The position numbers were made by a program, and so were the translations under genes. Positions 1 through 64,000 of a stretch of 64,000 bases of DNA are shown here, piece after piece. The stretch lies in the NCBI RefSeq assembly GCF_014217855.1, contig NZ_CP059059.1, forward strand, positions 2,232,001 through 2,296,000, written 5' to 3'. Under the pieces are notes generated by a model. That model was not told where the DNA came from, ran no database searches, and worked only from the letters and a program-made list of their open reading frames with translations. Position 1 is the first letter of the stretch; every line of letters starts with the position of its first letter. The DNA comes from Synechococcus sp. HK01-R (GTDB lineage Bacteria > Cyanobacteriota > Cyanobacteriia > PCC-6307 > Cyanobiaceae).

Positions 1-41
1 AGCGGGTGCGCCAGGGACTTGGCTTCCTGGCACGACACTGA
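1..41 (+). CDS. trpS: Tryptophan-tRNA ligase, C-terminal end only (probable)
   Basis: Only the last 12 codons and a TGA stop (39-41) lie in the window. The frame beginning at base 3 reads RVRQGLGFLARH. Bacterial TrpRS proteins commonly end in a helix of the type TL..VR..LGFL, which this resembles. The assignment rests on this short tail and on genome context (a tRNA-synthetase, thrS, lies 1.6 kb on), so it is a suggestion; the other two frames also reach stops soon after. Confidence 0.45.
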   Translation, partial: RVRQGLGFLARH

Positions 42-141
42 ACGACCACGGCACCAAGCCAAGCTGATCAATCGATTGAGATTAAAAAAGTTTTCCTAAT
101 CCTTAAGCCTTCCTGAGAACTTGGGCGAGCCAAAACCACTG

Positions 142-203
142 CCCAGGGAAAAGACCGCCCTCCTCACACGCGTCTCACGCGTCTCATTCGCAGACGCGTC
201 TTT
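142..203 (+). ncRNA. Candidate small RNA resembling Yfr1
   Basis: Bases 159-169 read CCTCCTCACAC, which differs at one position from the ACTCCTCACAC core known from the cyanobacterial sRNA Yfr1. It is preceded by a possible short stem (AGGG/CCCT around 144-161) and followed by a hairpin with 8-bp arms ACGCGTCT (177-184) and AGACGCGT (192-199), then a T-rich stretch (201-212). This stem / single-stranded motif / terminator layout and the ~60-nt length match the family. No promoter was recognised and the known genomic neighbours of Yfr1 are not evident, so this is tentative. Confidence 0.3.
168..201. repeat. Triple ACGCGTCT repeat
   Basis: The octamer ACGCGTCT occurs at 168-175, 177-184 and 194-201. 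The last copy lies within the palindrome AGACGCGTCT (192-201). The second copy and the palindrome form the hairpin described for the candidate small RNA. The repeat lies in the 268-bp gap between the probable trpS end and the lysozyme-like gene; nothing else was recognised in that gap. Confidence 0.7.
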
Positions 204-309
204 GAGTGTTTTGCTAGGCACATCACGAGCCTCTCGTCAAGGGCGGTCGTCGCTCTCTCGCCACGGCCCCTCACTCCGCTGCAAGGTGATGAGCCCTTGA
301 ACCGCCGGT

Positions 310-966
310 TTGCCTTCAGTTCCTGCTTTCAATCGCAAAACCCTTGTTGCCATTGGAGCCGTCAGCGTTCTGCTTCTGCCCTTCGGCCAAGGGCTGCACG
401 CTGAGCGATCCAACGAGCGCCTCCAGCAAGACGATGCGATCCGGACGGGCCTGACCAAGACAGAACAGGTTCAGGACTTGCTGGCAGCCCGCCCTTACCG
501 GATCACCCCCGAGCGCAGGGCCCTGCTCAACACGATCCGCTATGCGGAAGGCACTTGGAAGGACGGTCGTGATCTGGGTTACCGCGTGCTCTACGGCGGC
601 AGCCTCTTCCGCGATCTCTCCCGACACCCGGAGCGGTTGGTGGTGAAGCGTTACGCCAGTGCAGCAGCAGGCGCCTATCAGTTTTTACCCGCGACCTGGC
701 GCCAGGTCGCCCGTGAGTTGAGGCTGCCAAGCTTCGAACCCCAACATCAGGACCAGGCAGCCCTGCGCCTCGTGGAGCGTCGTGGTGCTCTGGAGGAGGT
801 GGATCGCCGCGGCCTGACCCCAAGCGCCATGCATCGCCTGGCCCCCGAATGGGCCTCCTTCCCCACCCATGCCGGCACCAGCGCCTATGGCCAGCCGGTG
901 AAGAGTCAGGCGGAACTGGCCCGCTTTTACTCGAACAATCTCCGGGAGATCCGCCAAGGGGCCTGA
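310..966 (+). CDS. GH104 lysozyme-like (lambda endolysin fold) protein
   Basis: A 218-residue exported or membrane-anchored protein: residues 11-30 form a hydrophobic signal/anchor. The rest matches the lambda-endolysin type muramidase: the YAEGT motif carries the likely catalytic Glu80, followed by the SAAAGAYQF segment (about 118-125) and TW near 129, typical of GH104. It probably cleaves or remodels peptidoglycan outside the cytoplasmic membrane. The start is TTG at 310; no in-frame ATG precedes it. No holin, spanin or phage structural gene is nearby, so it is treated as a host gene. Confidence 0.75.
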   Translation: MPSVPAFNRKTLVAIGAVSVLLLPFGQGLHAERSNERLQQDDAIRTGLTKTEQVQDLLAARPYRITPERRALLNTIRYAEGTWKDGRDLGYRVLYGGSLFRDLSRHPERLVVKRYASAAAGAYQFLPATWRQVARELRLPSFEPQHQDQAALRLVERRGALEEVDRRGLTPSAMHRLAPEWASFPTHAGTSAYGQPVKSQAELARFYSNNLREIRQGA

Positions 967-973
967 GGCCTGC

Positions 974-1363
974 TCAGCCCGGCAAGGGCACTCCGGCCAG
1001 CCTCCAGCGGAACAGCCGCATCAGCCAGTAGATCAAAAGCGCCGCCGCCACGGCAGCCGCTGCCTGCCAGCGCCGCCGCCCGAAGCGCAGGGGCCGCCCC
1101 AGCAGCCCCTGCCTCCAGCCCAGCCAGCCCAGGCTCAAGACCAAGGGAGGTCCAAAGAGATGCAACTCCAGGGCCTCTCCCAGATCGCCCTGGAGCGTGG
1201 CCAGGGCTGATCGGGTCAAGAAGCATGTCGGGCAGGGAACACCGGTCAGGGCGCGCCAGGGGCAACCGGGCAAGAGCAGAGGCAGCCCTTGAGCGCGCAG
1301 GCTCAGCAACATCAGCAGAGCGATCGCCGCCAGACCAGCCTTGGGGCGTCGGGGCAGGGTCAT
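974..1363 (-). CDS. DUF2752 small membrane protein
   Basis: A 129-residue protein with two to three hydrophobic segments. It shows the DUF2752 signature: CPWR..TG.PCPTCFLTRS at about residues 34-52, followed by GDLGEAL. The family function is unknown; the cysteine pairs suggest redox or metal binding. The ATG at 1363 is chosen because it overlaps the upstream DUF2605 stop by 4 bp (ATGA), implying translational coupling. An upstream in-frame ATG exists at 1399 but would extend into that gene. Confidence 0.8.
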   Translation of the reverse strand: MTLPRRPKAGLAAIALLMLLSLRAQGLPLLLPGCPWRALTGVPCPTCFLTRSALATLQGDLGEALELHLFGPPLVLSLGWLGWRQGLLGRPLRFGRRRWQAAAAVAAALLIYWLMRLFRWRLAGVPLPG

Positions 1364-1665
1364 CGTGCCGCCTGGGAAATGCGCGCCGCCAGGGCCCAAA
1401 CATCCATCACCAGCTGATGCCAGGGAGCCATGGCCTCCATCGAGACAGCCATGGCCGTTGGTGAGGCATCCACCAGGGCCCGGGTTGCAGCAATCGCCTT
1501 GCGCCCCTCCTCGATCCGGGCTGCCATCACAGCCCGCTCCTCCGACGCCATGACGAGATCGGGGCAGACCGCCAGCAGCTCCTCACCCCGCTGAAACCAG
1601 TGGCTGAAATCCTTGAGCAAAGAGTCGAGGAGGCTCTCCAGCAGGGCGTCGGCTTCCGGGTCCAT
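1360..1665 (-). CDS. DUF2605 family protein
   Basis: A 101-residue, mostly helical acidic protein beginning MDPEADALLESLLDSLLKDF, matching the cyanobacterial DUF2605 family of unknown function. It is upstream of and translationally coupled to the DUF2752 gene. It is divergent from thrS: its start lies 24 bp from the first plausible thrS ATG (1690), so the two transcripts must share or overlap control regions. Confidence 0.75.
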   Translation of the reverse strand: MDPEADALLESLLDSLLKDFSHWFQRGEELLAVCPDLVMASEERAVMAARIEEGRKAIAATRALVDASPTAMAVSMEAMAPWHQLVMDVWALAARISQAAR

Positions 1666-1689
1666 GGCGCTGAATCACACGCCCATAGG

Positions 1690-3543
1690 ATGGCGTCTGT
1701 TGTGCATGAACTGGTGAGCAGCGCTGCAGTAACCGCTCCTGCCCAGGCGGAGCACCCCAAGAAAGAAATGGTGGTGCTTCCCAAAACCAGTGAAAGCGAG
1801 CAGCTGCTCAAGATCCGCCACTCCATGAGCCATGTCATGGCGATGGCGGTGCAGAGCCTCTTCCCCAAAACACAGGTGACGATCGGGCCCTGGACGGAAA
1901 GTGGCTTCTATTACGACTTCGACAGCCCCGATCCCTTCACCGAGGCTGACCTCAAGGCGATCCGAAAGGAGATGATCAAGATCATCAATCGGAAGCTTCC
2001 CCTCGAGCGGATCGAGGTGAGTCGCCAGGAGGCCGAAACGAAAATCAAGGCTCAAAACGAGCCTTACAAACTCGAGATCCTCGCGGGCCTGCAGGAACCG
2101 ATCACCCTCTACACCCTCGGAGATCAATGGTGGGACCTCTGCGCCGGTCCCCATGTCGCCAACACCAGTGAACTCAACCCCAAGGCCTTTGCCCTAGAGA
2201 GCGTTGCCGGTGCCTATTGGCGGGGTGACGAGAAGAATGCCCAACTCCAAAGGATCTACGGCACCGCCTGGGAGACTCCGGAACAACTGGCTGAACACCA
2301 GCGCCGCAAGGAAGAAGCCCTGCGCCGGGATCACCGCCGCCTTGGCAAGGATCTCGATCTTTTTTCGATCGAAGATGAAGCAGGTGCTGGCCTTGTCTTC
2401 TGGCATCCGCGTGGTGCCCGCATGCGCCTGCTGATCGAAGACTTCTGGCGTCAGGCCCATTTTGAAGGCGGCTACGAGCTCCTCTACACCCCCCATGTCG
2501 CCGACATCAGCCTCTGGAAGACCTCAGGCCATCTCGACTTCTACAGCGAGAGCATGTTCGGCCCCATGGAGGTGGATGAACGGGAATACCAGCTCAAACC
2601 AATGAACTGCCCGTTCCATGTGCTCACCTATGCCAGCAAGCTGCGCAGCTATCGCGAACTACCAATCCGCTGGGCTGAATTGGGCACGGTGTATCGCTAC
2701 GAGCGGCCCGGGGTGATGCATGGCCTGATGCGCGTGCGTGGCTTTACCCAGGACGATGCCCACGTGTTCTGCCTGCCCGATCAGATCAGCGATGAAATCC
2801 TGCGCATCCTGGATCTCACCGAGCGGATCCTCTCCACGTTTGATTTCCGTCACTACGAGATCAACCTCTCCACACGCCCAGACAAATCGATCGGTGATGA
2901 TGCCGTCTGGGAGCTGGCCACCAAAGGACTGGTGGAGGCCCTGGAGCGCAAGGGATGGGATTACAAGATCGATGAAGGCGGTGGCGCGTTTTACGGCCCC
3001 AAGATCGATCTGAAGATCGAGGATGCGATCGGCCGGATGTGGCAATGCTCGACGATCCAGCTCGATTTCAACCTGCCGGAACGCTTCAAGCTCGACTACA
3101 TCGCCGCCGATGGCAGCAAGCAACGCCCGATCATGATTCACCGGGCGATCTTTGGTTCGTTGGAACGGTTCTTCGGGATCATGACCGAGAACTACGCCGG
3201 TGATTACCCCTTCTGGCTAGCTCCTGAGCAGGTGCGCCTGCTGCCTGTCACCGATGAGGTGCAGCCCTCCGCCGAACAGATGCTGGAGCAGCTCACAGCC
3301 GCTGGAATTCGGGCCACGGTTGACCGCAGTGGTGATCGACTCGGCAAGTTGATCCGAAGTGGTGAACAGATGAAAATCCCCCTTCTCGCGGTGATTGGGG
3401 CCAAAGAGGCCGAGCAGGGAGCCGTGAGTCTGCGCAGTCGACGGGATGGTGACCTTGGCGTTGTGGATCGCGACGCGCTGATTGAGGCAGCAAGGCAGGC
3501 CAATCAAAACCGTCACACCTCCCTGACGCTGCCTCGCTCATGA
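1690..3543 (+). CDS. thrS: Threonine-tRNA ligase
   Basis: Class II synthetase charging tRNA-Thr; about 617 residues. The editing domain shows HSMSH (about 44-48) and CAGPH near residue 155; the catalytic domain carries MNCPFHVL and the C-terminal anticodon domain begins near LAPEQVRLLPV. It lacks the N-terminal TGS domain of the E. coli enzyme, as is usual for the cyanobacterial form, which starts just before LPKTSES. The start is uncertain: ATG 1690 gives a short leader, and ATG 1768 sits directly before the conserved block and would leave more room for divergent promoters. Confidence 0.95.
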   Translation: MASVVHELVSSAAVTAPAQAEHPKKEMVVLPKTSESEQLLKIRHSMSHVMAMAVQSLFPKTQVTIGPWTESGFYYDFDSPDPFTEADLKAIRKEMIKIINRKLPLERIEVSRQEAETKIKAQNEPYKLEILAGLQEPITLYTLGDQWWDLCAGPHVANTSELNPKAFALESVAGAYWRGDEKNAQLQRIYGTAWETPEQLAEHQRRKEEALRRDHRRLGKDLDLFSIEDEAGAGLVFWHPRGARMRLLIEDFWRQAHFEGGYELLYTPHVADISLWKTSGHLDFYSESMFGPMEVDEREYQLKPMNCPFHVLTYASKLRSYRELPIRWAELGTVYRYERPGVMHGLMRVRGFTQDDAHVFCLPDQISDEILRILDLTERILSTFDFRHYEINLSTRPDKSIGDDAVWELATKGLVEALERKGWDYKIDEGGGAFYGPKIDLKIEDAIGRMWQCSTIQLDFNLPERFKLDYIAADGSKQRPIMIHRAIFGSLERFFGIMTENYAGDYPFWLAPEQVRLLPVTDEVQPSAEQMLEQLTAAGIRATVDRSGDRLGKLIRSGEQMKIPLLAVIGAKEAEQGAVSLRSRRDGDLGVVDRDALIEAARQANQNRHTSLTLPRS

Positions 3544-3938
3544 ACGAGTCCCACATCCAACGCATCAGTGATCTGACCCCGCTGCGCAGTGCGCCCAGCC
3601 TCAGTACTGAGCAAACCAGCGTTCTGCGGGCAGAACTAGCCCGGGAGATGGGCGCCTACTCCTGGTTCACCGTGGGCGTGATGGCGACCAGCGCCGCCGA
3701 GGCGCTCCGCAGCCTGCGCCAGCTCGAGACAGCCTGCGGCTGGGAACCGATGCGTCTTGAAGGCGAATGCAAGGCCGAGGACGGCGTCTTTCTTAAGGCC
3801 AATCAGTCCAGCGGCATGGTCCGAATCCGAGCTGAACAGGGGCTTGGAGAGGGGATCTTGATCAGCGGTCATCAGCAGGAGCAGGGCGCGGCAGGTCCCA
3901 CCTGGGGCCCCTTCCCCCTTGATCTGTTCACCACCTGA
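3540..3938 (+). CDS. Conserved hypothetical protein, possibly DUF1824
   Basis: A 132-residue soluble protein whose ATG overlaps the thrS stop (ATGA, 3540-3543), so it is translationally coupled to thrS. It has the look of the small cyanobacterial DUF1824 proteins (N-terminal helix, then FLKANQSSGMVRIRAEQG and a GPTWGPFPLDLF end), but this family call is from memory and uncertain. No catalytic motif is visible. Confidence 0.6.
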   Translation: MNESHIQRISDLTPLRSAPSLSTEQTSVLRAELAREMGAYSWFTVGVMATSAAEALRSLRQLETACGWEPMRLEGECKAEDGVFLKANQSSGMVRIRAEQGLGEGILISGHQQEQGAAGPTWGPFPLDLFTT

Positions 3939-4007
3939 TTCAGCTCCGAGACTTGCCGATTGCCGCCAAGCTGATCAGCTTTAGGACAAAGAGATCCATC
4001 CGAGGCA

Positions 4008-5057
4008 ATGGCGCAGAGAACCTATCTGGCCGGTGATCTCGGAGGCACCAAGACCCTGCTCTCGCTGTTCACCAGCGTTGATGGTCAGCTTCAGGCCCTG
4101 GAAGGGCAGCGCTACGCATCGGCAGAGTGGACCTCCCTTGAGGCCATGCTCACTCACTTTCTTGAGGGGCTGCCGTCAGAGCTGGAACGGCCTGCGACCA
4201 GCTGTATCGCCGTGGCCGGTCCCGTACAGAACGGTCAGGCCAAGCTGACCAACCTTCCCTGGGAGATGAGCGAAGCCTCGCTCTGTGCCGCCACAGGGCT
4301 GGAGCGGCTGGAGCTGGTGAATGATTTCGCCGTGCTGATCCATGGCCTCCCCCACTTCAGCGACAGCCAGCAGGTGGTGCTGCAACCCGGGCAAGACGGA
4401 TTGAACGAGCCAGGGGCCCATGGCGGCAGCGTGGCCATCCTTGGGGCAGGCACAGGCCTTGGCATGGCCAGGGGCATCCCCGGCCCCCAGGGCTGGATTG
4501 CCCTGGCCAGCGAAGGAGGACATCGGGAATTTGCTCCACGCACGGAGCAGGAATGGGCCCTCAGCCGCTGGCTCATGGCGGACCTCGGCATTGATCGTCT
4601 TTCGATCGAACGCATCGTGAGTGGCACAGGTCTGGGGCATGTCATGCACTGGCTCCTGCAACAAGAGCAACGCGAGCATCCCCTTCACAGGATCGCCAGA
4701 GCCTGGCGCACCATTCCTGCCGAACAGCCCGGACATCAGGATCTGCCTGCCCACACCGGCAAGGCCGCAGCAACTGGCGACCCGCTTGCCCTGGCCGCCC
4801 TGGAGCTCTGGCTCGGGGCCTATGGGTCCGCTGCGGGGGATCTAGCCCTGCAGGAACTGTGCAGCGGCGGGCTTTGGGTCGGCGGTGGCACCGCGGAAAA
4901 AAACCTCGCTGGCCTCCGGTCTCAGCACTTCCTGGCCCCCCTTCGTCGCAAGGGACGGTTTCAGCCCTTCCTGGAGAGCCTGACCATTCGGGCCGTCATC
5001 GACCCGAATGCCGGACTGTTTAGCGCCGCCTGCCGAGCGCGGGCCCTGGACGCCTAA
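4008..5057 (+). CDS. glk: Glucokinase
   Basis: ATP-dependent phosphorylation of glucose to glucose-6-phosphate. The 349-residue protein has the phosphate-1 loop GDLGGTKT (9-16), ILGAGTGLG (about 143-151) and the SEGGHREFAPR glucose-binding segment (about 168-178), placing it in the bacterial Glk family rather than ROK. An insertion-rich C-terminus retains LCSGGLWVGGG. A separate ROK-type kinase is encoded at 14.2-15.1 kb. Start ATG at 4008. Confidence 0.9.
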   Translation: MAQRTYLAGDLGGTKTLLSLFTSVDGQLQALEGQRYASAEWTSLEAMLTHFLEGLPSELERPATSCIAVAGPVQNGQAKLTNLPWEMSEASLCAATGLERLELVNDFAVLIHGLPHFSDSQQVVLQPGQDGLNEPGAHGGSVAILGAGTGLGMARGIPGPQGWIALASEGGHREFAPRTEQEWALSRWLMADLGIDRLSIERIVSGTGLGHVMHWLLQQEQREHPLHRIARAWRTIPAEQPGHQDLPAHTGKAAATGDPLALAALELWLGAYGSAAGDLALQELCSGGLWVGGGTAEKNLAGLRSQHFLAPLRRKGRFQPFLESLTIRAVIDPNAGLFSAACRARALDA

Positions 5058-5088
5058 GTGAGACACTGGCTTCAATAGGACAGTAGGG

Positions 5089-6036
5089 ATGGTGCAGCCG
5101 CGCATCGGCCAAACGGTGGTGGTGGACGTACCGGCCACCACAGCCAACATCGGACCTGGGTTCGACTGCCTGGGGGCCGCCCTCGACCTGAACAACCGCT
5201 TCACCATGCGCCGAATCGAAGGCGACGGGGAGCGGTTTGAACTGATCATCGAAGGCCAGGAGGGCAGTCACCTTCGCGGTGGGCCCGAGAACCTCGTGTA
5301 TCGCGCCGCCCAGCGGGTCTGGAAGGCCGCAGGGGAGGATCCGGTCGCCTTGGAAGCACGGGTCAGACTTGCTGTACCACCGGCGCGAGGCCTCGGAAGC
5401 AGCGCCACGGCCATCGTTGCGGGACTGGTGGGCGCCAATGCCCTGGTGGGAGAACCCCTGAGCCGGGAAAAACTTCTGGAGCTGGCCATCGACATTGAAG
5501 GCCATCCCGACAATGTGGTTCCTTCCCTCTTGGGGGGCCTGTGCATGACCGCGAAGGCTGCCTCCCAACGCTGGCGTGTCGTGCGCTGCGAGTGGCTCGC
5601 GTCGGTGAAGGCCGTGGTGGCCATTCCGGCGATTCGGCTGAGCACCAGCGAGGCACGACGGGCGATGCCCAAGACGATTCCTGTTGGCGATGCCGTGGTG
5701 AATCTGGGAGCACTAACGCTGTTGCTGCAGGGCTTGCGCACGGGCAACGGCGATCTGATTTCCGATGGCATGCACGACCGGCTGCACGAGCCCTACCGCT
5801 GGCGGCTGATCAAAGGCGGCCAAGAGGTGCGACAAGCGGCCCTCAAGGCCGGAGCCTGGGGCTGTGCCATCAGCGGAGCCGGCCCCAGCATTCTGGCCCT
5901 CTGTTCGGAAGGGGTGGGCCCTGCGGTCAGCCAGGCCATGGTGAAGGCGTGGGAAGCGGAGGGGGTGGCCAGCCGTGCCCCGCTCCTGAGCCTCCAGACC
6001 ACGGGAAGCCATTGGCAGGCCAAGGAACCTGAGTAG
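5089..6036 (+). CDS. thrB: Homoserine kinase
   Basis: GHMP kinase converting homoserine to O-phosphohomoserine in threonine synthesis; 315 residues. The ATP-binding motif [12 protein letters not shown] lies near residues 98-109, the N-terminal [18 protein letters not shown] block is typical, and [14 protein letters not shown] is the third GHMP motif. It follows glk after 31 bp and precedes ndhD, so these may be co-transcribed. Start ATG at 5089. Confidence 0.95.
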
Positions 6037-6092
6037 ATCTACTCAACAGCCCCCCTGGGGCTGATAAGTTCAATCACAATCTTTCAGTCGCC

Positions 6093-7664
6093 ATGGACGT
6101 CAACCTGCCCCTGTCGGTTGCGTCCCAGACGGCGTTTCCCTGGCTGTCCCTGATCGTGCTGTTGCCGGCGGTCACAGCACTGGTCATGCCCCTGCTGCCA
6201 GGGGATGACAGCAATCCCTCCCCCTGGCCCCGCAACCTCGCCTTGACGGTGCTGGCCGTGGATTTCATTTTGATGGTGGCCGTGTTCAGCCGCCTGTTCG
6301 ATCGCCTCGATGGCGGACTGCAACTGGTGGAGCGGGTCAGCTGGCTGCCAGTGATCGGTCTTGAGTGGTCTCTCGGAGCTGACGGTCTCTCCATGCCTCT
6401 GGTGGTGCTCAGCGGCCTGGTCACCATGCTCTCGGTGGCGGCAAGCTGGAAGGTTGAGCACAAAGCCAAGCTTTACTTCGGCCTTCTCTTGGTGCAGGCC
6501 TCAGCCCAGGCGCTGGTGTTCCTGTCCCAGGACTTCCTGCTCTTCTTCCTGGCCTGGGAACTGGAGTTGGTCCCCGTCTATCTGCTGATTGCGATCTGGG
6601 GGGGCCAGAACCGCCAGTACGCCGCCACCAAATTCATCCTTTACACGGCCCTGGCCTCTCTGCTGATCCTGATCAGCGGCCTCGCCCTTGCCCTCTCCGG
6701 CGACAGCTTCACCCTCAACCTGAGCGAACTCGCCCAACGCTCCCCTGGCGGCAGCTTTGGCCTGCTCTGTTACTTGGGCTTCTTGGTGGGATTCGGAGTG
6801 AAACTGCCGATGTTCCCTTTGCACACCTGGCTACCCGACGCCCATGGAGAAGCCAATGCACCGGTCTCGATGCTCTTAGCCGGCGTGTTGCTGAAGATGG
6901 GCGGTTATGCCCTGCTCCGCTTCAACGTTCAGATGCTGCCGGAGGCCCATCTGGTGCTGGCGCCAGCCCTGATCGTCCTCGGGATTGTCAACATCATCTA
7001 CGGCGCTCTCAACGCTTTCGCCCAAGACAACGTCAAGCGACGAATTGCCTGCAGCTCGGTGAGTCATATGGGCTTCGTGTTGCTGGGCATCGGCGCTGTG
7101 GATGCACTCAGCCTCAGTGGCGCGATGCTGCAGATGATCAGCCATGGCCTGATCGCCGCCGCCATGTTCTTCGTCACTGGCAGCTTTTACGAGCGCACCA
7201 AGACGTTGTCGATCCCCAACATGGGTGGTCTGGCCAAGGTGTTGCCGATCACGTTTGCCTTCTTCCTGGCCAGCTCCCTCGCCTCCCTGGCTCTCCCGGG
7301 GATGAGTGGCTTCATCAGCGAAATCACCATCTTTCTGGGCATCACCAGCCAGGAGCAGTTCACAACCCTGTTCCGGGTGATCACCATCGTGATCGCCGCC
7401 ATCGGTCTCGTGCTGACCCCGATCTATCTGCTCTCCCTCTGCCGGCGGGTCTTCTTCGGCCCACGCATCCCGGCCCTGGCCTTCGTGGACGACATGAATC
7501 CCCGTGAATTGGTCATCGGTCTCACCCTGCTGGTGCCAACACTCACCATCGGCATCTGGCCACGGGTCGCCATGGACGTCTACGAAGCCTCCACCGATGC
7601 CCTCGCGGAAACCCTCTCCAGCCATAGCCTGATTGCACTGAGCAACTGGCTCCCTCTCGGCTGA
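6093..7664 (+). CDS. ndhD: NAD(P)H-quinone oxidoreductase subunit 4 (NdhD)
   Basis: Proton-pumping membrane subunit of the NDH-1 complex in the thylakoid membrane, used in cyclic electron flow and respiration. The 523-residue protein has the expected ~14 membrane helices and the family blocks [27 protein letters not shown] (Glu in helix 5) and [21 protein letters not shown]. Size and motifs fit an NdhD1/D2-type subunit; paralog assignment needs a tree. Start ATG at 6093. Confidence 0.92.
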
Positions 7665-7668
7665 CCCC

Positions 7669-9795
7669 ATGCAAGAGACCCGCGAACCTGCCCTGCTCGC
7701 GGGCCAGGGACTTCCCAACTACCACGACGTCACCGCTGATCAGGTTCGGGAGTCGATCCCGGCCCTACTGGAGCAGCTGACCAAGAGCTTTGCCGACCTA
7801 GAGGCCACTCTCGAGAAGCAACTGAACGGCTCCGATCCACTCCCCTGGGACGCGGTGATGCCGCCCCTGCACGCGATCGGCGAACAACTTCGCTGGAGCT
7901 GGGGAGTGGTCACCCATCTCAACGCCGTCTGCAACACTCCCGAACTACGGGAAGCCCATGCCTCCCAGCAGGCGGATGTGGTGCGCTTCAGCAATCGCCT
8001 CGGCCAGAGCAAGGTGCTGCACCGTGCCCTCGAAGCGCTCCAGGCGAACGCAGCCCAGCCCCTCGATCCTGCCCAGCAACGCATTCTCCAAGCCGAACTG
8101 CTTTCCATGCAGCAGCGGGGTGTGGGCCTGAGTGGGGAACGGCAGCAGGCGTTCAACTCCACCAGCGAACGGCTGGCGGAACTCTCCACCCAATTCAGCA
8201 ATCACGTGCTTGATGCCACCCAGGGCTGGAGCCTGGTTGTGCACGAGCGGGAGCGCCTAGCCGGCCTTCCCCAGCGCGCCCTCGACATCCTGGCCGCTGC
8301 GGCCAAGGAGGCAGGAGATCTCCACGCTGACGGGAGCGAAGCCAACGGAGAACGGGGCCCTTGGCGCTTGGGACTCGACATGCCGCGCTTCCTTCCGGTA
8401 TTGACCCATGCAGACAATCGACAGCTGCGCGAAACCCTCTACAGAGCCCATGTCAGCCGCGCGAGCCAAGGAGAGCTCGACAACACCCCTCTGATCGAGG
8501 AAATCCTCAGTCTCCGCCGTGAGCAGGCGATCCGGCTCGACTACAGGCACTGGGCGGAACTTAGCCTCGCCGGGAAAATGGCCGAGGACGTGGATGCCGT
8601 GGAGGGGCTGCTGGAGGAACTGCGTGCGGCCGCCTACCCAGCAGCCCTGCGGGAACTTGACGACCTGCAAGCCTGCGCCCTTCACCATGGTGCGCCTGAG
8701 GCGGAGTCTCTGGAACCCTGGGATGTGGGCTACTGGTCGGAAAAACTGCGACAAGAGCGCTTCGACCTGAACCAGGAGGCTCTGCGCCCCTGGTTCCCAC
8801 TGCCACAGGTGCTTGAGGGTCTATTCGAACTCTGCGAACGCCTCTTCCGCATCCGGATCAGCGCCGCTGACGGTGAAGCGCCGATCTGGCACCCGGATGT
8901 GCGCTTCTTCAGGGTTGCAGAACAGGACGGAACGCCTTTAGCAGCCTTCTATCTCGATCCCTACAGCAGGCCCGGCAGCAAGCGGGGCGGTGCCTGGATG
9001 GATGAATGCCTCAGCCGCCAACCGGATGGAGAGGGTGGCTGGATCCTGCCGGTGGCCTATCTGATCTGCAACCAGACCCCCCCCAACGGCGACACTCCAA
9101 GCCTGATGAGCTTCGAAGAGGTCGAAACCCTCTTCCACGAGTTCGGCCACGGGCTCCAGCACATGCTCACCACCGTGGAGCATCCACAGGCGGCGGGCAT
9201 CAACAATGTGGAGTGGGATGCCGTGGAACTGCCCAGCCAGTTCATGGAGAACTGGTGCCTCGACCGCAGCACCTTGATGGGAATGGCACGGCATTGGCAA
9301 ACCGGGGAACCCCTGCCAGAAGAGGACTTTGAGAAGCTGAAGCAGAGCCGCACCTTCATGGCAGGTTTCGCCACCCTGCGCCAAGTGCATTTCGCTCTCA
9401 GCGATCTGCGGCTTCACAGTCTCTGGACACCGGAGCTGGGACTGAGCCCCGACCAGATGCGACGGCAGATTGCAGAAACCACCACCGTGATCCCTCCGAT
9501 TGCGGATGATCACTTCCTCTGCGCCTTCAGCCACATCTTCGCCGGTGGCTATTCGGCTGGTTACTACTCCTATAAATGGGCGGAAGTGCTCAGTGCCGAT
9601 GCCTTCGCTGCCTTTGAAGATGCAGGTCTCGATCTCGAAGACGCTGTGCAGGCCACTGGAGAGCGCTTTCGCAACACCGTCTTGAGCCTCGGCGGCAGCC
9701 TCTCGCCCTCTGCTGTGTTCGAGGCGTTCCGGGGCAGAGCGGCAAGCACGGACGCCCTGATTCGCCACTCCGGCCTGGTGACGAGCCATGCCTGA
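7669..9795 (+). CDS. prlC: M3 family oligopeptidase (oligopeptidase A-like)
   Basis: Cytosolic zinc metallopeptidase of family M3 that degrades short peptides, including cleaved leader peptides; 708 residues. The zinc site LFHEFGHGLQ lies near residues 487-496, with the third ligand in NNVEWDAVELPSQFMENW, and the C-terminal HIFAGGYSAGYYSYKWAEVLSADAF block is typical (shown here as names of motifs in pieces: HIFAGGYSAGYYSY and KWAEVL). It begins 4 bp after ndhD and its 3' end overlaps the next gene by 8 bp. Confidence 0.93.
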   Translation: MQETREPALLAGQGLPNYHDVTADQVRESIPALLEQLTKSFADLEATLEKQLNGSDPLPWDAVMPPLHAIGEQLRWSWGVVTHLNAVCNTPELREAHASQQADVVRFSNRLGQSKVLHRALEALQANAAQPLDPAQQRILQAELLSMQQRGVGLSGERQQAFNSTSERLAELSTQFSNHVLDATQGWSLVVHERERLAGLPQRALDILAAAAKEAGDLHADGSEANGERGPWRLGLDMPRFLPVLTHADNRQLRETLYRAHVSRASQGELDNTPLIEEILSLRREQAIRLDYRHWAELSLAGKMAEDVDAVEGLLEELRAAAYPAALRELDDLQACALHHGAPEAESLEPWDVGYWSEKLRQERFDLNQEALRPWFPLPQVLEGLFELCERLFRIRISAADGEAPIWHPDVRFFRVAEQDGTPLAAFYLDPYSRPGSKRGGAWMDECLSRQPDGEGGWILPVAYLICNQTPPNGDTPSLMSFEEVETLFHEFGHGLQHMLTTVEHPQAAGINNVEWDAVELPSQFMENWCLDRSTLMGMARHWQTGEPLPEEDFEKLKQSRTFMAGFATLRQVHFALSDLRLHSLWTPELGLSPDQMRRQIAETTTVIPPIADDHFLCAFSHIFAGGYSAGYYSYKWAEVLSADAFAAFEDAGLDLEDAVQATGERFRNTVLSLGGSLSPSAVFEAFRGRAASTDALIRHSGLVTSHA

Positions 9796-11278
9796 ACCCC
9801 TCTCCATCTCGGAGCACTGGGGTGAGCTGGCCGAGGACCGGACTGATCAGGCCCCTCTGATCAGCCTCAGTACCGCGCTCGAGACCAGCTGGTTGCGGCA
9901 GGGCATCCGCCGCGATGCGTTTCTCGGGGAGCTTCTCAAAGGTCTGCATCAGCGCCGTCTGGTGCCACTGCTGGCGATGCTTCCCCGTGGCTGGCGCCTT
10001 GCCCCGGCTGCCCTGCCCGAGCGCCTGCAGGGAATTGGCTCCCTACTCGAGCAGGGACTGGTGAGTCCGCTGCTGCTGGGGGCCCTCGCCGATGATCTGC
10101 AACATCTGATTCCGCACCCCCAGGAGCACGATTCCCATCTGGATGGGCTCGATCGCTGGTGCGCCCGCGACATCAGCACGCCGGCCGGCGTGCCGCTGCC
10201 TCTACCGCAATCCCTTCAGGGATGGCAGGACCTAGCCAGACAATTGGATGAAGGGGATCAGGACTCTGGGGCTGAATCCCTCGCGGGTCCCCTCCCTGAG
10301 CCAAGTTTCGGATCCCTGGGTGCGGGCCTGGTCTGGCGGAACCATGGCCTTCAAGCCCTGCAGAACGGTCGCTGCCGCTCAGCCAACCGGGTGATGGCGC
10401 AGGTCTTCAATGCTCTTGGTGCCAACGGCTTACCCAACCGCTCCGGTGCCGCGTCCGAGCCCTACCAGTTCGAGGGTATGGATCGACCGAGACAGCTGGT
10501 GGCTTGGCTCCAGCAGCATGGATGGCACTGCCGCGGCCGCATCCGGGCCAGTGTGGCCAGCTTCGGCCTCGGTGCCAGTTGCCCCTCGGAGAGCGGCGTC
10601 TGGCAGCAAGTCCCCCTGGCGGTGCCCTACCGAACCGGGCTGATGCGCCACGGCCTCGAGATCGAATCGTTACTCCCCCATTGCAGCCTCGAACTGGAGC
10701 TGCAAGCACCGGAGGGGGAGGCTCCGGTGCTGATGCAGTACTACCAGGGCACTGAGGGGCTGAATGGCTGGGCGCCCCTCAATGATCTCGAGCGGCCCTG
10801 GCAAAACGATCGTCAAAACGGCACCGTTGCCTACCCGGGGGAGGCGTTTGAAGACGATCAGCTTGGCCTGGCCCTTGATCTCTGTGATCTGATGGCCGCG
10901 GTGCACAACAGCACAGCCTCGGACGGCCAGCTCCGCTTCGGCGGTTATGGAGCCCTTGGATTCTGCATTGACTCCACCGCGCTCCTCGAACAGGCGATGA
11001 CGGGGCGCAGCAATCTCTTTCCCCTCACCCTTGGTGGGCTGTGGCGGGAACGACTCGGACTTCAACTTGAAAAGCTGCTCGACGCCGGCCTACGCCCCGG
11101 ACAGCAGGGAGACCAGGAGGATGTCGTTTCGCGCTACCGCCAGGCCCTCGAGCAACTGCCCCAGGACCTGAGTGTTCAGGGTGAAGCCTGCATACGAGCC
11201 GAAGCACGGCTCATTCGCTGCCAGCCCCGTCACAGCCCCTTCCTGAGCATTCGGCGACTCAATGGCGAATTGATGTAG
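9788..11278 (+). CDS. Conserved hypothetical protein, 496 aa
   Basis: Not recognised. A soluble 496-residue protein without signal peptide or membrane segment. Visible features are an acidic linker around residues 150-175 and a tryptophan/glycine-rich C-terminal half with LQYYQGTEG-like and RFGGYGALGFCIDS segments. Its ATG overlaps the prlC stop by 8 bp, so it is probably translated with the peptidase. Codon use resembles its neighbours. A role linked to peptide turnover would be inference from position alone. Confidence 0.7.
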   Translation: MPEPLSISEHWGELAEDRTDQAPLISLSTALETSWLRQGIRRDAFLGELLKGLHQRRLVPLLAMLPRGWRLAPAALPERLQGIGSLLEQGLVSPLLLGALADDLQHLIPHPQEHDSHLDGLDRWCARDISTPAGVPLPLPQSLQGWQDLARQLDEGDQDSGAESLAGPLPEPSFGSLGAGLVWRNHGLQALQNGRCRSANRVMAQVFNALGANGLPNRSGAASEPYQFEGMDRPRQLVAWLQQHGWHCRGRIRASVASFGLGASCPSESGVWQQVPLAVPYRTGLMRHGLEIESLLPHCSLELELQAPEGEAPVLMQYYQGTEGLNGWAPLNDLERPWQNDRQNGTVAYPGEAFEDDQLGLALDLCDLMAAVHNSTASDGQLRFGGYGALGFCIDSTALLEQAMTGRSNLFPLTLGGLWRERLGLQLEKLLDAGLRPGQQGDQEDVVSRYRQALEQLPQDLSVQGEACIRAEARLIRCQPRHSPFLSIRRLNGELM

Positions 11279-11289
11279 ACAATCAATCC

Positions 11290-11826
11290 TCAGGCAGAGG
11301 TGAGCTCAAGCTCTCGCACGATCTCTCGCACCACCTGGGATCGGTCGGCAACGCTGAACGGACCGGACGCACCATTGTGGTTCATGCCCTCGATGCTGAT
11401 GCGATGCAACGAACGGGTGCGCTGCCAGCGATTCCAGTTTGAGAGTGGCAGCAGAGGAAGAGGGCCTGGATAGGCCAGCCGTCCAAGGGCAGCCACCGGA
11501 TCCCGGCTACCACCCACCTCCTTCGCCAGGGTGTTGTAGCTGGCCCGCCAGCGCTGGGCGAACAGCAGGCCAATCAGCACAAGAGCAAGGCTGAAACCGG
11601 GAGCACTCACCAGCAGCCCTTCTCTCAAAGAAACGCCGTAGCGCGCCTGGAGCAGCAGGAGCCCATTGAAATGCATCCAACCCAGCAGGCTCACCGCGAT
11701 CAGATCGCTACGTAAGGGGCAGCCACCAGGACGTAAAACAATCCTGGCCAAAGAGCTGCCAGCCTCCGGTTCGCCAGGGTGATCAGCAGATTGGCGTTGA
11801 TGCATCAATGCTGCCAACGGCAGCAT
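11290..11826 (-). CDS. Hypothetical membrane protein
   Basis: A 178-residue protein with two hydrophobic segments (about 40-60 and 74-92) and a basic, soluble C-terminal region with GMNHNGASGPFSVADRSQV. I do not recognise the family. It is the last gene of the minus-strand run that begins with proA, 10 bp after the hydrolase gene, and converges on the 496-residue gene. Confidence 0.55.
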   Translation of the reverse strand: MLPLAALMHQRQSADHPGEPEAGSSLARIVLRPGGCPLRSDLIAVSLLGWMHFNGLLLLQARYGVSLREGLLVSAPGFSLALVLIGLLFAQRWRASYNTLAKEVGGSRDPVAALGRLAYPGPLPLLPLSNWNRWQRTRSLHRISIEGMNHNGASGPFSVADRSQVVREIVRELELTSA

Positions 11827-11836
11827 TGTCTGTCAC

Positions 11837-12430
11837 TTAATCGCCAAGAATGGTCTGCATCAGCATCGACAGCGCTAAGGGGTGCGCCATCAGCTGTTGA
11901 TGGGTGAACACCGGCACCGCATGGCTAGCCCCCACGGGTAACACCGCCTGCCAACCTGGAAACACCATGGCATCCCAGCGGCAGTAAAAGCTGGTGCAGG
12001 AGAGAGAGGCGAGGGCGGAGCTGTCGGCGTTGAGCTGACGCAACAGAGCACTGCCGCGCTTCATGTCAGCCAGACCAGCGAACAGCCAGCGAGGAATCCA
12101 CTGGGCCGTCAGTGTTCCCCGTTGGGGACTACCGACACTGATGAAACGCCGGCTTCGGCTGGCGCCACCCAGCTCCTGCAACCAGATGCGGCTGATGATC
12201 CCCCCCATGGAGAAACCAAGGATGTCGATGGGCTGCTCGGATCCCCAATGGGCCTGAATGTGCTGATCCAGATGGGAGGCCAGGGTGCGCAGAGGCACCG
12301 CCCCCAACCGATGGGGGAGGTGGGGGACCAGCAGTGGAACATGCGCACGATCCAGCTGCCCCACCAACCGATGAAAAAGATGAGGGGTATCCCAAAGCCC
12401 GTGCACCAGAACCAGTGGTCTGCGCTCCAT
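11837..12430 (-). CDS. Alpha/beta hydrolase, lipase-like
   Basis: A 197-residue alpha/beta-hydrolase. The oxyanion-hole region VLVHGLWDTPHLF lies at residues 8-20 and the nucleophile elbow GFSMGG carries Ser74; IDILGFSMGGIISR is characteristic of the triacylglycerol lipase/esterase EstA class. The substrate is unknown. It starts at an ATGA overlap with the folB stop (12430), so it is coupled to folB. Confidence 0.8.
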   Translation of the reverse strand: MERRPLVLVHGLWDTPHLFHRLVGQLDRAHVPLLVPHLPHRLGAVPLRTLASHLDQHIQAHWGSEQPIDILGFSMGGIISRIWLQELGGASRSRRFISVGSPQRGTLTAQWIPRWLFAGLADMKRGSALLRQLNADSSALASLSCTSFYCRWDAMVFPGWQAVLPVGASHAVPVFTHQQLMAHPLALSMLMQTILGD

Positions 12431-12816
12431 CAGCTACCGACGCGCTCCGCGAACTCCGGCCAGCGCCGGTGACGTTCCACGGCAACGGTACCGGCAAATC
12501 CCGGAATCGGTGCCTTGCACTTGCGCAAGATCACGCGCATGGGCAGCAGGCCATAGAGCGCTTCCAGCTGCTCGAACACCTGCTCGCTGAAATGCTCAAT
12601 CGTCTGACAGCGGAGACGGGTGGCCAGCTCCTGCACAGCCTTCACCGCCAGGCTGTAATCGGCGGTGGCCGCAAGATTGTCAGAGCTGGCTGCCCGGTGA
12701 AGATCAACAAGCAGGGTGAGATCGAGGCTGAACCACTGACCATGGAGACGCTCCTGCTCCAACACTCCGACATGCGCCCAGACGCGCAGATCCTGGATGT
12801 GAATGGCGTCGTTCAC
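12430..12816 (-). CDS. folB: Dihydroneopterin aldolase
   Basis: Folate-pathway enzyme that cleaves dihydroneopterin to 6-hydroxymethyl-dihydropterin; 128 residues. It shows [19 protein letters not shown] with the family's Gly-Val-x-x-x-Glu active-site segment, DYSLAVKAV, and a C-terminal [14 protein letters not shown] containing the conserved Lys. The start is GTG at 12816, chosen because it overlaps the proA stop (GTGA) and begins where homology begins. Confidence 0.92.
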
Positions 12817-14126
12817 GCAGCCAGATCGCGATGGCTGAAGCAACGACGGCCTTCAGCGAAATCAGCGGCGATGTGGCCATCACCGCGCAAGCGGTAGCGG
12901 TAAGTCACCAACCCCTCAAGCCCCACCGGTCCACGCGGTGGCAGGGTCTGGGTGCTGATGCCCACCTCGGCCCCAAAGCCATAGCGGAAGCCGTCGGCGA
13001 ATCGAGTCGAACAGTTGTGATACACCCCAGCACTGTCGACAGCCCGCAGGAACCGTTCGGCTGTCGCCGTATCCGTGCTCGCAATCGCTTCAGTGTGCCT
13101 GGAGCCATAACGACGGATGTGCTCCAGAGCGTCCTCCAGATCGCTGACCACCTTCACCGCCAGAATCAGGTCAAGATATTCACGGCCCCAGTCGTCCTCG
13201 CTGGCGGCGTCTTCGACGCCGAGAGCCTGGCTACGGGCATCACCGAGTAGGCGCACCCCTGCAGCGCGGAAGGCGGGGATCGCCTCGGCAAGGAAGGCCG
13301 GGGCGCTGTCTTGATGGACCAACAGCGTCTCGATCGCATTGCAGGCGGCGGGGTACTGCGTCTTGCTGTCGATCGCAATGCGCAGTGCCTGAGTCATGTC
13401 CACCTGAGCATCGACGTACAGATGGCAGACGCCATCGGCATGGCCCAGGACGGGAATACGCGTGTTGTCTTGAATGAAACGAACCAGCTCATTGCTGCCG
13501 CGGGGAATGATCAGATCCACCAGGCCATCGAGCCTGAGAAGCGCCAGGCTCTCCTGACGGGTGGTGAGCAGAGCGAGGGCATCCTCCGAGACAGCGCTGG
13601 TGACGAGGCCATCCTTCAAGGCTTCGATCACAGCACGGTTGGTGCGGTTGGCTTCACTGCCCCCCTTGAGGATCGCCCCATTGCCGGAACGAATGGCCAG
13701 AGACGCGATCTGAATCACCGCATCAGGACGCGCTTCGAAGATCACCCCAAGCACGCCAAGGGGCACGCTGACCCTCTCCAGCACCAGGCCATCGTCGAGC
13801 TCGCGATGGAGTTGACGCACCCCGAGTGGGTCCGGGAGACCGGCCACCTGACGCACGCCTTCAATCGCCCCTGTCAGCTTGCCTGAATCAAGCTTGAGAC
13901 GAGCCATCAGGGCGGGAGCCAGCCCCTCGGCCGAGGCCTGCTCCAGATCCTCCCGGTTGGCAGCGACGATCCGATCGGCATGCCGTTCGAGGGCGTTGGC
14001 CATCGAGGCCAAGGCATCCTGGCGCTGATGGTCCTCGGTCTGACCGAGGAGCGTGGACGCCTGACGCACGCCCGTGGCCAGCCTCAGCAGGTCGGCGCTG
14101 GGTTCGGGCACAGCCACTGTGGTCAT
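12813..14126 (-). CDS. proA: Glutamate-5-semialdehyde dehydrogenase
   Basis: Proline pathway: NADPH-dependent reduction of gamma-glutamyl phosphate; 437 residues. Visible family features are the [20 protein letters not shown] block, [12 protein letters not shown], and the catalytic cysteine in [19 protein letters not shown] 14126 (MTTVAVPEP) is preferred over an earlier ATG at 14231, which would run into the upstream ROK gene end. folB follows with a GTGA overlap. Confidence 0.95.
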
Positions 14127-14151
14127 GATCGCGAACAGATGCTGCTGTGCA

Positions 14152-15069
14152 TCATCCCGTCTGGAGGGAAGCGTCCTTGCCCAGCAAGCGATCGATCGCC
14201 AACCGGGCCGCCCCCAAGCGGCCTGCACCATTGCCCAGCTGACAAGCCAGGATCTCCAAACCCTCTCGGCTCACGGCCTGGACCCTGGTCTCCACCTCGG
14301 CACGAACGGCCGGCAAGAAATGCACCGCCGCGGCCGCCAGGCCGCCGCCCAACAGCACCCGTTGGGGAGTGAAGAGGTAAACCAGCGAACTGATCCCTAC
14401 GCCGAGCGTGCATCCATAACGCGCCCAGACCGCCAAGGCCTCAGGATCTCCAGCGTTGGCCAGATGGTTCAGCTCCTCTGGGTCCCCGTCCCAGAGCCGT
14501 CGCAGCGCCGCAATGCTGGCGTACTGCTCCAGCGATCCCCGATTGCCGCTGTTGCAGGGGGGGCCATCGGGATTGAGGCCGATCAACCCCGGTTCTGCCG
14601 CAGCCCCGTGGTGACCAGTGAAGAGGGAGCCGTTCAGCATCACACCACCACCGACTCCTGTCCCCAGGGTTAGGAGCACCACATCACCGCACCCCCGGGC
14701 CGCCCCCAGCCAGGCCTCGCCCACAAGGGCGCAATTCCCATCGTTGGCCAAGGTGACACGCCGCTGCAGTCGGGGCTCCAGCCAATCGGCCAAGGGCACA
14801 TCGAGCCATCCAGGCAAGTTGATACACACGCGAGCGACCCGGGCTGCAGCATCCATCGGTCCGGGCAGCCCGATCCCCACCACCCCCGCCAGGTGATCAG
14901 GATCAAGCTGCTCGATGGCTTCGCACAAGGCCATGCACACAGCACCGGGCACTGCGGGCTGAGGAGTGGCGATGCGCTGTTGGGCCAGACGTTGCCCACT
15001 GCGATCAAAACGGGCGAGCTTGATCCCCGTACCGCCCAGATCGATGCCGATCACCTGGTCGCCGTTCAT
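14152..15069 (-). CDS. ROK family sugar kinase
   Basis: A 305-residue ROK kinase, probably acting on glucose or another hexose. The ATP-binding loop [14 protein letters not shown] lies at residues 8-21, [11 protein letters not shown] near 64-74 and [11 protein letters not shown] is the second phosphate motif. The usual ROK zinc site CxCGxxGCxE is degenerate here: the segment reads [10 protein letters not shown], keeping one of three cysteines. It is 25 bp upstream of proA and follows the TamB-like gene. Confidence 0.85.
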
Positions 15070-15097
15070 GGTCTGCCCCCCATTGCAGAACAGCTCC

Positions 15098-18000
15098 TCA
15101 GAAACGGAAAAACAGCTGCATCTGGCTTTGCCAGGTGCCCTGACTGTCGACCGAGCCGGAAAGACTCATGTTGGGATTGATCTGATACGACAGTGTGCCC
15201 TGGGGAGGGATGTCGTTGCGATTGGGAGCTGCCAGCACCGAGAAGTTGAAGCGATCGGTGATGTCGACTCCTAAGTCGGTGACGACGGCCAGCTGGGGGG
15301 GAACACGACCAGAGATCCGCTCCTGGTTGTCCTGCACCTCGGGGGTGACATAGGTGGGGTAGAGGGCGAACTGCAGACGCTGACTGAAGGCATCGGTGAG
15401 CGATCCGATCACTGGCGACAGCAAGGACTGACCCAGAACGGCGGCCAGGGCAGCACCACCGCCAGCCCCCGAGAGTCCGGCCAGTGAATTGCCACCGATC
15501 AGACCGAGCAGCTGGGTCTTCGGCATCGGTGGCGAACTGCGCAGATCGATCGAATCGGCGAGCCGATCGGCCGGGCCTGATGCGGTCAGCATCACCTTCA
15601 CCAAACGCAGCTGACCACCGGCCCCCAAGGCCCCGGCGCCATTGGTATCGAAGACATTGGTGGATACCGCATTGCTGCCGGTTCCAACACTGATGCTGTC
15701 GGAGACCCGGCTGTTCAGAGCAACATCCACGTAGGGGATCAGACCGAGCGACGGGGTAAACACCGCAACGTTCGGGGAGCGTCGATCGAGATTGAAGGTG
15801 GTGGTGAACAGCGAGACGCGCCCGGAGAGGAGTTGCACCACCCCGCGAAGCTGAAGGCTGGGGTCCAGGGCACCATTGAGGGTGAGCAGACCCGCGGTAC
15901 TGAAACTGGCGACAGGCTCCACCGTGACCCGCAGCTTGGGACCGAGTCGAAGACGGAAGTTGGCAAAGCTCACGGCAGGAATGCTGGGCAGAGCGGCCCT
16001 GAGCGAACGACTGCTGCTGGCCTCGACGTCGGGACCGAGAAGCACCAGAGGCTTCTGGAAGTTCCAGTTCTCCTCCAGCAGGGTGTCGGCCGAGACCGGC
16101 GGGCCGACGCTGACGACCGCTCCGAGGTCGGCACCAACAGGCTTCACGAACATCGAGCGAGCCGGTTTAACAACCCCGTCATCAACCGTGAGATCACCGG
16201 AGAGTTGGGGTTGGATCAGGGCCCCGCTCACCTTCAGATCAGCCGCCACGGCCACATCGGCGATCGGCAACTGGATTCGGGCCTTCTGAAGGGAGAGCGT
16301 CAGGGGCTTGGGCTCAGGCGAAGGAGAGAACAGGGCCAGGGCCCCTTGCCCAAGCAACTGACCCTGGGCACCGATTCGCGCCTTCAGCGATTGCACTTCC
16401 AGCCGGTTGAAATCAAAAACGATTTCGGTGTTCAGATCACTGATCACCTGCTTCTGCAACGTGAAGCGGCCCTGATTCACTAGCAGGAAGCCATTCGCCT
16501 GGGGCGCAGACAAGCTGCCGCTGAGCAGAAGGCGCAAATTGGAATCCCCAGCTGTCCAAGCGATCTGGTCATCGGTGAATCCCGTGAGGAAACGCAGGGC
16601 ATCGCCACGACTCACCACGCGCACATCGAGGGGTTGATCGGGTGCGAACGGCACCTGGCCGGTCACGGTCACCGCTTCCTGAGCACCAGTGCTGCGCAGG
16701 GCCAGATCAAGGCGGAGGCCCTCAGCCGCCAGGATCACCTGGCCACGCTCGAGGTTGAGGGCATAGCGACCAACCTTGGCATCCTCAAGCTCAAGGTTGG
16801 TGCTGAGCTCCGGCAAGCCTTGTCCAAGGCGGTAACGGCCTTTCAGTCCGAGGGCGCCCTGCAAAGCGGGGGGCACCGGCGCCACCAAGGCCAGCAGGCT
16901 GAAGGGCAGGTGATCAAGAGAAAAGCTGCCTTCCCCGGTCTGCAACGGCCCCTGGATCGTCGCAACGAAGGGCTTGATTTGCAGAGCCCGATCCTGGTCA
17001 TCGCCCTCAACCCAGAGGTGCCCACGAGCCTTGAGATCCAGGTCGAGCTTCGCAAGACTTTGGCCTTGCAGTTGGATCACGGCATCCACCTGACCACGCA
17101 GATCCTCGGGATGAAAGGAGCTGTCGTTCCGGCGAGCCTGTTCCTGTTGCTGCAGAGTTTCGCGACTCTCGCGGAGCGCACGCAGCTGACCATCGAGAGA
17201 ACCTCCGAAGGTGTTCACCAAGAGGGTGCCCAGATCACTGGCCCGCCCCCGGGCGGGGGGTAAGTCCTCGTTGAGCTGAGGCAGGCTGAGGGCCCCGGCG
17301 GTGAGCCAGCGCATGCTGAGTCCCCGGGCCTGCAGCTCGGCAGCCAGCCCACCCCCGAGTCGTCCCTTGGCCTTGAGCAACATCTGACCGCTATCGGGCG
17401 GAAGCAGCTCGCCGCTGACCAGGTAATTCCTGTTGTCGTACTGGAGCTGCAGACGGGCCTGTCGCAACTGCAGGCCCATCAGGCCCGGGTAGCGGAGGGT
17501 GAGATCACCGGCCATCGCCAATGGCTGGAGACCAACACTGCCCTGGCCATCCAAGCGGCCGTAGAGCCCTTCAAAGCGTCCTTTAGGAGGCAAGGCCAGT
17601 TCCAGGCCATCCAGGCTCAGGCCCCTGGCCTGCCAGCGATAGGCAGCCGGGGTGCCATCGAGCACCAGCTCGCCGTTGCGTCGGGTCAGCAGCACCCGAC
17701 GTGGCAACCAGTTGCGACCGAGGGTTGCTTCCAAGCTGCCTGGGAGAACAGACCCAACCGAGGCCATGCGCAGACGTCCACCGCCACCGGACACACCCTC
17801 AAACCGCCCTTGCCAAGTTTCCAGCAGTCGCAGCGTGCCGGCCCTGGGATCCTCAAGCCTGAGCTGGAGATTGGGCTGGAGCGCCGTCAGGGGGCCATGG
17901 ACCTCACCAAAAGCCGAGAGGCTGCCGTCCATGGGCGTGCCCAGGATTGGACCGACCCTGGCGAGAGGGAAGGCATCGAGGCGCAACTGGGCTGCCAGGG

Positions 18001-19561
18001 ACCCCAACTTGAGGCCGCCACGGCCAAGAGCCAGGGGCAGCGTCGCTTGGGCCTGAAGCAAGGGGCTCTGGAAATCACGCAGCTGCAGCGCTGATCGGGC
18101 AGCACTCCAGTCGGCCTGAAGCGACCAACGCTCCAACAGTGGATTGCGGGCCTGCTCCAGCTGAAGCGAAAGGGCCGGGCTTTGCGTGGCACCTGTGAGG
18201 GCCAACGAACCGTTGAGGGGGGCTTGGGTACCAAGCAGTTCTGGGACCAGCGGGAGCTGTTTCCAGGCCTCACCAGCCAGCTGCAGCTGCTGACTGCGGA
18301 TCGCCAACCGGGGATAGAGGGCACCGCTCAGACGAACGGCCACACCTGGGCCCTGGACGGCCAGACGCTCCAGCCGAGCCGTGGGTGCCTTGGCCTGACG
18401 CCAGTCGGCACTGAGGGCAAGGGTCAGATCGAGAGCATCGGCCAACGGAACACTCTCAGGGAGTGCCCAGCGGCCAGCAAGCTGAAGACGGGGCTGACGC
18501 CAAGGCCCATTGAGCCTGGCCTTGAGGTTGCGGTCATGCCCCGGTTCCCTCAGGCTCGCGCTGAGGTCGAACGAACGGTTCAGATCGACGCGGCCAGCCA
18601 GACGGGCGCGATAGCTGCCGTAACGCCACTCGCTGTTGGGCAAGAACAACCGCTGACCTCGACAGGTGAGGCGCCACTGCGGATTACGCAGGGGTTCGGG
18701 AAGGGGCTTGCCCTGCACCTCAAAGTCCACCAACGTCAGGCCTCCCTGACAGCCGGCCCGGCCCTGGCGCCAGCTCAAACGCAGATCAGCCCCCAGTTGT
18801 CCGCGAAGACGCAGCGGCAAACCAGGAGGCAGCACCCCCTCGAAGGGTGCCAGTCGAACCCGCTCCAACCGAGTCTGCAGATCAAATTCGGGGTTCACCC
18901 AGCGCCCGCGTCCTTTAAGGGACACCCGGCCCTGGTCTGGAAGGGTGACACCAAGGGCCAAGTCGGCCCAGCTTTCTGCCAGATGCACCGTGCCCCTCCC
19001 CGAGGCCCGAAGCACAAGACCAGCGGGTTGAACCGCCAAGCGCGCCGGATCGAGCAAACGAACCTTGAGGTCCAAGTTTGGTGGCGCCCCGCCGGTGGAG
19101 GGACCAGGCACCCAATAGACCCCCTGGGCATTCCGCCTGAGCTCCACCCTCGCTCCCCGCAAACTGAGGGTGGCCACCGGACGCCAGCGACGCAGGCTGG
19201 CCAGAGGGTCGATCTGAACGGTGAGGGACGTGAGCGAAGCCCGAGATTGATCCTTAGGTCCCGGCAGGACCTCTGAAGGACCAATCGCCAAGCCCCATGG
19301 CCTTAAACCCTTGTAAGCACCAATGCGTAATGGATGTCCCAGGGGCTTGGAGAGCTGGGCTTCCAATCCGGGCTTGACCCGGTCAAATACTTCAGCAGCG
19401 ATCCGGTCGAGCGCAATCCAGGTCAGGCCACCCCCCGCAAGGAGCAGAAAGCCACCCCGCAGACACGAGCGGGACAGAGTCTGCGTTGTGACACCACGCC
19501 CCTCCAACGCTGCAGACTCCCCGGGCGAGTGCGCAAAATAACTCCCTCGCCCCTGATTCAC
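15098..19561 (-). CDS. TamB/DUF490 family translocation and assembly module protein
   Basis: A 1487-residue envelope protein of the TamB class (AsmA-like family; lipid transfer or outer-membrane protein assembly between inner and outer membranes). One N-terminal membrane helix (about 31-50) is followed by a long beta-rich repetitive region and the C-terminal DUF490 domain with GRVSLFTTTFNLDRRSPNVAVF-like segments and a final LSGSVDSQGTWQSQMQLFFRF typical outer-membrane-type Phe end. The start ATG 19561 leaves only 6 bp to the divergent Ycf51 start; a later start in the leader is possible. Confidence 0.85.
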   Translation of the reverse strand: MNQGRGSYFAHSPGESAALEGRGVTTQTLSRSCLRGGFLLLAGGGLTWIALDRIAAEVFDRVKPGLEAQLSKPLGHPLRIGAYKGLRPWGLAIGPSEVLPGPKDQSRASLTSLTVQIDPLASLRRWRPVATLSLRGARVELRRNAQGVYWVPGPSTGGAPPNLDLKVRLLDPARLAVQPAGLVLRASGRGTVHLAESWADLALGVTLPDQGRVSLKGRGRWVNPEFDLQTRLERVRLAPFEGVLPPGLPLRLRGQLGADLRLSWRQGRAGCQGGLTLVDFEVQGKPLPEPLRNPQWRLTCRGQRLFLPNSEWRYGSYRARLAGRVDLNRSFDLSASLREPGHDRNLKARLNGPWRQPRLQLAGRWALPESVPLADALDLTLALSADWRQAKAPTARLERLAVQGPGVAVRLSGALYPRLAIRSQQLQLAGEAWKQLPLVPELLGTQAPLNGSLALTGATQSPALSLQLEQARNPLLERWSLQADWSAARSALQLRDFQSPLLQAQATLPLALGRGGLKLGSLAAQLRLDAFPLARVGPILGTPMDGSLSAFGEVHGPLTALQPNLQLRLEDPRAGTLRLLETWQGRFEGVSGGGGRLRMASVGSVLPGSLEATLGRNWLPRRVLLTRRNGELVLDGTPAAYRWQARGLSLDGLELALPPKGRFEGLYGRLDGQGSVGLQPLAMAGDLTLRYPGLMGLQLRQARLQLQYDNRNYLVSGELLPPDSGQMLLKAKGRLGGGLAAELQARGLSMRWLTAGALSLPQLNEDLPPARGRASDLGTLLVNTFGGSLDGQLRALRESRETLQQQEQARRNDSSFHPEDLRGQVDAVIQLQGQSLAKLDLDLKARGHLWVEGDDQDRALQIKPFVATIQGPLQTGEGSFSLDHLPFSLLALVAPVPPALQGALGLKGRYRLGQGLPELSTNLELEDAKVGRYALNLERGQVILAAEGLRLDLALRSTGAQEAVTVTGQVPFAPDQPLDVRVVSRGDALRFLTGFTDDQIAWTAGDSNLRLLLSGSLSAPQANGFLLVNQGRFTLQKQVISDLNTEIVFDFNRLEVQSLKARIGAQGQLLGQGALALFSPSPEPKPLTLSLQKARIQLPIADVAVAADLKVSGALIQPQLSGDLTVDDGVVKPARSMFVKPVGADLGAVVSVGPPVSADTLLEENWNFQKPLVLLGPDVEASSSRSLRAALPSIPAVSFANFRLRLGPKLRVTVEPVASFSTAGLLTLNGALDPSLQLRGVVQLLSGRVSLFTTTFNLDRRSPNVAVFTPSLGLIPYVDVALNSRVSDSISVGTGSNAVSTNVFDTNGAGALGAGGQLRLVKVMLTASGPADRLADSIDLRSSPPMPKTQLLGLIGGNSLAGLSGAGGGAALAAVLGQSLLSPVIGSLTDAFSQRLQFALYPTYVTPEVQDNQERISGRVPPQLAVVTDLGVDITDRFNFSVLAAPNRNDIPPQGTLSYQINPNMSLSGSVDSQGTWQSQMQLFFRF

Positions 19562-19567
19562 CAGCCC

Positions 19568-19999
19568 ATGTCTCTCCCCGATCTACTTCAACGATCCATT
19601 GTTTGGCTGGCCTGGGGAGGCCTGGGCTTTGGGGTGCTCACCGTGGTGGCTTTTCTGGCGGGCTGGGGGCTGCGCTTCCGTCTGGTGGGGGTCACAAGCT
19701 TCACCCTGCTGCTGGCAGTGAGCTGCTGGGCCTTTAGCGTCAGCTACACACCGCCTGTACGGATTGAAGGTGCCGTACGGGTGCCGGTCGTGTTCGACAA
19801 CGGCGATGACCTGGTGGTGGCCCAGGCACCGGCCACCATGCCAATCGAGGCCATCGAACCCACCCTCGCCCAACTGGCCGCCAATTTGCGCAGCAACGGC
19901 CGCAGTAGTCAGAGCGTCGTCATTCGTCTCCGGCAGCTACAGGCGGCGGGTGAGGGCAGCAGCACGCCTGTGTTGCTGGGCAAGGTGGTGGTGGAATGA
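19568..19999 (+). CDS. ycf51: Ycf51 family protein (DUF2518)
   Basis: A 143-residue membrane protein of the cyanobacterial/plastid Ycf51 family, function unknown. Two membrane helices (about 12-32 and 40-57) precede a soluble beta domain (RVPVVFDNGDDLVVAQAPATM). The ATG at 19568 (MSLPDLLQRS) matches the usual start; an in-frame ATG at 19334 lies inside the divergent TamB gene and is not credible. It overlaps the DUF4332 gene by 4 bp. Confidence 0.85.
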   Translation: MSLPDLLQRSIVWLAWGGLGFGVLTVVAFLAGWGLRFRLVGVTSFTLLLAVSCWAFSVSYTPPVRIEGAVRVPVVFDNGDDLVVAQAPATMPIEAIEPTLAQLAANLRSNGRSSQSVVIRLRQLQAAGEGSSTPVLLGKVVVE

Positions 20000-20427
20000 G
20001 CACTGGCGGTGGTGCCGAGCCAAGGGGCGACAGCATTCCGCTGGCGGCATTGCCCGCCAGCTTCCGTGATGAACAGAAGGCGCTCAACGCTGCTGGAATC
20101 GCGAGCTGGGATGGTGTTCGGACCCTCGATGAGCTGCAGCTGAGTCGCCTGGCCCGCAGCGGACGGGCAACGGCACGGAATCTCCGCCGACTGCAAGGCA
20201 TGGCCGTCCTGATTTGTGACTTGGACCTCGCCCCTGCCGATGCAGCCCTGTTGCTGCATGCCGGGGTGGCCACGGTGTCGGCACTTGCCGCATCGACACC
20301 CCAAGATCTGGTCACCCGCACCGGTCGTCTCGAGCGGCAACTGCGCAGCGGACGTCCTCCTGTGGTGGACCTGCCCACGGCGCAGCGCTGGATCCAACGG
20401 GCGAAGCACTGGCAAACGACGAACTGA
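19996..20427 (+). CDS. DUF4332 domain protein
   Basis: A 143-residue soluble protein with helix-hairpin-helix-like repeats: LNAAGIASWDGVRTLDELQL and LLLHAGVATVSALAASTPQDL, as in DUF4332 proteins, which resemble the DNA-binding HhH fold. Function unknown. Translationally coupled to ycf51 through an ATGA overlap (19996-19999). Confidence 0.75.
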   Translation: MSTGGGAEPRGDSIPLAALPASFRDEQKALNAAGIASWDGVRTLDELQLSRLARSGRATARNLRRLQGMAVLICDLDLAPADAALLLHAGVATVSALAASTPQDLVTRTGRLERQLRSGRPPVVDLPTAQRWIQRAKHWQTTN

Positions 20428-20479
20428 CCCTGGGGTGCTGCGCTGCACGGCCCAACCGGTATCAAATGAATCAAGTCAA

Positions 20480-20486
20480 TGGAGGA
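20480..20486 (+). promoter_or_regulatory. Shine-Dalgarno site deciding the start of the 92-aa secreted protein
   Basis: The sequence TGGAGGAGG just before ATG 20496 is a strong ribosome-binding site with suitable spacing. It favours ATG 20496 over the upstream in-frame ATG at 20466, whose product would lack a clean signal peptide start. Confidence 0.6.
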
Positions 20487-20495
20487 GGCACCACC

Positions 20496-20774
20496 ATGCG
20501 GCACCTCTTTCTTCCTCTAACGCTCAGCGTCGCCTTGCTGGGGGTTGCCCCAGCCCTTCGGGCTCAACAATCCAGCCTGCTCGAAAGCGTCAAGCGCAAC
20601 CCACAGGAAGCCCGATCCCTCTGCAACCAATTCAAGGCACTGAACGCACAGGGCGTGTCCGCCACCTCGCCACAGGCGATCAGCAACTTGGCGAAGCAGC
20701 GCAGCCTCACGCGTCAGGATGCTGAGATTCTGGCCACCTATGTGATCGGCCTTTACTGCCCGGATGTGCGCTGA
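20496..20774 (+). CDS. Small secreted hypothetical protein
   Basis: A 92-residue protein with a signal peptide (MRHLFLPLTLSVALLGVAPALRA, cleavage predicted after ALRA). The mature part, about 68 residues, has two cysteines (in RSLCNQF and LYCPDVR) and helical character. Family not recognised. Its 3' end overlaps the next gene by 11 bp. Confidence 0.65.
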   Translation: MRHLFLPLTLSVALLGVAPALRAQQSSLLESVKRNPQEARSLCNQFKALNAQGVSATSPQAISNLAKQRSLTRQDAEILATYVIGLYCPDVR

Positions 20775-22422
20775 TCAGCCCCTATTTCGGCGGCGCAGCG
20801 ACTGCTCCCTCTTAACCCCCGACGGGATCCGTCTTCAAGCCTCCCTCTGGCGCCCCCTGGGGGAGGGTCCCTGGCCTGCTCTGTTGATGCGCCAGCCCTA
20901 CGGAAGGGCGATCGCTTCCACGGTCACCCTGGCGCACCCCCAGTGGTGGAGCGAGCAAGGTTTTCTGGTGATGGTGCAGGACGTTCGCGGGCAGGGGGAA
21001 TCGGAGGGGCACTTCGGTGGGTTCGGCCAGGAGGCCGCAGACACCGCCACCACCCTGCGCTGGCTGCGTAGCCACCCGAATTGCAACGGCCGCATCGGCC
21101 TCTACGGCTTTTCTTATCAGGGGTTCACCCAACTGGTGGCCGATGAGGTCACCGAACCGCCCGACTGCCTGGCACCGGCAATGACGGGCCTTGATGAGAG
21201 GGAGCACTGGAGTTGTGAAGGTGGCGCTCACTGGTGGCATCTCGGCCTGGGCTGGGGATTACAGCTGGCTGCCCTGCAGGCGGCCCGGCGGGGCGATCGC
21301 CAGGGCTGGCAGACGATTCGTCAGTCCCTCGAGAGCGGACGCTATCTCGCGGAAGGACTGAGCTTGTTGGAGGAGCATGACCCCCATGGCATGGCCCTGC
21401 GCTGGTTCCAGAGCGATCCAGAAGAGCGACACGTCTGGCCCCGGCACACCGCTCCCAGGGACTGGCTGGCGCAACCGATGCTGATCATTGGGGGGTGGTG
21501 GGACCCCCATCTCCGCGGCTGTCTGAACCTGATGGAACGCAGCCTGGCGGCCGGTGGCCAGCCGGAACTGCACATCGGCCCAGCCACGCACCTGCAGTGG
21601 TGGCCAGCCGTGCAGGAGCTCCATCGGCGCTTCTTCCAACGCCACCTGCAAGAACAGACCGGCGTCTGCAACGCGTCAGCGCCAAAGGAGCCGCGCTTGC
21701 AGCTCTGGGATCAACGGCTTGAGCGCTGGAGTGGTTGCCAGAACCCAGCCCCCCAGGGCGGCCACTGGCAGCTGGAGGGCAGCGGGCTGAGCTGTCATGA
21801 CCCCCTCGCGGGTCGGCTCCTGCCACAGACCGGCCAGCGCAACGATGCGAACCGCTCCGACGTTGAACCAGCCAATGCGAACGCATCGATGGTGATGCTT
21901 GTTCACGACCCCTGGCGTCCAGCACCCGCTGTCGGTGGACACCTCAGCCCAACGCCTGGGCCATGCGAGCGCGGCTCGCAGGATGCCCGCAGCGATGTGG
22001 CCACCTTTACAAGCTTGCCCCTGCAGGAGGATTGTCTACTGCGAGGCTTTCCGGTGCTCGAGCTGAACGCCTGGGCCGATCAGGAGGGGTTTGACCTCTG
22101 CGCCGCCCTCTCTGTGATCCCGGTGGCCAGCGAAGCGGTGCAGCAACTGAGCACCGGCGTGCTGCGCCAGAGGGGTGAACAAGCCCTGCAACCAAAGACG
22201 CTGCGGGTGCAGCTACAGCCGCTGGAAGCCGAACTCCAAGTAGGGGATCGCCTGAGGATCTCCCTGGCGGGAGCAGCCTGGCCTGCGATTGCGATCAATC
22301 CCGGCCACACCAATTCAGCCTGCGGCGCCCCGGACCCACACTGCCGAGTGATCAGCATCGCCATCGATGTCGCAGGAGCATCGCTGCGATTTGCGCCGCT
22401 CCTCTTCCCCCCGTTGCCCTAA
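20764..22422 (+). CDS. CocE/NonD family hydrolase (S15-like)
   Basis: A 552-residue alpha/beta hydrolase of the CocE/NonD type (X-Pro dipeptidyl-peptidase S15 fold); substrate unknown, probably an acyl ester or peptide. The nucleophile lies in GLYGFSYQG (Ser117), the block MVQDVRGQGESEG is characteristic, and a C-terminal jelly-roll domain occupies roughly residues 400-550. Likely cytoplasmic; no signal peptide. Start ATG 20764 overlaps the previous gene. Confidence 0.85.
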   Translation: MCADQPLFRRRSDCSLLTPDGIRLQASLWRPLGEGPWPALLMRQPYGRAIASTVTLAHPQWWSEQGFLVMVQDVRGQGESEGHFGGFGQEAADTATTLRWLRSHPNCNGRIGLYGFSYQGFTQLVADEVTEPPDCLAPAMTGLDEREHWSCEGGAHWWHLGLGWGLQLAALQAARRGDRQGWQTIRQSLESGRYLAEGLSLLEEHDPHGMALRWFQSDPEERHVWPRHTAPRDWLAQPMLIIGGWWDPHLRGCLNLMERSLAAGGQPELHIGPATHLQWWPAVQELHRRFFQRHLQEQTGVCNASAPKEPRLQLWDQRLERWSGCQNPAPQGGHWQLEGSGLSCHDPLAGRLLPQTGQRNDANRSDVEPANANASMVMLVHDPWRPAPAVGGHLSPTPGPCERGSQDARSDVATFTSLPLQEDCLLRGFPVLELNAWADQEGFDLCAALSVIPVASEAVQQLSTGVLRQRGEQALQPKTLRVQLQPLEAELQVGDRLRISLAGAAWPAIAINPGHTNSACGAPDPHCRVISIAIDVAGASLRFAPLLFPPLP

Positions 22423-22462
22423 ACCTCCGGCAAACTGGGCCCCAGGATCGCTCGCCAACATC

Positions 22463-23227
22463 GTGAACACCGCCGCCTGCCTGCTCGCCCTCGCCCTCAG
22501 CGGCCCCCTGGCGGCCGTGCTGCCAAGCGGCGCAACGTTGGCTCAGAGCAAAACAGCCGTTGCGCAGACCGTTGCGCAGACCACCCCGGCACCGACCACC
22601 AGCCTGACGGCGACCCAGGCCAACGAAGCAGCCCGGACCCTTCTAGAAGCCATCAAGACCAAAGACGGCCAAGCGATCTACCAAGGGCTCTCAGATCCCC
22701 TGCGCAACAGCACCACAACAGAAGCGGTGCAGCAGCGGATGAACCGCTCACCCAAAGTCAGCTCCTACCGGATCAGCGAGATCTCCCGCGGGATCGATGA
22801 CACCACCGTGGAAGCTTTCGCCGTGGTGGAGACCCGCAAAGGAGAGGTTCCCCTGCTGCTCGTGCTCGATGACAGCGGCAAGTTGGTGGCCTGGAAGTGG
22901 GTCGGCACCACCCTGCCGATCGAGACCACGGCCCTCAAGTTTGTGAACGATCTGAAAGCAGGCCGCTGGATTGAAGCCCGCTACTACCTCGACCTCGATT
23001 TCCAGAAGGAGCTCAGCCCCCAGGATCTGCAGCGCAAGTGGACCAAGCTGTCGAGCACCCTCGGCGGCGTGCAGACGATCAAGAGCGCCCTCGTGGCAAG
23101 CCAGGGCGGTGAACAGCAACTGGTGCTGGTGACGATTCAGTTCGGCAAGGTCACCGACAACCTGTTCGTGATCTTCAACCGCCAGGGGCGGATCATCAAC
23201 GTCGACTTCTCCTCAGATCTGGTCTGA
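22463..23227 (+). CDS. DUF3887 domain secreted protein
   Basis: A 254-residue protein with a signal peptide ([21 protein letters not shown], then an Ala/Gln/Thr-rich stretch). Two tandem alpha+beta repeats follow, each with the [20 protein letters not shown]-like start and a [19 protein letters not shown] counterpart, as in DUF3887 proteins of unknown function. GTG 22463 is chosen as start because translation from it opens directly with the signal peptide; an earlier ATG (22367) lies within the CocE gene. Confidence 0.7.
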
Positions 23228-23249
23228 TCCGGATCAGGACACCAGCACG

Positions 23250-23270
23250 AACGGTTCTGCTCCGTTTTTT
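23250..23270 (+). terminator. Weak candidate terminator
   Basis: A 5-bp stem AACGG (23250-23254) / CCGTT (23262-23266) is followed by four more T residues. Immediately upstream, the stop region contains a 14-bp palindrome CTGATCCGGATCAG (23224-23237). Either structure could end transcription of the DUF3887 gene before glgB. Confidence 0.3.
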
Positions 23271-23306
23271 CCGCTTAAGCTCCCGCCCAATCAAGCGTCT
23301 GCCGGA

Positions 23307-25619
23307 ATGACCAGCACAGTTCTCGACTGGATGGTTGAGGACGCTCAGCGTCTTGCCGAGTGCCGACACGACCATCCCTTTGCTGTGCTTGGTCCTCAGC
23401 CTCTGCAGGACGGCAGCTGGGTGGTGAGGGTGTGGATGCCAGAGGCGCGGTCGGTGACCCTGCTGGCGGGGGGCCAGGAGGTCCCCACACAGACGCCCCA
23501 CCACCCCTGGATCTTTGAGGCGTCCCTGAGCCATGACCCAGGGTGCAGCTACACGGTGCGTGTCGAGCGGGGAGAGATCACCCACGAACAGCACGATCCC
23601 TGGGCCTTCCGTGATGAGTGGATGGGAGAGATGGATCGCCATCTCTTTGCCGAGGGCAACCATCACCACATCTGGCGGCGTATGGGTGCCCACCGCACAG
23701 CGCGCAACGGCATCGACGGGGTGATGTTCTGCCTCTGGGCCCCTCATGCCCGCAGCGTGAGTGTGATCGGTGACCTCAATTCCTGGGATGGACGCCACCA
23801 CCCCATGCAGCAGCGACTGGGAGGGATCTGGGAGCTCTTCGTTCCCGGTCTGTCCGAGGGACAGCTTTACAAATACGAAATTCGCACCCAGGAGGGCCAC
23901 TGCTACCAGAAGGCTGATCCCTACGGTTTCCAACACGAGGTACGCCCGGCCACCAGTTCTGTGGTGAGCCACCTGGATGGCTTCCACTGGAGCGACGGCA
24001 GCTGGATGCAGCAGCGCGACAGCCGCAATGCCCTTGATCAGCCGATTGCGGTGTATGAAATGCACCTCGGCAGCTGGATCCATGCCTCCGCGGAGGAGCC
24101 CTTCATTGAGCCCGATGGCTCAGCTCGTGCTCCAGTGCCCGCAGCAGATCTCAAGCCGGGTGCCCGCCTCCTCACCTATCCGGAACTGGCGGATCGCCTG
24201 ATCCCCTACGTGAAGGAACGGGGCTTCACCCACATCGAACTGATGCCCATCACCGAGCATCCCTTCGATGGCTCCTGGGGATATCAGGTCACCGGCTGGT
24301 ACGCCCCCACCAGCCGCTACGGCACACCGGATGAGTTCCGTGCCTTCGTGGATCGCTGCCATGCCGAAGGCATTGGCGTGATCATCGACTGGGTGCCCGG
24401 CCACTTCCCGCGCGACAGCCACGGCCTCGCCTTCTTCGATGGCTGCCATCTCTATGAGCATGCCGACCCTCGCATCGGCGAACACAAGGAGTGGGGCACG
24501 CTGATCTTCAACTACAGCCGCAATGAAGTTCGCAACTTCCTTGTCGCCAACCTTGTGTTCTGGTTTGACCAGTTCCATATCGATGGCATTCGTGTGGATG
24601 CAGTGGCTTCCATGCTGTATCGCGACTACCTGCGGCCCGATGGTGAATGGCTACCGAACGAACATGGCGGCAGGGAAAACACTGAAGCGGTGCGCTTCCT
24701 GCAACAGGCGAACCACGTTCTGTTCCAGCACTTCCCTGGTGCCCTCTCCATCGCAGAGGAATCCACCACCTGGCCCATGGTGACCCAACCCACGGATATC
24801 GGTGGCCTGGGCTTCAACCTCAAATGGAACATGGGCTGGATGCACGACATGCTCGATTATTTCGAGCTGGATCCCTGGTTCCGCCAGTTCCACCAGAACA
24901 ACATCACGTTCTCAATCTGGTACAACTACACCGAAAACTTCATGCTGGCTCTTAGCCACGATGAAGTGGTGCACGGCAAGAGTCATCTTCTCCACAAAAT
25001 GCCTGGGGATGACTGGCAGAAATATGCAAATACACGAGCGCTGCTTGCTTACATGTGGACCCATCCCGGTAAGAAGACGATCTTCATGGGGATGGAATTC
25101 GGCCAGCGCGCCGAATGGAATGTGTGGGGTGATCTGCAGTGGGATCTTCTCCAGTTCGAACCCCATCAAGGCCTGCAGCGGATGGTTGGCGACCTGAATG
25201 CTCTTTACAAAGCCGAACCCGCGCTCTGGCGCGACGACTTTGATCAATACGGCTTCCAGTGGATCGACTGCAACGACAACCGTCATTCAGTAATCAGCTT
25301 CATGCGACGTGAAAGCGCTGGTGGCACTTGGCTGGTGGTGGTGGCCAACTTCACGCCCCAAAGTCATTCTCACTACCGAGTGGGTGTTCCCATCGCCGGT
25401 TTCTACGAGGAGATCTTCAACACCGATGCGGCCCAATACGGGGGCAGCAATATGGGCAACATGGGCGGCAAGCCCACCGATGAATGGGGCATCCATGGCT
25501 ACGACAATTCCCTGGATCTCTGCCTGCCGCCCCTGAGCTTGATGGTCTTCCGTCACGACCCAAAGCGGAGTCTCATCTCCGCCACCGATGAGGCAGCAGG
25601 GTCGTCCGCCTCCGTGTGA
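23307..25619 (+). CDS. glgB: 1,4-alpha-glucan branching enzyme
   Basis: GH13 enzyme that introduces alpha-1,6 branches during glycogen synthesis; 770 residues, usual for the cyanobacterial form. An N-terminal domain and CBM48 precede the catalytic barrel, where [10 protein letters not shown] holds the nucleophile Asp, IAEESTTWP the acid Glu, and [10 protein letters not shown] the third carboxylate. Start ATG 23307. Cytoplasmic. Neighbours are unrelated housekeeping genes. Confidence 0.96.
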
Positions 25620-25700
25620 CGAACACCCCGGACTGACCCGGAGCGCTTGCGATCTCGGCGGTTCTCTCAGGTAGGTTGCCGTCTTCACCTTGACGCATTC

Positions 25701-26759
25701 ATGAGCGACTCACTGCCCCTGCTGCTCCGTGCCGCCCGCGGCGAGTCAGTCGATCGTCCCCCGGTCTGGATGATGCGCCAGGCAGGGCGTTACATGAAGA
25801 TCTATCGGGACCTGCGTGATCGTTATCCCAGCTTCAGGGAGCGCTCCGAGAACCCTGATCTCTCCTACGAGATCTCGATGCAGCCGTTCCACGCCTTCAA
25901 GCCTGACGGCGTGATCCTGTTCTCCGACATCCTCACGCCCCTACCCGGCATGGGGATCGATTTCGACATCATCGAGAGCAAAGGTCCGCAGATCGGTGAC
26001 CCGATCCGCACGATCGAGCAGGTCAACGCCCTGCGCCCCCTCAACCCTTCCGAGTCGATGCCCTTCGTCGGCGAGGTGCTCGGCAGGTTGCGTCAGAGCG
26101 TTGGCAATGAGGCAGCGGTGCTGGGTTTCGTCGGAGCTCCGTGGACCCTGGCCGCCTACGTGGTGGAAGGCAAGAGCAGCAAGAACTACGCGGTGATCAA
26201 GGCCATGGCCTTCCGCGAACCCGACATTCTTCACAAGCTGCTGGATCATTTCGCCGAGTCGATCGCCACCTACCTGCGCTATCAGATCGATTCCGGCGCC
26301 CAGGTGGTGCAGATGTTCGACTCCTGGGCCGGCCAGCTCAGCCCCGCGGATTACGACACCTTCGCGGCTCCTTACCAGAAAAAAGTGGTCGATCTGGTCA
26401 AGCAGACGCACCCCGACACCCCCTTCATCCTCTACATCTCCGGCAGCGCTGGAGTGATCGAGCGGATGGCGCGCACGGGTGTGGACATCGTGTCCCTCGA
26501 CTGGACCGTGGATATGGCTGAAGCCTTGGCCCGGCTCCCTGAGCACATCGGTGTGCAAGGCAACGTGGATCCAGGCCTGCTGTTCGGAACTCCCGCAGCT
26601 ATCCGCGATCGGATCGACGATTGCGTGCGCAAGGCCCGTGGCCGGAAGCACATCCTCAATCTCGGCCATGGCATCCTGCCGGGTACACCGGAGGAAAACG
26701 GTGCAGCCTTCTTTGAGTCGGGTAAATCCGTGATGGATCGCCTCGGCGCGCTGGCCTGA
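25701..26759 (+). CDS. hemE: Uroporphyrinogen decarboxylase
   Basis: Decarboxylates uroporphyrinogen III to coproporphyrinogen III in heme and chlorophyll synthesis; 352 residues. The [13 protein letters not shown] signature lies at 20-32 with the substrate-binding Arg residues, and [12 protein letters not shown] is the second signature. ATG 25701 ([11 protein letters not shown]) is the accepted start position; an in-frame ATG at 25647 is too far upstream. Confidence 0.96.
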
Positions 26760-26770
26760 GCACACCCTTT

Positions 26771-27778
26771 ATGCCTGCCCGCATCCTGATCACCGGCGCC
26801 AGCGGCTGCGTCGGTCAGTACACCGCCGCCTGGTTGCTTGAGCACAGTGATGCGGAGCTGCTGCTCTGGCTGCGGGATCCCGGCAAGCTCACGGCGATCC
26901 GGAAGGACCACCCCAGGGTGCGCCTGCTGGTGGGAGATCTGAGGGAAACCGATCGCTTCGCCGCCGAACTGGCCAGCGTGACCCGTGTGATCCACACCGC
27001 AACGGCCTGGGGTGACCCGGAGCGGGCTCATCAAGTGAATGTGGTGGCCGTGAAGCGGATGCTGGCCCTGCTCAATCCGCTGCTGATCGAACAGATCACC
27101 TACTTCTCCACCGCGAGCATCCTCGACCGCCACCTGCGTCCTCTTCCTGAAGCTCTGGCCTACGGCACGGAATACATCCAAACCAAAGCGCAGTGTCTCC
27201 AGGACTTGGAACAGCATCCCCTGGCAAAGAAGATCGTTGCGGTGTTTCCGACCCTGGTGTTCGGGGGGCGCGTCGATGGCAGCAGTCCGTTTCCCACCAG
27301 CTACCTCACCGAAGGGCTGGCCGAAGCGAGCCAGTGGTTGTGGTTGGCGCGCTGGCTCCGAGCTGACGCCAGTTTCCACTTCATCCATGCCGCCGACATC
27401 GCTGCCATCTGTGGCCATCTGGCCACCACCCCCCACGGCCCCAATCCTGAGCCGGGCCAAGGCCCCGTGCGCAGGATCGTGATGGGGCAGCAGGCCATCA
27501 GCGTGAATGAAGCGGTCGCCACGCTCTGCCGTTGGCGCGGCGTGAGGCGCACCCCTGGAGTTCCGCTCTGGCCCTGGCTGATCGAAACTCTGATCCGCAT
27601 CCTGCCGATCGAGGTGAATGCCTGGGACCGCTTCTCGATCCGCCAACGGCACTTCATCCATGATCCCGTGAGTCAGCCGGAGCGCTTTGGAGAACGCAGC
27701 CATGGGCCAAATCTGACGACTGTGTTGCAAGACAGCGGGCTGCCGCAGCGTGGAAGGCCCAAACCAGCGTTAAAGTGA
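26771..27778 (+). CDS. NAD-dependent epimerase/dehydratase family protein
   Basis: Extended short-chain dehydrogenase of 335 residues. The Rossmann motif GASGCVG lies at residues 9-15 and the catalytic YxxxK is YIQTK (135-139). The substrate is unknown. It begins 11 bp after hemE and overlaps the plastocyanin upstream region, so a link to tetrapyrrole or sugar metabolism is only positional. Confidence 0.85.
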
Positions 27779-27804
27779 TTCCCACAACACGATCTAAAAC
27801 CGTC

Positions 27805-28164
27805 ATGGTTCAACGCTTGCGTTCACTTCTCTCGGCTTGCTTTGCTCTGCTGCTGGTTCTCGGCCTTGGTGTTGCCTCCGTCAACGCGGCCACCGTTGAG
27901 GTGAAGCTCGGCTCCGATTCCGGCATGCTCGCTTTCGAGCCCAGCACCGTCACCATCAAAGCTGGCGACACCGTCAAGTTCGTTAACAACAAGATGGCCC
28001 CCCACAATGCCGTCTTCGACGGTCATGATGAGCTGAGCCACTCCGATCTCGCTTTCGCTCCCGGCGAATCCTGGGAAGAGACCTTCAGCACCGCTGGCAC
28101 CTACGACTACTACTGCGAGCCCCATCGTGGTGCTGGCATGGTTGGCAAAGTGATTGTTGAGTGA
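27805..28164 (+). CDS. petE: Plastocyanin
   Basis: Lumenal blue-copper protein carrying electrons from cytochrome b6f to photosystem I. 119 residues with a signal peptide ending near ASVNA (residues 24-28). Copper ligands are His67 (MAPHN), Cys104, His107 and Met112 ([11 protein letters not shown]). ATG 27805 gives a standard signal peptide. A strong terminator follows, separating it from petJ. Confidence 0.97.
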
Positions 28165-28232
28165 TTGCACTCTTCCGTCCTTGAGATTCTCCACAGGGGA
28201 TCTTCAAGCTCTGATTTGAAAAATCATCCAAA

Positions 28233-28273
28233 CCCGACCCAATGCTTTTGCTATTGGGTCGGGCTTTTTTTTT
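28233..28273 (+). terminator. Rho-independent terminator of petE
   Basis: A perfect 11-bp stem, CCCGACCCAAT (28233-28243) and ATTGGGTCGGG (28253-28263), encloses a 9-base loop and is followed by C and a run of nine T residues (28265-28273). It lies 69 bp after the petE stop and 43 bp before petJ, so petE is transcribed as a single gene. Confidence 0.95.
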
Positions 28274-28315
28274 CGCGGAAGCTGGATAGGGTGAGCTGAG
28301 AGACCCCTCCCCGCC

Positions 28316-28708
28316 GTGCACGAGCCTGGTCGCTGGATCGCATGGACCATCAGCGTGTGCCTCAGCCTTTGGTTCGGCCTGCTGGTTGAGGCACCGGTCT
28401 TGGCAGTCACGACCAGCAGTATCGAACTGACAGGCGATCGTGAGAACGGTGCTCAGCTATTTGCCGCCAACTGCGCCGGCTGTCACATGGGTGGAGGCAA
28501 TGTGATTCAGGCCAACCGCACCCTCAGCCTTGAGGATCTTCAGTCCCACCTGGAGGCCTACAGCGAAGACCGTCTCGGGGCGATTGAGTATCAGATCGAA
28601 TACGGACGCAATGCGATGCCTGCCTATGAAGGCAAGCTCACGGACCAACAGATTGCTGATGTGGCGTCCTACGTGGAAGAGCAAGCGGAACGGGGTTGGC
28701 AACGATGA
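28316..28708 (+). CDS. petJ: Cytochrome c6
   Basis: Lumenal c-type cytochrome that can replace plastocyanin between cytochrome b6f and photosystem I, or donate to a terminal oxidase. 130 residues: signal peptide about 1-30, heme site CAGCH (53-57), axial Met101 in RNAMPAYEGKL, which is the c6 signature. GTG start at 28316. Followed by a Nif11 gene with an ATGA overlap. Sitting beside petE, it offers the copper-independent alternative. Confidence 0.92.
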   Translation: MHEPGRWIAWTISVCLSLWFGLLVEAPVLAVTTSSIELTGDRENGAQLFAANCAGCHMGGGNVIQANRTLSLEDLQSHLEAYSEDRLGAIEYQIEYGRNAMPAYEGKLTDQQIADVASYVEEQAERGWQR

Positions 28709-28911
28709 GCCGCAAAGCCCTCAAGGATTTTGTTCACGCCGTTGAACACAGTGCAGCGCTCAGACGCGAACTGCATGCCATCAGCGCCACAAGCGACCTA
28801 CTCGAACTCGCTCATCGCTGGGGCTTTTCGATCAATCAACAGGATCTCGACGAGGACGAACGTTGCGATGCCCTTCAGGGCTGGTTTGAAGCCAGCAGGA
28901 TCAGGCGTTAA
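28705..28911 (+). CDS. Nif11-domain protein
   Basis: A 68-residue Nif11-like protein: SRKALKDFVHAVEHSAALRRELHAI followed by DLLELAHRWGFSIN, the consensus of the Nif11 leader-peptide domain. There is no obvious Gly-Gly cleavage site followed by a Cys/Ser/Thr core, so it is not clearly a natural-product precursor. Its ATG overlaps the petJ stop (ATGA), implying co-translation. Confidence 0.8.
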   Translation: MSRKALKDFVHAVEHSAALRRELHAISATSDLLELAHRWGFSINQQDLDEDERCDALQGWFEASRIRR

Positions 28912-28912
28912 C

Positions 28913-29119
28913 TCAGCGACAGCGTTCAAGCACCGCGAGGTAAAGCGCTTCATCCACCTCGCGGATGTCGTATTCAGTGGGCATCGCACCGTGGTGGTGC
29001 TCATGGACCACGGTCCAGCACATGCGCTCTAAATCCTGCGGTTGGGGTCCATAAAGCTCGTGAACTCGCGCTACGAGCGCTGTCACCAAGGCAGGATCCA
29101 CTTCACTCCTCTCAGCCAT
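28913..29119 (-). CDS. Conserved hypothetical protein, 68 aa
   Basis: Small acidic, helical protein with HEHHHGAM and a C-terminal YDIREVDEALYLAVLERCR. Family not recognised. Converges on the Nif11 gene with a 1-bp gap. ATG 29119 (MAERSEVD) is taken; an ATG at 29140 is also in frame. Confidence 0.5.
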   Translation of the reverse strand: MAERSEVDPALVTALVARVHELYGPQPQDLERMCWTVVHEHHHGAMPTEYDIREVDEALYLAVLERCR

Positions 29120-29271
29120 TGCTGCTGACCTGCCACCCAACGCCTTCGGTTGACCCTACCCAGCGGGGCCGGTTTGCCGCAGCCTGCCGCGCAGACCGAA
29201 CGGATCGGATCGGTTCTCCGCTCCCCAGGGCTTTCCTCCGTTCATACGGTTGATTCAGCAGAACCAGACCC

Positions 29272-31872
29272 ATGCAACCCACGGCCGAACAGTTCACCGA
29301 AAAGGCCTGGGCCGCAATCCTTTCGGCCCAGCAGCTTGCCCAGAGTCGCCGCCATCAACAGCTGGAAACCGAACATCTGCTCTTGGCACTGCTGGAGCAG
29401 AACGGACTGGCCACGCGGATCCTCGAAAAGGCGGACGTTTCTCCCCCCGCCCTGCAAAACGCCGTTGACCTTCATCTCAGCCATCTGCCGGCCCTGCAGT
29501 CCCCTGCAGAGTCGGTGTACCTGGGCAAGGGCCTCAGCAACCTGTTGGAGCGGGCCGAGCAGCACAAGCAGAGTTATGGCGATCGCTACCTTTCGATCGA
29601 GCATCTGCTGCTCGCCCTCGCCGATGATGCCCGCTGTGGTCAACGGCTTCTCGAGCAGGCCGGAACCAATGCCAAAGCTCTCAAAACTGCCATTGATGCC
29701 GTGCGCGGCAGCCAAACCGTGAATGATCAAAACCCGGAGGGCACCTATGAATCCCTCGAGAAATATGGCCGTGACCTCACCGCCGCCGCCCGCGACGGCA
29801 AGCTCGATCCGGTGATCGGCCGGGATGAAGAGATTCGACGGACGATCCAGATTCTCAGCCGCCGCACCAAAAACAACCCGGTGCTCATCGGTGAACCCGG
29901 CGTCGGCAAGACCGCGATCGTGGAGGGGCTGGCCCAGCGGATTGTGAACGGCGATGTGCCCCAGGCCCTGCAGAACCGCCAGCTCATCGCCCTCGACATG
30001 GGCGCGCTGATCGCCGGTGCCAAATATCGCGGTGAATTCGAGGAGCGGCTCAAGGCTGTGCTCAAGGAGGTGACGACCTCCGAGGGCCGCATCGTGCTGT
30101 TCATCGATGAAATCCACACCGTCGTGGGAGCCGGCGCCACCGGCGGCGCCATGGATGCGAGCAACCTGCTCAAGCCGATGCTGGCCCGGGGCGAACTGCG
30201 CTGCATTGGTGCCACCACCCTCGATGAGCATCGCCAACACATTGAGAAGGATCCAGCCCTCGAGCGTCGCTTCCAGCAAGTGCTGGTGGATCAACCCACG
30301 GTGGAAGACACGATCTCCATCCTGCGCGGGCTGAAAGAGCGCTATGAAGTGCACCACGGCGTGCGCATCGCCGATAGCGCCCTGGTGGCCGCGGCCGTGC
30401 TCAGCAGCCGCTACATCGCCGACCGCTTCCTTCCCGACAAAGCGATCGACCTGGTGGATGAATCCGCCGCACGTTTGAAAATGGAAATCACCTCCAAACC
30501 GGAGGAGATCGATGAGATCGATCGCAAGATCCTGCAATTGGAAATGGAGAAGCTGTCTCTTGGCCGCGAATCGGATGCGGCCAGCCAAGAGCGGCTGGGG
30601 CGCCTGGAGCGGGAGCTAGCCGAGCTGGCCGAACAGCAGAGCAGTCTCAATGCCCAGTGGCAGCAGGAAAAGGGCGCCATCGATGAGCTCTCGGCCCTGA
30701 AGGAGGAGATCGAACGCGTACAACTCCAGGTGGAGCAAGCGAAGCGGAACTACGACCTCAATAAGGCCGCTGAACTGGAATACGGCACCCTGGCCAGCCT
30801 CCAGAAACAGTTGAGTGAGAAGGAAACGGCCCTCGCCAGCGACGAAGCGGGTGCTGGCAGTGGTGAGAAGTCGTTACTGAGAGAGGAAGTCACCGAGGAC
30901 GACATCGCCGAGGTGATCGCCAAATGGACTGGAATTCCCGTCGCCAAGCTGGTGCAGAGCGAAATGGAGAAGCTGCTTGGTCTCGAAGACCAGTTGCATG
31001 AACGGGTCGTGGGCCAGCAGCAGGCGGTCAGCGCCGTTGCCGATGCGATCCAGCGCTCCCGGGCCGGCCTCAGCGACCCCCATCGACCGATCGCCAGCTT
31101 CCTCTTCCTCGGCCCGACCGGTGTGGGCAAGACGGAACTCTCCAAAGCTCTGGCGGCCCAGCTGTTCGACAGCGAGGACGCCATGGTGCGCATCGACATG
31201 TCGGAATACATGGAGAAGCACAGCGTCAGCCGCCTGATCGGTGCCCCTCCGGGCTACGTGGGCTACGAAGCAGGTGGTCAGCTCACAGAAGCAGTGCGCC
31301 GCCGTCCCTACGCGGTGATCCTGTTTGACGAGGTGGAAAAAGCCCACCCCGACGTGTTCAACGTGATGCTCCAGATCCTTGATGACGGGCGCGTCACCGA
31401 TGGGCAAGGGCGCACGGTGGATTTCACCAATGCGGTGCTCATCCTCACCAGCAACATCGGCAGCCAGTCGATCCTCGATCTCGGCGGCGATGACAGTCAG
31501 CACAGCGAAATGGAACGCCGGGTGAACGAGGCCCTTCGCGGCCACTTCCGGCCCGAGTTTCTCAACCGTCTGGATGACCAAATCATCTTCCACAGCCTGC
31601 GCCGCGAAGAGCTGCGTCGGATCGTGAGCCTTCAGGTGGAGCGCCTGCGCCAGCGCCTTGGCGAACGCAAGCTGGGGCTGGCCATCAGCGAAGACGCCAC
31701 CGACTGGCTGGCGAATGCCGGCTACGACCCGGTCTATGGCGCCCGGCCGCTCAAGCGCGCGATCCAGCGAGAGCTGGAAACGCCGATTGCCAAAGCAATC
31801 CTGGCGGGGCGCTACGGCGACGGCGGCACGGTGGATGTGGCCGTCGATCAAGAACAGTTGGTGCTGCGCTGA
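29272..31872 (+). CDS. clpB: ATP-dependent chaperone ClpB
   Basis: Hexameric disaggregase that rescues aggregated proteins with DnaK; 866 residues, normal length. N-domain with two Clp repeats, Walker A of AAA-1 GEPGVGKT at 207-214, a coiled-coil middle domain about 400-540, and Walker A of AAA-2 GPTGVGKT at 614-621. No CIRCE element was seen in the 130 bp upstream. Marine Synechococcus often carry more than one clpB; this is one copy. Confidence 0.96.
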
Positions 31873-31873
31873 A

Positions 31874-32353
31874 TCAGCTCGCTGTAGAGCTGAACCAACC
31901 TGGAAGCGCTTCATAGCAAGCCGCATTGGCCCGGTTCTCCCGGGCCTCCACCTTCCAGCAGCAGCTGCGACCGTGATCACGGTCGAGTAACAAAGCATTC
32001 GCCCAGCCCCAGAGCAGCTGGGCGCTGGCTTCCATGCCCACGTTCTCCATCACGCGTAGATCAAGGGCACCCAGCGCGTGCAAGCGCTCCCACTCAGGCA
32101 GCAGGGGGTCATCAGCATTGACCAGAAACGTGTGGTCGAACTGCTGGCGCAGTTGGGCCTCTAAGGGCCGCAGGCTGGAGAAATCCACCACAAAGCCATT
32201 GGCATCCAGCTCACGGGCTGAAAACCAGAAGGTGAAACTCCGGCTGTAACCATGCACGAAGCGGCAGTGCCCCTGGTGCTGCCACTGACGATGGCAGCAG
32301 GGATAGCCATCAAAGTGCTTACTGCAGGTGTATCCAGCGGGGGGCGACGACAT
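31874..32353 (-). CDS. 6-pyruvoyl-tetrahydropterin synthase / QueD family protein
   Basis: A 159-residue tunnelling-fold protein of the PTPS/QueD family. Zinc-ligand-type histidines appear in [12 protein letters not shown], followed by VVDFSSLRP and [11 protein letters not shown], the family's usual DHxxLN segment. It may make 6-carboxytetrahydropterin for queuosine or serve a pterin pathway. No other queuosine gene is adjacent. Divergent from hisIE with 66 bp between the starts. Confidence 0.8.
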
Positions 32354-32419
32354 CAGAACAGGAAAGGAATCGCACTGCGGGAGGATCTTCCTGTCTACAT
32401 CTGCAGGCTCCCCGATCCG

Positions 32420-33103
32420 ATGCAGCCTCCCTCCACCGCCTTCCTCGATCAGCTTCGCTTCAATGAAGCCGGTCTGATCCCCGCCATCGCCCAGGACTGG
32501 CTGGATGGTGCCGTGCTCATGCAGGCCTGGATGAACCGGGAGGCACTCGAGCGCAGCCTCTCAAGCGGAGAAGTGCACTACTGGAGCCGCTCGCGGCAGG
32601 AGCTCTGGCACAAGGGAGCCACCAGTGGCCACACCCAAAAACTCAAGGGAATGCGCTACGACTGCGACGCCGATGTGCTGCTACTCACAATCGAGCAGAC
32701 CGGTGATGTGGCTTGCCACACCGGGGCGCGCAGCTGCTTCTATGACGACAGTTTCGGGCCCGGTGGCCGGTCAGCCAGCGGCGGTGGTGCCCAGGCGGAG
32801 CCACCGCCGGCGGATGTTTGCACGGAACTCATGCGCGTGATCGAAGGTCGGCGCGAGCAGCCCGAACCGGGGAGCTACACCAACAAACTGCTGGAGGGCG
32901 GCGACAACCGCATCCTCAAAAAGATCGGCGAGGAGAGCGCCGAATTCGTGATGGCCTGTAAGGACGACAACGCGTCCGAGATTGCCGGCGAAGCCGCAGA
33001 CATCATTTTTCACCTGCAGGTGGCTCTCGCTCACCATGGGGTGAGCTGGCGCGAGGTTCAGCAGGTGCTGGCTGCCCGGCGCGGCGCCCCCAGGCGGGAC
33101 TAG
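32420..33103 (+). CDS. hisIE: Bifunctional phosphoribosyl-AMP cyclohydrolase / phosphoribosyl-ATP pyrophosphatase
   Basis: Two consecutive steps of histidine synthesis in one 227-residue protein. The HisI half carries [20 protein letters not shown] and the metal-site DCDADVLL, with [10 protein letters not shown]; the HisE half carries [22 protein letters not shown] and a C-terminal [12 protein letters not shown] 32420 ([14 protein letters not shown]) is chosen; upstream in-frame ATGs overlap the divergent gene. Its 3' end overlaps the convergent protease gene by 101 bp. Confidence 0.94.
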
Positions 33104-33722
33104 GCAGGCCAAAGCGCGTCGGCTGGAGCCGCAACCATTCCAAGGTGAGACGATCTCGCGCTGAGAGCTTCAACACCGGTGTCCCTCCCTGGTGCAGCGC
33201 CATCGCATCCCCAGGATCCGGACTATGCCCCCACAAACCGAAGCCATGGCCCAGCTCATGAAGCGCGGCGGCTTGGAGCACCGGCGCTCGCAACTCCGGG
33301 GACACCAACACGCGAACCTGGGGCTCCAGCCGCCACTCACCCTGCCGACGGGCCGCCACCACGTTCAACAGGCTGCGTCCATTGCTCGCCCTCCAGCCAC
33401 TCGCCAACCTCCTCAACGGAGGACGACGGCGCTCAATGCGCAGATGAGCCCGATTTGGGTCTGTCACCCGCCGAATCGGCACGAGCTCTGACCAGCTGCC
33501 GATCGCGGCGTCCACAGCCGTCAGCCAGCGACGCTCCCAGCGATCAGGCTCTTGACCAAGAGCAGGTTCCACCCAGATGCACCAGAGGGGAAGGCTTGGT
33601 GGGCCTTCAACCGTGGTGGCCAGAGTATCGGCGTAGTCAACAGGAGCTGCTGCCCCAAAAGGCTGAAGCGTCACGTCCAGCACACGCAGTTCCTGCGCCG
33701 GGGGGCAGGGATCAGTCGTCAT
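33003..33722 (-). CDS. Matrixin-like zinc metalloprotease
   Basis: A 239-residue protein with the metzincin zinc motif [12 protein letters not shown] and a following Met-containing turn ([10 protein letters not shown]), as in peptidase family M10. No signal peptide is obvious. It is coupled to the upstream DUF2214 gene by an ATGA overlap (33719-33722). The last ~33 residues, rich in Pro/Gly/Arg, are read antisense to the hisIE 3' end and may be a nonessential extension. Confidence 0.75.
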
Positions 33723-34210
33723 GCGGCGGGCAGACCGACCCCACGGGCCATCAACGTGGCCAACAGAGGCACCAGGGCAAATCCCACCAATTCCACATTG
33801 ATGATCCAGCCAAGCCGCGTAGCAAGGGCCTCACTGACCTTGGGGAGCTCCCCTTTCCGCAGCGGGATGGCCCAGAGGATGTAGGTGACCGTGGGATACA
33901 GCGACAGAGCACCCACGCTCAGATACAGACCCACCTTCCACCAGAACAGGGGGTTCTCGGTGTAAAAGCTGCTGCCCTGCCCGAAATACAACACCCGCAA
34001 AATGCCACTCACCAGCAGCGCCAAGGCAGCAATGCCATAAACGATGTCGGTGATCACCATCGCTGTGGCCGCCCGCCGATCGGGATCAGGCCGCAACAAT
34101 CGTCGCTCCACCACCAGGGCGGCGAAGCAGAGCATGAAGCTCAGGTAGTGCACATAGGCCACACCGGCGCTCTTGGCGATCTCGGGAATCAACAAGGTGG
34201 CCAGAGGCAT
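33719..34210 (-). CDS. DUF2214 membrane protein
   Basis: A 163-residue protein with four predicted membrane helices and the DUF2214 features YVHYLSFMLCFAALVVERRLL, ITDIVYGIAALALL and NPLFWWKVGLYLSVGALSLYPT. The family is widespread but has no established function. It is the first gene of a two-gene unit with the matrixin-like protease. Confidence 0.85.
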   Translation of the reverse strand: MPLATLLIPEIAKSAGVAYVHYLSFMLCFAALVVERRLLRPDPDRRAATAMVITDIVYGIAALALLVSGILRVLYFGQGSSFYTENPLFWWKVGLYLSVGALSLYPTVTYILWAIPLRKGELPKVSEALATRLGWIINVELVGFALVPLLATLMARGVGLPAA

Positions 34211-34492
34211 GGGTTAGGCAGCGAAGAGGCCGACAGTAGCGACCCCGCTGGCCGCGACGCCGCCACCAAGGCGACAAGTGGGTGACAGCGAGGCGACAAC
34301 CAAGCGATAACCGGAGATTCCACAACGGGAAGGCTGCAAAACAACAGCCAGGCAAACACAAAGAAAAGCGAAACTATGCAGCAATTCCGAATAACGCACA
34401 AAGCATAAAATCCGCACTCTTTATTACACCTCAACAGGGAAAAGCTTTTCGTTCTAGGTTCAAAAAACACCGGAGTCAACCTGGAGTTTCTG
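34211..34492. promoter_or_regulatory. Intergenic control region between DUF2214 gene and sigma factor
   Basis: This 282-bp divergent gap is visibly richer in A and T than its surroundings (for example 34330-34470), as expected for promoters of the sigma-factor gene and the DUF2214 unit. AT-rich stretches such as CATAAAAT near 34403 could be a -10 element for the sigma-factor gene. No gene, hairpin terminator or known riboswitch was recognised here. Confidence 0.4.
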
Positions 34493-35419
34493 ATGGTGAG
34501 TTCACTCAGTGCCTTCCTTGGAGAAATCGGACGACATCAACTGCTCACCCCAGAGCAAGAACTCACTCTCGGACGCAAGGTTCAGGCCATGGCGGCGATC
34601 ACCGAGCGCTGCATGCTTGCTGGTGGTTCAGGCCCAGCCTGTGCTTACAGCGATGACGAAAAACGCACGATCAAACGTGGAGAGAAAGCCAAGAACCAGA
34701 TGATCACGGCCAATCTTCGCCTTGTGGTGAATCTGGCCAAGCGCTACCAGGGCAAAGGGCTTGATCTGCTTGATCTCATCCAAGAGGGAACGCTTGGCCT
34801 CACCCGAGCCGTTGAGAAATATGACCCCACCCGTGGCCATCGCTTCTCCACCTATGCCTATTGGTGGATTCGCCAGGGCCTGAATCGCGCTCTTTCCACC
34901 CAAAGCCGCACGATTCGCATTCCTGTGAATGTGAATGAAAAGCTGACCAAACTGCGGGCCGCGAAGGCACGGCTGATGCAGCGCAATGGTCAACCCGCCA
35001 GCCCAGCCCAATTGGCCGAAACGATGAAGATTCCCCTCCCGGAAGTGGAGGATCTGCTCGCCTGTGAGCTGCGCAGCGTGACCGTAAGCCTGCAGGGAAT
35101 CGTGAAATCAAAGGCCGATCCCTCCGAACTGGTCGATGTGCTTCCCAGCGATGAGCTGCCGCCGATGGAGCGGGCGGAGATCGCCGAACGCACCGCCTCA
35201 GCCTGGACGCTTCTTAAAAAAGCCAATCTCACCCCCAAGGAGCGGACGGTGGTAACGCTGCGCTTCGGACTGGATGGCAGCCACGAGTGGCGCACCCTCG
35301 CTGAGGTAGCTCGCCAGATGGGATGCAGCCGCGAGTATTGCCGCCAGGTGGTGCAACGGGCCCTGCGCAAACTTCGCAAGACCGGGATCCAGCAAGGCCT
35401 CGTGGAGAGCGGGTTCTAA
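34493..35419 (+). CDS. Group 2 RNA polymerase sigma factor (RpoD/SigA family)
   Basis: A 308-residue primary-like, nonessential-type sigma factor. Region 1.2 (LGEIGRHQLLTPEQELTLGR), region 2 with NLRLVVNLAKRYQGKGLDLLDLIQEG and YAYWWIRQGLNRAL, region 3 and region 4 with the helix-turn-helix TLAEVARQMGCSREYCRQVVQRAL. It lacks the long region 1.1 of RpoD. It probably responds to light or nutrient stress; the exact paralog (SigB-E class) cannot be assigned from this view. Confidence 0.92.
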   Translation: MVSSLSAFLGEIGRHQLLTPEQELTLGRKVQAMAAITERCMLAGGSGPACAYSDDEKRTIKRGEKAKNQMITANLRLVVNLAKRYQGKGLDLLDLIQEGTLGLTRAVEKYDPTRGHRFSTYAYWWIRQGLNRALSTQSRTIRIPVNVNEKLTKLRAAKARLMQRNGQPASPAQLAETMKIPLPEVEDLLACELRSVTVSLQGIVKSKADPSELVDVLPSDELPPMERAEIAERTASAWTLLKKANLTPKERTVVTLRFGLDGSHEWRTLAEVARQMGCSREYCRQVVQRALRKLRKTGIQQGLVESGF

Positions 35420-35494
35420 CCCAGGTCGGTTCCCCTCCCTCGCCACGGGGGGGCGCACAGCCCAAATTGGAATCAGATCCACGCATCCCTTGTG

Positions 35495-36028
35495 ATGGCA
35501 CAGTTTTTTGACGCGGGAGCCGCGAACGGAGGAGCTGCTGCAGGGCGATCGGTGAATGGCACTTTCATCAACAGCGAGGTCATCGACAGCGAGGTCATCG
35601 ACAGCGAGGTCATCGACAGCGAGGTCATCGACAGCGAGGTCATCGACAGCGAGGTCATCGACAGCGAGGTCATCGACAGCGAGGTCATCGACAGTGAGGT
35701 CATTGACAGTGAGGTGATCGATGAGGGGGTGTTTCGCCGCCTGCTCCGCCGTGCTGGTCGAACCATCGCCCGTCCCGCTCTTGAAGCCCTGGAGTTGGTT
35801 CTCGACCCAGGCACGCCTCCACAAGTGCGTTTAACGATGGTGGCGGCGCTCACCTACCTGCTGCTCCCCACAGACCTGATTCCCGACCTGCTGCCCGTTG
35901 CCGGATTCAGCGATGATCTCGTAGCTCTCACGGCCCTGATCAGCTTGCACAGCAATCACGTCAGCGATGCCATCCGGCAGCGAGCACAACGCAAACTGGA
36001 TCGCTGGTTCCCCAACGGTCGCCCATGA
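35495..36028 (+). CDS. DUF1232 (YkvA-like) protein with a SEVID repeat tract
   Basis: A 177-residue protein. After a short Ala/Gly-rich start it carries ten tandem SEVID pentapeptides, then a basic linker and the DUF1232 domain with VAALTYLLLPTDLIPDLLPVAG and FSDDLVALTAL. DUF1232 proteins are membrane-associated with no established function. ATG 35495 follows a GTG at 35492 in the same frame. The repeat is encoded by near-identical 15-bp units, so its length probably varies between strains. Coupled to the next gene by an ATGA overlap. Confidence 0.8.
   Translation: MAQFFDAGAANGGAAAGRSVNGTFINSEVIDSEVIDSEVIDSEVIDSEVIDSEVIDSEVIDSEVIDSEVIDSEVIDEGVFRRLLRRAGRTIARPALEALELVLDPGTPPQVRLTMVAALTYLLLPTDLIPDLLPVAGFSDDLVALTALISLHSNHVSDAIRQRAQRKLDRWFPNGRP
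35576..35725 (+). repeat. Ten-copy 15-bp minisatellite inside the DUF1232 gene
   Basis: The unit GAGGTCATCGACAGC is repeated head to tail from 35576 to 35725. The first seven copies are identical; the last three carry single changes (AGT for AGC, ATT for ATC, and GAGGTGATCGATGAG). It keeps the reading frame (15 = 3 x 5). The identity gradient suggests expansion by slipped-strand mispairing. Confidence 0.97.
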
Positions 36029-36366
36029 AGCGCTGGACCTCCGAGATCGAAACGGAACTCACCGTCCTCCTGAAGGACTGGCTGAAGCAGCAGGGACGCA
36101 CCCAGGCAGATCTGCGGCGCAGCCTGCGAGCCAGCTCCACCCGCATGCCCGCCCTCATGGAGGTGCTGGAGCGAGAGCATCGGCTCGGTGGTATGCCCCG
36201 CCTCGCCGCGAGGCTCTGCGCGATTGAGGCTGAATGGAGCACCACAGCCCAAATGCAGAGCGGCCACGAAGCCTCCGGACGCTCGGATCTGGGCGGAGCA
36301 GACCCTGACCCCTTTGGACAGCTGGACCTCCTCCTTCAGGAGATCCGCGACGATCGCGTCAACTGA
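36025..36366 (+). CDS. Small conserved hypothetical protein
   Basis: A 113-residue, mainly helical protein with an N-terminal helix-turn-helix-like segment (LLKDWLKQQGRTQADLRRSL, then MPALMEVLEREHRLGG) that resembles phage-type repressor helices; the acidic C-terminus ends in LLLQEIRDDRVN. It may bind DNA but no family is recognised. Coupled to the DUF1232 gene (ATGA overlap 36025-36028). Confidence 0.6.
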   Translation: MKRWTSEIETELTVLLKDWLKQQGRTQADLRRSLRASSTRMPALMEVLEREHRLGGMPRLAARLCAIEAEWSTTAQMQSGHEASGRSDLGGADPDPFGQLDLLLQEIRDDRVN

Positions 36367-36406
36367 GCGGGATCAGCGGCAGGATGGGGCAAGTCACAGG
36401 TAAGTC

Positions 36407-36670
36407 GTGAGCCTGACCAACACCGCGATCACATCCAAGGGCCTGCTGCTCGGGTTGCTCTCAGGGCTCAGCCTTCTCGCCCCAGTGGAACTACGGGCCC
36501 AGACCGAAGGATGGCTTTTGGGTCCCAACAGCCGGACCGGGCAAAACAGCAAGGTGGTGCCCACTGATTGCGTCGAAGGCGCCGACGGTGCAGTCACTTG
36601 CAACACCAAGATCGTCAATCCCCCCGGCGACACCCCTGCCAAGCCCTACTACCAACCCTTCAGCAACTGA
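36407..36670 (+). CDS. Small secreted hypothetical protein
   Basis: An 87-residue protein starting at GTG 36407. The first ~30 residues (MSLTNTAITSKGLLLGLLSG, then LSLLAPVELRA) form a signal peptide; the mature part has two cysteines (TDCVEG and VTCNTK), consistent with one disulfide, and a Pro-rich end. Family not recognised. Confidence 0.6.
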   Translation: MSLTNTAITSKGLLLGLLSGLSLLAPVELRAQTEGWLLGPNSRTGQNSKVVPTDCVEGADGAVTCNTKIVNPPGDTPAKPYYQPFSN

Positions 36671-36678
36671 CGAGACCC

Positions 36679-37233
36679 TTGACGCGCTCCAGTCGTCCCT
36701 TCCCTTCATTCCTGCACGCGGTCGACAGCGTTGAACGCATCGTGGCCAAAGTGCTGGCTGTGATCACCTGTGTGGTGATTGCCGCTTCGTTGCTGCAGCT
36801 CATCCAAAGGGTGGTTGTTTCCCTGCTCAACACCGGCAACACCTCCTGGCTGGGCGATGGTCTGATCAAAGTGCTCGGTGATCTCCTCACGGTGCTGATT
36901 GCCATCGAAGTGCTGCAGAACGTCACCAGTTATCTGCGCCGCCATGTGGTGCAGCTCGAGCTGGTGCTGGTCACGGCTCTCACCGCAGTCGCCCGAAAGG
37001 TGATCGTGCTGCCGGCGGGCTCGGAAGACAAACCGCAGCTCCTGGTCGGGCTGGGCGTGGCCTCGATTGCTCTTGCCGGTGCCTACTGGCTCGTCATGCG
37101 GGCGAGCAACCAACGACCGCTTCCGAGCGATCCTTCCACAGCAGAACCAACCAAAGCGTTCCTGGATCAGGATCCGTACGCTCAACGCGGTGTCGGCGGT
37201 GAGGCTCTAAGTAAAGCGAATCCCCCACGCTGA
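36679..37233 (+). CDS. PsiE-like membrane protein
   Basis: A 184-residue protein with four membrane segments, matching the phosphate-starvation-inducible PsiE family: VERIVAKVLAVITCVVIAASLLQL, LGDLLTVLIAIEVLQNV and VARKVIVLPAGSEDKPQLLVGLG. Function unknown. TTG 36679 is the likeliest start. The final ~47 codons, past the membrane region, overlap the convergent Nif11-cupin gene on the other strand, so they are probably a poorly conserved tail. Confidence 0.75.
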   Translation: MTRSSRPFPSFLHAVDSVERIVAKVLAVITCVVIAASLLQLIQRVVVSLLNTGNTSWLGDGLIKVLGDLLTVLIAIEVLQNVTSYLRRHVVQLELVLVTALTAVARKVIVLPAGSEDKPQLLVGLGVASIALAGAYWLVMRASNQRPLPSDPSTAEPTKAFLDQDPYAQRGVGGEALSKANPPR

Positions 37234-37648
37234 GATCCCGCAGCTCCTCGGGTCCCTCAAGCCGAATGGTGGCACTACCGCGAAGGACCACCAACCATTC
37301 ATGCTCGTCCTGGTCATACCAGAAGCCTTGAGGGCTTGCTGCATCAGAGGAATGGATGGTTTGCAAACTCCAGTCAGGGCCTTGCTGAAGGGTTTGCACC
37401 ACCTCCTCGCCCGCCGGTGGTGCAGACGATCCGAGCAGATTGTCTGTGCGATCCCCCACCGACTGTGGTGCATCACCCCAGCGCCTGCCGATTGCAAATC
37501 CCCAGGAGCTGGCCAACTGCACCACCTGGTTGTGATCCGTGCATGCTGCGAAGCGGGCCCGCCGTTCTGGATCCGTTTCTAGGCACGCCACCAGAGCGTT
37601 CAGTTGGTTCACCTTATGGAGAAACTGCTGCAAATCTGCTTCCGCCAA
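37094..37648 (-). CDS. Nif11-cupin fusion protein
   Basis: A 184-residue two-domain protein. The N-terminal part (LAEADLQQFLHKVNQLNALV and VVQLASSWGFAIGRRWGD) is a Nif11-type domain; the C-terminal part (EHEWLVVLRGSATIRLEG with HRRHRVERT) is a cupin with the usual GxxxxxxxxGD and histidine pattern, so metal binding is likely. TTG 37648 is chosen; an earlier ATG (37765) would run into the divergent gene. Its 3' 140 bp overlap the PsiE-like gene on the other strand. Confidence 0.75.
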   Translation of the reverse strand: MAEADLQQFLHKVNQLNALVACLETDPERRARFAACTDHNQVVQLASSWGFAIGRRWGDAPQSVGDRTDNLLGSSAPPAGEEVVQTLQQGPDWSLQTIHSSDAASPQGFWYDQDEHEWLVVLRGSATIRLEGPEELRDLSVGDSLYLEPHRRHRVERTDPDPGTLWLVLLWKDRSEAVVGCSPA

Positions 37649-37736
37649 GCGAGGACCTCTATCCAACGCCGTGATCCTGGCAACAGACGAATCGATGCTG
37701 CTCCACTGAAAGTCATAACGATCTCGCGGATCCAAG

Positions 37737-37970
37737 ATGACAGCCTCCAGCAGAACCCTGACCATTGGAGAACTGGAGGCAGGCTTCGCCAGCTACTGCC
37801 AAGCACTCAGGCGGCTGGTGTCCGAAGGACGTGATCTCCAAGCGATTCAACGCACGATCTGCTGGGATTATCTGGAGCGTCTGCACACCTGCCTTCCCCA
37901 GAGCTATCGCTCCCCGGTTGACCTGGTGCAGCGCTATCAGCGTGCCACCCTCGAAGCTGGCGCAAAATAA
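37737..37970 (+). CDS. Conserved hypothetical protein, 77 aa
   Basis: A small helical protein with LEAGFASYCQALRRLVSEG and ICWDYLERLHTCLPQSY; three cysteines. No family recognised. It is divergent from the Nif11-cupin gene and 29 bp before the cytochrome gene, so may be co-transcribed with it. Confidence 0.55.
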   Translation: MTASSRTLTIGELEAGFASYCQALRRLVSEGRDLQAIQRTICWDYLERLHTCLPQSYRSPVDLVQRYQRATLEAGAK

Positions 37971-37999
37971 TCCAATCAACTGATTGGACGAAGGCCCCG

Positions 38000-38338
38000 A
38001 TGAAGCTTCTGCGCTGGATCGCTGGTTTCTGCATCGCAGCCACCATCAGCCTGGCCCCGTTCTCCATCAGCGCTCAGGCCGCAGATGGGGAGCAACTGTT
38101 TGACCTCCATTGCGCCGGATGCCATCCCCATGGGGGCAACATCATTCGTCGGGGACGCACGCTCAAACTCTCTGCACTCGAGAAGCGAGGACTCGACAAC
38201 CAAGAGGCAATCGCCAGGGTGGCCCGAGAAGGCATCGGCCAGATGTCTGGCTATGGCGAAGTGCTCGGGGAAAACGGAGACATCGCAGTAGCCGCCTGGG
38301 TCTGGGACCAAGCTCAAAAGGCCTGGATCCAAGGGTAA
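38000..38338 (+). CDS. Cytochrome c6-like protein
   Basis: A 112-residue c-type cytochrome: signal peptide about 1-28 (ISAQA), heme site CAGCH (39-43) in LHCAGCHPHGGNIIRRGRTLKL, and a likely axial Met in GQMSGYG. It differs from the PetJ at 28.3 kb: the Met segment lacks the NAMPAF core, so it belongs with the c6B/c6C-type variants. It may carry electrons in the lumen, but its partner is unknown. Confidence 0.85.
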   Translation: MKLLRWIAGFCIAATISLAPFSISAQAADGEQLFDLHCAGCHPHGGNIIRRGRTLKLSALEKRGLDNQEAIARVAREGIGQMSGYGEVLGENGDIAVAAWVWDQAQKAWIQG

Positions 38339-38583
38339 ACCTCTAATTCGGTCCAGATCTTTTGCCGCCAATAAACGTCTTGCTGAAGCAGAGACAGGAT
38401 CTGAGCACGGGATTCGCCTTCAAAAATCCCAAACACATGGGTACTGCTCTCCGTTGGACCGAGCGTGATCAATGTGCCCTCCTGCTTCAAGGTCGCCAAT
38501 CGAGATAGATGCTCTTCGCGGAAGGGTGCACGTTTTTCTAGGGCGTTCTCGCAGTAAGTACCCCAGAGAACGAATCGTGCCAT
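38314..38583 (-). CDS. YciI family protein
   Basis: An 89-residue single-domain protein of the YciI/dimeric ferredoxin-like fold: VLWGTYCENALEKRAPFREEHLSRL with the family's conserved R..HL pattern and LITLGPTESSTHVFGIF. Function unknown, possibly enzymatic. Its 3' end overlaps the cytochrome gene by 25 bp, tail to tail. Confidence 0.8.
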   Translation of the reverse strand: MARFVLWGTYCENALEKRAPFREEHLSRLATLKQEGTLITLGPTESSTHVFGIFEGESRAQILSLLQQDVYWRQKIWTELEVYPWIQAF

Positions 38584-38685
38584 CGGTCGAGTTTGAACCA
38601 GCTTCTGAAGAAGTATCGCGCAAAGGTTGGCGCAAAGGCACGATCAAACGCTATCTTTGCGGAGTAGATCTCTTTAATCACGATC

Positions 38686-39057
38686 ATGCTCACCGGGAGC
38701 GACCTGCTCACTAAAGTCAAAGAGCTGGGCGATGTCAGCAAGTCGGATCTCGTCCGCGCCTGTGGCTACGTCTCCGACAAGAAAGATGGCGGCGAACGGC
38801 TCAATTTCACCGCGTTCTACGAGGCTTTGTTGGAAGCCAAGGGCGTCAACCTCGGCGCCGGTGGCGGCGCAGGTGTTGGCAAAGGCGGCCGCAAACTCTC
38901 CTATGTGGCGACAGTTCAAGGCAATGGCAATCTGCTGATTGGCAAGGCCTACACCGCCATGCTCGACCTCAAGCCTGGCGATGAGTTTGAAATCAAGCTT
39001 GGCCGTAAGCAGATTCGTCTGGTTCCTGTTGGCAGCACCGACGAAGACGAAGAGTGA
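38686..39057 (+). CDS. AbrB-like transcriptional regulator (cyAbrB)
   Basis: A 123-residue cyanobacterial AbrB protein. The N-terminal region (LLTKVKELGDVSKSDLVRACGYVS) is specific to cyAbrB; the C-terminal AbrB-like DNA-binding fold carries IGKAYTAMLDLKPGDEFEIKLG. These regulators act on carbon/nitrogen balance genes. The acidic C-terminal tail is typical. Its stop codon abuts the trpA stop. Confidence 0.9.
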   Translation: MLTGSDLLTKVKELGDVSKSDLVRACGYVSDKKDGGERLNFTAFYEALLEAKGVNLGAGGGAGVGKGGRKLSYVATVQGNGNLLIGKAYTAMLDLKPGDEFEIKLGRKQIRLVPVGSTDEDEE

Positions 39058-39906
39058 TCAGCTGCTAGCAGCGCTCCGTAGCTGCCGGCAAAAATCACCC
39101 GCTTCCGCCGCTGCAGATCCAGGATCTGCAGCGGCGATTCTTTTGACTAGGGCACTACCAACGATCGCCCCGTCGGCACCCCATTGCTTGACTTGAATCA
39201 CCTGGTCAGGACCAGAAATTCCGAAACCAACGGCCACCGGAATCGAGCAGCAGCCCTTCAGAGATTCCACAAGTGACGCCACGCGTCCTTCCAAATTCGC
39301 GCGTTCTCCCGTCACTCCAGTGACACTCACCAGATACGTGAACCCGCGGCTGGCGGAAGCAATCCTGGCCATGCGCTCTGCTGGGGTGGTGGGTGCCACC
39401 AAAAGCACAAGATCCAGGCCCTGCTGAGCCGCCAAGGGAGACAACCTCTCCGCTTCCTCCAAAGGAAGATCTGGAATCACCAGTCCGGCGGCGCCAGCAG
39501 CAGCGGCTTCGGCAAAAAATCGCTCCGGACCACGATTAAGCAGTGGATTGCTGTAGGTGAACAGAATCACAGGAATCGTGAGTCTTCCCTTCAGTCGTTG
39601 AAGCATCTCAAGCACCTTGCCCGGTGTGGTTCCTGAACCAAGGGCCCGATAGGCCGAGGCCTGAATCACAGGGCCATCGGCGAGCGGGTCGCTGTAAGGA
39701 ATGCCGAGTTCCACCAGGTCGGCCCCATTGTCCTGAAGGCTCAGCAAGACATCAGCGGTGACGTCCAGATCCGGATCGCCAGCCATCAGAAAAGGCATCA
39801 ACGCCATCCGGCCCTCGGCCTTCAGCGTCTGGAAGCGAGCGGTGATGGCGCTGCAGGGCATGGCTTTGGATTCTTGAGAAGCGGCGGATTCCTGGGACGA
39901 CCTCAT
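39058..39906 (-). CDS. trpA: Tryptophan synthase alpha chain
   Basis: Cleaves indole-3-glycerol phosphate to indole; partner of TrpB. 282 residues from ATG 39906; ATG 39861 ([10 protein letters not shown]) is an alternative with a more usual length (267). Catalytic Glu and Asp lie in [15 protein letters not shown]. The C-terminal region contains a 31-bp palindrome and a repeated Ala-rich stretch ([11 protein letters not shown]). Confidence 0.94.
39106..39136. repeat. 31-bp near-perfect palindrome inside the trpA 3' end
   Basis: CGCCGCTGCAGATCC (39106-39120) is the exact reverse complement of GGATCTGCAGCGGCG (39122-39136), with a single base between. The stem could act on transcripts of either strand (cyAbrB readthrough or trpA mRNA). 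It encodes the end of TrpA, ADPGSAAA. No T-run follows directly on the cyAbrB strand, so a classic terminator is not proven. Confidence 0.75.
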
Positions 39907-39915
39907 GGGTTGAGC

Positions 39916-40260
39916 CTACGGTTCAGGGCTTGGGGTCTGATCGGAATCCCCTGCAACCTCAGCAAGAAGCCTTTGCTGCTGCTCAGGACTGAGCGCATCG
40001 AAACGAGCCAACAGTTCCGCATCGGTGACCTCGTCGTAGGCCTGGCGATAGCGCCGTCGTTGCTCCATGAAGGTCATTCTTCCGGTGACAACACGGAAGA
40101 GATAGGAGCCGGTCCAGATGATGACGATCACAATCAGAACCGCTTCAGCAGCGATTCCGGCCGAAGCATCCTGAAAACCTGCGGCGGAGAAGGCTCCATA
40201 ACCAACACCACCAAGCACCAGGACCATCAGCCCCAGCAGAATCACCTTGAGACGAGTCAA
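39916..40260 (-). CDS. DUF3007 family membrane protein
   Basis: A 114-residue protein with two membrane helices (about 5-25 and 38-57) and a soluble tail MEQRRRYRQAYDEVTDAELL, matching cyanobacterial/plant DUF3007 of unknown function. It lies 3 bp after ndhL and 9 bp before trpA, an arrangement commonly seen in cyanobacteria, which ties it to the NDH-1/trp operon. Confidence 0.85.
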   Translation of the reverse strand: MTRLKVILLGLMVLVLGGVGYGAFSAAGFQDASAGIAAEAVLIVIVIIWTGSYLFRVVTGRMTFMEQRRRYRQAYDEVTDAELLARFDALSPEQQQRLLAEVAGDSDQTPSPEP

Positions 40261-40263
40261 CGG

Positions 40264-40512
40264 TCAGACCTCTCCTTGACCCTGAAGACGGAAATTAAGG
40301 AAAGGAGCAAACAGAATCATTCCTGGGAAGAACAGGAAGACGAGACCGTAGATCCCAAGCCGCTCGAGCTTACCCATGTGATGCCAACGGCGATTCATCC
40401 ACAGAAACAGCCCCAGCGGCACGATGAAGAGATAGGCCCCACCCAACAACCCATAGGCCACAAGCACGGGAAGCCAGGTTGGATCGAGCAGGCTCGTCAG
40501 GGCATCCAACAC
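40264..40512 (-). CDS. ndhL: NAD(P)H-quinone oxidoreductase subunit L (NdhL)
   Basis: Small membrane subunit of NDH-1 in the thylakoid, needed for stable complex formation and CO2 uptake function; 82 residues with two membrane helices ([20 protein letters not shown] and [15 protein letters not shown]). GTG 40512 is chosen: a longer reading frame reaches 40608 but would overlap the tRNA-Leu gene on the other strand. Confidence 0.88.
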
Positions 40513-40580
40513 GACATCAATCAACCGGTTGCGTCGAAATCTAGGATGCCGTTCAGGGTGCCGGAAGCCGACCACCCACT

Positions 40581-40666
40581 GGGGGCGTGGCGGAATCGGT
40601 AGACGCACGCGACTTAAAATCGCTTGGGATGAAAATCCTGTGGGGGTTCAAGTCCCCCCGCCCCCA
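40581..40666 (+). tRNA. tRNA-Leu (UAA)
   Basis: 86 nt: acceptor GGGGGCG (40581-40587) pairs with CGCCCCC (40659-40665), discriminator A at 40666. The anticodon loop CTTAAAA gives anticodon UAA; a long variable arm is present, and the T arm is GGGGG TTCAAGT CCCCC. CCA is not encoded. No group I intron interrupts the anticodon loop, unlike many freshwater cyanobacteria. Confidence 0.96.
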
Positions 40667-40740
40667 CTCAGTCTCTGGGCAATCACTAGGGAAGTTCATG
40701 CCCTCTGCCTAGCTTGAAGCTGACGCGAGATCGATGCTCC

Positions 40741-40941
40741 ATGGAGCCCGCAGAACTGCTGCGCTGTCAACAGCGAGATGCGGGGCACGAGCCATGGGGT
40801 CGCTGGGGCACCTACTTGAGCGACCGTCAGTGGGGAAGAGATCAACCCGAATTTCAGCTGGTGCACTCCGGCGCCAGCTACATGACCGCCACCAGCCTGT
40901 TCGCCGACGGCGGCATCATGATGAGCAGTCCTGGGCTCTAA
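40741..40941 (+). pseudogene. Fused remnant of two deleted genes (glucosidase start + SDR end)
   Basis: A 66-codon ORF beginning MEPAELLRCQQRD. Its first part, EPWGRWGTYLSDRQWG, matches the conserved N-terminus of MGH1-type glucosidase-like proteins (RWGPYLSERQWGTVRED). Its last part, SGASYMTATSLFADGG, matches the C-terminus of SDR glucose 1-dehydrogenases (SSYVTGTTLFVDGG). The middle is unlike either. The simplest reading is that an internal deletion joined the start of one gene to the end of a neighbour. It may be untranslated. Confidence 0.5.
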
Positions 40942-42026
40942 CCATCCACCGCGACACGCCAAGCCAGGGTCTCCCCGGCATGGAACAAACGCGGCGCTTC
41001 CGCTGCATCGAGGGCATCCGCCCTGCGATCCGACAGCGTCAGGCTCTGGGGTACCACCTGGGGCTGGCGCACCAGGGTGACCGTTTCGCTGTTGAGAGGC
41101 AGGCGATAGAAACGGGGCCCATGCTCACTGGCAAAGCCTTCCAAGCGATCCAACGCCCCTTGCTGCTCAAAGATCGCGGCGTAGCTCTCCAGGGCGTGGG
41201 CCGCATTGAAGATGCCCGCGCAGCCACAGCTGGTTTCCTTGGCGGAGCGGGGGTGGGGAGCGGAATCCGTGCCCAGAAAGAAACAGGGCTCACCACCGGT
41301 GGCCGCTGCCACGAGGGCACGACGATGGCGCTCCCGCTTCACGACTGGCAAGCAATAGAAATCGGTGCGCAACCCACCCTCAAACATCGCGTTGCGATTG
41401 AGATGCAGATGGTGAGGGGTGATCGTGGCCGCCAGGGTCTGTTCCCCTGATTGGTGCGCAGCGCGGACATAGTCCACAGCTTGTTCGGTGGTGATGTGCT
41501 CCAGCACCACCCGCAGAGAGGGAAACCTGCGGCGCAACGGCACCAGATGCCGTTCGATAAACACAGCCTCCCGATCAAACACATCCACCTCTGGATCGGT
41601 GACTTCGCCGTGGATCAAGAGGGGCAGATCGATCGCCTGCATCGTCTCGAGCACTGGCGTGATGGCGTCTAGCTCCCTGACCCCGGCAGCAGAATTGGTG
41701 GTGGCATTGGCGGGATAAAGCTTCACCGCCGTGAAGACTCCAGCCTCGAACCCCTGCTTCAGATCCTGAGGGTCGGTGGAATCGGTGAGATAGGCCGTCA
41801 TCAGCGGCGTGAACGACAGACCTGGGGGCAACGCCGCCAGGATGCGCTCGCGGTACGCAACAGCGGCCTTCGTGGTCGTCACCGGGGGCCTGAGGTTGGG
41901 CATCACGATGGCCCGGGCGAAAAGACGCGCTGTCGATGGCAGCACCGCCTCCAACATGGCCCCATCCCGCAGGTGCACATGCCAATCGTCGGGGCGACGC
42001 AGGACGATGCGGGATGGGATATCCAT
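40938..42026 (-). CDS. pyrC: Dihydroorotase
   Basis: Pyrimidine pathway enzyme that cyclises carbamoyl aspartate; 362 residues of the homodimeric class II type. HVHLRDG (residues 16-22) provides two metal-ligand histidines, AVKLYPANATTNS holds the carboxylated Lys, and LGTDSAPHPRSAK the catalytic Asp. Start ATG 42026. Its stop overlaps the gene-remnant scar. Confidence 0.94.
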   Translation of the reverse strand: MDIPSRIVLRRPDDWHVHLRDGAMLEAVLPSTARLFARAIVMPNLRPPVTTTKAAVAYRERILAALPPGLSFTPLMTAYLTDSTDPQDLKQGFEAGVFTAVKLYPANATTNSAAGVRELDAITPVLETMQAIDLPLLIHGEVTDPEVDVFDREAVFIERHLVPLRRRFPSLRVVLEHITTEQAVDYVRAAHQSGEQTLAATITPHHLHLNRNAMFEGGLRTDFYCLPVVKRERHRRALVAAATGGEPCFFLGTDSAPHPRSAKETSCGCAGIFNAAHALESYAAIFEQQGALDRLEGFASEHGPRFYRLPLNSETVTLVRQPQVVPQSLTLSDRRADALDAAEAPRLFHAGETLAWRVAVDG

Positions 42027-42036
42027 GGGCGAGGGA

Positions 42037-43695
42037 TCAAACGGGAAGACCAGCCACCGCGGAGTGGAGGGCCTGCAAACGATCCTCGCTGATGCACTCC
42101 CCGGGAATCTGCTCGATCAGCTTCAGCTTCTCCAGACGGGTGCGGGCCGCACCAGGAAGCACCACCAGATGCACCCGGCGGCCCACCTCAAGGGCCTCCT
42201 TGATCGCGTTTTCAAGGGCCAAAGAGGCGGTCACACCCAAATGGGTGACTTCCCGCAGGTCGAACACCACCGCGTCGCAATTGGCGATGGCGTTGTGTTC
42301 ACGGGCAATTGTCTTGGCAACCCCGAAAATCATCGGACCAGCGAGCTGAAAGAGCAGCACGCGGCCAGCGGCCTTGTCGAGAAGCTGCTGCTCCTCAGGA
42401 GCAAGCTCCACATCATCATCAGCGGTGCTGATCGTTTTCACCCGCTTCGACTGCAGGGCGCTCATGCGGTCGATCGTGAGCACGTTGGCCACGAACACTC
42501 CGATTCCCACCGCAGCAATCAAATCGACCAACACGGTCAACGCGATCACGCCATAGGTGATCAGGGCCGCCTTCAGAGACAGGTGATGGGCGCGGCGCAG
42601 GAAATCCCAGTCGATGATGTCGAGACCCACCTTGAGGGCAATGCCCGCCAGCACGGCCAGAGGGATCGTCGACACCAAGGGGGCTGCCAGCAGGATCACC
42701 AGCATCAGGATCACGGCCCTGACAACGCCGGAAAGGGCGGAGCGGCCACCAGCCTGAATATTCACGACGGTGCCCATGGTGGCGCCAGCACCAGGCAATC
42801 CACCGAACAGACCAGAGGCAATGTTGGCGAGGCCTTGACCCACCAGCTCCTTATCGGAATTGTGCTCGGTGCGGGTGAGGCTGTCCGCCACCACCGAGGT
42901 GAGCAGAGCATCGATGCAGCCGAGCATGCCCAGCACAGCGGCATCGATCACCATCAGCCGAATCTGACCTGCTGAAAATGTGGGCAGGTGCAGGGTGGGG
43001 AACTGAGCCTGGAATTCGGGAATGGTGCGCAGATCCGCCGACGCAAACAACGTGACCGACAGGATCGTTCCCACCACCAGAGCCAGGAGCTGGGGGGGGC
43101 AGATCTTCTTCAGCCGGCTGGGGGTCAACCACAGAATCGCCACGGTGATCAGGGCCAGGGCCAACTCGTAGGGCCGAACCCCAGAGAGCAGCTGCGGCAA
43201 CTGAGTCAGCGTGCCGACCACTCCCCCCTTGGGGCTGACCTGCCCCAGGAAGGGTGCCAACTGAAGGATCACGAGAATGATGCCGATCCCGGACATGAAG
43301 CCGGAGATCACCGTGTAAGGCATCTGGGTGACGTAACGACCCAGGCGGAACACCCCGAAGAGGATTTGGAACAGGCCGGCCAGGATCACCACCGTGAAGG
43401 CCATCGCCAGGGCGGTCTCCTTATCGGGAGCTGTGGCCGTAAAGCTGAGGATCACCGAGGTGAACACCACCGTCATCGGACCGGTGGGTTCGGAAATCAG
43501 GGTGGGCGTCCCACCGAACAGGGCGGCGACCAGTCCAATGATCACTGCGGCCCAGAGTCCAGCCGCGGCACCGGCACCTGAGGCCACACCGAAGGCAAGG
43601 GCCATGGGCAGGGCGATCACGGCGGCGGTGACGCCACCAAAGGCGTCACCCCGGAGATTCCGGGTGCTGATGTGATTCAGAAGCACCTTGAACAA
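42037..43695 (-). CDS. bicA: SulP family sodium-dependent bicarbonate transporter BicA
   Basis: Plasma-membrane transporter of the SulP family feeding bicarbonate to the carboxysome. 552 residues; the N-terminal NLRGDAFGGVTAAVIALPMA, GGTPTLISEPTGPMTVV and LGMLGCIDALLTSVVADSL blocks match the characterised BicA of Synechococcus PCC 7002 closely, and a STAS domain fills about residues 440-552. It is divergent from a cation antiporter gene 111 bp away. Confidence 0.93.
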   Translation of the reverse strand: MFKVLLNHISTRNLRGDAFGGVTAAVIALPMALAFGVASGAGAAAGLWAAVIIGLVAALFGGTPTLISEPTGPMTVVFTSVILSFTATAPDKETALAMAFTVVILAGLFQILFGVFRLGRYVTQMPYTVISGFMSGIGIILVILQLAPFLGQVSPKGGVVGTLTQLPQLLSGVRPYELALALITVAILWLTPSRLKKICPPQLLALVVGTILSVTLFASADLRTIPEFQAQFPTLHLPTFSAGQIRLMVIDAAVLGMLGCIDALLTSVVADSLTRTEHNSDKELVGQGLANIASGLFGGLPGAGATMGTVVNIQAGGRSALSGVVRAVILMLVILLAAPLVSTIPLAVLAGIALKVGLDIIDWDFLRRAHHLSLKAALITYGVIALTVLVDLIAAVGIGVFVANVLTIDRMSALQSKRVKTISTADDDVELAPEEQQLLDKAAGRVLLFQLAGPMIFGVAKTIAREHNAIANCDAVVFDLREVTHLGVTASLALENAIKEALEVGRRVHLVVLPGAARTRLEKLKLIEQIPGECISEDRLQALHSAVAGLPV

Positions 43696-43806
43696 GAGGG
43701 TGAGGTCGCGAAATGCTAGGTGTCTGGTTTGAGGGCAGACCTGTCGGACGACCAGGATTCGTCATCACCCTCAAGAGCAGACTTAATCCTCTCCCTCAGC
43801 GTCGCG

Positions 43807-44922
43807 ATGCCCCCCTTCCTGATTGTCGCCCTGGAAGTGCTAGTCGGAATCGCCCTGCTGTTTGGAGGCGGTGAACTGTTCGTCCAGGGCTCCGTCACCC
43901 TGGCTCTGATTCTGGGGATTCCCCAGTTGGTGATCGGCCTGACGGTGGTCGCCCTTGGCACTAGTGCGCCGGAATTGTTTGTGAGCGTTGGCTCCGCCCT
44001 TCAAGGCTCCGCCGATCTGGCGGTCAGCAACGTGGTTGGCAGCAACATTTTCAATGTGATGGTGGTGCTCGGCAGCAGCGCCCTCGTGCTGCCTCTGCGA
44101 GTGGAGAGTCGTCTCGTGCGCAGGGATGTTCCCCTGCTGCTGGCGATCTCAGCCGCCGTCTGGGGCATGGCCTCGGCAGGCCGGGTCACCTGGCAGGCAG
44201 GAGTAGCCCTGCTGGTCGCCTTAGCAATCAACACGGTTTGGGAGATCCGCACGGCTCGGGAAGAGCCTGATGGCATGGAGGAAGCCGAGCCGGAGATCGA
44301 TCCGAGCTCGGCTGATCAGGGGCTCTGGGGGGCGCTGCTGCGCCTGGCCGCAGGCATTGTGCTGCTGGGTTTCGGCTCCAACGTGCTGGTGAAAGGAGCC
44401 AGCGCCGCCGCTGGCTTCCTCGGGGTGAGCGAGGCCGTGATTGGACTCACGATTGTGTCGGCGGGCACCTCGATGCCAGAACTGATCACCTCCCTGGTGG
44501 CGGCGATCCGGGGGCGGACCGATCTGGCCATCGGCAACGTGGTGGGAAGCAACCTGCTCAACCAGCTGCTGGTGCTCAGCTGCGCAGCCCTCGCTTCCGG
44601 GGCCCATGGCCTGCATGTCGACCCGATGCTGATCGAGCGTGATCTGCCGGTGATGGTGCTGACGACCTTGGCCTGCATGCCCATCTTCTGGACCAAAGGG
44701 CGGATCACCCGACTGGAAGGAGGAATCCTCGTTGGCCTTTACATCTTTTATGTGATTGACCAGGTGCTGCCCCGCACCCTGCCGAGCTGGCAAGACGAAT
44801 TTCGACTGGCGATGCTCTGCCTTGTGCTGCCTGCCGTGCTGGTGCTGATCGCCCTCCAGGCGATCCTCTACTGGCGCCAGCTTCGCTATCGCCGAGACAG
44901 CCTCGACAGCGAGCCATCGTGA
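43807..44922 (+). CDS. CaCA family calcium/sodium antiporter (YrbG-like)
   Basis: A 371-residue inner-membrane antiporter with ten or so helices and two alpha-repeats: GLTVVALGTSAPELFVSVGSAL with NVVGSNIFNV, and GLTIVSAGTSMPELITSLVAAI with NVVGSNLLNQ. It exchanges Ca2+ (or another cation) for Na+ or H+. ATG 43807 (MPPFLIVALEVL) is chosen; the reading frame reaches back to 43720 without a signal-like start. Divergent from bicA, which needs a sodium gradient. Confidence 0.88.
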   Translation: MPPFLIVALEVLVGIALLFGGGELFVQGSVTLALILGIPQLVIGLTVVALGTSAPELFVSVGSALQGSADLAVSNVVGSNIFNVMVVLGSSALVLPLRVESRLVRRDVPLLLAISAAVWGMASAGRVTWQAGVALLVALAINTVWEIRTAREEPDGMEEAEPEIDPSSADQGLWGALLRLAAGIVLLGFGSNVLVKGASAAAGFLGVSEAVIGLTIVSAGTSMPELITSLVAAIRGRTDLAIGNVVGSNLLNQLLVLSCAALASGAHGLHVDPMLIERDLPVMVLTTLACMPIFWTKGRITRLEGGILVGLYIFYVIDQVLPRTLPSWQDEFRLAMLCLVLPAVLVLIALQAILYWRQLRYRRDSLDSEPS

Positions 44923-44942
44923 CAGTGAGCAGTCGTGACAGG

Positions 44943-44962
44943 GATCACCTGCTTCGGTGATC
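44943..44962 (+). promoter_or_regulatory. 7-bp perfect inverted repeat upstream of the oxidase operon
   Basis: GATCACC (44943-44949) and GGTGATC (44956-44962) flank a 6-base loop. No T-run follows, so an operator or weak terminator are both possible. A direct repeat TCGTGACAG (around 44917-44925 and 44933-44941) precedes it. The 115-bp gap must contain the promoter of the DUF2231-ctaCDE operon. Confidence 0.45.
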
Positions 44963-45037
44963 AAACACACATAAGGCATTCGCAATCCGACAAGGAGGGA
45001 TGACTCCTGAGCAGAGGCTGATCATTCTTGAAAGGCA

Positions 45038-45553
45038 ATGCGCGGCTTGCTGATGCTCGAGCTGCTCCCACCTCTTAACGACAAGAATCTGCCCTGGCTC
45101 GATGTGATCCACCCGATCGTGGTTCACTTCGTGATCGCGATGGCCCTGATCACGGTCGTCTTCGACCTGCTCGGGGTGATCACCCGGCGGAGAAACCTGT
45201 TTGAAGTCAGCTTTTGGAATCTGGTGGTCGCCACCGTCGCCATCTTCGTGGCGATCATCTTTGGTCAGATCGAAGCAGGTCTGGCCAATCCCTACGGAGC
45301 TGCCCGCGATCTGCTGAATTACCACAGCACGATCGGCTGGTCGCTGGCCGGGGTACTCGGCCTTTTGACCGGTTGGCGTTACGTCGTTCGCCAGAAGGAT
45401 CCCACCGTTCTTCCGGCGGGTTTCCTCGTGATTGACGGAGTCCTGGCCGTGCTGGTGTTCTGCCAGGTGTATCTCGGCGACATGCTCGTGTGGGTCTACG
45501 GACTCCACACCGTTCCGGTGGTTGAGGCCGTGCGCAGCGGAGTGATCTCATGA
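45038..45553 (+). CDS. DUF2231 membrane protein, first of two
   Basis: A 171-residue protein with four membrane helices and the DUF2231 motif DVIHPIVVHFVIAMALI near residues 23-39, whose two histidines may bind heme or metal. It opens a five-gene operon with a second DUF2231 gene and ctaCDE, with 4-bp overlaps between genes, so it is probably an accessory of the oxidase. ATG 45038 or 45053. Confidence 0.8.
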   Translation: MRGLLMLELLPPLNDKNLPWLDVIHPIVVHFVIAMALITVVFDLLGVITRRRNLFEVSFWNLVVATVAIFVAIIFGQIEAGLANPYGAARDLLNYHSTIGWSLAGVLGLLTGWRYVVRQKDPTVLPAGFLVIDGVLAVLVFCQVYLGDMLVWVYGLHTVPVVEAVRSGVIS

Positions 45554-46185
45554 GCCCTCGCTTCAGCGAACTTTTCACAACGATCTCTTCGCCGATCAAT
45601 GAGATCGTCGATCAGTTGGGAGCCAACGATCTCCCCTACATCGTTCCGGTGCATCCGAATCTGGTGCACTTCACCATCGGCCTGTTTGCGATCGGCATCG
45701 CCTTCGACTTCGCTGGTGCCTTTTATCCACTTGAGAAGCGGGTGTTCCGCTACCTCGCCCTGCCGGTCACGCGGGTCGGTTTCCACGATGTGGGCTGGTA
45801 CAACCTGCTGGCCTGCAGCCTGATCAGTTTCTTCACCGTGGGCGCCGGTTTCTACGAGATGTTGCTCGCGGTTCCCCTGCCAGGAGTGCGCAGCGTGATC
45901 GGCCAGAACGCCATCGACACCATGCTGTGGCATGCGGTAGGTGGCGTGGCTCTGCTCCTGATGATCGTTGCCATGACGATCTGGCGCGGCTACCAGCGTT
46001 TCGTCTGGCGCAAAGACTACGGACGTCAGGTGAGCTGGCTCTATCTGGCCTGCGGAAGCCTGATCCTGGTGCTGATGGGCGTCCACGGGAGCCTTGGCGC
46101 CTGGCTCGCCAGCGAATTCGGGGTGCATATCACCGCCGACCAACTCTTGGCGGCAGGTGCTGATCTACGCGAGGTACTGCCATGA
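45550..46185 (+). CDS. DUF2231 membrane protein, second of two
   Basis: A 211-residue paralog with VPVHPNLVHFTIGLFAIGI (about 33-51), LWHAVGGVALLLM and four or five membrane helices. It overlaps the first DUF2231 gene (ATGA 45550-45553) and ctaC (ATGA 46182-46185). Coupling to the oxidase subunits suggests it forms part of, or helps assemble, the complex. Confidence 0.8.
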   Translation: MSPRFSELFTTISSPINEIVDQLGANDLPYIVPVHPNLVHFTIGLFAIGIAFDFAGAFYPLEKRVFRYLALPVTRVGFHDVGWYNLLACSLISFFTVGAGFYEMLLAVPLPGVRSVIGQNAIDTMLWHAVGGVALLLMIVAMTIWRGYQRFVWRKDYGRQVSWLYLACGSLILVLMGVHGSLGAWLASEFGVHITADQLLAAGADLREVLP

Positions 46186-47129
46186 CGACCAGCACACCCA
46201 AGGGGCGTGGCGGACTGCCAGTCCGTCTCGTGGCAGTGATCCTGATCTGCACGTTGATCGATGCTCTGCTCAGCTATCAGGTTTCCCGCTGGGCCTATGG
46301 CTGGTTACCTATTCCGGCCTCGACTGCAGCTCCTTATGTGGATGGGCTGTTCAGCCTTGAGGTGGGGATTGGCAGCTTCATCTTCATCGGTTGCGTGGGT
46401 TTCATCCTCTGGTCGGTCATTGTCAACAGGGCCGAAAAATATGACGAAAGCGATGGCCTACCGATCGAGGGCAACACGCGCCTGGAGATCACTTGGACAG
46501 TGATCCCTTTCGTGATCGTGATGGCACTCGCCTTCTATTCGATCGATGTCAATGAGAAGCTCGCGGCTCTCGGCCCCAAAGTGAAATACGACGTGGAAGG
46601 TGGCCTCGGTCCGGAAACATCCCTTGTGGTCGATCCCCACAAGGACTATGGCCCCATCCAGGTGATCGCCCGTCAGTGGAGCTGGGAGTTCATCTACCCG
46701 AACGGCGTTCGCAGTTCCGAACTGCATCTGCCGATCAATCAGAGAGCCAACTTCGAGCTCAGCAGCCTGGATGTGATCCACGGCTTCTTCATTCCCGCCT
46801 TCCGCCTCAAGCAGGACATCGTTCCAGGCAGTGTGATTTCTTACAGCATCACGCCGACCCGCGAGGGACGTTACCGGCTCCGCGATTCACAGTTCAGCGG
46901 TGCCTATTTCTCGCACAACCAGACCGATGTGATCGTCGACAGCGAGGACGACTTCGAATCCTGGCTCTCCACCAGCTCCGCCCAGCCTCTGGTGGCTGGT
47001 TTGAGCCCGGGCACAGAGCTTTATGCCCAGCGACTGGCCCAAGGAGACCGGGGCTGGGCAACGGTTCCCCCAGCTCCACCACCGATGGTCAATGACCCCG
47101 GCAACCCCAACGCGCCTCACGACGCCTGA
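46182..47129 (+). CDS. ctaC: Cytochrome c oxidase subunit II-like, without CuA ligands (ARTO-type)
   Basis: A 315-residue subunit with two N-terminal membrane helices and a cupredoxin domain. His200 (SLDVIHGFF) is kept, but the CxxxCxxxHxxM copper-site positions read Asp235, Ser239, Phe243 and Asn246 (DSQFSGAYFSHN). The CuA centre is therefore absent. This fits the second oxidase set of cyanobacteria, ARTO, whose subunit II lacks CuA and may take electrons from quinol. Function inferred; quinol use is a hypothesis. Confidence 0.88.
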   Translation: MTTSTPKGRGGLPVRLVAVILICTLIDALLSYQVSRWAYGWLPIPASTAAPYVDGLFSLEVGIGSFIFIGCVGFILWSVIVNRAEKYDESDGLPIEGNTRLEITWTVIPFVIVMALAFYSIDVNEKLAALGPKVKYDVEGGLGPETSLVVDPHKDYGPIQVIARQWSWEFIYPNGVRSSELHLPINQRANFELSSLDVIHGFFIPAFRLKQDIVPGSVISYSITPTREGRYRLRDSQFSGAYFSHNQTDVIVDSEDDFESWLSTSSAQPLVAGLSPGTELYAQRLAQGDRGWATVPPAPPPMVNDPGNPNAPHDA

Positions 47130-47134
47130 GAACC

Positions 47135-48823
47135 ATGACCACCACAAAGTACGACCTCCGTGTTCTGAAGGCGCCCCATCCAGTGCCGGGAGCTCCTGAC
47201 AACTGGAAGCGGTTCTTTACGTTCAATACAGACGCCAAAGTGATCGGGCTCCAGTACATGGGCCTGTCGCTGTTCTTCCTGCTGGTTGGCGGCCTGTTGG
47301 CGATGGTGATGCGCGGCGAGCTGATCACACCACCATCGGACCTTGTAGACCCAACCGTTTACAACGGTCTCTACACGATGCACGGAACAGTGATGCTGTT
47401 CCTGTTTCTCTTTCCGGTTCTCAACGGTTTCAACAATCTGTTGATCCCCACGATGATCGGAGCACCAGACATGGCATTCCCGAAGGTGAATGCTGCGGCC
47501 TTCTGGCTCGTGCCGGTGTTCGCCGTTGTGCTTTTAGCAAGCTTTTTCGTTCCAGGCGGTCCAGCATCTGCCGGCTGGTGGTCTTATCCACCAATCAGCA
47601 TTCAGAACCCACTGGGGCATCTCATTAACGGAGAGTTCCTGTGGATCCTGGCGGTGGCCCTTTCCGGAATCTCCTCCATCATGGGCGCGATTAATTTCGT
47701 GACCACCATCATCCGCATGCGGGCTCCTGGCATGGGTTTTTTCCGCATGCCTGTGTTTGTTTGGACCGCATGGGCTGCCCAGACCCTGCAGCTGGTCGGC
47801 CTGCCCGCTCTGACCGGCGGCGCAATCATGCTCCTGTTTGATCTGAGCTTCGGCACCAGCTTCTTCCGCCCTGAAGGTGGCGGTGATCCAGTGCTCTATC
47901 AGCACTTTTTCTGGTTCTATTCGCACCCGGCCGTTTATGTGATGGTTCTGCCGGTGTTCGGAATTTTCTCCGAGCTGATCACGGTCTATTCACGCAAGCC
48001 CTTGTTCGGCTACAAGTTCGTGGCGATCGCCTCATTCATCATCACTTTTCTGGGCTTGATTGTGTGGGTGCATCACATGTTCTATTCAGGAACTCCTCAG
48101 TGGATGCGCAATCTCTTCATGGTGACCACGATGTTGATCGCCGTCCCTACAGGAGTGAAGGTCTTCGCCTGGCTTGGCACCCTCTGGGGCGGCAAGATCC
48201 GACTCACCACTCCGATGCTATTCGTGCTGGGGGGCCTGGTGAATTTCATCCTCGGCGGGATCACCGGCATCATGCTTGGCACCGCACCGATTGATATCCA
48301 TGTGGGCAATACCTATTTCGTGGTAGCCCACTTCCACTACATCATCTTCAACACCATTGGGTTCGGCATCTTCGCTGGTATCTATCACTGGTTCCCCAAG
48401 TTCACCGGCAGGATGTATTACGAAGGCTTGGGCAAGGTGCACTTCACCCTGACCTTTATTGGTGCCACCCTCAACTGGCTGCCCCTGCACTGGGCAGGAC
48501 TCTATGGAATGCCCCGCCGGGTGGCCTCCTACGACCCGGAGTTCGCTCTCTGGAATGTGATCGCCAGCATCGGGGCCTTCATGCTTGGCGTGGCCTCGAT
48601 TCCCTTCATCCTCAACATCGTGAGCTCCTGGGCCCGCGGTGCCAAGGCATCCGCCAATCCTTGGAATGCCATCGGTCTTGAGTGGCTTTTGCCTTCGCCA
48701 CCTCCGGCCGAAAACTTCGAAGACGATGTGCCCACCGTCATCAGTGAGCCCTATGGCTACGGCCTGGGCAAACCCCTCGTGCAGGACGAGGACTACTACA
48801 TCCGCCGCGCCCAGGAGGCCTGA
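47135..48823 (+). CDS. ctaD: Cytochrome c oxidase subunit I-like (ARTO-type)
   Basis: The 562-residue heme-copper catalytic subunit. The heme/Cu ligands are visible: YTMHGTVMLFLF, FYSHPAVYVMVLP with the His-Tyr pair, WVHHMFYSG, and AHFHYIIFN with the heme ligands. It has 12 or more helices and pumps protons while reducing oxygen to water. The unusual partner subunit II (no CuA) means this is probably the ARTO complex rather than the thylakoid cytochrome c oxidase. Confidence 0.93.
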   Translation: MTTTKYDLRVLKAPHPVPGAPDNWKRFFTFNTDAKVIGLQYMGLSLFFLLVGGLLAMVMRGELITPPSDLVDPTVYNGLYTMHGTVMLFLFLFPVLNGFNNLLIPTMIGAPDMAFPKVNAAAFWLVPVFAVVLLASFFVPGGPASAGWWSYPPISIQNPLGHLINGEFLWILAVALSGISSIMGAINFVTTIIRMRAPGMGFFRMPVFVWTAWAAQTLQLVGLPALTGGAIMLLFDLSFGTSFFRPEGGGDPVLYQHFFWFYSHPAVYVMVLPVFGIFSELITVYSRKPLFGYKFVAIASFIITFLGLIVWVHHMFYSGTPQWMRNLFMVTTMLIAVPTGVKVFAWLGTLWGGKIRLTTPMLFVLGGLVNFILGGITGIMLGTAPIDIHVGNTYFVVAHFHYIIFNTIGFGIFAGIYHWFPKFTGRMYYEGLGKVHFTLTFIGATLNWLPLHWAGLYGMPRRVASYDPEFALWNVIASIGAFMLGVASIPFILNIVSSWARGAKASANPWNAIGLEWLLPSPPPAENFEDDVPTVISEPYGYGLGKPLVQDEDYYIRRAQEA

Positions 48824-48828
48824 AGATC

Positions 48829-49434
48829 ATGACCACCGCCAATCCAGATCTACCGCATAATCACCAGCCAGGCCATATCAAGCATGACGGCCACAATCTC
48901 ACTGGTTTCATCATCTTTCTCTGCTCAGAAAGCATCATTTTTCTGGCCTTCTTCAGCGGCTTTGCCCTGTTGAAACTGACGGCACCGGAATGGTTGCCCG
49001 AGGGAGTGGAGGGACTGGAAACCAAGCTGCCATTGATCAACACGATCATCCTGGTGAGCTCCAGCTTCGTGGCCTACGTCGCGGAGCGCTGTCTGCATAA
49101 AGAAAACCTCTGGGGATTCCGGGGTTTCTGGCTGCTGACCATGGCCATGGGCAGCTACTTCGTGTATGGGCAGTACGTGGAATGGTCAGAACTTCCCTTC
49201 AGCCTGAGCAGCGGTGTGTTCGGCGGAACCTTTTATCTGCTCACTGGATTCCACGGATTGCATGTGATCACAGGCATTCTGCTGATGGGTCTGATGCTCG
49301 CCCGCTCCTTCCGACCCAACAACTATGCGAAGGGGGAGATGGGAGTCACATCCGTGAGCCTCTTCTGGCACTTCGTGGATGTCATCTGGATCATCCTCTA
49401 CCTCTTGATCTACGTCTGGCAGCGCAGCAGCTGA
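48829..49434 (+). CDS. ctaE: Cytochrome c oxidase subunit III-like (ARTO-type)
   Basis: A 201-residue subunit with five membrane helices; FLCSESIIFLAFFSGFALL, FYLLTGFHGLHVITGILLM and SLFWHFVDVIWIILYLLIYVW match the family. It ends the operon that runs DUF2231-DUF2231-ctaC-ctaD-ctaE with 5-bp or overlapping spacing. Confidence 0.92.
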   Translation: MTTANPDLPHNHQPGHIKHDGHNLTGFIIFLCSESIIFLAFFSGFALLKLTAPEWLPEGVEGLETKLPLINTIILVSSSFVAYVAERCLHKENLWGFRGFWLLTMAMGSYFVYGQYVEWSELPFSLSSGVFGGTFYLLTGFHGLHVITGILLMGLMLARSFRPNNYAKGEMGVTSVSLFWHFVDVIWIILYLLIYVWQRSS

Positions 49435-49452
49435 TTCCGCGACGCTTTCCCG

Positions 49453-49495
49453 TCTCGACAGCCCCTGGTCTCGACAGCCCCTGGTCTCCACAGCC
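49453..49495 (+). repeat. 16-bp tandem repeat between ctaE and the GMC gene
   Basis: TCTCGACAGCCCCTGG occurs twice head to tail (49453-49468, 49469-49484), followed by a partial third copy TCTCCACAGCC (49485-49495, one mismatch). It fills most of the short gap before the GMC gene start. It may vary in copy number between strains and could affect expression of the gene behind it. Confidence 0.9.
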
Positions 49496-49506
49496 ATCAC
49501 TCAGCC

Positions 49507-51027
49507 ATGATCATCGACGATCGCCATTACGACTTCATCGTCATCGGCAGCGGCGCCGGTGGCGGAACCCTGGCCGGAGCTCTGACCCGCCTGGGCCACA
49601 CGGTGCTGGTGCTGGAGCGTGGCGGAGCCATGGCGCTCGAAGACCAGAACGTTGCCGATGTGGATCTGTTCCGCAAGGACCGTTACCACCCGAGGAATGA
49701 ACGTTGGTTTGGGCCGGATGGTGATCCCTTCGCCCCGCAGACCACCTATGCCCTGGGCGGCAACACCAAGATCTGGGGGGCAGCACTCGAGCGGATGCGC
49801 GAGAAAGACTTCGGCGAACTCCCACTGCAGGAAGGGGTCTCTGCGGCATGGCCTTTCGATTACAACGCCCTCGCGCCTTACTACGACAAAGCTGAGACGC
49901 TGTATCGGGTGCATGGCAAAGCCGGCATCGACCCGACCGAACCCAACCGCTCGGGCCCCTACGCCCATGCCCCGAAACCGCTGATTCCATTCCTTGAGCC
50001 CCTGCGCGAAGGACTGCGACGGCAGGGATGCCAGCCCTACGACCTTCCCCTGAGCTGGTCCGAAGATCGGGAGGATCCCAGTGGCGATGCTGAGCTCTTC
50101 GGTCTCAATGAGGCGGACAGCACCAAGCTCGAGGTGCGCAACCAGGCCAAGGTCACGCGCCTGCATGTGAATCCAAGCGGCCGAGCCGTGAAAGGCGTCG
50201 AAGCAGAGGTCGCCGGAGAGAGGTGGCTGTTCAGCGCTGACATCGTGGTGCTGGCCGCCGGTGCGATCAACTCCTCCGCGATCCTGCTGCGCTCGGCCAA
50301 CCACCACCACCCTCGCGGTCTGAGCAATGGTTCCGATCAGGTGGGGCGCAACCTGATGAATCTGCAGCTCACCTCAATCCTGCAGCTGGCTGCGGAACCC
50401 AACAGCGGACGCTATGCGCGCTCCCTAGGCATCAACGACTACTACTGGGGAGACAAAAACGTCAGTTTCCCCCTCGGACACATCCAGAGCGCAGGTGGTG
50501 TGCTTCAGGATGCGCTGTTCGCCGAATCCCCCCCGGTGCTGTCTTTGGTGAGCAAACTGCTGCCCGATTTCGGCCTGGAAAGACTCGCTTCGCGCTCGGT
50601 GGCCTGGTGGGCCATGACCGAAGTTCTGCCGGATCCCCACAACAAGGTGTGGCTGAACAACGACCAGATCAGGATCAACTACCTGCATAACAACCGTGAG
50701 GCCCACGATCGGCTGGTATACCGCTGGATCGATACGCTGAAGGCGGTGGAGAGCGATCCAATCACTCGCGTGGTGAGCACAGCGCCGACTCACCCCCGCG
50801 GGGAAGCACCACTCAGCGTGGTGGGCTACGCCTGCGGAACCTGCCGCATGGGAGAAGACCCCGCCGCCTCCGTGGTCGATGCCGACGGCCGCAGCCATGA
50901 ACTCGACAACCTCTATCTCGGCGACACCAGTGTCTTCCCGAGTTGCCCCAGCGTTGGACCAGGCCTAACCACCATCGCCCTGGCCTTGAGGTTGGCGGAC
51001 ACCCTGCATCAAAGGGTGAGCAGGTAA
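49507..51027 (+). CDS. GMC family oxidoreductase
   Basis: A 506-residue FAD-dependent oxidoreductase of the glucose-methanol-choline superfamily. The ADP-binding GSGAGGGTLAGAL lies at about 14-26, the GGNTKIWGAAL segment follows, and the C-terminus holds CGTCRMGEDP and NLYLGDTSVFPSC. The substrate, possibly an alcohol or sugar derivative, is unknown. Start ATG 49507, just after the 16-bp repeat. Confidence 0.88.
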   Translation: MIIDDRHYDFIVIGSGAGGGTLAGALTRLGHTVLVLERGGAMALEDQNVADVDLFRKDRYHPRNERWFGPDGDPFAPQTTYALGGNTKIWGAALERMREKDFGELPLQEGVSAAWPFDYNALAPYYDKAETLYRVHGKAGIDPTEPNRSGPYAHAPKPLIPFLEPLREGLRRQGCQPYDLPLSWSEDREDPSGDAELFGLNEADSTKLEVRNQAKVTRLHVNPSGRAVKGVEAEVAGERWLFSADIVVLAAGAINSSAILLRSANHHHPRGLSNGSDQVGRNLMNLQLTSILQLAAEPNSGRYARSLGINDYYWGDKNVSFPLGHIQSAGGVLQDALFAESPPVLSLVSKLLPDFGLERLASRSVAWWAMTEVLPDPHNKVWLNNDQIRINYLHNNREAHDRLVYRWIDTLKAVESDPITRVVSTAPTHPRGEAPLSVVGYACGTCRMGEDPAASVVDADGRSHELDNLYLGDTSVFPSCPSVGPGLTTIALALRLADTLHQRVSR

Positions 51028-51476
51028 GCGCGCATGCTGCCGATGGCTCCGGCCCGCTCTGGCTCCACCACCAGGGCACCGGCGAGCAAGCCTGCGGCAA
51101 CAACAGCATTGGGAAGCCATCGAGAGGCCAGACGCGCCTCGAGCTCCGAGTTGACCTCCGCCTCGGGGTAAAGGCTGAGCACAGCCATCACTTCCCCATC
51201 GTCCATGAACTGACGCACCAAAGGGGTGAGCAGAGAATCCGGGAGAAACCCCTGCTCACGCTGAAACTGATGCTGAACGGCGTGAAAGAACTCGTGCCGT
51301 GCCACTTCCGCGAGGGAACGCCCGCGTTGCGAGGCCACCTTGGGGCAAAGGCTGACCTGCTGACTGACGGGATCGAAACTTCCAGCCCCGTTCTCAAAGA
51401 TCTGACAGGCCACACCACCCTCCTGCACGCGAAATCCCGCAAAGGAGGCCAGCAGCACCAGAAGAAATAGGGGCAT
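51009..51476 (-). CDS. Secreted zincin-like hypothetical protein
   Basis: A 155-residue protein with a signal peptide (MPLFLLVLLASFAGF) and an HEFFH motif (VARHEFFHAVQHQF) compatible with a zinc metalloprotease of the gluzincin/zincin type. The rest has no recognisable family. It converges on the GMC gene with a 19-bp overlap. Confidence 0.6.
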   Translation of the reverse strand: MPLFLLVLLASFAGFRVQEGGVACQIFENGAGSFDPVSQQVSLCPKVASQRGRSLAEVARHEFFHAVQHQFQREQGFLPDSLLTPLVRQFMDDGEVMAVLSLYPEAEVNSELEARLASRWLPNAVVAAGLLAGALVVEPERAGAIGSMRAYLLTL

Positions 51477-51562
51477 GAATGAAGGAGTTAAAGGGGGTTA
51501 ACAAATCCTTAACCCCTTCATTCTTAAGGGTCTCACCCGGTTCCCTCTGTGCGCAATTAGAC

Positions 51563-52246
51563 CTAATTCAGGGTCTGCCGCGCGATCCAGACCCCCTGAT
51601 CGTCCGCTCGCAACTGGAATTGAGCCGATGACGACGTCATCGTCAACTTGTGAAGTTGTTTTGCGCTGCGTCCGCCAAGGGCCTTCAACGGGAGTCGACG
51701 GATCTGAGCACCCTCCGGAACAGGACCAAACACCTCGGGCCAAACCGCCACCGGCACTGCTTCGCCCCAGAGTCGGCTGATTGTCTCTGGAGAGAGCGAC
51801 TCAGGGCCTTCGAACGCAGGGGCAACGGCAGGAGTCGAGCGGGCGATGACTGCTTGGCTGCTCGATGCTTTTGAGCTGGCTGCTTTTGAGCTGGCTGCTT
51901 TGGAGTTAGCGGCTTTGCCGTTTGCAGCCCTCCCCCCACAGTCATCCTTCGCTTCAGGCTGCTCGGTGGTCTTGAGCAGCTCTGGCGGTGGAGGCGGCAG
52001 GGTGGCGCTAAGGCTGAGCACCGAGGCGGCCACCAGGGGTTCCTTGCGATTGATGCGACGGCTCAAGCGCACGAGCTGAGGCGTGTTGTCGATCACCGCA
52101 GGCTCCGGCGGCGAGGCCTCGGCCCCACGGCCACGCCAGCTGCCAAGGCCGATGAGCAGGGCATGAATGAGCACCGCAATCGCGAGGGGAAGCGCCAGGG
52201 CACACGCCTCAGGAGCGCGGCGTCGGAGGAAGTTCAAGGTCCACAT
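51563..52246 (-). CDS. TonB-like membrane protein (tentative)
   Basis: A 227-residue protein with one N-terminal membrane helix (CALALPLAIAVLIHALLIGL) and a low-complexity linker (NSKAASSKAASSKA) encoded by near-repeat 15-bp units, then a small C-terminal domain. This layout fits a TonB-type energy coupler, and it is last in an operon with an ExbB-like channel protein, but no TonB C-terminal motif is clear. Overlaps the upstream gene by 38 bp. Confidence 0.5.
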   Translation of the reverse strand: MWTLNFLRRRAPEACALALPLAIAVLIHALLIGLGSWRGRGAEASPPEPAVIDNTPQLVRLSRRINRKEPLVAASVLSLSATLPPPPPELLKTTEQPEAKDDCGGRAANGKAANSKAASSKAASSKASSSQAVIARSTPAVAPAFEGPESLSPETISRLWGEAVPVAVWPEVFGPVPEGAQIRRLPLKALGGRSAKQLHKLTMTSSSAQFQLRADDQGVWIARQTLN

Positions 52247-52568
52247 GAAGGGGGCTGGAATCAAGACGGGGAAGCAGGTCCTGCACCACACCCCAGGGGA
52301 CCTGGGGAGCGACCACAAGGCGGATCCTGGTGGAGGGGGAGAGGCGACGGGTCCGCGCCAGAAGCCCGGGAAGAGCCGCAGAGGCAATCGGCTGATTCCA
52401 CAACCGAAGAGACCCATCCGCAGACAGATGGAGGCTCACCACGCCCCGACGGGCCGGCAACTGTTGCTGCCATTGAGGAAGCAGCAACAGGGCCGTTGCC
52501 AACAAACAGAGGCAGAGGCTTGAGCCGCTGAGGGCCAGCAACCAGTGAGCCGAAGCGGGATCCCTCAT
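52209..52568 (-). CDS. ExbD/TolR-like protein 2
   Basis: A 119-residue protein with one N-terminal membrane helix and a small periplasmic domain (VVSLHLSADGSLRLWNQPIA, then STRIRLVVAPQVPWG), the layout of ExbD/TolR. The membrane helix carries no aspartate, whereas ExbD and TolR require one for proton flow. Start ATG 52568 overlaps the upstream stop (ATGA). Family call tentative. Confidence 0.6.
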   Translation of the reverse strand: MRDPASAHWLLALSGSSLCLCLLATALLLLPQWQQQLPARRGVVSLHLSADGSLRLWNQPIASAALPGLLARTRRLSPSTRIRLVVAPQVPWGVVQDLLPRLDSSPLHVDLELPPTPRS

Positions 52569-52927
52569 GGCTGCCATGCCCCTTCAGGACGGTCAATCCG
52601 TACGGGACGATTGCTCTGCGCTCGAAGCCAGCGAAGATCCCCCGCCACATCAGCTGCGGTGCGGGCGCTGGAAGGCATCAGCACCACAACGGAAGGCTTC
52701 GGGCTCGACTGGCGAAGCGAGCGGGACAGGACCGCAGCAGACACCGCATCACCGTTGAGATACCAACTGCCAGTTGCGGAGCGGACCACCAACCATTGGC
52801 GGGTCGCCGGCGTGGGCTGCCCTTCAGCGAAGGTGTCGAGCCGTGGAGAGGAGAGCAGACCAGGAAGCACAGCCAGCAAGGTGCTGAGGCTGAGCACTGC
52901 AACGCAAGTGGCGAGCAGGAAAGGCAT
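52565..52927 (-). CDS. ExbD/TolR-like protein 1
   Basis: A 120-residue protein with one N-terminal membrane helix and a small soluble domain (RQWLVVRSATGSWYLNGDAV, then SVVVLMPSSARTA), resembling ExbD/TolR. As in its neighbour, no Asp lies in the membrane helix. Its ATG overlaps the ExbB-like stop (ATGA, 52925-52929 region). Confidence 0.6.
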   Translation of the reverse strand: MPFLLATCVAVLSLSTLLAVLPGLLSSPRLDTFAEGQPTPATRQWLVVRSATGSWYLNGDAVSAAVLSRSLRQSSPKPSVVVLMPSSARTAADVAGDLRWLRAQSNRPVRIDRPEGAWQP

Positions 52928-53457
52928 CAGACAAGCTGCGCGCGTCGCAGCAAACAGGCCTCTTCGAAGCGGCCGATAACCGCCTGGCGCTGCATCCGGG
53001 TGAGCCTTTGCACGAGCAGGGCGACCAAAGCAATCAGCAGACCCAACACGGTCCCCGACAGAACCTGGCCATAGGCAGCGAGCAGATCAGCACTGCGGGC
53101 GGGGAGCACCAAGTCGGGGCCTAGGGCTTGGAGCAGACGCATGAGGCCCACCACCGTGGTCAGAAGACCAAGGAGGGGACCCAGCACCAGGGCGAGATCC
53201 AGGAGCGGATCCCAACGGGACAGGGAGCGCTCCAGGCGACGCACCAGCAGGTCCTGGTGGAGAGACTGCTGAGATGGACGACAACTGTCGAGCTCGGCGA
53301 GCCATCCATCCAGCCGCTGATCCTGCCGTTGACGCCATTGCCACCAGAACAGAATCCGGTCGACCGCCACGGCCACTACGGCGATCGAAAGCAACAACAG
53401 GGGCACGATCAACAGACCTGCCTGGCGGAGGGAGTCAGCGCTCAGCACAACTGCCAT
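52927..53457 (-). CDS. MotA/TolQ/ExbB-type proton channel protein
   Basis: A 176-residue protein with three membrane helices (about 15-38, 80-105 and 120-150) and the ExbB/TolQ features LGPLLGLLTTVVGLMRLL and LSGTVLGLLIALVALL. It probably forms the motor of an energy-transducing complex with the two ExbD-like proteins downstream; all four genes overlap or abut, so they form an operon. Confidence 0.85.
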   Translation of the reverse strand: MAVVLSADSLRQAGLLIVPLLLLSIAVVAVAVDRILFWWQWRQRQDQRLDGWLAELDSCRPSQQSLHQDLLVRRLERSLSRWDPLLDLALVLGPLLGLLTTVVGLMRLLQALGPDLVLPARSADLLAAYGQVLSGTVLGLLIALVALLVQRLTRMQRQAVIGRFEEACLLRRAQLV

Positions 53458-53467
53458 CAGGTCCCAA

Positions 53468-54301
53468 TCATGCAGACCCTAAAGAGGGCCACTGAACGGT
53501 GCTGTTGCTCACTTGCTTGACAGGAGCGCGTTGACGCCGCAACCCCTCCCATCCCGTGAGCAAGGCCGCAGACACCAGCAGGACAGCGAAGCCGATGCGG
53601 AGCTGGCGGTCCTTGAGATGGGGCGCCAGGGCCTGGCCGAGCAGCCCCCCCGCAGCACCGCCGATCAAGAGGGGGATCACGAGGGGTAAGCGTTCGGCAG
53701 GCCAGTGACCCAGGGCACCGAGGGCCACCAGACTGTTCAGGGCAATCAGCACCAGGCTGGTGCCGCTCGCCAGCTGCATCGGCAGGCCGGCCAAAAGCAC
53801 AAGGGCGGGCACGATCGCAAAGCCGCCACCAACGCCTGCAATGCCCGTCAGCAAGCCCACCAACACCCCCTGCAGCATCAGGGCCGGTGCTCGCACCGTG
53901 GCAGCGGCAACCGCAGGCTCGTCGTCCGCTCGATCCGATCGCTTCTGGCGACTCAGCATCAACCAGGCCGCCAGCAGGGCCGCGACGGCAAACACAGCCA
54001 GCTGCACCGGTTCGGCGATCCAGCCGGCCTTCACCATCGTGCCTCCGATCCAGGCCCCCACCAGGGCAGGCACCCCCAGGAGCAGGGCCGGACGGGGCGC
54101 GACGAGGCGACGGCGCAGGTAGGGCAGCAGGTTGGCGATCGCCAGCAGGGTCACCACCACCAGCGAGAGAGGAACCGCATCGCGGGTGGAGAGGCCGGCT
54201 CCCGTCACGAGGATGGGAAGCAGCAGGATCGAGCCACCGGCACCGAGCACCGCCAACAGAAAACCGATCACACCACCGCCGAGAAGCAGCAGCGCGATCA
54301 C
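53468..54301 (-). CDS. TauE/SafE family sulfite/sulfoacetate-type exporter
   Basis: A 277-residue membrane protein with about eight helices and the family repeats GGGVIGFLLAVLGAGGSILLLP and GLLTGIAGVGGGFAIVPALVL. TauE/SafE proteins export sulfite or other organosulfur anions. GTG 54301 is chosen because it overlaps the upstream rhodanese stop (GTGA). With its neighbours it fits a reactive-sulfur detoxification unit. Confidence 0.85.
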   Translation of the reverse strand: MIALLLLGGGVIGFLLAVLGAGGSILLLPILVTGAGLSTRDAVPLSLVVVTLLAIANLLPYLRRRLVAPRPALLLGVPALVGAWIGGTMVKAGWIAEPVQLAVFAVAALLAAWLMLSRQKRSDRADDEPAVAAATVRAPALMLQGVLVGLLTGIAGVGGGFAIVPALVLLAGLPMQLASGTSLVLIALNSLVALGALGHWPAERLPLVIPLLIGGAAGGLLGQALAPHLKDRQLRIGFAVLLVSAALLTGWEGLRRQRAPVKQVSNSTVQWPSLGSA

Positions 54302-54825
54302 GGGCGCACCTGATTCCAGGGCATGGCAGCCAGCAGTCGGGCCATCCCGCAGAAACCACTGATGCCGGCAAACATCAAGCCGGCACCGACAAAGCCACTG
54401 AGCCAGATCCAGCCCGGTGCCACCAGCACCGAGAGGAGCACGCCAGCGAGCACCAGGCCACCGGCCACGATCTGCACCTGACGCATCAGGGGCAACGGCG
54501 CCCCCTTGCGCTTCTCCACGGGAAGACCGGCCTGCTGCCAAGCCAGCATGCCGCCCTCCAGATCCGCGAGACCTTCGCCGAAGCCCTTGGCGCGCAGAGC
54601 CGCCATCCCCCGCTCACTGCGGGCACCGCTCTGGCACACCAGCACTACAGGGGCGGAGGGAAGTGGCGCCTGGGTGAGCTGACCGAGGGGCACATTGCGG
54701 CTGCCGGCGATGTGGCCGCCGACGTATTCCATCGGTTCACGTACGTCGATCACGCTGACGCGACCCTGGCGCAAACGGTCCTGCAATTCGTGGGGACTGA
54801 GACGCAAGGGAGTGGTGCTGGTCAT
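54298..54825 (-). CDS. Rhodanese domain + DUF2892 membrane protein
   Basis: A 175-residue protein. The N-terminal rhodanese domain carries VSVIDVREPMEY and the active-site Cys64 in VCQSGARSE; the C-terminal third has two membrane helices of the DUF2892 type (GLMFAGISGFCGMARLL). It probably transfers sulfur from persulfides at the membrane. Upstream of the exporter (GTGA overlap) and downstream of the MBL-rhodanese gene. Confidence 0.88.
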   Translation of the reverse strand: MTSTTPLRLSPHELQDRLRQGRVSVIDVREPMEYVGGHIAGSRNVPLGQLTQAPLPSAPVVLVCQSGARSERGMAALRAKGFGEGLADLEGGMLAWQQAGLPVEKRKGAPLPLMRQVQIVAGGLVLAGVLLSVLVAPGWIWLSGFVGAGLMFAGISGFCGMARLLAAMPWNQVRP

Positions 54826-54898
54826 GGCGAAGGGAAGGGGTGAATGGGAAGGGGAAGGGAGGCGATGAATCGACCCAGGGAAGCAGGGCCGGTACCGC

Positions 54899-56011
54899 TC
54901 AGACGCTCAGGGGTTCGGGCATGGGCAGCCCTTTGCGATACCAGTCCTGAAGTCCGCCGCGCAGGTTGGCGACCTTCTTGAAACCAGCCTTGACCAACTG
55001 CTGGGTCGCCAGGGCGGAACGGCTACCGGCATGGCAGAACACCACGGTGGCAGCCTCCGGATCGAGCCGATCGAGATGCTCCGCCAGCTCGGGCAGAGGG
55101 ATGTTGCGGCTGCCAGGCAGCGCGCCATCCGGCCCCTTGGCTTCATCGGCGTTGCGAACGTCGAGAATCGTGAGCTCGGCGAGATGGTCGGCGACCCACT
55201 CGGGCTCCAGCTCCGGCAGGCCGGAGTAGCTGCGCTTCAACGGTGCCCAGGCGGGTTGGTCCGGCCCATCGATCCGGGGGCGGCCACTGCGCAGATTCGC
55301 CGGCAGGGCCTGGGCGATGCGATGGGGGTGGGGAAGCTTGAGTGAGTCCATGTGAATCACGAAATCCCGCTCATCGGCCCCACCACCCAGACGGGCGTTG
55401 AGGGCACGCTCCTCGGCAACGCTGGTCACCTGACGACCGCTGTAGTCGTGGCCGGGATAGAGAAGGCACTGATCGGGCAGGGAGAGGATCTGCTCGGTGA
55501 TCGAGCGGTAGAGCGTGCGCGCATCTCCCTGCTGGAAATCGGAGCGGCCGCAACCTCTGATCAGGAGAGCGTCTCCGGTGAAGGCCGCACTGAGATCGTC
55601 GAGCACATAGGTGAGACAACCGTCGGTATGTCCTGGAGTGGCACGCACCTCCAGGGCCCGAGCACCGAAGGCGACCCGATCGCCATGGCCCAGCGGAAGG
55701 GTGACATGGACAGCCCGAGCAACCGTGGCCAGGCCGATGTCTGAACCCGTGGCCTCATGCATCAACCAACTGCCCGTGACATGGTCGGCGTGGGCATGGG
55801 TATCCAGGCAGGCGACAAGGTGAACGCCAAGCTCTCGCAGGAGAGCCAGATCACGCTCATGGCGCTCGAACACAGGGTCGATCAGCACACCCTTGGTCGA
55901 GGGGACATCCACCAAGAGGTAGGTGAAGGTGCCGGTCTCTGCATCGAACAACTGGCGCAGAAGCAGCGAGGTCCCTCCAGCGGCGCTGAGGAGCAGCGGA
56001 GCAGCAACCAT
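54899..56011 (-). CDS. MBL-fold persulfide dioxygenase-like + rhodanese fusion
   Basis: A 370-residue fusion. The metallo-beta-lactamase domain carries THAHADH (71-77), GDALLIRGCGRSDFQ and PGHDYSGR, typical of ETHE1-type persulfide dioxygenases; the C-terminal rhodanese domain carries Cys326 in FCHAGSRSA. It probably oxidises glutathione persulfide to sulfite and moves sulfane sulfur. First gene of the cluster reading away from its candidate operator at 56029-56050. Confidence 0.88.
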   Translation of the reverse strand: MVAAPLLLSAAGGTSLLLRQLFDAETGTFTYLLVDVPSTKGVLIDPVFERHERDLALLRELGVHLVACLDTHAHADHVTGSWLMHEATGSDIGLATVARAVHVTLPLGHGDRVAFGARALEVRATPGHTDGCLTYVLDDLSAAFTGDALLIRGCGRSDFQQGDARTLYRSITEQILSLPDQCLLYPGHDYSGRQVTSVAEERALNARLGGGADERDFVIHMDSLKLPHPHRIAQALPANLRSGRPRIDGPDQPAWAPLKRSYSGLPELEPEWVADHLAELTILDVRNADEAKGPDGALPGSRNIPLPELAEHLDRLDPEAATVVFCHAGSRSALATQQLVKAGFKKVANLRGGLQDWYRKGLPMPEPLSV

Positions 56012-56028
56012 GACAACCTCAAATTGCT

Positions 56029-56050
56029 GTTATGAGCTTACACGCATAAC
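56029..56050. promoter_or_regulatory. Candidate ArsR-type operator before the MBL-rhodanese gene
   Basis: GTTATG (56029-56034), a 10-bp spacer, and CATAAC (56045-56050): a perfect 6-bp inverted repeat. It lies 18-39 bp before the MBL-rhodanese ATG. It shares spacing and the ATG-N10-CAT core with a second site at 56684-56699, upstream of the regulator gene. Confidence 0.55.
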
Positions 56051-56058
56051 GGCATCGA

Positions 56059-56658
56059 TCAGATTTTCCGGCCTCGCAGCTGCACAACAGCGCTCTCTCC
56101 CTGGTGATAACGCCCTTCCCTGATCAAGCGGCGACGCTCCCGCAGGATCTCGAGCCGCAGTCCAGACAACTCACGCTCCAGCTGATCGGGTTCCACCAGC
56201 AAGTCCAGCGATGGGGGACCACCGCTTCCAAGCCCCAGCTGCCTTGGGGTGTAAGCCTCCAGCAACAACACACCGCCAGGGCGCAGCGCGCAGACCGAGG
56301 CCGCCAGCACCTGTGCTCGCAGGGGTGGCGGCAGATGCATCCAGATCGCCACCACAAGATCCACGCTCCCCGGCTCAGGCCGCCAGTCGGCAAGGTCACC
56401 TTGCTGGGTCTTCAGGGACAGCCCCCTGGACTCCGCCAGGGCCTGAGCTTTGTCGAGCCCCACAGCACTCAAATCCTGAGCTGTCACGTGATGACCGAGC
56501 GCCGCCAGGTGCACGGCGTTACGCCCCTCACCTTCTGCCAGGCAAAACGCATCCCCTACCGGAAGCTCCGCGGCCTGTTCGCGCAGGAAGTCGTTGGGCT
56601 GGTCGCCATAGGCAAACCCCTCCTCCCGGTAGCGCTGATCCCAATACAAGACGTCCAT
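56059..56658 (-). CDS. Class I SAM-dependent methyltransferase
   Basis: A 199-residue methyltransferase of the TehB-like type: WDQRYREEGFAYGDQPNDFL, FCLAEGEGRNAVHLA (SAM-binding) and IWMHLPPPLRAQVL. Likely methylates small thiols or metalloids; the sulfur-detoxification neighbours make sulfide or thiol methylation an attractive guess. ATG 56658 is chosen; ATG 56682 is also possible and would overlap the candidate operator. Divergent from the ArsR gene. Confidence 0.8.
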   Translation of the reverse strand: MDVLYWDQRYREEGFAYGDQPNDFLREQAAELPVGDAFCLAEGEGRNAVHLAALGHHVTAQDLSAVGLDKAQALAESRGLSLKTQQGDLADWRPEPGSVDLVVAIWMHLPPPLRAQVLAASVCALRPGGVLLLEAYTPRQLGLGSGGPPSLDLLVEPDQLERELSGLRLEILRERRRLIREGRYHQGESAVVQLRGRKI

Positions 56659-56683
56659 GGAGCCGTAGCGATCCAACTGCATA

Positions 56684-56699
56684 ATGCCTGTATCGGCAT
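56684..56699. promoter_or_regulatory. Candidate ArsR-type operator between methyltransferase and regulator genes
   Basis: ATGCC (56684-56688) and GGCAT (56695-56699) form a perfect inverted repeat; the ATG-N10-CAT core (56684-56699) matches the site at 56029-56050. It lies 11 bp before the regulator ATG and just before the methyltransferase, so a repressor could control both. Confidence 0.5.
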
Positions 56700-56709
56700 A
56701 GGAGGGAGG

Positions 56710-57072
56710 ATGGCGGGAAAGGCAGGGTCTGCGGAGGGCTGCACCATCAGCCAGCTCTCCCCGGAGATGGTGGAGGAGCTCAGTGGCTTTTTCCGGTTGC
56801 TCGGCGAACCGGCGCGGCTGCGTTTGATGTGCGAGATCCGCAATGGCAGCAATGATGTCGCCACGCTGATGGAGCGCACGGGCTTCAGCCAGTCGCACCT
56901 CAGTCGCCAGCTCGGACAACTGCAGAAAGCCGGGCTCGTGCAGGTGGAGCGGGATGGGAACCGCTCTCTGTATACCGCCACCGATCCGGTGGTCGAAGCC
57001 ATCTGCCAGCTGGCGCAGGAGCGGCTGATGACCCACCTGCGCCGGCGTCTCGACAACCTCAGAGCCGCCTGA
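56710..57072 (+). CDS. ArsR/SmtB family regulator, SqrR/BigR-like
   Basis: A 120-residue winged-helix regulator: FFRLLGEPARLRLMCEIRNG and SQSHLSRQLGQLQKAGLVQVERDGNRSLY. The metal-site ELCVC-type motif is absent. Instead it has Cys11, Cys41 (RLMCEI) and Cys99 (EAICQL), close in position to the persulfide-sensing cysteines of SqrR and BigR. A strong Shine-Dalgarno site precedes ATG 56710. It probably represses the flanking sulfur genes. Confidence 0.88.
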   Translation: MAGKAGSAEGCTISQLSPEMVEELSGFFRLLGEPARLRLMCEIRNGSNDVATLMERTGFSQSHLSRQLGQLQKAGLVQVERDGNRSLYTATDPVVEAICQLAQERLMTHLRRRLDNLRAA

Positions 57073-57083
57073 GCCGCCCCAGC

Positions 57084-58445
57084 TCAGGCCATCGTGACGA
57101 ATTCCTCCGAGATCGTGGGGTGCAGCGCCATCGTTCGATCGAAATCGGCCTTAGTGGCGCCCATGCCAACGGCGATCGCGGCCATCTGAATGATCTCGGC
57201 CGCATGCTCACCCACCATGTGGCAACCCAGCACCCGATCAGTCGAACGTTCCACAACGAGCTTGAGGAGACAACGAGGCCCCCGCTGAGGCAAAGCCTGC
57301 GCCATGGAGCGGAACCGAGCCCGATGGACCACGACAGCCTCACGGCCATATCGCTCAACCGCCTGCTCCTCACTCAGCCCCACCGTGGCCAACTCCGGCT
57401 GACTGAAGACTGCACTAGCCACGAGCTCATGGTTGACCTGCCGAGGAGCCTGACCAAAGACGCTGTCGGCATAGGCGCGCCCTTCATCCACCGCCACCGG
57501 CGTGAGACAGATCCGATCGGTCACATCGCCGACGGCATCAATCCCGGGAACATTGGTGGCCTGCTGGGCATCGACCGGAATGCGATGACCTTCGACCGCC
57601 ACCCCAGCAGCCTCCAAATTGAGGCCATCAAGGAAGGGACGCCGACCGGTGGCTAGCAACACACCACCGCAGGAGAACGTTTCGCCCGACTGACTGAGGA
57701 CCTTAAGGGCGCCTGGGGCTCCGCTGATGGCCGCCGGACTGTGGCAGAAGCGCAGATCGATGCCTTTCTCCTCCATCCCTTCCTGCACCACCGCCGAGAG
57801 CTCGCGATCGAAGCCGCGCAGCAAGTGGTCGCCACGCACCAGCTGGGTCACCTGCACCCCTAAGCCACTGAGAATGCAAGCGAATTCACAGGCGATGAAA
57901 CCGGCACCGACCACCACCACATGGCTGGGGAAGCCTTCCTGCAGAAACATGTCATCGCTCACCCAAGCCAACTCAGCACCGGGAATCTCCGGGCGATGGG
58001 GACGACCTCCGACGGCGATCAAGACCCGCCCAGCCTGCAGGACCTGATGGGCTTCGGCTCCGGGCATCGCCGAGACGGCGATGTGATTCGCATCCTGAAA
58101 GCGCCCCCAACCCGAAACGAGTGTGACCCCGGCCTTCTCGAGCAAGCCGATGTGAAGCGTGTTCAGTCGATCCACCTCCCGGCGCACATTGGCCAGCAAC
58201 TGCGCCGAACTGAAACGCGCACCAGCGATCTCCACCCCGTAGGCAGGAGCTTCATCGAGCTGCTCTCGCACCCTGGATCCGTAGACCAGGAGCTTCTTGG
58301 GCACGCAGCCGCGAATCACACAGGTCCCGCCGACCCGATCCCCCTCCACGATGGCGACCCGAGCACCATGGCGGGCGGCCCGCTTTGCAGCAGCCAGGCC
58401 CCCCGAGCCAGCGCCAAGAACCACGAGGTCAAAGGAGGTCTGCAT
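57084..58445 (-). CDS. gor: Glutathione-disulfide reductase
   Basis: FAD-dependent reduction of glutathione disulfide; 453 residues. The FAD motif GAGSGG lies at 11-16, the redox pair is Cys42/Cys47 (GGTCVIRGCVPKK) and the C-terminal MALHPTISEEFV carries the catalytic His. Its neighbours handle glutathione-bound sulfur, so glutathione supply fits the cluster. Convergent with the regulator gene 11 bp away. Confidence 0.95.
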   Translation of the reverse strand: MQTSFDLVVLGAGSGGLAAAKRAARHGARVAIVEGDRVGGTCVIRGCVPKKLLVYGSRVREQLDEAPAYGVEIAGARFSSAQLLANVRREVDRLNTLHIGLLEKAGVTLVSGWGRFQDANHIAVSAMPGAEAHQVLQAGRVLIAVGGRPHRPEIPGAELAWVSDDMFLQEGFPSHVVVVGAGFIACEFACILSGLGVQVTQLVRGDHLLRGFDRELSAVVQEGMEEKGIDLRFCHSPAAISGAPGALKVLSQSGETFSCGGVLLATGRRPFLDGLNLEAAGVAVEGHRIPVDAQQATNVPGIDAVGDVTDRICLTPVAVDEGRAYADSVFGQAPRQVNHELVASAVFSQPELATVGLSEEQAVERYGREAVVVHRARFRSMAQALPQRGPRCLLKLVVERSTDRVLGCHMVGEHAAEIIQMAAIAVGMGATKADFDRTMALHPTISEEFVTMA

Positions 58446-58615
58446 CGGCTACGGAAGACAGAACATTGAGGTGCATCGTCATTGTGATGGCCCTGGCCAT
58501 GCACCTTGGCCATCAAGCCGTTCTTCCTTCAAACAATCAGATTCCGTCGAGGTGCGCCGGAACACAGCCCAAAAGTAAAGAGCTCGTTATCTTGAGGGAA
58601 AGGAAGTTTTTACCC

Positions 58616-58852
58616 ATGACCCGTCGCCAACGTTCTCAGCCACCGGATCCCGCCCTCGCCCCAGAGGTGCGACGTGAGTTAACCATGATCATCACCAGCG
58701 ACGACATGGGCGCCCAACTCAAGCGGCTGGCCCGGGAGGGTCGGCGCGACGACTGCATTGCGCTGATGCAGGAGCTCGGCGACTGGCAAAGCCGCGCAAA
58801 AAAAGGGAGCAAGGAGCCCATTCTCTGGATCCCCTCACTCCCAAGCGATTGA
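58616..58852 (+). CDS. Small conserved hypothetical protein
   Basis: A 78-residue protein, basic N-terminus (MTRRQRSQPPDP) and a helical core (LTMIITSDDMGAQLKRLAREG, then CIALMQELGDW). Family not recognised. ATG 58616 is chosen; upstream in-frame sequence belongs to the gor start region. It faces the 3' end of the orphan cpcB, 14 bp away. Confidence 0.55.
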   Translation: MTRRQRSQPPDPALAPEVRRELTMIITSDDMGAQLKRLAREGRRDDCIALMQELGDWQSRAKKGSKEPILWIPSLPSD

Positions 58853-58866
58853 CCTCACGGTCGCAA

Positions 58867-59385
58867 TCAGGCGACAGCAGCAGCAGCGCGGTCGAAGTAG
58901 GTGCCGATTTCGCTCATCAGCGCGGTGCAATCACCCTGGGTGATGCCGGCCTTGTCGTTGGCGATGGAGATGGCGGCTTCCTTCATCAGGTTCACGCCAG
59001 CAGCCACGGAAGCACCGGGGGTGCCGAGGGCCAGGTAGGTCTCGCGCAGACCGTTGAGGCAGCGGTCTTCCATCACGGAAGCGTCGCCGGTGAAGATCGA
59101 GTAGGTGACGTAACGCAGGATGATCTCCATGTCGCGCAGGCAAGCAGCCATGCGGCGGGAGGTGTAAGCGTTACCGCCGGGGGCGATCAGCGCAGGCTGC
59201 TGAGCGAACAGGGCGCGAGCGGCGTTAGCAACGATGGTGGAAGCGTTGCTGGTGATGCGGTTCACAGCATCCAGACGCTTGTTGCTGTCGGACACCATGG
59301 CGGCCAGGGCGTCGATCTCGCTGGCGTTGATGAACTGGCCCCGGGCATCAGCCTGGGCGACAACCTTGGTGAAGGCGTCGAACAT
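58867..59385 (-). CDS. cpcB: Phycocyanin beta subunit (orphan)
   Basis: A 172-residue phycobilisome rod protein. All key positions are kept: Asn72 (the methylated residue), Cys82 ([10 protein letters not shown]) and Cys153 (GDCTAL) for bilin attachment, and Cys109. ATG 59385 (MFDAFTKVV) is the standard start. What is odd is the setting: no cpcA, linker or lyase gene lies beside it; the downstream neighbour is the convergent 78-aa gene. Phycocyanin beta is normally followed at once by cpcA. Confidence 0.93.
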
Positions 59386-59478
59386 GGGGATCGGAGAGGG
59401 TAACGGTTCTTCCACTCAAATTAGGCAGGCAGAACGCGCGAGTGCGACCCAGAATCAGCGGCGTCTGATCGCTTTCCC

Positions 59479-60039
59479 ATGCGGCGTTTGCGTGCCGGCC
59501 TCACGGCCACGATCACAGGCCCCCTCCTTGCGACAGCCTCTCTCGTTGCGATCGCCCCAGAGGCTCCAGCCCTGGAAGTGGAGGGGCAGACCAGTTTCGT
59601 GGCGGTGCCCACCAAGGCCAAATTGATCAATTACCGCTGGTATGCGTTTGAGGGAGGCGCGGTGATGTACGTAGTGATGGAACTGCCGTCGGGAGCGCAG
59701 GCGGGCCTTGGGGGAATCAGCCTGGAGCAAATCCGCGGCGTTCAACCCGCGTTTTATTACGGAGCGATTCAACCCACCGCCTTCCTAGGAACCCCTCGGC
59801 GCCAGGGAGCTGCTGTGCCGGTGTCGGCCAGCTTCAGCAACGAGGCCCGATCGGTCGCGATCAGCTTTCCCGATCCAGTGCCAGCCGGATCAACCGTGAC
59901 CGTGGCCTTCGAGCTCGGTGTGAACCCCCCGGCGGATCTGTATGTGTATTCGATCTCAGCCACACCCTGGGGGCCCAATCCCATTGAGCAGGATGTGGGA
60001 GTGGTGCAGATGAGCATCTTGGACAACGGCGGACTCTGA
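59479..60039 (+). CDS. DUF2808 secreted protein
   Basis: A 186-residue protein with an N-terminal signal segment (LTATITGPLLATASLVAIAPEAPA) and the DUF2808 core (TSFVAVPTKAKLINYRWYAF, then SFPDPVPAGSTVTVAFELGVNPP, and SISATPWGPNPIEQDVGV). The family is cyanobacterial, of unknown function. Divergent from cpcB with 93 bp between starts. Confidence 0.85.
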   Translation: MRRLRAGLTATITGPLLATASLVAIAPEAPALEVEGQTSFVAVPTKAKLINYRWYAFEGGAVMYVVMELPSGAQAGLGGISLEQIRGVQPAFYYGAIQPTAFLGTPRRQGAAVPVSASFSNEARSVAISFPDPVPAGSTVTVAFELGVNPPADLYVYSISATPWGPNPIEQDVGVVQMSILDNGGL

Positions 60040-60220
60040 GGCCTGACCGCTGGCGCAACCCAAGGCTGGGGCGTGATCAAAGTCGCCGGAATCTTCGCCA
60101 TAGTGAACCAATTCTCTTCAGGTCGAGACCCTGCACCTCCATCGCTACGACCCAATTCCCGATCCCAGCGACGGCTTCCAGCTGTTTGAAGTTGCTGTCG
60201 CTGCACTGCAGCCGACTCAG

Positions 60221-60781
60221 ATGTGCATCGGCATGGCTGAAATCCGCAGCCGGCAATTGGATTTCAGCGAGGAGAGCCACGAGGAGCGTCGTCGATACCT
60301 CCGCAGCAAACCGGTGCCACTGGTGCGCAACGGCGCGGGCGATCTCTGGATGGTGGATCGACATCACCGACTGCGGGCCCTACTCGAACTGGACAGCCGC
60401 GTGACCACCTATGGGTATGTGATCGCCGAGGTGGAGAGCCACGATCGCAGTGACGTGCTCAGGGAACTACAACGACGCGGCTGGCTCTATCTCCATGACG
60501 GACGAGGGAAGGGGCCGTGCCCTCCGGAACAGCTGCCCTCGAGCCTGCTGGATCTTGAGGATGACCCTTACCGGAGCCTGGTCTGGAAGCTCAAGAAAGA
60601 AGGAGTCCTGCGACCCCAGCCACTAATCCCGTATCACGAATTCCGCTGGGGGGCCTGGCTTCGTAGCCGCCCCTTACCGCCGTTTCATTCAGGGTTCCTT
60701 GATCCTGCGTTACCGGCGGCCAGGCGCTTGGCACGATCGGCAGCCGCCTCCCATCTGGCCGGCTGGAAAGGGGAGACTTAG
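60221..60781 (+). CDS. ParB/Srx-like domain protein (5' end uncertain)
   Basis: A protein of at least 186 residues with a ParB-N/sulfiredoxin-like domain (QMCIGMAEIRSRQLDF, then WMVDRHHRLRALLEL). The frame stays open from 60107 and reads LQVETLHLHRYDPIPDPSDG, which looks coding, yet no ATG, GTG or TTG occurs there. A single-base deletion near 60118-60123 would join it to a GTG at 60103. The first standard start is ATG 60221, used here. Convergent with infA (4-bp overlap). Confidence 0.75.
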   Translation: MCIGMAEIRSRQLDFSEESHEERRRYLRSKPVPLVRNGAGDLWMVDRHHRLRALLELDSRVTTYGYVIAEVESHDRSDVLRELQRRGWLYLHDGRGKGPCPPEQLPSSLLDLEDDPYRSLVWKLKKEGVLRPQPLIPYHEFRWGAWLRSRPLPPFHSGFLDPALPAARRLARSAAASHLAGWKGET

Positions 60782-61047
60782 CGGCGGCGGGGGCCGCCGG
60801 GGCGATTGCCGCCCGGACGGCCACCGGGAGCACCTGCATTGCGTTCGCGATAGGTGATTCGGCCGCGGGTCAGGTCATAGGGGCTGATCTCGACCAGCAC
60901 CTTGTCGCCTGCCAGCAGTTTGATGCGGAATTTGGTGAGCTTGCCTGCAGCACGGCAGAGGCACTGATGACCGGCGGGTTGCTCCAGGGTGACGAGGTAG
61001 AAGCCATTCCCCTGCTCTTTTTCAATCACACCCGAGGTTTCGATCAT
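60778..61047 (-). CDS. infA: IF-1-like S1-domain protein with basic tail
   Basis: An 89-residue OB-fold protein matching translation initiation factor IF-1 (TSGVIEKEQGNGFYLVTLE, AAGKLTKFRIKLLAGDKV, LTRGRITYRER). Standard IF-1 is about 72 residues; this one has a Gly/Pro/Arg-rich C-terminal tail (GGRPGGNRPGGPRRR). Cyanobacteria usually carry the main infA in the ribosomal-protein operon, so this is probably a second copy. Confidence 0.85.
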   Translation of the reverse strand: MIETSGVIEKEQGNGFYLVTLEQPAGHQCLCRAAGKLTKFRIKLLAGDKVLVEISPYDLTRGRITYRERNAGAPGGRPGGNRPGGPRRR

Positions 61048-61270
61048 TCGGCAGTGCCAGAACGCAATGGTGAAACCAGTTTAGGTGGCCGCCTGCAACC
61101 CCTGAAACAAGCCATTCCCACTAGGGTCGTCGACCACGGTGCGCCATGCGGTGATTCTCCCCCCCTTGACCCTTGATTTGGGCCTCCTGTTGATTTCCAT
61201 CGGGATTGTGAATCTCTGGCGGGCTCGCCAAAGCTCTACGTAACCTGCGGTCAACACGTCTTCCCCTGCT

Positions 61271-61519
61271 GTGTCTGAATCCGCTCTGGTCGCTTTTGCG
61301 TCACTCGTGCAGTCCGATTCCCAGGTGCGCGAACAGGTCCGTGGGGCTGCCACTCCCAAGCACGTGGTCGATCTGGCCAGCGAGAAGGGTCATGAATTCA
61401 CCCAGGCCACGCTCATGAAAATGCAGGCCGACAAGATGAAGCATCTTCACGACGACCACCTCAACGGTGCGACCAGCTGGGGCGAAGCCCTGCTGCTCTG
61501 CTTCGGCGGCCACAGCTGA
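61271..61519 (+). CDS. Nif11-domain protein
   Basis: An 82-residue Nif11-like protein starting at GTG 61271: ALVAFASLVQSDSQVREQVRGAATP, then HVVDLASEKGHEFTQATL. The C-terminal 25 residues have one Cys and no clear Gly-Gly cleavage site. Its stop overlaps the following pseudouridine synthase region. The 223-bp gap upstream (61048-61270) shows only a short hairpin (CTGGCGGGCTCGCCA near 61215); no gene was seen. Confidence 0.75.
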   Translation: MSESALVAFASLVQSDSQVREQVRGAATPKHVVDLASEKGHEFTQATLMKMQADKMKHLHDDHLNGATSWGEALLLCFGGHS

Positions 61520-61527
61520 CAGGCACG

Positions 61528-62154
61528 ATCACCACCCTGCTGCTGCACAAGCCCTACGGAGTTCTGAGCCAGTTCACCCCAGAACCTGGCAGCCGTTGGG
61601 GCTGCCTCGCTGATCTTGTGCCAGTGCCTGATGTCTACGCTGCCGGCCGACTCGATGCCGACAGCGAAGGGCTGCTGCTGCTGACCGCCGAGGGGCGGTT
61701 GCAGCAGCGACTCACCGATCCGCGCTTCGGCCACTGGCGCACCTACTGGGTACAGGTTGATGGTGAAGCCGACCCAGACCAACTGCAGCGCCTACGCAGC
61801 GGTGTTCTTGTGCAGGGCCGTCAGACCCTGCCGGCCAAGGCCGAGATGCTGGCCAAGGAGCGGCTCAGCAACTGGCCGGAGCGGGATCCACCGATACGTG
61901 TGCGACGTTCGCTGCCCACCTGCTGGCTCGAGATCAGCCTGCGGGAGGGGCGAAACCGTCAGGTGAGACGCATGACTGCAGCCGTGGGACTTCCCACCCT
62001 GCGGCTGATCCGCACCGCCATCGACCTGATGGACGGCCAGCCGCCCCTGAGTTTGGAGGGCCTGGAGCCAGGCCAGTGGCGCTCGCTGACCAGCAGCGAA
62101 CAACAGCGGCTGCAGGCCCTGCTCAGGCGGCCGGCAGCACGCCGACGAGGGTGA
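61528..62154 (+). CDS. rluE: RluE-like rRNA pseudouridine synthase (start uncertain)
   Basis: RNA pseudouridine synthase of the RsuA/RluE family, ~208 residues. LLLHKPYGVLSQFTPEPG is the conserved N-terminus, AGRLDADSEGLLLL has the catalytic Asp, and REGRNRQVRRM is the C-terminal motif. The KPYG block lies before the first standard start (GTG 61618), and no ATG, GTG or TTG exists upstream in frame. A non-standard start is likely: ATC 61528, ACG 61525 or CTG 61516, the last overlapping the Nif11 stop. ATC 61528 is shown. Confidence 0.8.
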   Translation: MTTLLLHKPYGVLSQFTPEPGSRWGCLADLVPVPDVYAAGRLDADSEGLLLLTAEGRLQQRLTDPRFGHWRTYWVQVDGEADPDQLQRLRSGVLVQGRQTLPAKAEMLAKERLSNWPERDPPIRVRRSLPTCWLEISLREGRNRQVRRMTAAVGLPTLRLIRTAIDLMDGQPPLSLEGLEPGQWRSLTSSEQQRLQALLRRPAARRRG

Positions 62155-62902
62155 CCGCGCGAAATTCAATGCCCTCCACCACCCGCCAGGGCTGTTCGGA
62201 ACGCTCGGCATACCGCACCTGCTCAAACCCGAGGGCGGTGAAGTCATCAAGGAAGGCCTGCTCCTCCCAGGCGCCACTGATGCAACCACTCCAAAGCTCT
62301 GGATCCTGCTGGAGAGCCAGGGGCACGGGGCGATCACACACGATGTCGCTGATCGCGACGCGACCACCAGCCCGCAGCACCCGGCGGATGTTGGCCAGCA
62401 GCAGCCGCCGCGAGGAGGGATTCACCAAATTGAGCACGCAGTTGCTCAACACCACATCCACACTGGCGTCTGCCACCAGGGCCCTCCCCTCGGCATCCAC
62501 AGCATCCAGGGCCTCAATCGCCCCCTCGAGAAACTGCACGTTGGCAAACCCGATCCGCTCCGCCACCACAGGCAAGGCCGATCGCGAGAGCGCCAGCATG
62601 TCTGGATTGCGATCCACACCGATCACGCGGCCGGAGGCCCCCACCACTTGGGCGCAAATGAAGGCGTTCTTACCGCTGCCGCTGCCGAGGTCGAGCACGG
62701 TATCGCCAGCCTGCACCCAACGGGTGGGGTCCCCGCAGCCGTAATCACGCTCCACCACGTCTGAGGGGATCACCTGCAGGAGAGCTGGATCAAAGGAGAC
62801 GGGAGTGCAGAGGCAGGTCTCACGCTCTGAAGCAGCGGCGCCGTAACGCTCTTGAACCGCATCAGTTTGATCAAGGCCGGCAGGGCCGCAGCAGGACGTC
62901 AT
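62123..62902 (-). CDS. arsM: Arsenite methyltransferase
   Basis: SAM-dependent methylation of arsenite, giving less toxic or volatile arsenicals; 259 residues. SAM motif LDLGSGSGKNAF and the three conserved arsenic-binding cysteines Cys56 (DYGCGDP), Cys155 (SNCVLNL) and Cys207 (SGCISGA) are present, plus an N-terminal CC pair (SCCGPAGL). ATG 62902 (MTSCCGPAG) is chosen. The 3' end overlaps rluE by 32 bp, tail to tail. No other ars gene is adjacent. Confidence 0.9.
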   Translation of the reverse strand: MTSCCGPAGLDQTDAVQERYGAAASERETCLCTPVSFDPALLQVIPSDVVERDYGCGDPTRWVQAGDTVLDLGSGSGKNAFICAQVVGASGRVIGVDRNPDMLALSRSALPVVAERIGFANVQFLEGAIEALDAVDAEGRALVADASVDVVLSNCVLNLVNPSSRRLLLANIRRVLRAGGRVAISDIVCDRPVPLALQQDPELWSGCISGAWEEQAFLDDFTALGFEQVRYAERSEQPWRVVEGIEFRAVTLVGVLPAA

Positions 62903-62939
62903 GCAATCGATCGCGCGAATCAGACCATTGTGGCGAGAT

Positions 62940-63155
62940 TCAGCCGAGGGCCTGCTGCAGCTCCCGCACGGTCTGCCACTGACCGTAGTAGTAGTTGGCT
63001 GTGGCCCGCCGGTCGCCATCCTCAAGACCATCGAAGGCATCGAATCCGAGGCTGCGCCAGAGCTCATGACCACAGGCCCGGGTGAGCTCCTGCTCCGCCT
63101 CGCTGCAGAGATTGTCCAGCCGACGCTGGAGGTTCTTCACTTGCGCGACGGACAT
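62940..63155 (-). CDS. Conserved hypothetical protein, 71 aa
   Basis: A small helical protein (MSVAQVKNLQRRLDNLCSEA, then HELWRSLGFDAFDGLEDGDR) with a tyrosine-rich YYYGQWQTV segment. Family not recognised. ATG 63155 is chosen over one at 63179. 37 bp upstream of arsM on the same strand. Confidence 0.6.
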   Translation of the reverse strand: MSVAQVKNLQRRLDNLCSEAEQELTRACGHELWRSLGFDAFDGLEDGDRRATANYYYGQWQTVRELQQALG

Positions 63156-63233
63156 GGGTAACGACGGGGATCTAACCACCCTAACGCCTCAGTAGTACAA
63201 ACCAACCCCTCGCGCTGCGTGGGTGGCGTCAGC

Positions 63234-64000
63234 TCAGAACGGCAGCTTTTTCTTGGCGTCCTTATCGAGATCCTTCTCCATGTCGCGCAAGCGCTTGAGG
63301 ATGGTGGTGTAGTACTCGCGGATGTAGTCCTCCAGGGTGGTGGCGTCCGCTGGGTCGAGACCGAAAGCGCCATAGGTGGCCTCCATCGGTGCATCGAGGC
63401 TCTCTCCACCACCGGTGACCTCGGCAAAGGCGAGACGCTCAGCCACGTTCACGGCGGGTTCGAAGAAATTGCAAACCCCGCGCATCAGATCAAGCAGGAC
63501 GGGAGGAACGCGGAACACCCGGGCTGATTTGCCCGAGGCCTGCTCACAGAGCTGCACCACTTCACCGGTATTCCAGGCCTTCGGGCCCACCACGGGATAG
63601 CTGGCTCGGATCGTCTCTGGCCGCTCAAGGGCAGCGACCGCAAAACGGGCCATGTCTTGCGTGTTCATGTAAGCGATCGCCGTGGGGCTGCCACTCACCC
63701 AAACCGTCTGGCTCTCAAGCACCGGAATGGCGAACTGACTGATCACCCCCTGCATGAAGGCAGCGCCCTGGAGGATCGTGTAATCGAAATCCGACTCACG
63801 CAGCAGCTGCTCAGTGCAGTGCTTGATGTCCATCAAGGGCACCTGCCGGAACTGGGCGGCTGCCAGCAGCGAGAGGAACACAAACCGCTTGACGCCGGCC
63901 TTCTCGCAGGCCCTCAGCAGATTGAGTTTGCCATCCCAATCGGTCTCGTAAACACTGCGGGGATCGGACGGGCGGCTGGTGGCGGCGTCGATCACAGCAT
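63234..64000 (-). CDS. ycf39: Ycf39/HCF244-like NmrA protein (partial)
   Basis: Atypical SDR of the Ycf39 family, which helps photosystem II (D1) assembly. The window holds the C-terminal ~255 residues, starting in VIDAATSRPSDPRSVYETDW; the N-terminal Rossmann motif lies beyond 64000. VKRFVFLSLLAAAQF, DYTILQGAAFMQGV and YMNTQDMARFAVAAL match the family. The C-terminal tail is basic (DKDAKKKLPF). Confidence 0.88.
   Translation of the reverse strand, partial: AVIDAATSRPSDPRSVYETDWDGKLNLLRACEKAGVKRFVFLSLLAAAQFRQVPLMDIKHCTEQLLRESDFDYTILQGAAFMQGVISQFAIPVLESQTVWVSGSPTAIAYMNTQDMARFAVAALERPETIRASYPVVGPKAWNTGEVVQLCEQASGKSARVFRVPPVLLDLMRGVCNFFEPAVNVAERLAFAEVTGGGESLDAPMEATYGAFGLDPADATTLEDYIREYYTTILKRLRDMEKDLDKDAKKKLPF

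Follow-up and report, generated by a model that had tools for sequence, protein, structure and literature searches.

Gene content of the locus

The window, that is, the whole 64,000-nucleotide stretch of Synechococcus sp. HK01-R DNA analyzed here, contains an ArsR-type regulator gene that is divergent from the genes for a methyltransferase, a predicted persulfide dioxygenase-rhodanese fusion (PRF), a YgaP-like rhodanese and a TauE exporter. The regulator gene (positions 56710-57072, plus strand) encodes 120 amino acids (HTH_5, 37.3 bits) and, as had been noted in the first-pass annotation, carries Cys11, Cys41 and Cys99. The same annotation had described an MBL-rhodanese fusion, a rhodanese-DUF2892 protein, a TauE/SafE exporter and a methyltransferase in one block with gor adjacent, and profile searches recovered the domains as described (PF11127, YgaP-like_TM, is presumably the former DUF2892).

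The PRF gene (54899-56011, minus strand) encodes an ETHE1-type dioxygenase fused to a rhodanese (ETHE1, 236.1 bits), and its match to BpPRF spans residues 12-361 (374.8 bits). Both the ETHE1-type metal-site motifs and a rhodanese domain with CxxGxR were present. Among 64 PRF proteins of the family (Cyanobiaceae), TH.HADH and TPGHT were each found in 63, P.HDY in all and the rhodanese cysteine motif in 62. The likeness to BpPRF extends over the full length, with active-site motifs and rhodanese cysteine kept and no difference of kind seen, and the predicted activity is that of a persulfide dioxygenase-rhodanese fusion. The next gene (54298-54825, minus strand) encodes a rhodanese with a YgaP-like membrane segment that passed both cut-offs (PF00581, 67.3 versus 22.2 bits; PF11127, 30.5 versus 25.3 bits). 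It is followed by the TauE/SafE-family exporter gene (53468-54301, minus strand; PF01925, 137.7 bits), which probably has the GTG at 54301 as its start codon and so overlaps with the rhodanese stop codon.

The methyltransferase gene (56059-56682, minus strand) encodes a SAM-dependent enzyme (Methyltransf_25, 54.3 bits) whose start may be Met9 (56658). Its earlier label of TehB-like had to be dropped: the protein reached 19 versus 20.4 bits with Pfam TehB, and 19.4-26.7 bits with the NCBIfam TehB models, whose cut-offs are 218-303. The best solved relative was Synechocystis Slr1183 (170.9 bits over residues 14-207), with similarity over the full length. According to the available part of one report, slr1182-slr1184 follow one trend and slr1184 is rhodanese-like (PMC5295598). 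We may fairly infer that the block detoxifies reactive sulfur.

The gene for glutathione-disulfide reductase, gor (57084-58445, minus strand; NF004776, 526.7 bits versus a cut-off of 480), lies beyond arsR and is convergent with it. It was rejected as a member of the regulon because of its convergent orientation and because only 11 of 100 loci have it no more than 5.5 kb from the regulator; contig ends cut off some of these 100 loci.

Candidate operators and their conservation

Two inverted repeats had been proposed at 56029-56050 and 56684-56699; both were found in place and matched one motif. Predicted operator site A, GTTATG-N10-CATAAC (56029-56050), lies inside the 47-nt gap between the methyltransferase and PRF genes, and predicted site B, TAATGCCTGTATCGGCATAG (56682-56701, with the core ATG-N10-CAT at 56684-56699), lies between the methyltransferase and regulator starts. 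Taken as a loose pattern inside the window alone, the two repeats are not above chance: TTATG-N10-CATAA at up to two mismatches gave 3 sites versus 4.62 expected. Their significance comes from conservation over 65 loci with PRF divergent from the regulator. TATG-N10-CATW was present between the two genes in 63 of these 65 loci (site A type); in shuffled stretches it turned up in 0.17 of 65 on average and in 2 at most. The B-type pattern was present in 52 of the loci and the reversed patterns in none of the 65. The repeats are kept in related genomes, where their absence would have spoken against the first-pass annotation. The inner ten positions of sites A and B had a correlation of 0.71 with B flipped and 0.16 unflipped; the two predicted sites are, by this comparison, one motif in opposite orientations. 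A scan for sigma-70 promoters recognized none at either site.

The position of the motif was also followed in 20 chosen genomes, where 16 of 19 perfect matches lay just upstream of PRF, 17-63 bp from the PRF match. Eight of these PRF copies, in 7 genomes, are not divergent from the regulator, and the predicted operator stays before PRF even where regulator and operon stand apart. The other three (G000:957956, G204:220272 and G253:308532) had no cluster gene nearby, and a polysaccharide-synthesis gene adjoins two of them. Methyltransferase copies that stand apart in G140 and G024 were without a site, and in G062 the site occurs only after the copy, before PRF. Upstream of 23 more distant, class-level cyanobacterial relatives of the regulator, no shared TATG-N10-CATA site was found, and the operator claim is therefore confined to the family.

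The regulator was identified in 108 of 300 family genomes and PRF also in 108, with both present in 103. Five genomes have PRF but no close regulator: four of them lack the site, and the fifth, G263 (89% complete), carries a perfect one, with no close regulator detected there. The regulator-only genomes G081, G218 and G251 had no site at one mismatch. Across the family, gene set and shared predicted operator are conserved, and regulator, operator and operon are tied together. Judging from these genomes, the regulator very probably switches the neighboring genes for clearing reactive sulfur. According to the available part of a previous report, other cyanobacteria have arsR and tauE next to sqr genes (PMC11304991), so the mere proximity of arsR to sulfur genes has cyanobacterial precedents. 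A literature search, with subscription papers outside its coverage, found no published description of this regulator.

Cysteines, fold and relatives of the regulator

Both Cys41 and Cys99 were invariant, being present in all 100 Cyanobiaceae loci and in 23 of 23 class-level relatives, 8 of which adjoin PDO and/or rhodanese-membrane genes. The earlier expectation of conserved cysteines thus stands for this pair and fails for Cys11, the residue there set against SqrR Cys9, which was kept in 3 of the 100 loci; Cys11 was accordingly ruled out as part of the sensor. A wing cysteine at position 79 was present in 88 of the 100 loci, and it cannot be essential in the HK01-R regulator because Val stands there.

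The predicted structure (mean pLDDT 83.9) has Cys41 on helix 2 and aligned with SqrR (6o8l) over 92 residues (Z 12.3, rmsd 2.2). Cys41 occupies the position of SqrR Cys41. Model range 18-109 pairs with chain range 18-109, and therefore the residue at SqrR Cys107 is Met107; no cysteine occurs at this position in any of the 100 Cyanobiaceae loci or of the 23 class-level proteins examined. Cys99 sits on helix 5, two helical turns before that position, giving a spacing from Cys41 of 58 residues versus 66 in the SqrR pair. If SqrR geometry were kept, Cys41 and Cys99 would lie further apart than the SqrR pair.

In the available part of PMC10509353, one cluster of the ArsR similarity network (cluster 4, with SqrR, BigR, YgaV and HlyU) holds all known ArsR persulfide sensors, characterized by a helix-2/helix-5 cysteine pair and an intraprotomer bridge, and Rv0081 of Mycobacterium tuberculosis belongs to a largely uncharacterized cluster tied to hypoxia. 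The HK01-R regulator resembles the former proteins in its ArsR fold, in the helix-2 cysteine accompanied by another on helix 5, and in its company of sulfane-sulfur enzymes and a TauE exporter. It differs in having the second cysteine at 99 rather than at the 107 position, in its operator (TATG-N10-CATA) and in falling below the cut-off of the NCBIfam BigR equivalog model NF040642 (42.2 versus 155 bits). The first-pass assignment to the SqrR/BigR type is therefore not upheld, considering also how rarely Cys11 is kept. One feature of that type, control of sulfide/persulfide metabolism genes, does fit, by genome comparison only.

The general NCBIfam metalloregulator subfamily model was passed (67.6 bits, cut-off 55), and Rv0081, SmtB, NmtR and others outscored SqrR when the family profile was compared with solved structures. 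Rv0081 was the best solved match (45.5 bits for the single sequence and 57.5 bits for the profile), and its matched stretch lacks cysteine, unlike the regulator. In a tree with one SqrR fragment and a hand-set root, this fragment fell outside the cyanobacterial clade (UFBoot 100). An ArsR paralogue from the same genome (L002), without Cys41 and Cys99, fell inside the cysteine-bearing clade, and therefore not all clade members need these cysteines.

Proposed regulation and alternative readings

We propose that the regulator is a repressor that would bind TATG-N10-CATA-type operators: site A, fronting the PRF-rhodanese-TauE operon, and site B, fronting the methyltransferase gene and, in the other direction, the regulator's own gene. 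A rise in sulfane sulfur (persulfide or polysulfide) would modify Cys41 and/or Cys99 and release the DNA, upon which PRF would oxidize glutathione persulfide, yielding sulfite; sulfane sulfur would be relayed by the rhodanese domains and the product exported by TauE. As a whole, this scheme of a repressor of the PRF operon and of its own gene, induced by sulfane sulfur via Cys41/Cys99, seems to us fairly probable. Its conserved frame is a predicted regulon for reactive sulfur, governed by an ArsR lineage whose cysteine pair is a variant one. Beyond that, we infer that the regulator represses and does not activate, that it controls its own gene, that sulfane sulfur is the inducer, how the cysteines react and what TauE carries. 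Transcripts of pdo, rhod, tauE and cysK2 increase with polysulfide in Synechococcus PCC 7002 (section 3.5 in the available part of PMC12466478); this strain belongs to another lineage, which limits the comparison.

A response to oxidants (H2O2 or disulfide stress), with the sulfur operon as one of several redox defenses, appears unlikely. It would suit a cysteine-only sensor in an oxygenic phototroph with gor adjoining the regulator, and a cyanobacterial ArsR redox sensor with reactive cysteines does exist in RexT of Nostoc PCC 7120. However, the available part of PMC8960804 describes RexT with adjacent Cys40-Cys41 on helix 3, an operator ATTCG-N15-CGAAT and a place beside thioredoxin, whereas in HK01-R residue 40 is Met, Cys41 lies on helix 2 of the model and the sites are TATG-N10-CATA. 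RexT was absent from the sequence matches of the regulator, an absence that was not counted as evidence. Moreover, the cargo points to the chemistry of sulfane sulfur, and few loci (11 of 100) have gor close to the regulator.

Sensing of another sulfur species (sulfite or sulfide) or of a thiol-binding metal or metalloid we regard as improbable. NCBIfam calls BigR a sulfite-sensing repressor, and both the metalloregulator model and the place of SmtB among the best solved relatives would agree with such a ligand. On the other hand, the regulator lacks CxC in helix 3, the block contains no metal transporter, and in an ungapped alignment D92 alone is kept of the SmtB/CzrA-type helix-5 Asp/His ligand set, at what we take to be the positions of the SmtB ligands. 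That the regulator is a true SqrR/BigR-type sensor, forming an intraprotomer tetrasulfide from helix 2 to the end of helix 5, is very doubtful: BigR operons carry the same kind of cargo, Cys41 aligns and the fold is shared, but the Cys107 position is without cysteine in all loci and relatives examined, the BigR model is far from its cut-off and several other structures outscore SqrR.

Within the favored reading, a repressor induced by sulfane sulfur, a more tentative possibility is a separate cyanobacterial ArsR lineage in which persulfide sensing has been rebuilt or rewired around the Cys41/Cys99 pair with its 58-residue spacing. Going by the geometry of the metal site on helix 5 of CzrA/SmtB, residue 99 would presumably sit near the dimer two-fold axis, and therefore sulfane sulfur may link two protomers rather than bridging within one. 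If the regulator senses sulfane sulfur, the known geometry of ArsR persulfide sensors would be widened, and picocyanobacteria, which are common primary producers, would offer a testable sulfide-defense switch. The locus adds a predicted regulon, conserved in cyanobacteria, whose candidate operator and target operon are both defined and whose regulator has a shifted cysteine pair, and the Slr1183-type methyltransferases gain a regulatory context.

Gene block and its paired repeats

The gene block and the two inverted repeats described in the first-pass annotation were confirmed in the window. The minus strand carries genes for a methyltransferase (56059-56682), a persulfide dioxygenase-rhodanese fusion (PRF, 54899-56011; 374.8 bits to BpPRF over residues 12-361 and 236.1 bits to human ETHE1), a YgaP-like rhodanese (54298-54825) and a TauE protein (53468-54301). 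Divergent from these is the gene for a 120-aa ArsR-type protein (56710-57072; hereafter, the regulator), and beyond it lies gor, which is convergent with the regulator gene. The methyltransferase, previously considered TehB-like, missed the TehB cut-offs and is instead Slr1183-like (170.9 bits to Slr1183). A MotA/TolQ/ExbB-type gene (52927-53457) directly follows TauE, and it adjoins TauE in both sister genomes (L035 and L036) too.

Site A (56029-56050) occupies the 47-nt gap between the methyltransferase and PRF genes, and site B (56682-56701) lies between the starts of the methyltransferase and regulator genes. Among 65 loci with a divergent PRF, the pattern TATG-N10-CATW was found between the regulator and PRF in 63, and the reversed pattern in none; spacer variants gave no locus (N8, N9 and N12) or one (N11), and shuffled stretches gave a mean of 0.17 and a maximum of 2. 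The site A consensus of these loci was TATGAccaTAncCGCATA; the B form was present in 52 of them, and the reverse complement of B was TATGaCGaTanAcGCATTATGC. Over the inner ten positions, the correlation between A and B was 0.71 with B flipped and 0.16 unflipped, and therefore the two matching repeats are a single motif, conserved in the family in opposite orientations.

Co-occurrence of the regulator, PRF and the site

The regulator was present in 108 of 300 Cyanobiaceae genomes (E 1e-15), as was PRF (108 of 300; E 1e-80), and the two occurred together in 103 (Fisher 3.5e-67, which is too optimistic, the genomes being related). The trait is patchy within the genus of the window: regulator matches were found in 7 of 24 genomes, one of them decayed (G101), and PRF in the other six. 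The decayed regulator (L073) was shortened, and its genome had no PRF match. From 121 regulator loci gathered (40 + 80 + the window), 100 were kept after removal of those sharing the same last 330 nt; loci lacking a scored regulator frame would also fall away. Within 1.5 kb upstream of the regulator, the closest cluster-gene end in these 100 loci belonged to PRF (50), the methyltransferase (16), TauE (5), the rhodanese (2) or gor (1); 26 loci had no such gene. Two metagenome-bin contigs titled Chitinophagaceae (L118) and Bifidobacterium breve (L166) carry a cyanobacterial-type regulator locus and are probably mis-binned.

The pattern TATGNSNNTANNCGCATA had 19 perfect places in 20 chosen genomes, 16 of which were 17-63 bp from a PRF match. 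Eight of these site-bearing PRF copies (G023, G062, G243, two in G140, G054, G182 and G044) were not divergent from the regulator: they were at a distance of 3.5-8.7 kb, in another part of the chromosome or on a different contig. Since the site led to these copies, they inform on site location and not on how frequently PRF has one. In G243, the methyltransferase was flanked by sites on both sides and the regulator was on another contig. Five genomes had PRF without a close regulator: no site at one mismatch or fewer was found in G032, G070, G119 and G154, and G263 (89% complete) had a perfect site 45 bp from PRF. A looser profile search of these five detected a remote ArsR protein in G032 (63.1 bits) and G263 (66 bits), and none in G070, G119 and G154. 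Where the regulator occurred without PRF, the site was absent at one mismatch (G081, G218 and G251) or present once near the regulator with one mismatch (G244), and G101 had a different site. Genome comparison shows the regulator, site and operon to be tied together.

The methyltransferase had 29 matches in 28 of the 300 genomes; by coordinate comparison 20 were divergent neighbours of the regulator, and two more (G062 and G243) preceded PRF. The sister genome G181 gave no match at the threshold used, so the enzyme is accessory. Synechocystis slr1182, slr1183 and slr1184 (the last rhodanese-like) were reported with one common trend (PMC5295598). A sulfur-methylating role of the enzyme would be a guess.

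Cysteines of the regulator and a proposed mechanism

The regulator model (mean pLDDT 83.9, pTM 0.65) aligned structurally to SqrR (6o8l) without gaps, residues 18-109 on chain residues 18-109 (92 aligned, Z 12.3, rmsd 2.2), and the sequence alignment, covering the query up to residue 105, was also ungapped. Thus, Cys41 corresponds to SqrR Cys41 and Met107 to the SqrR Cys107 position; Cys99 lies eight residues, or two helical turns, before the latter. The proposed SqrR/BigR likeness therefore holds at the first cysteine and not at the second, and the earlier interpretation overall, a system detoxifying sulfide or persulfide, is partly supported. Both Cys41 and Cys99 were present in all 100 family loci and in all 23 more distant cyanobacterial relatives (the top-scoring class-level loci when 292 genomes were searched with a profile, not a random sample). 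Position 107 was Lys (51), Arg (44), Met (4) or Thr (1) in the family and Cys in none of the 23 relatives, 21 of which had a further Cys at 103; eight of the 23 were beside persulfide dioxygenase and/or rhodanese-membrane genes (flanks of roughly 1.5 kb).

Known ArsR persulfide sensors have been described as one cluster with a helix-2/helix-5 cysteine pair (PMC10509353), and two cysteines are reported as common to SqrR, SoxR, BigR, YgaV and HlyU, with Cys50 and Cys116, 66 apart, in sHdrR (PMC12423496). In contrast to these proteins, the regulator keeps the first cysteine and lacks the second. The family profile ranked Rv0081 (57.5 bits), SmtB, NmtR, Mb0332 and BigR (46) above YgaV (43.1) and SqrR (37.3). 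In a small tree (112 columns, with reference fragments and a hand-set root), the window protein, 14 family and 23 class-level proteins formed one clade (UFBoot 100), which also included an own-genome paralogue (L002) without Cys41 and Cys99.

We infer the inducer and the cysteine chemistry as follows. The regulator would most likely be a repressor sitting on sites A and B, and sulfane sulfur would modify Cys41 and/or Cys99 and free the DNA. PRF would convert glutathione persulfide to sulfite, the rhodanese domains would carry sulfane sulfur and TauE would export the resulting product. Outside support comes from Synechococcus PCC 7002, in which pdo, rhod, tauE and cysK2 were reported to be raised by polysulfide (PMC12466478). 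PerR of the same strain is also reported as a sulfane sulfur sensor (PMC9952342), and thus more than one sensor is possible.

In CzrA and SmtB, the two protomers bring their helix-5 ligands together; the residue matching Cys99 would therefore lie near the two-fold axis, so that a Cys99-Cys99' link is conceivable and a direct Cys41-Cys99 bridge within one protomer less so.

Further operator-like sites

Two operator-like sites in the genome of the window, G000:C1:955826-955843 (L234:2827; a near-match) and 957956-957973 (L234:4957; matching the degenerate pattern perfectly), are 2.1 kb apart among frames without a Pfam match. Another (G000:C1:1744976-1744993, L235:3477; one mismatch) follows a pyridoxamine-phosphate-oxidase-type gene; the ArsR gene of the cysteine-lacking paralogue is about 1.7 kb away. 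Two genomes of the same genus have a nearly symmetric TATG-N10-CATA after a PF02719 polysaccharide-synthesis gene (G204:C1:220272, L237:2973; G253:C1:308532, L236:3033), perhaps the operator of another regulator.
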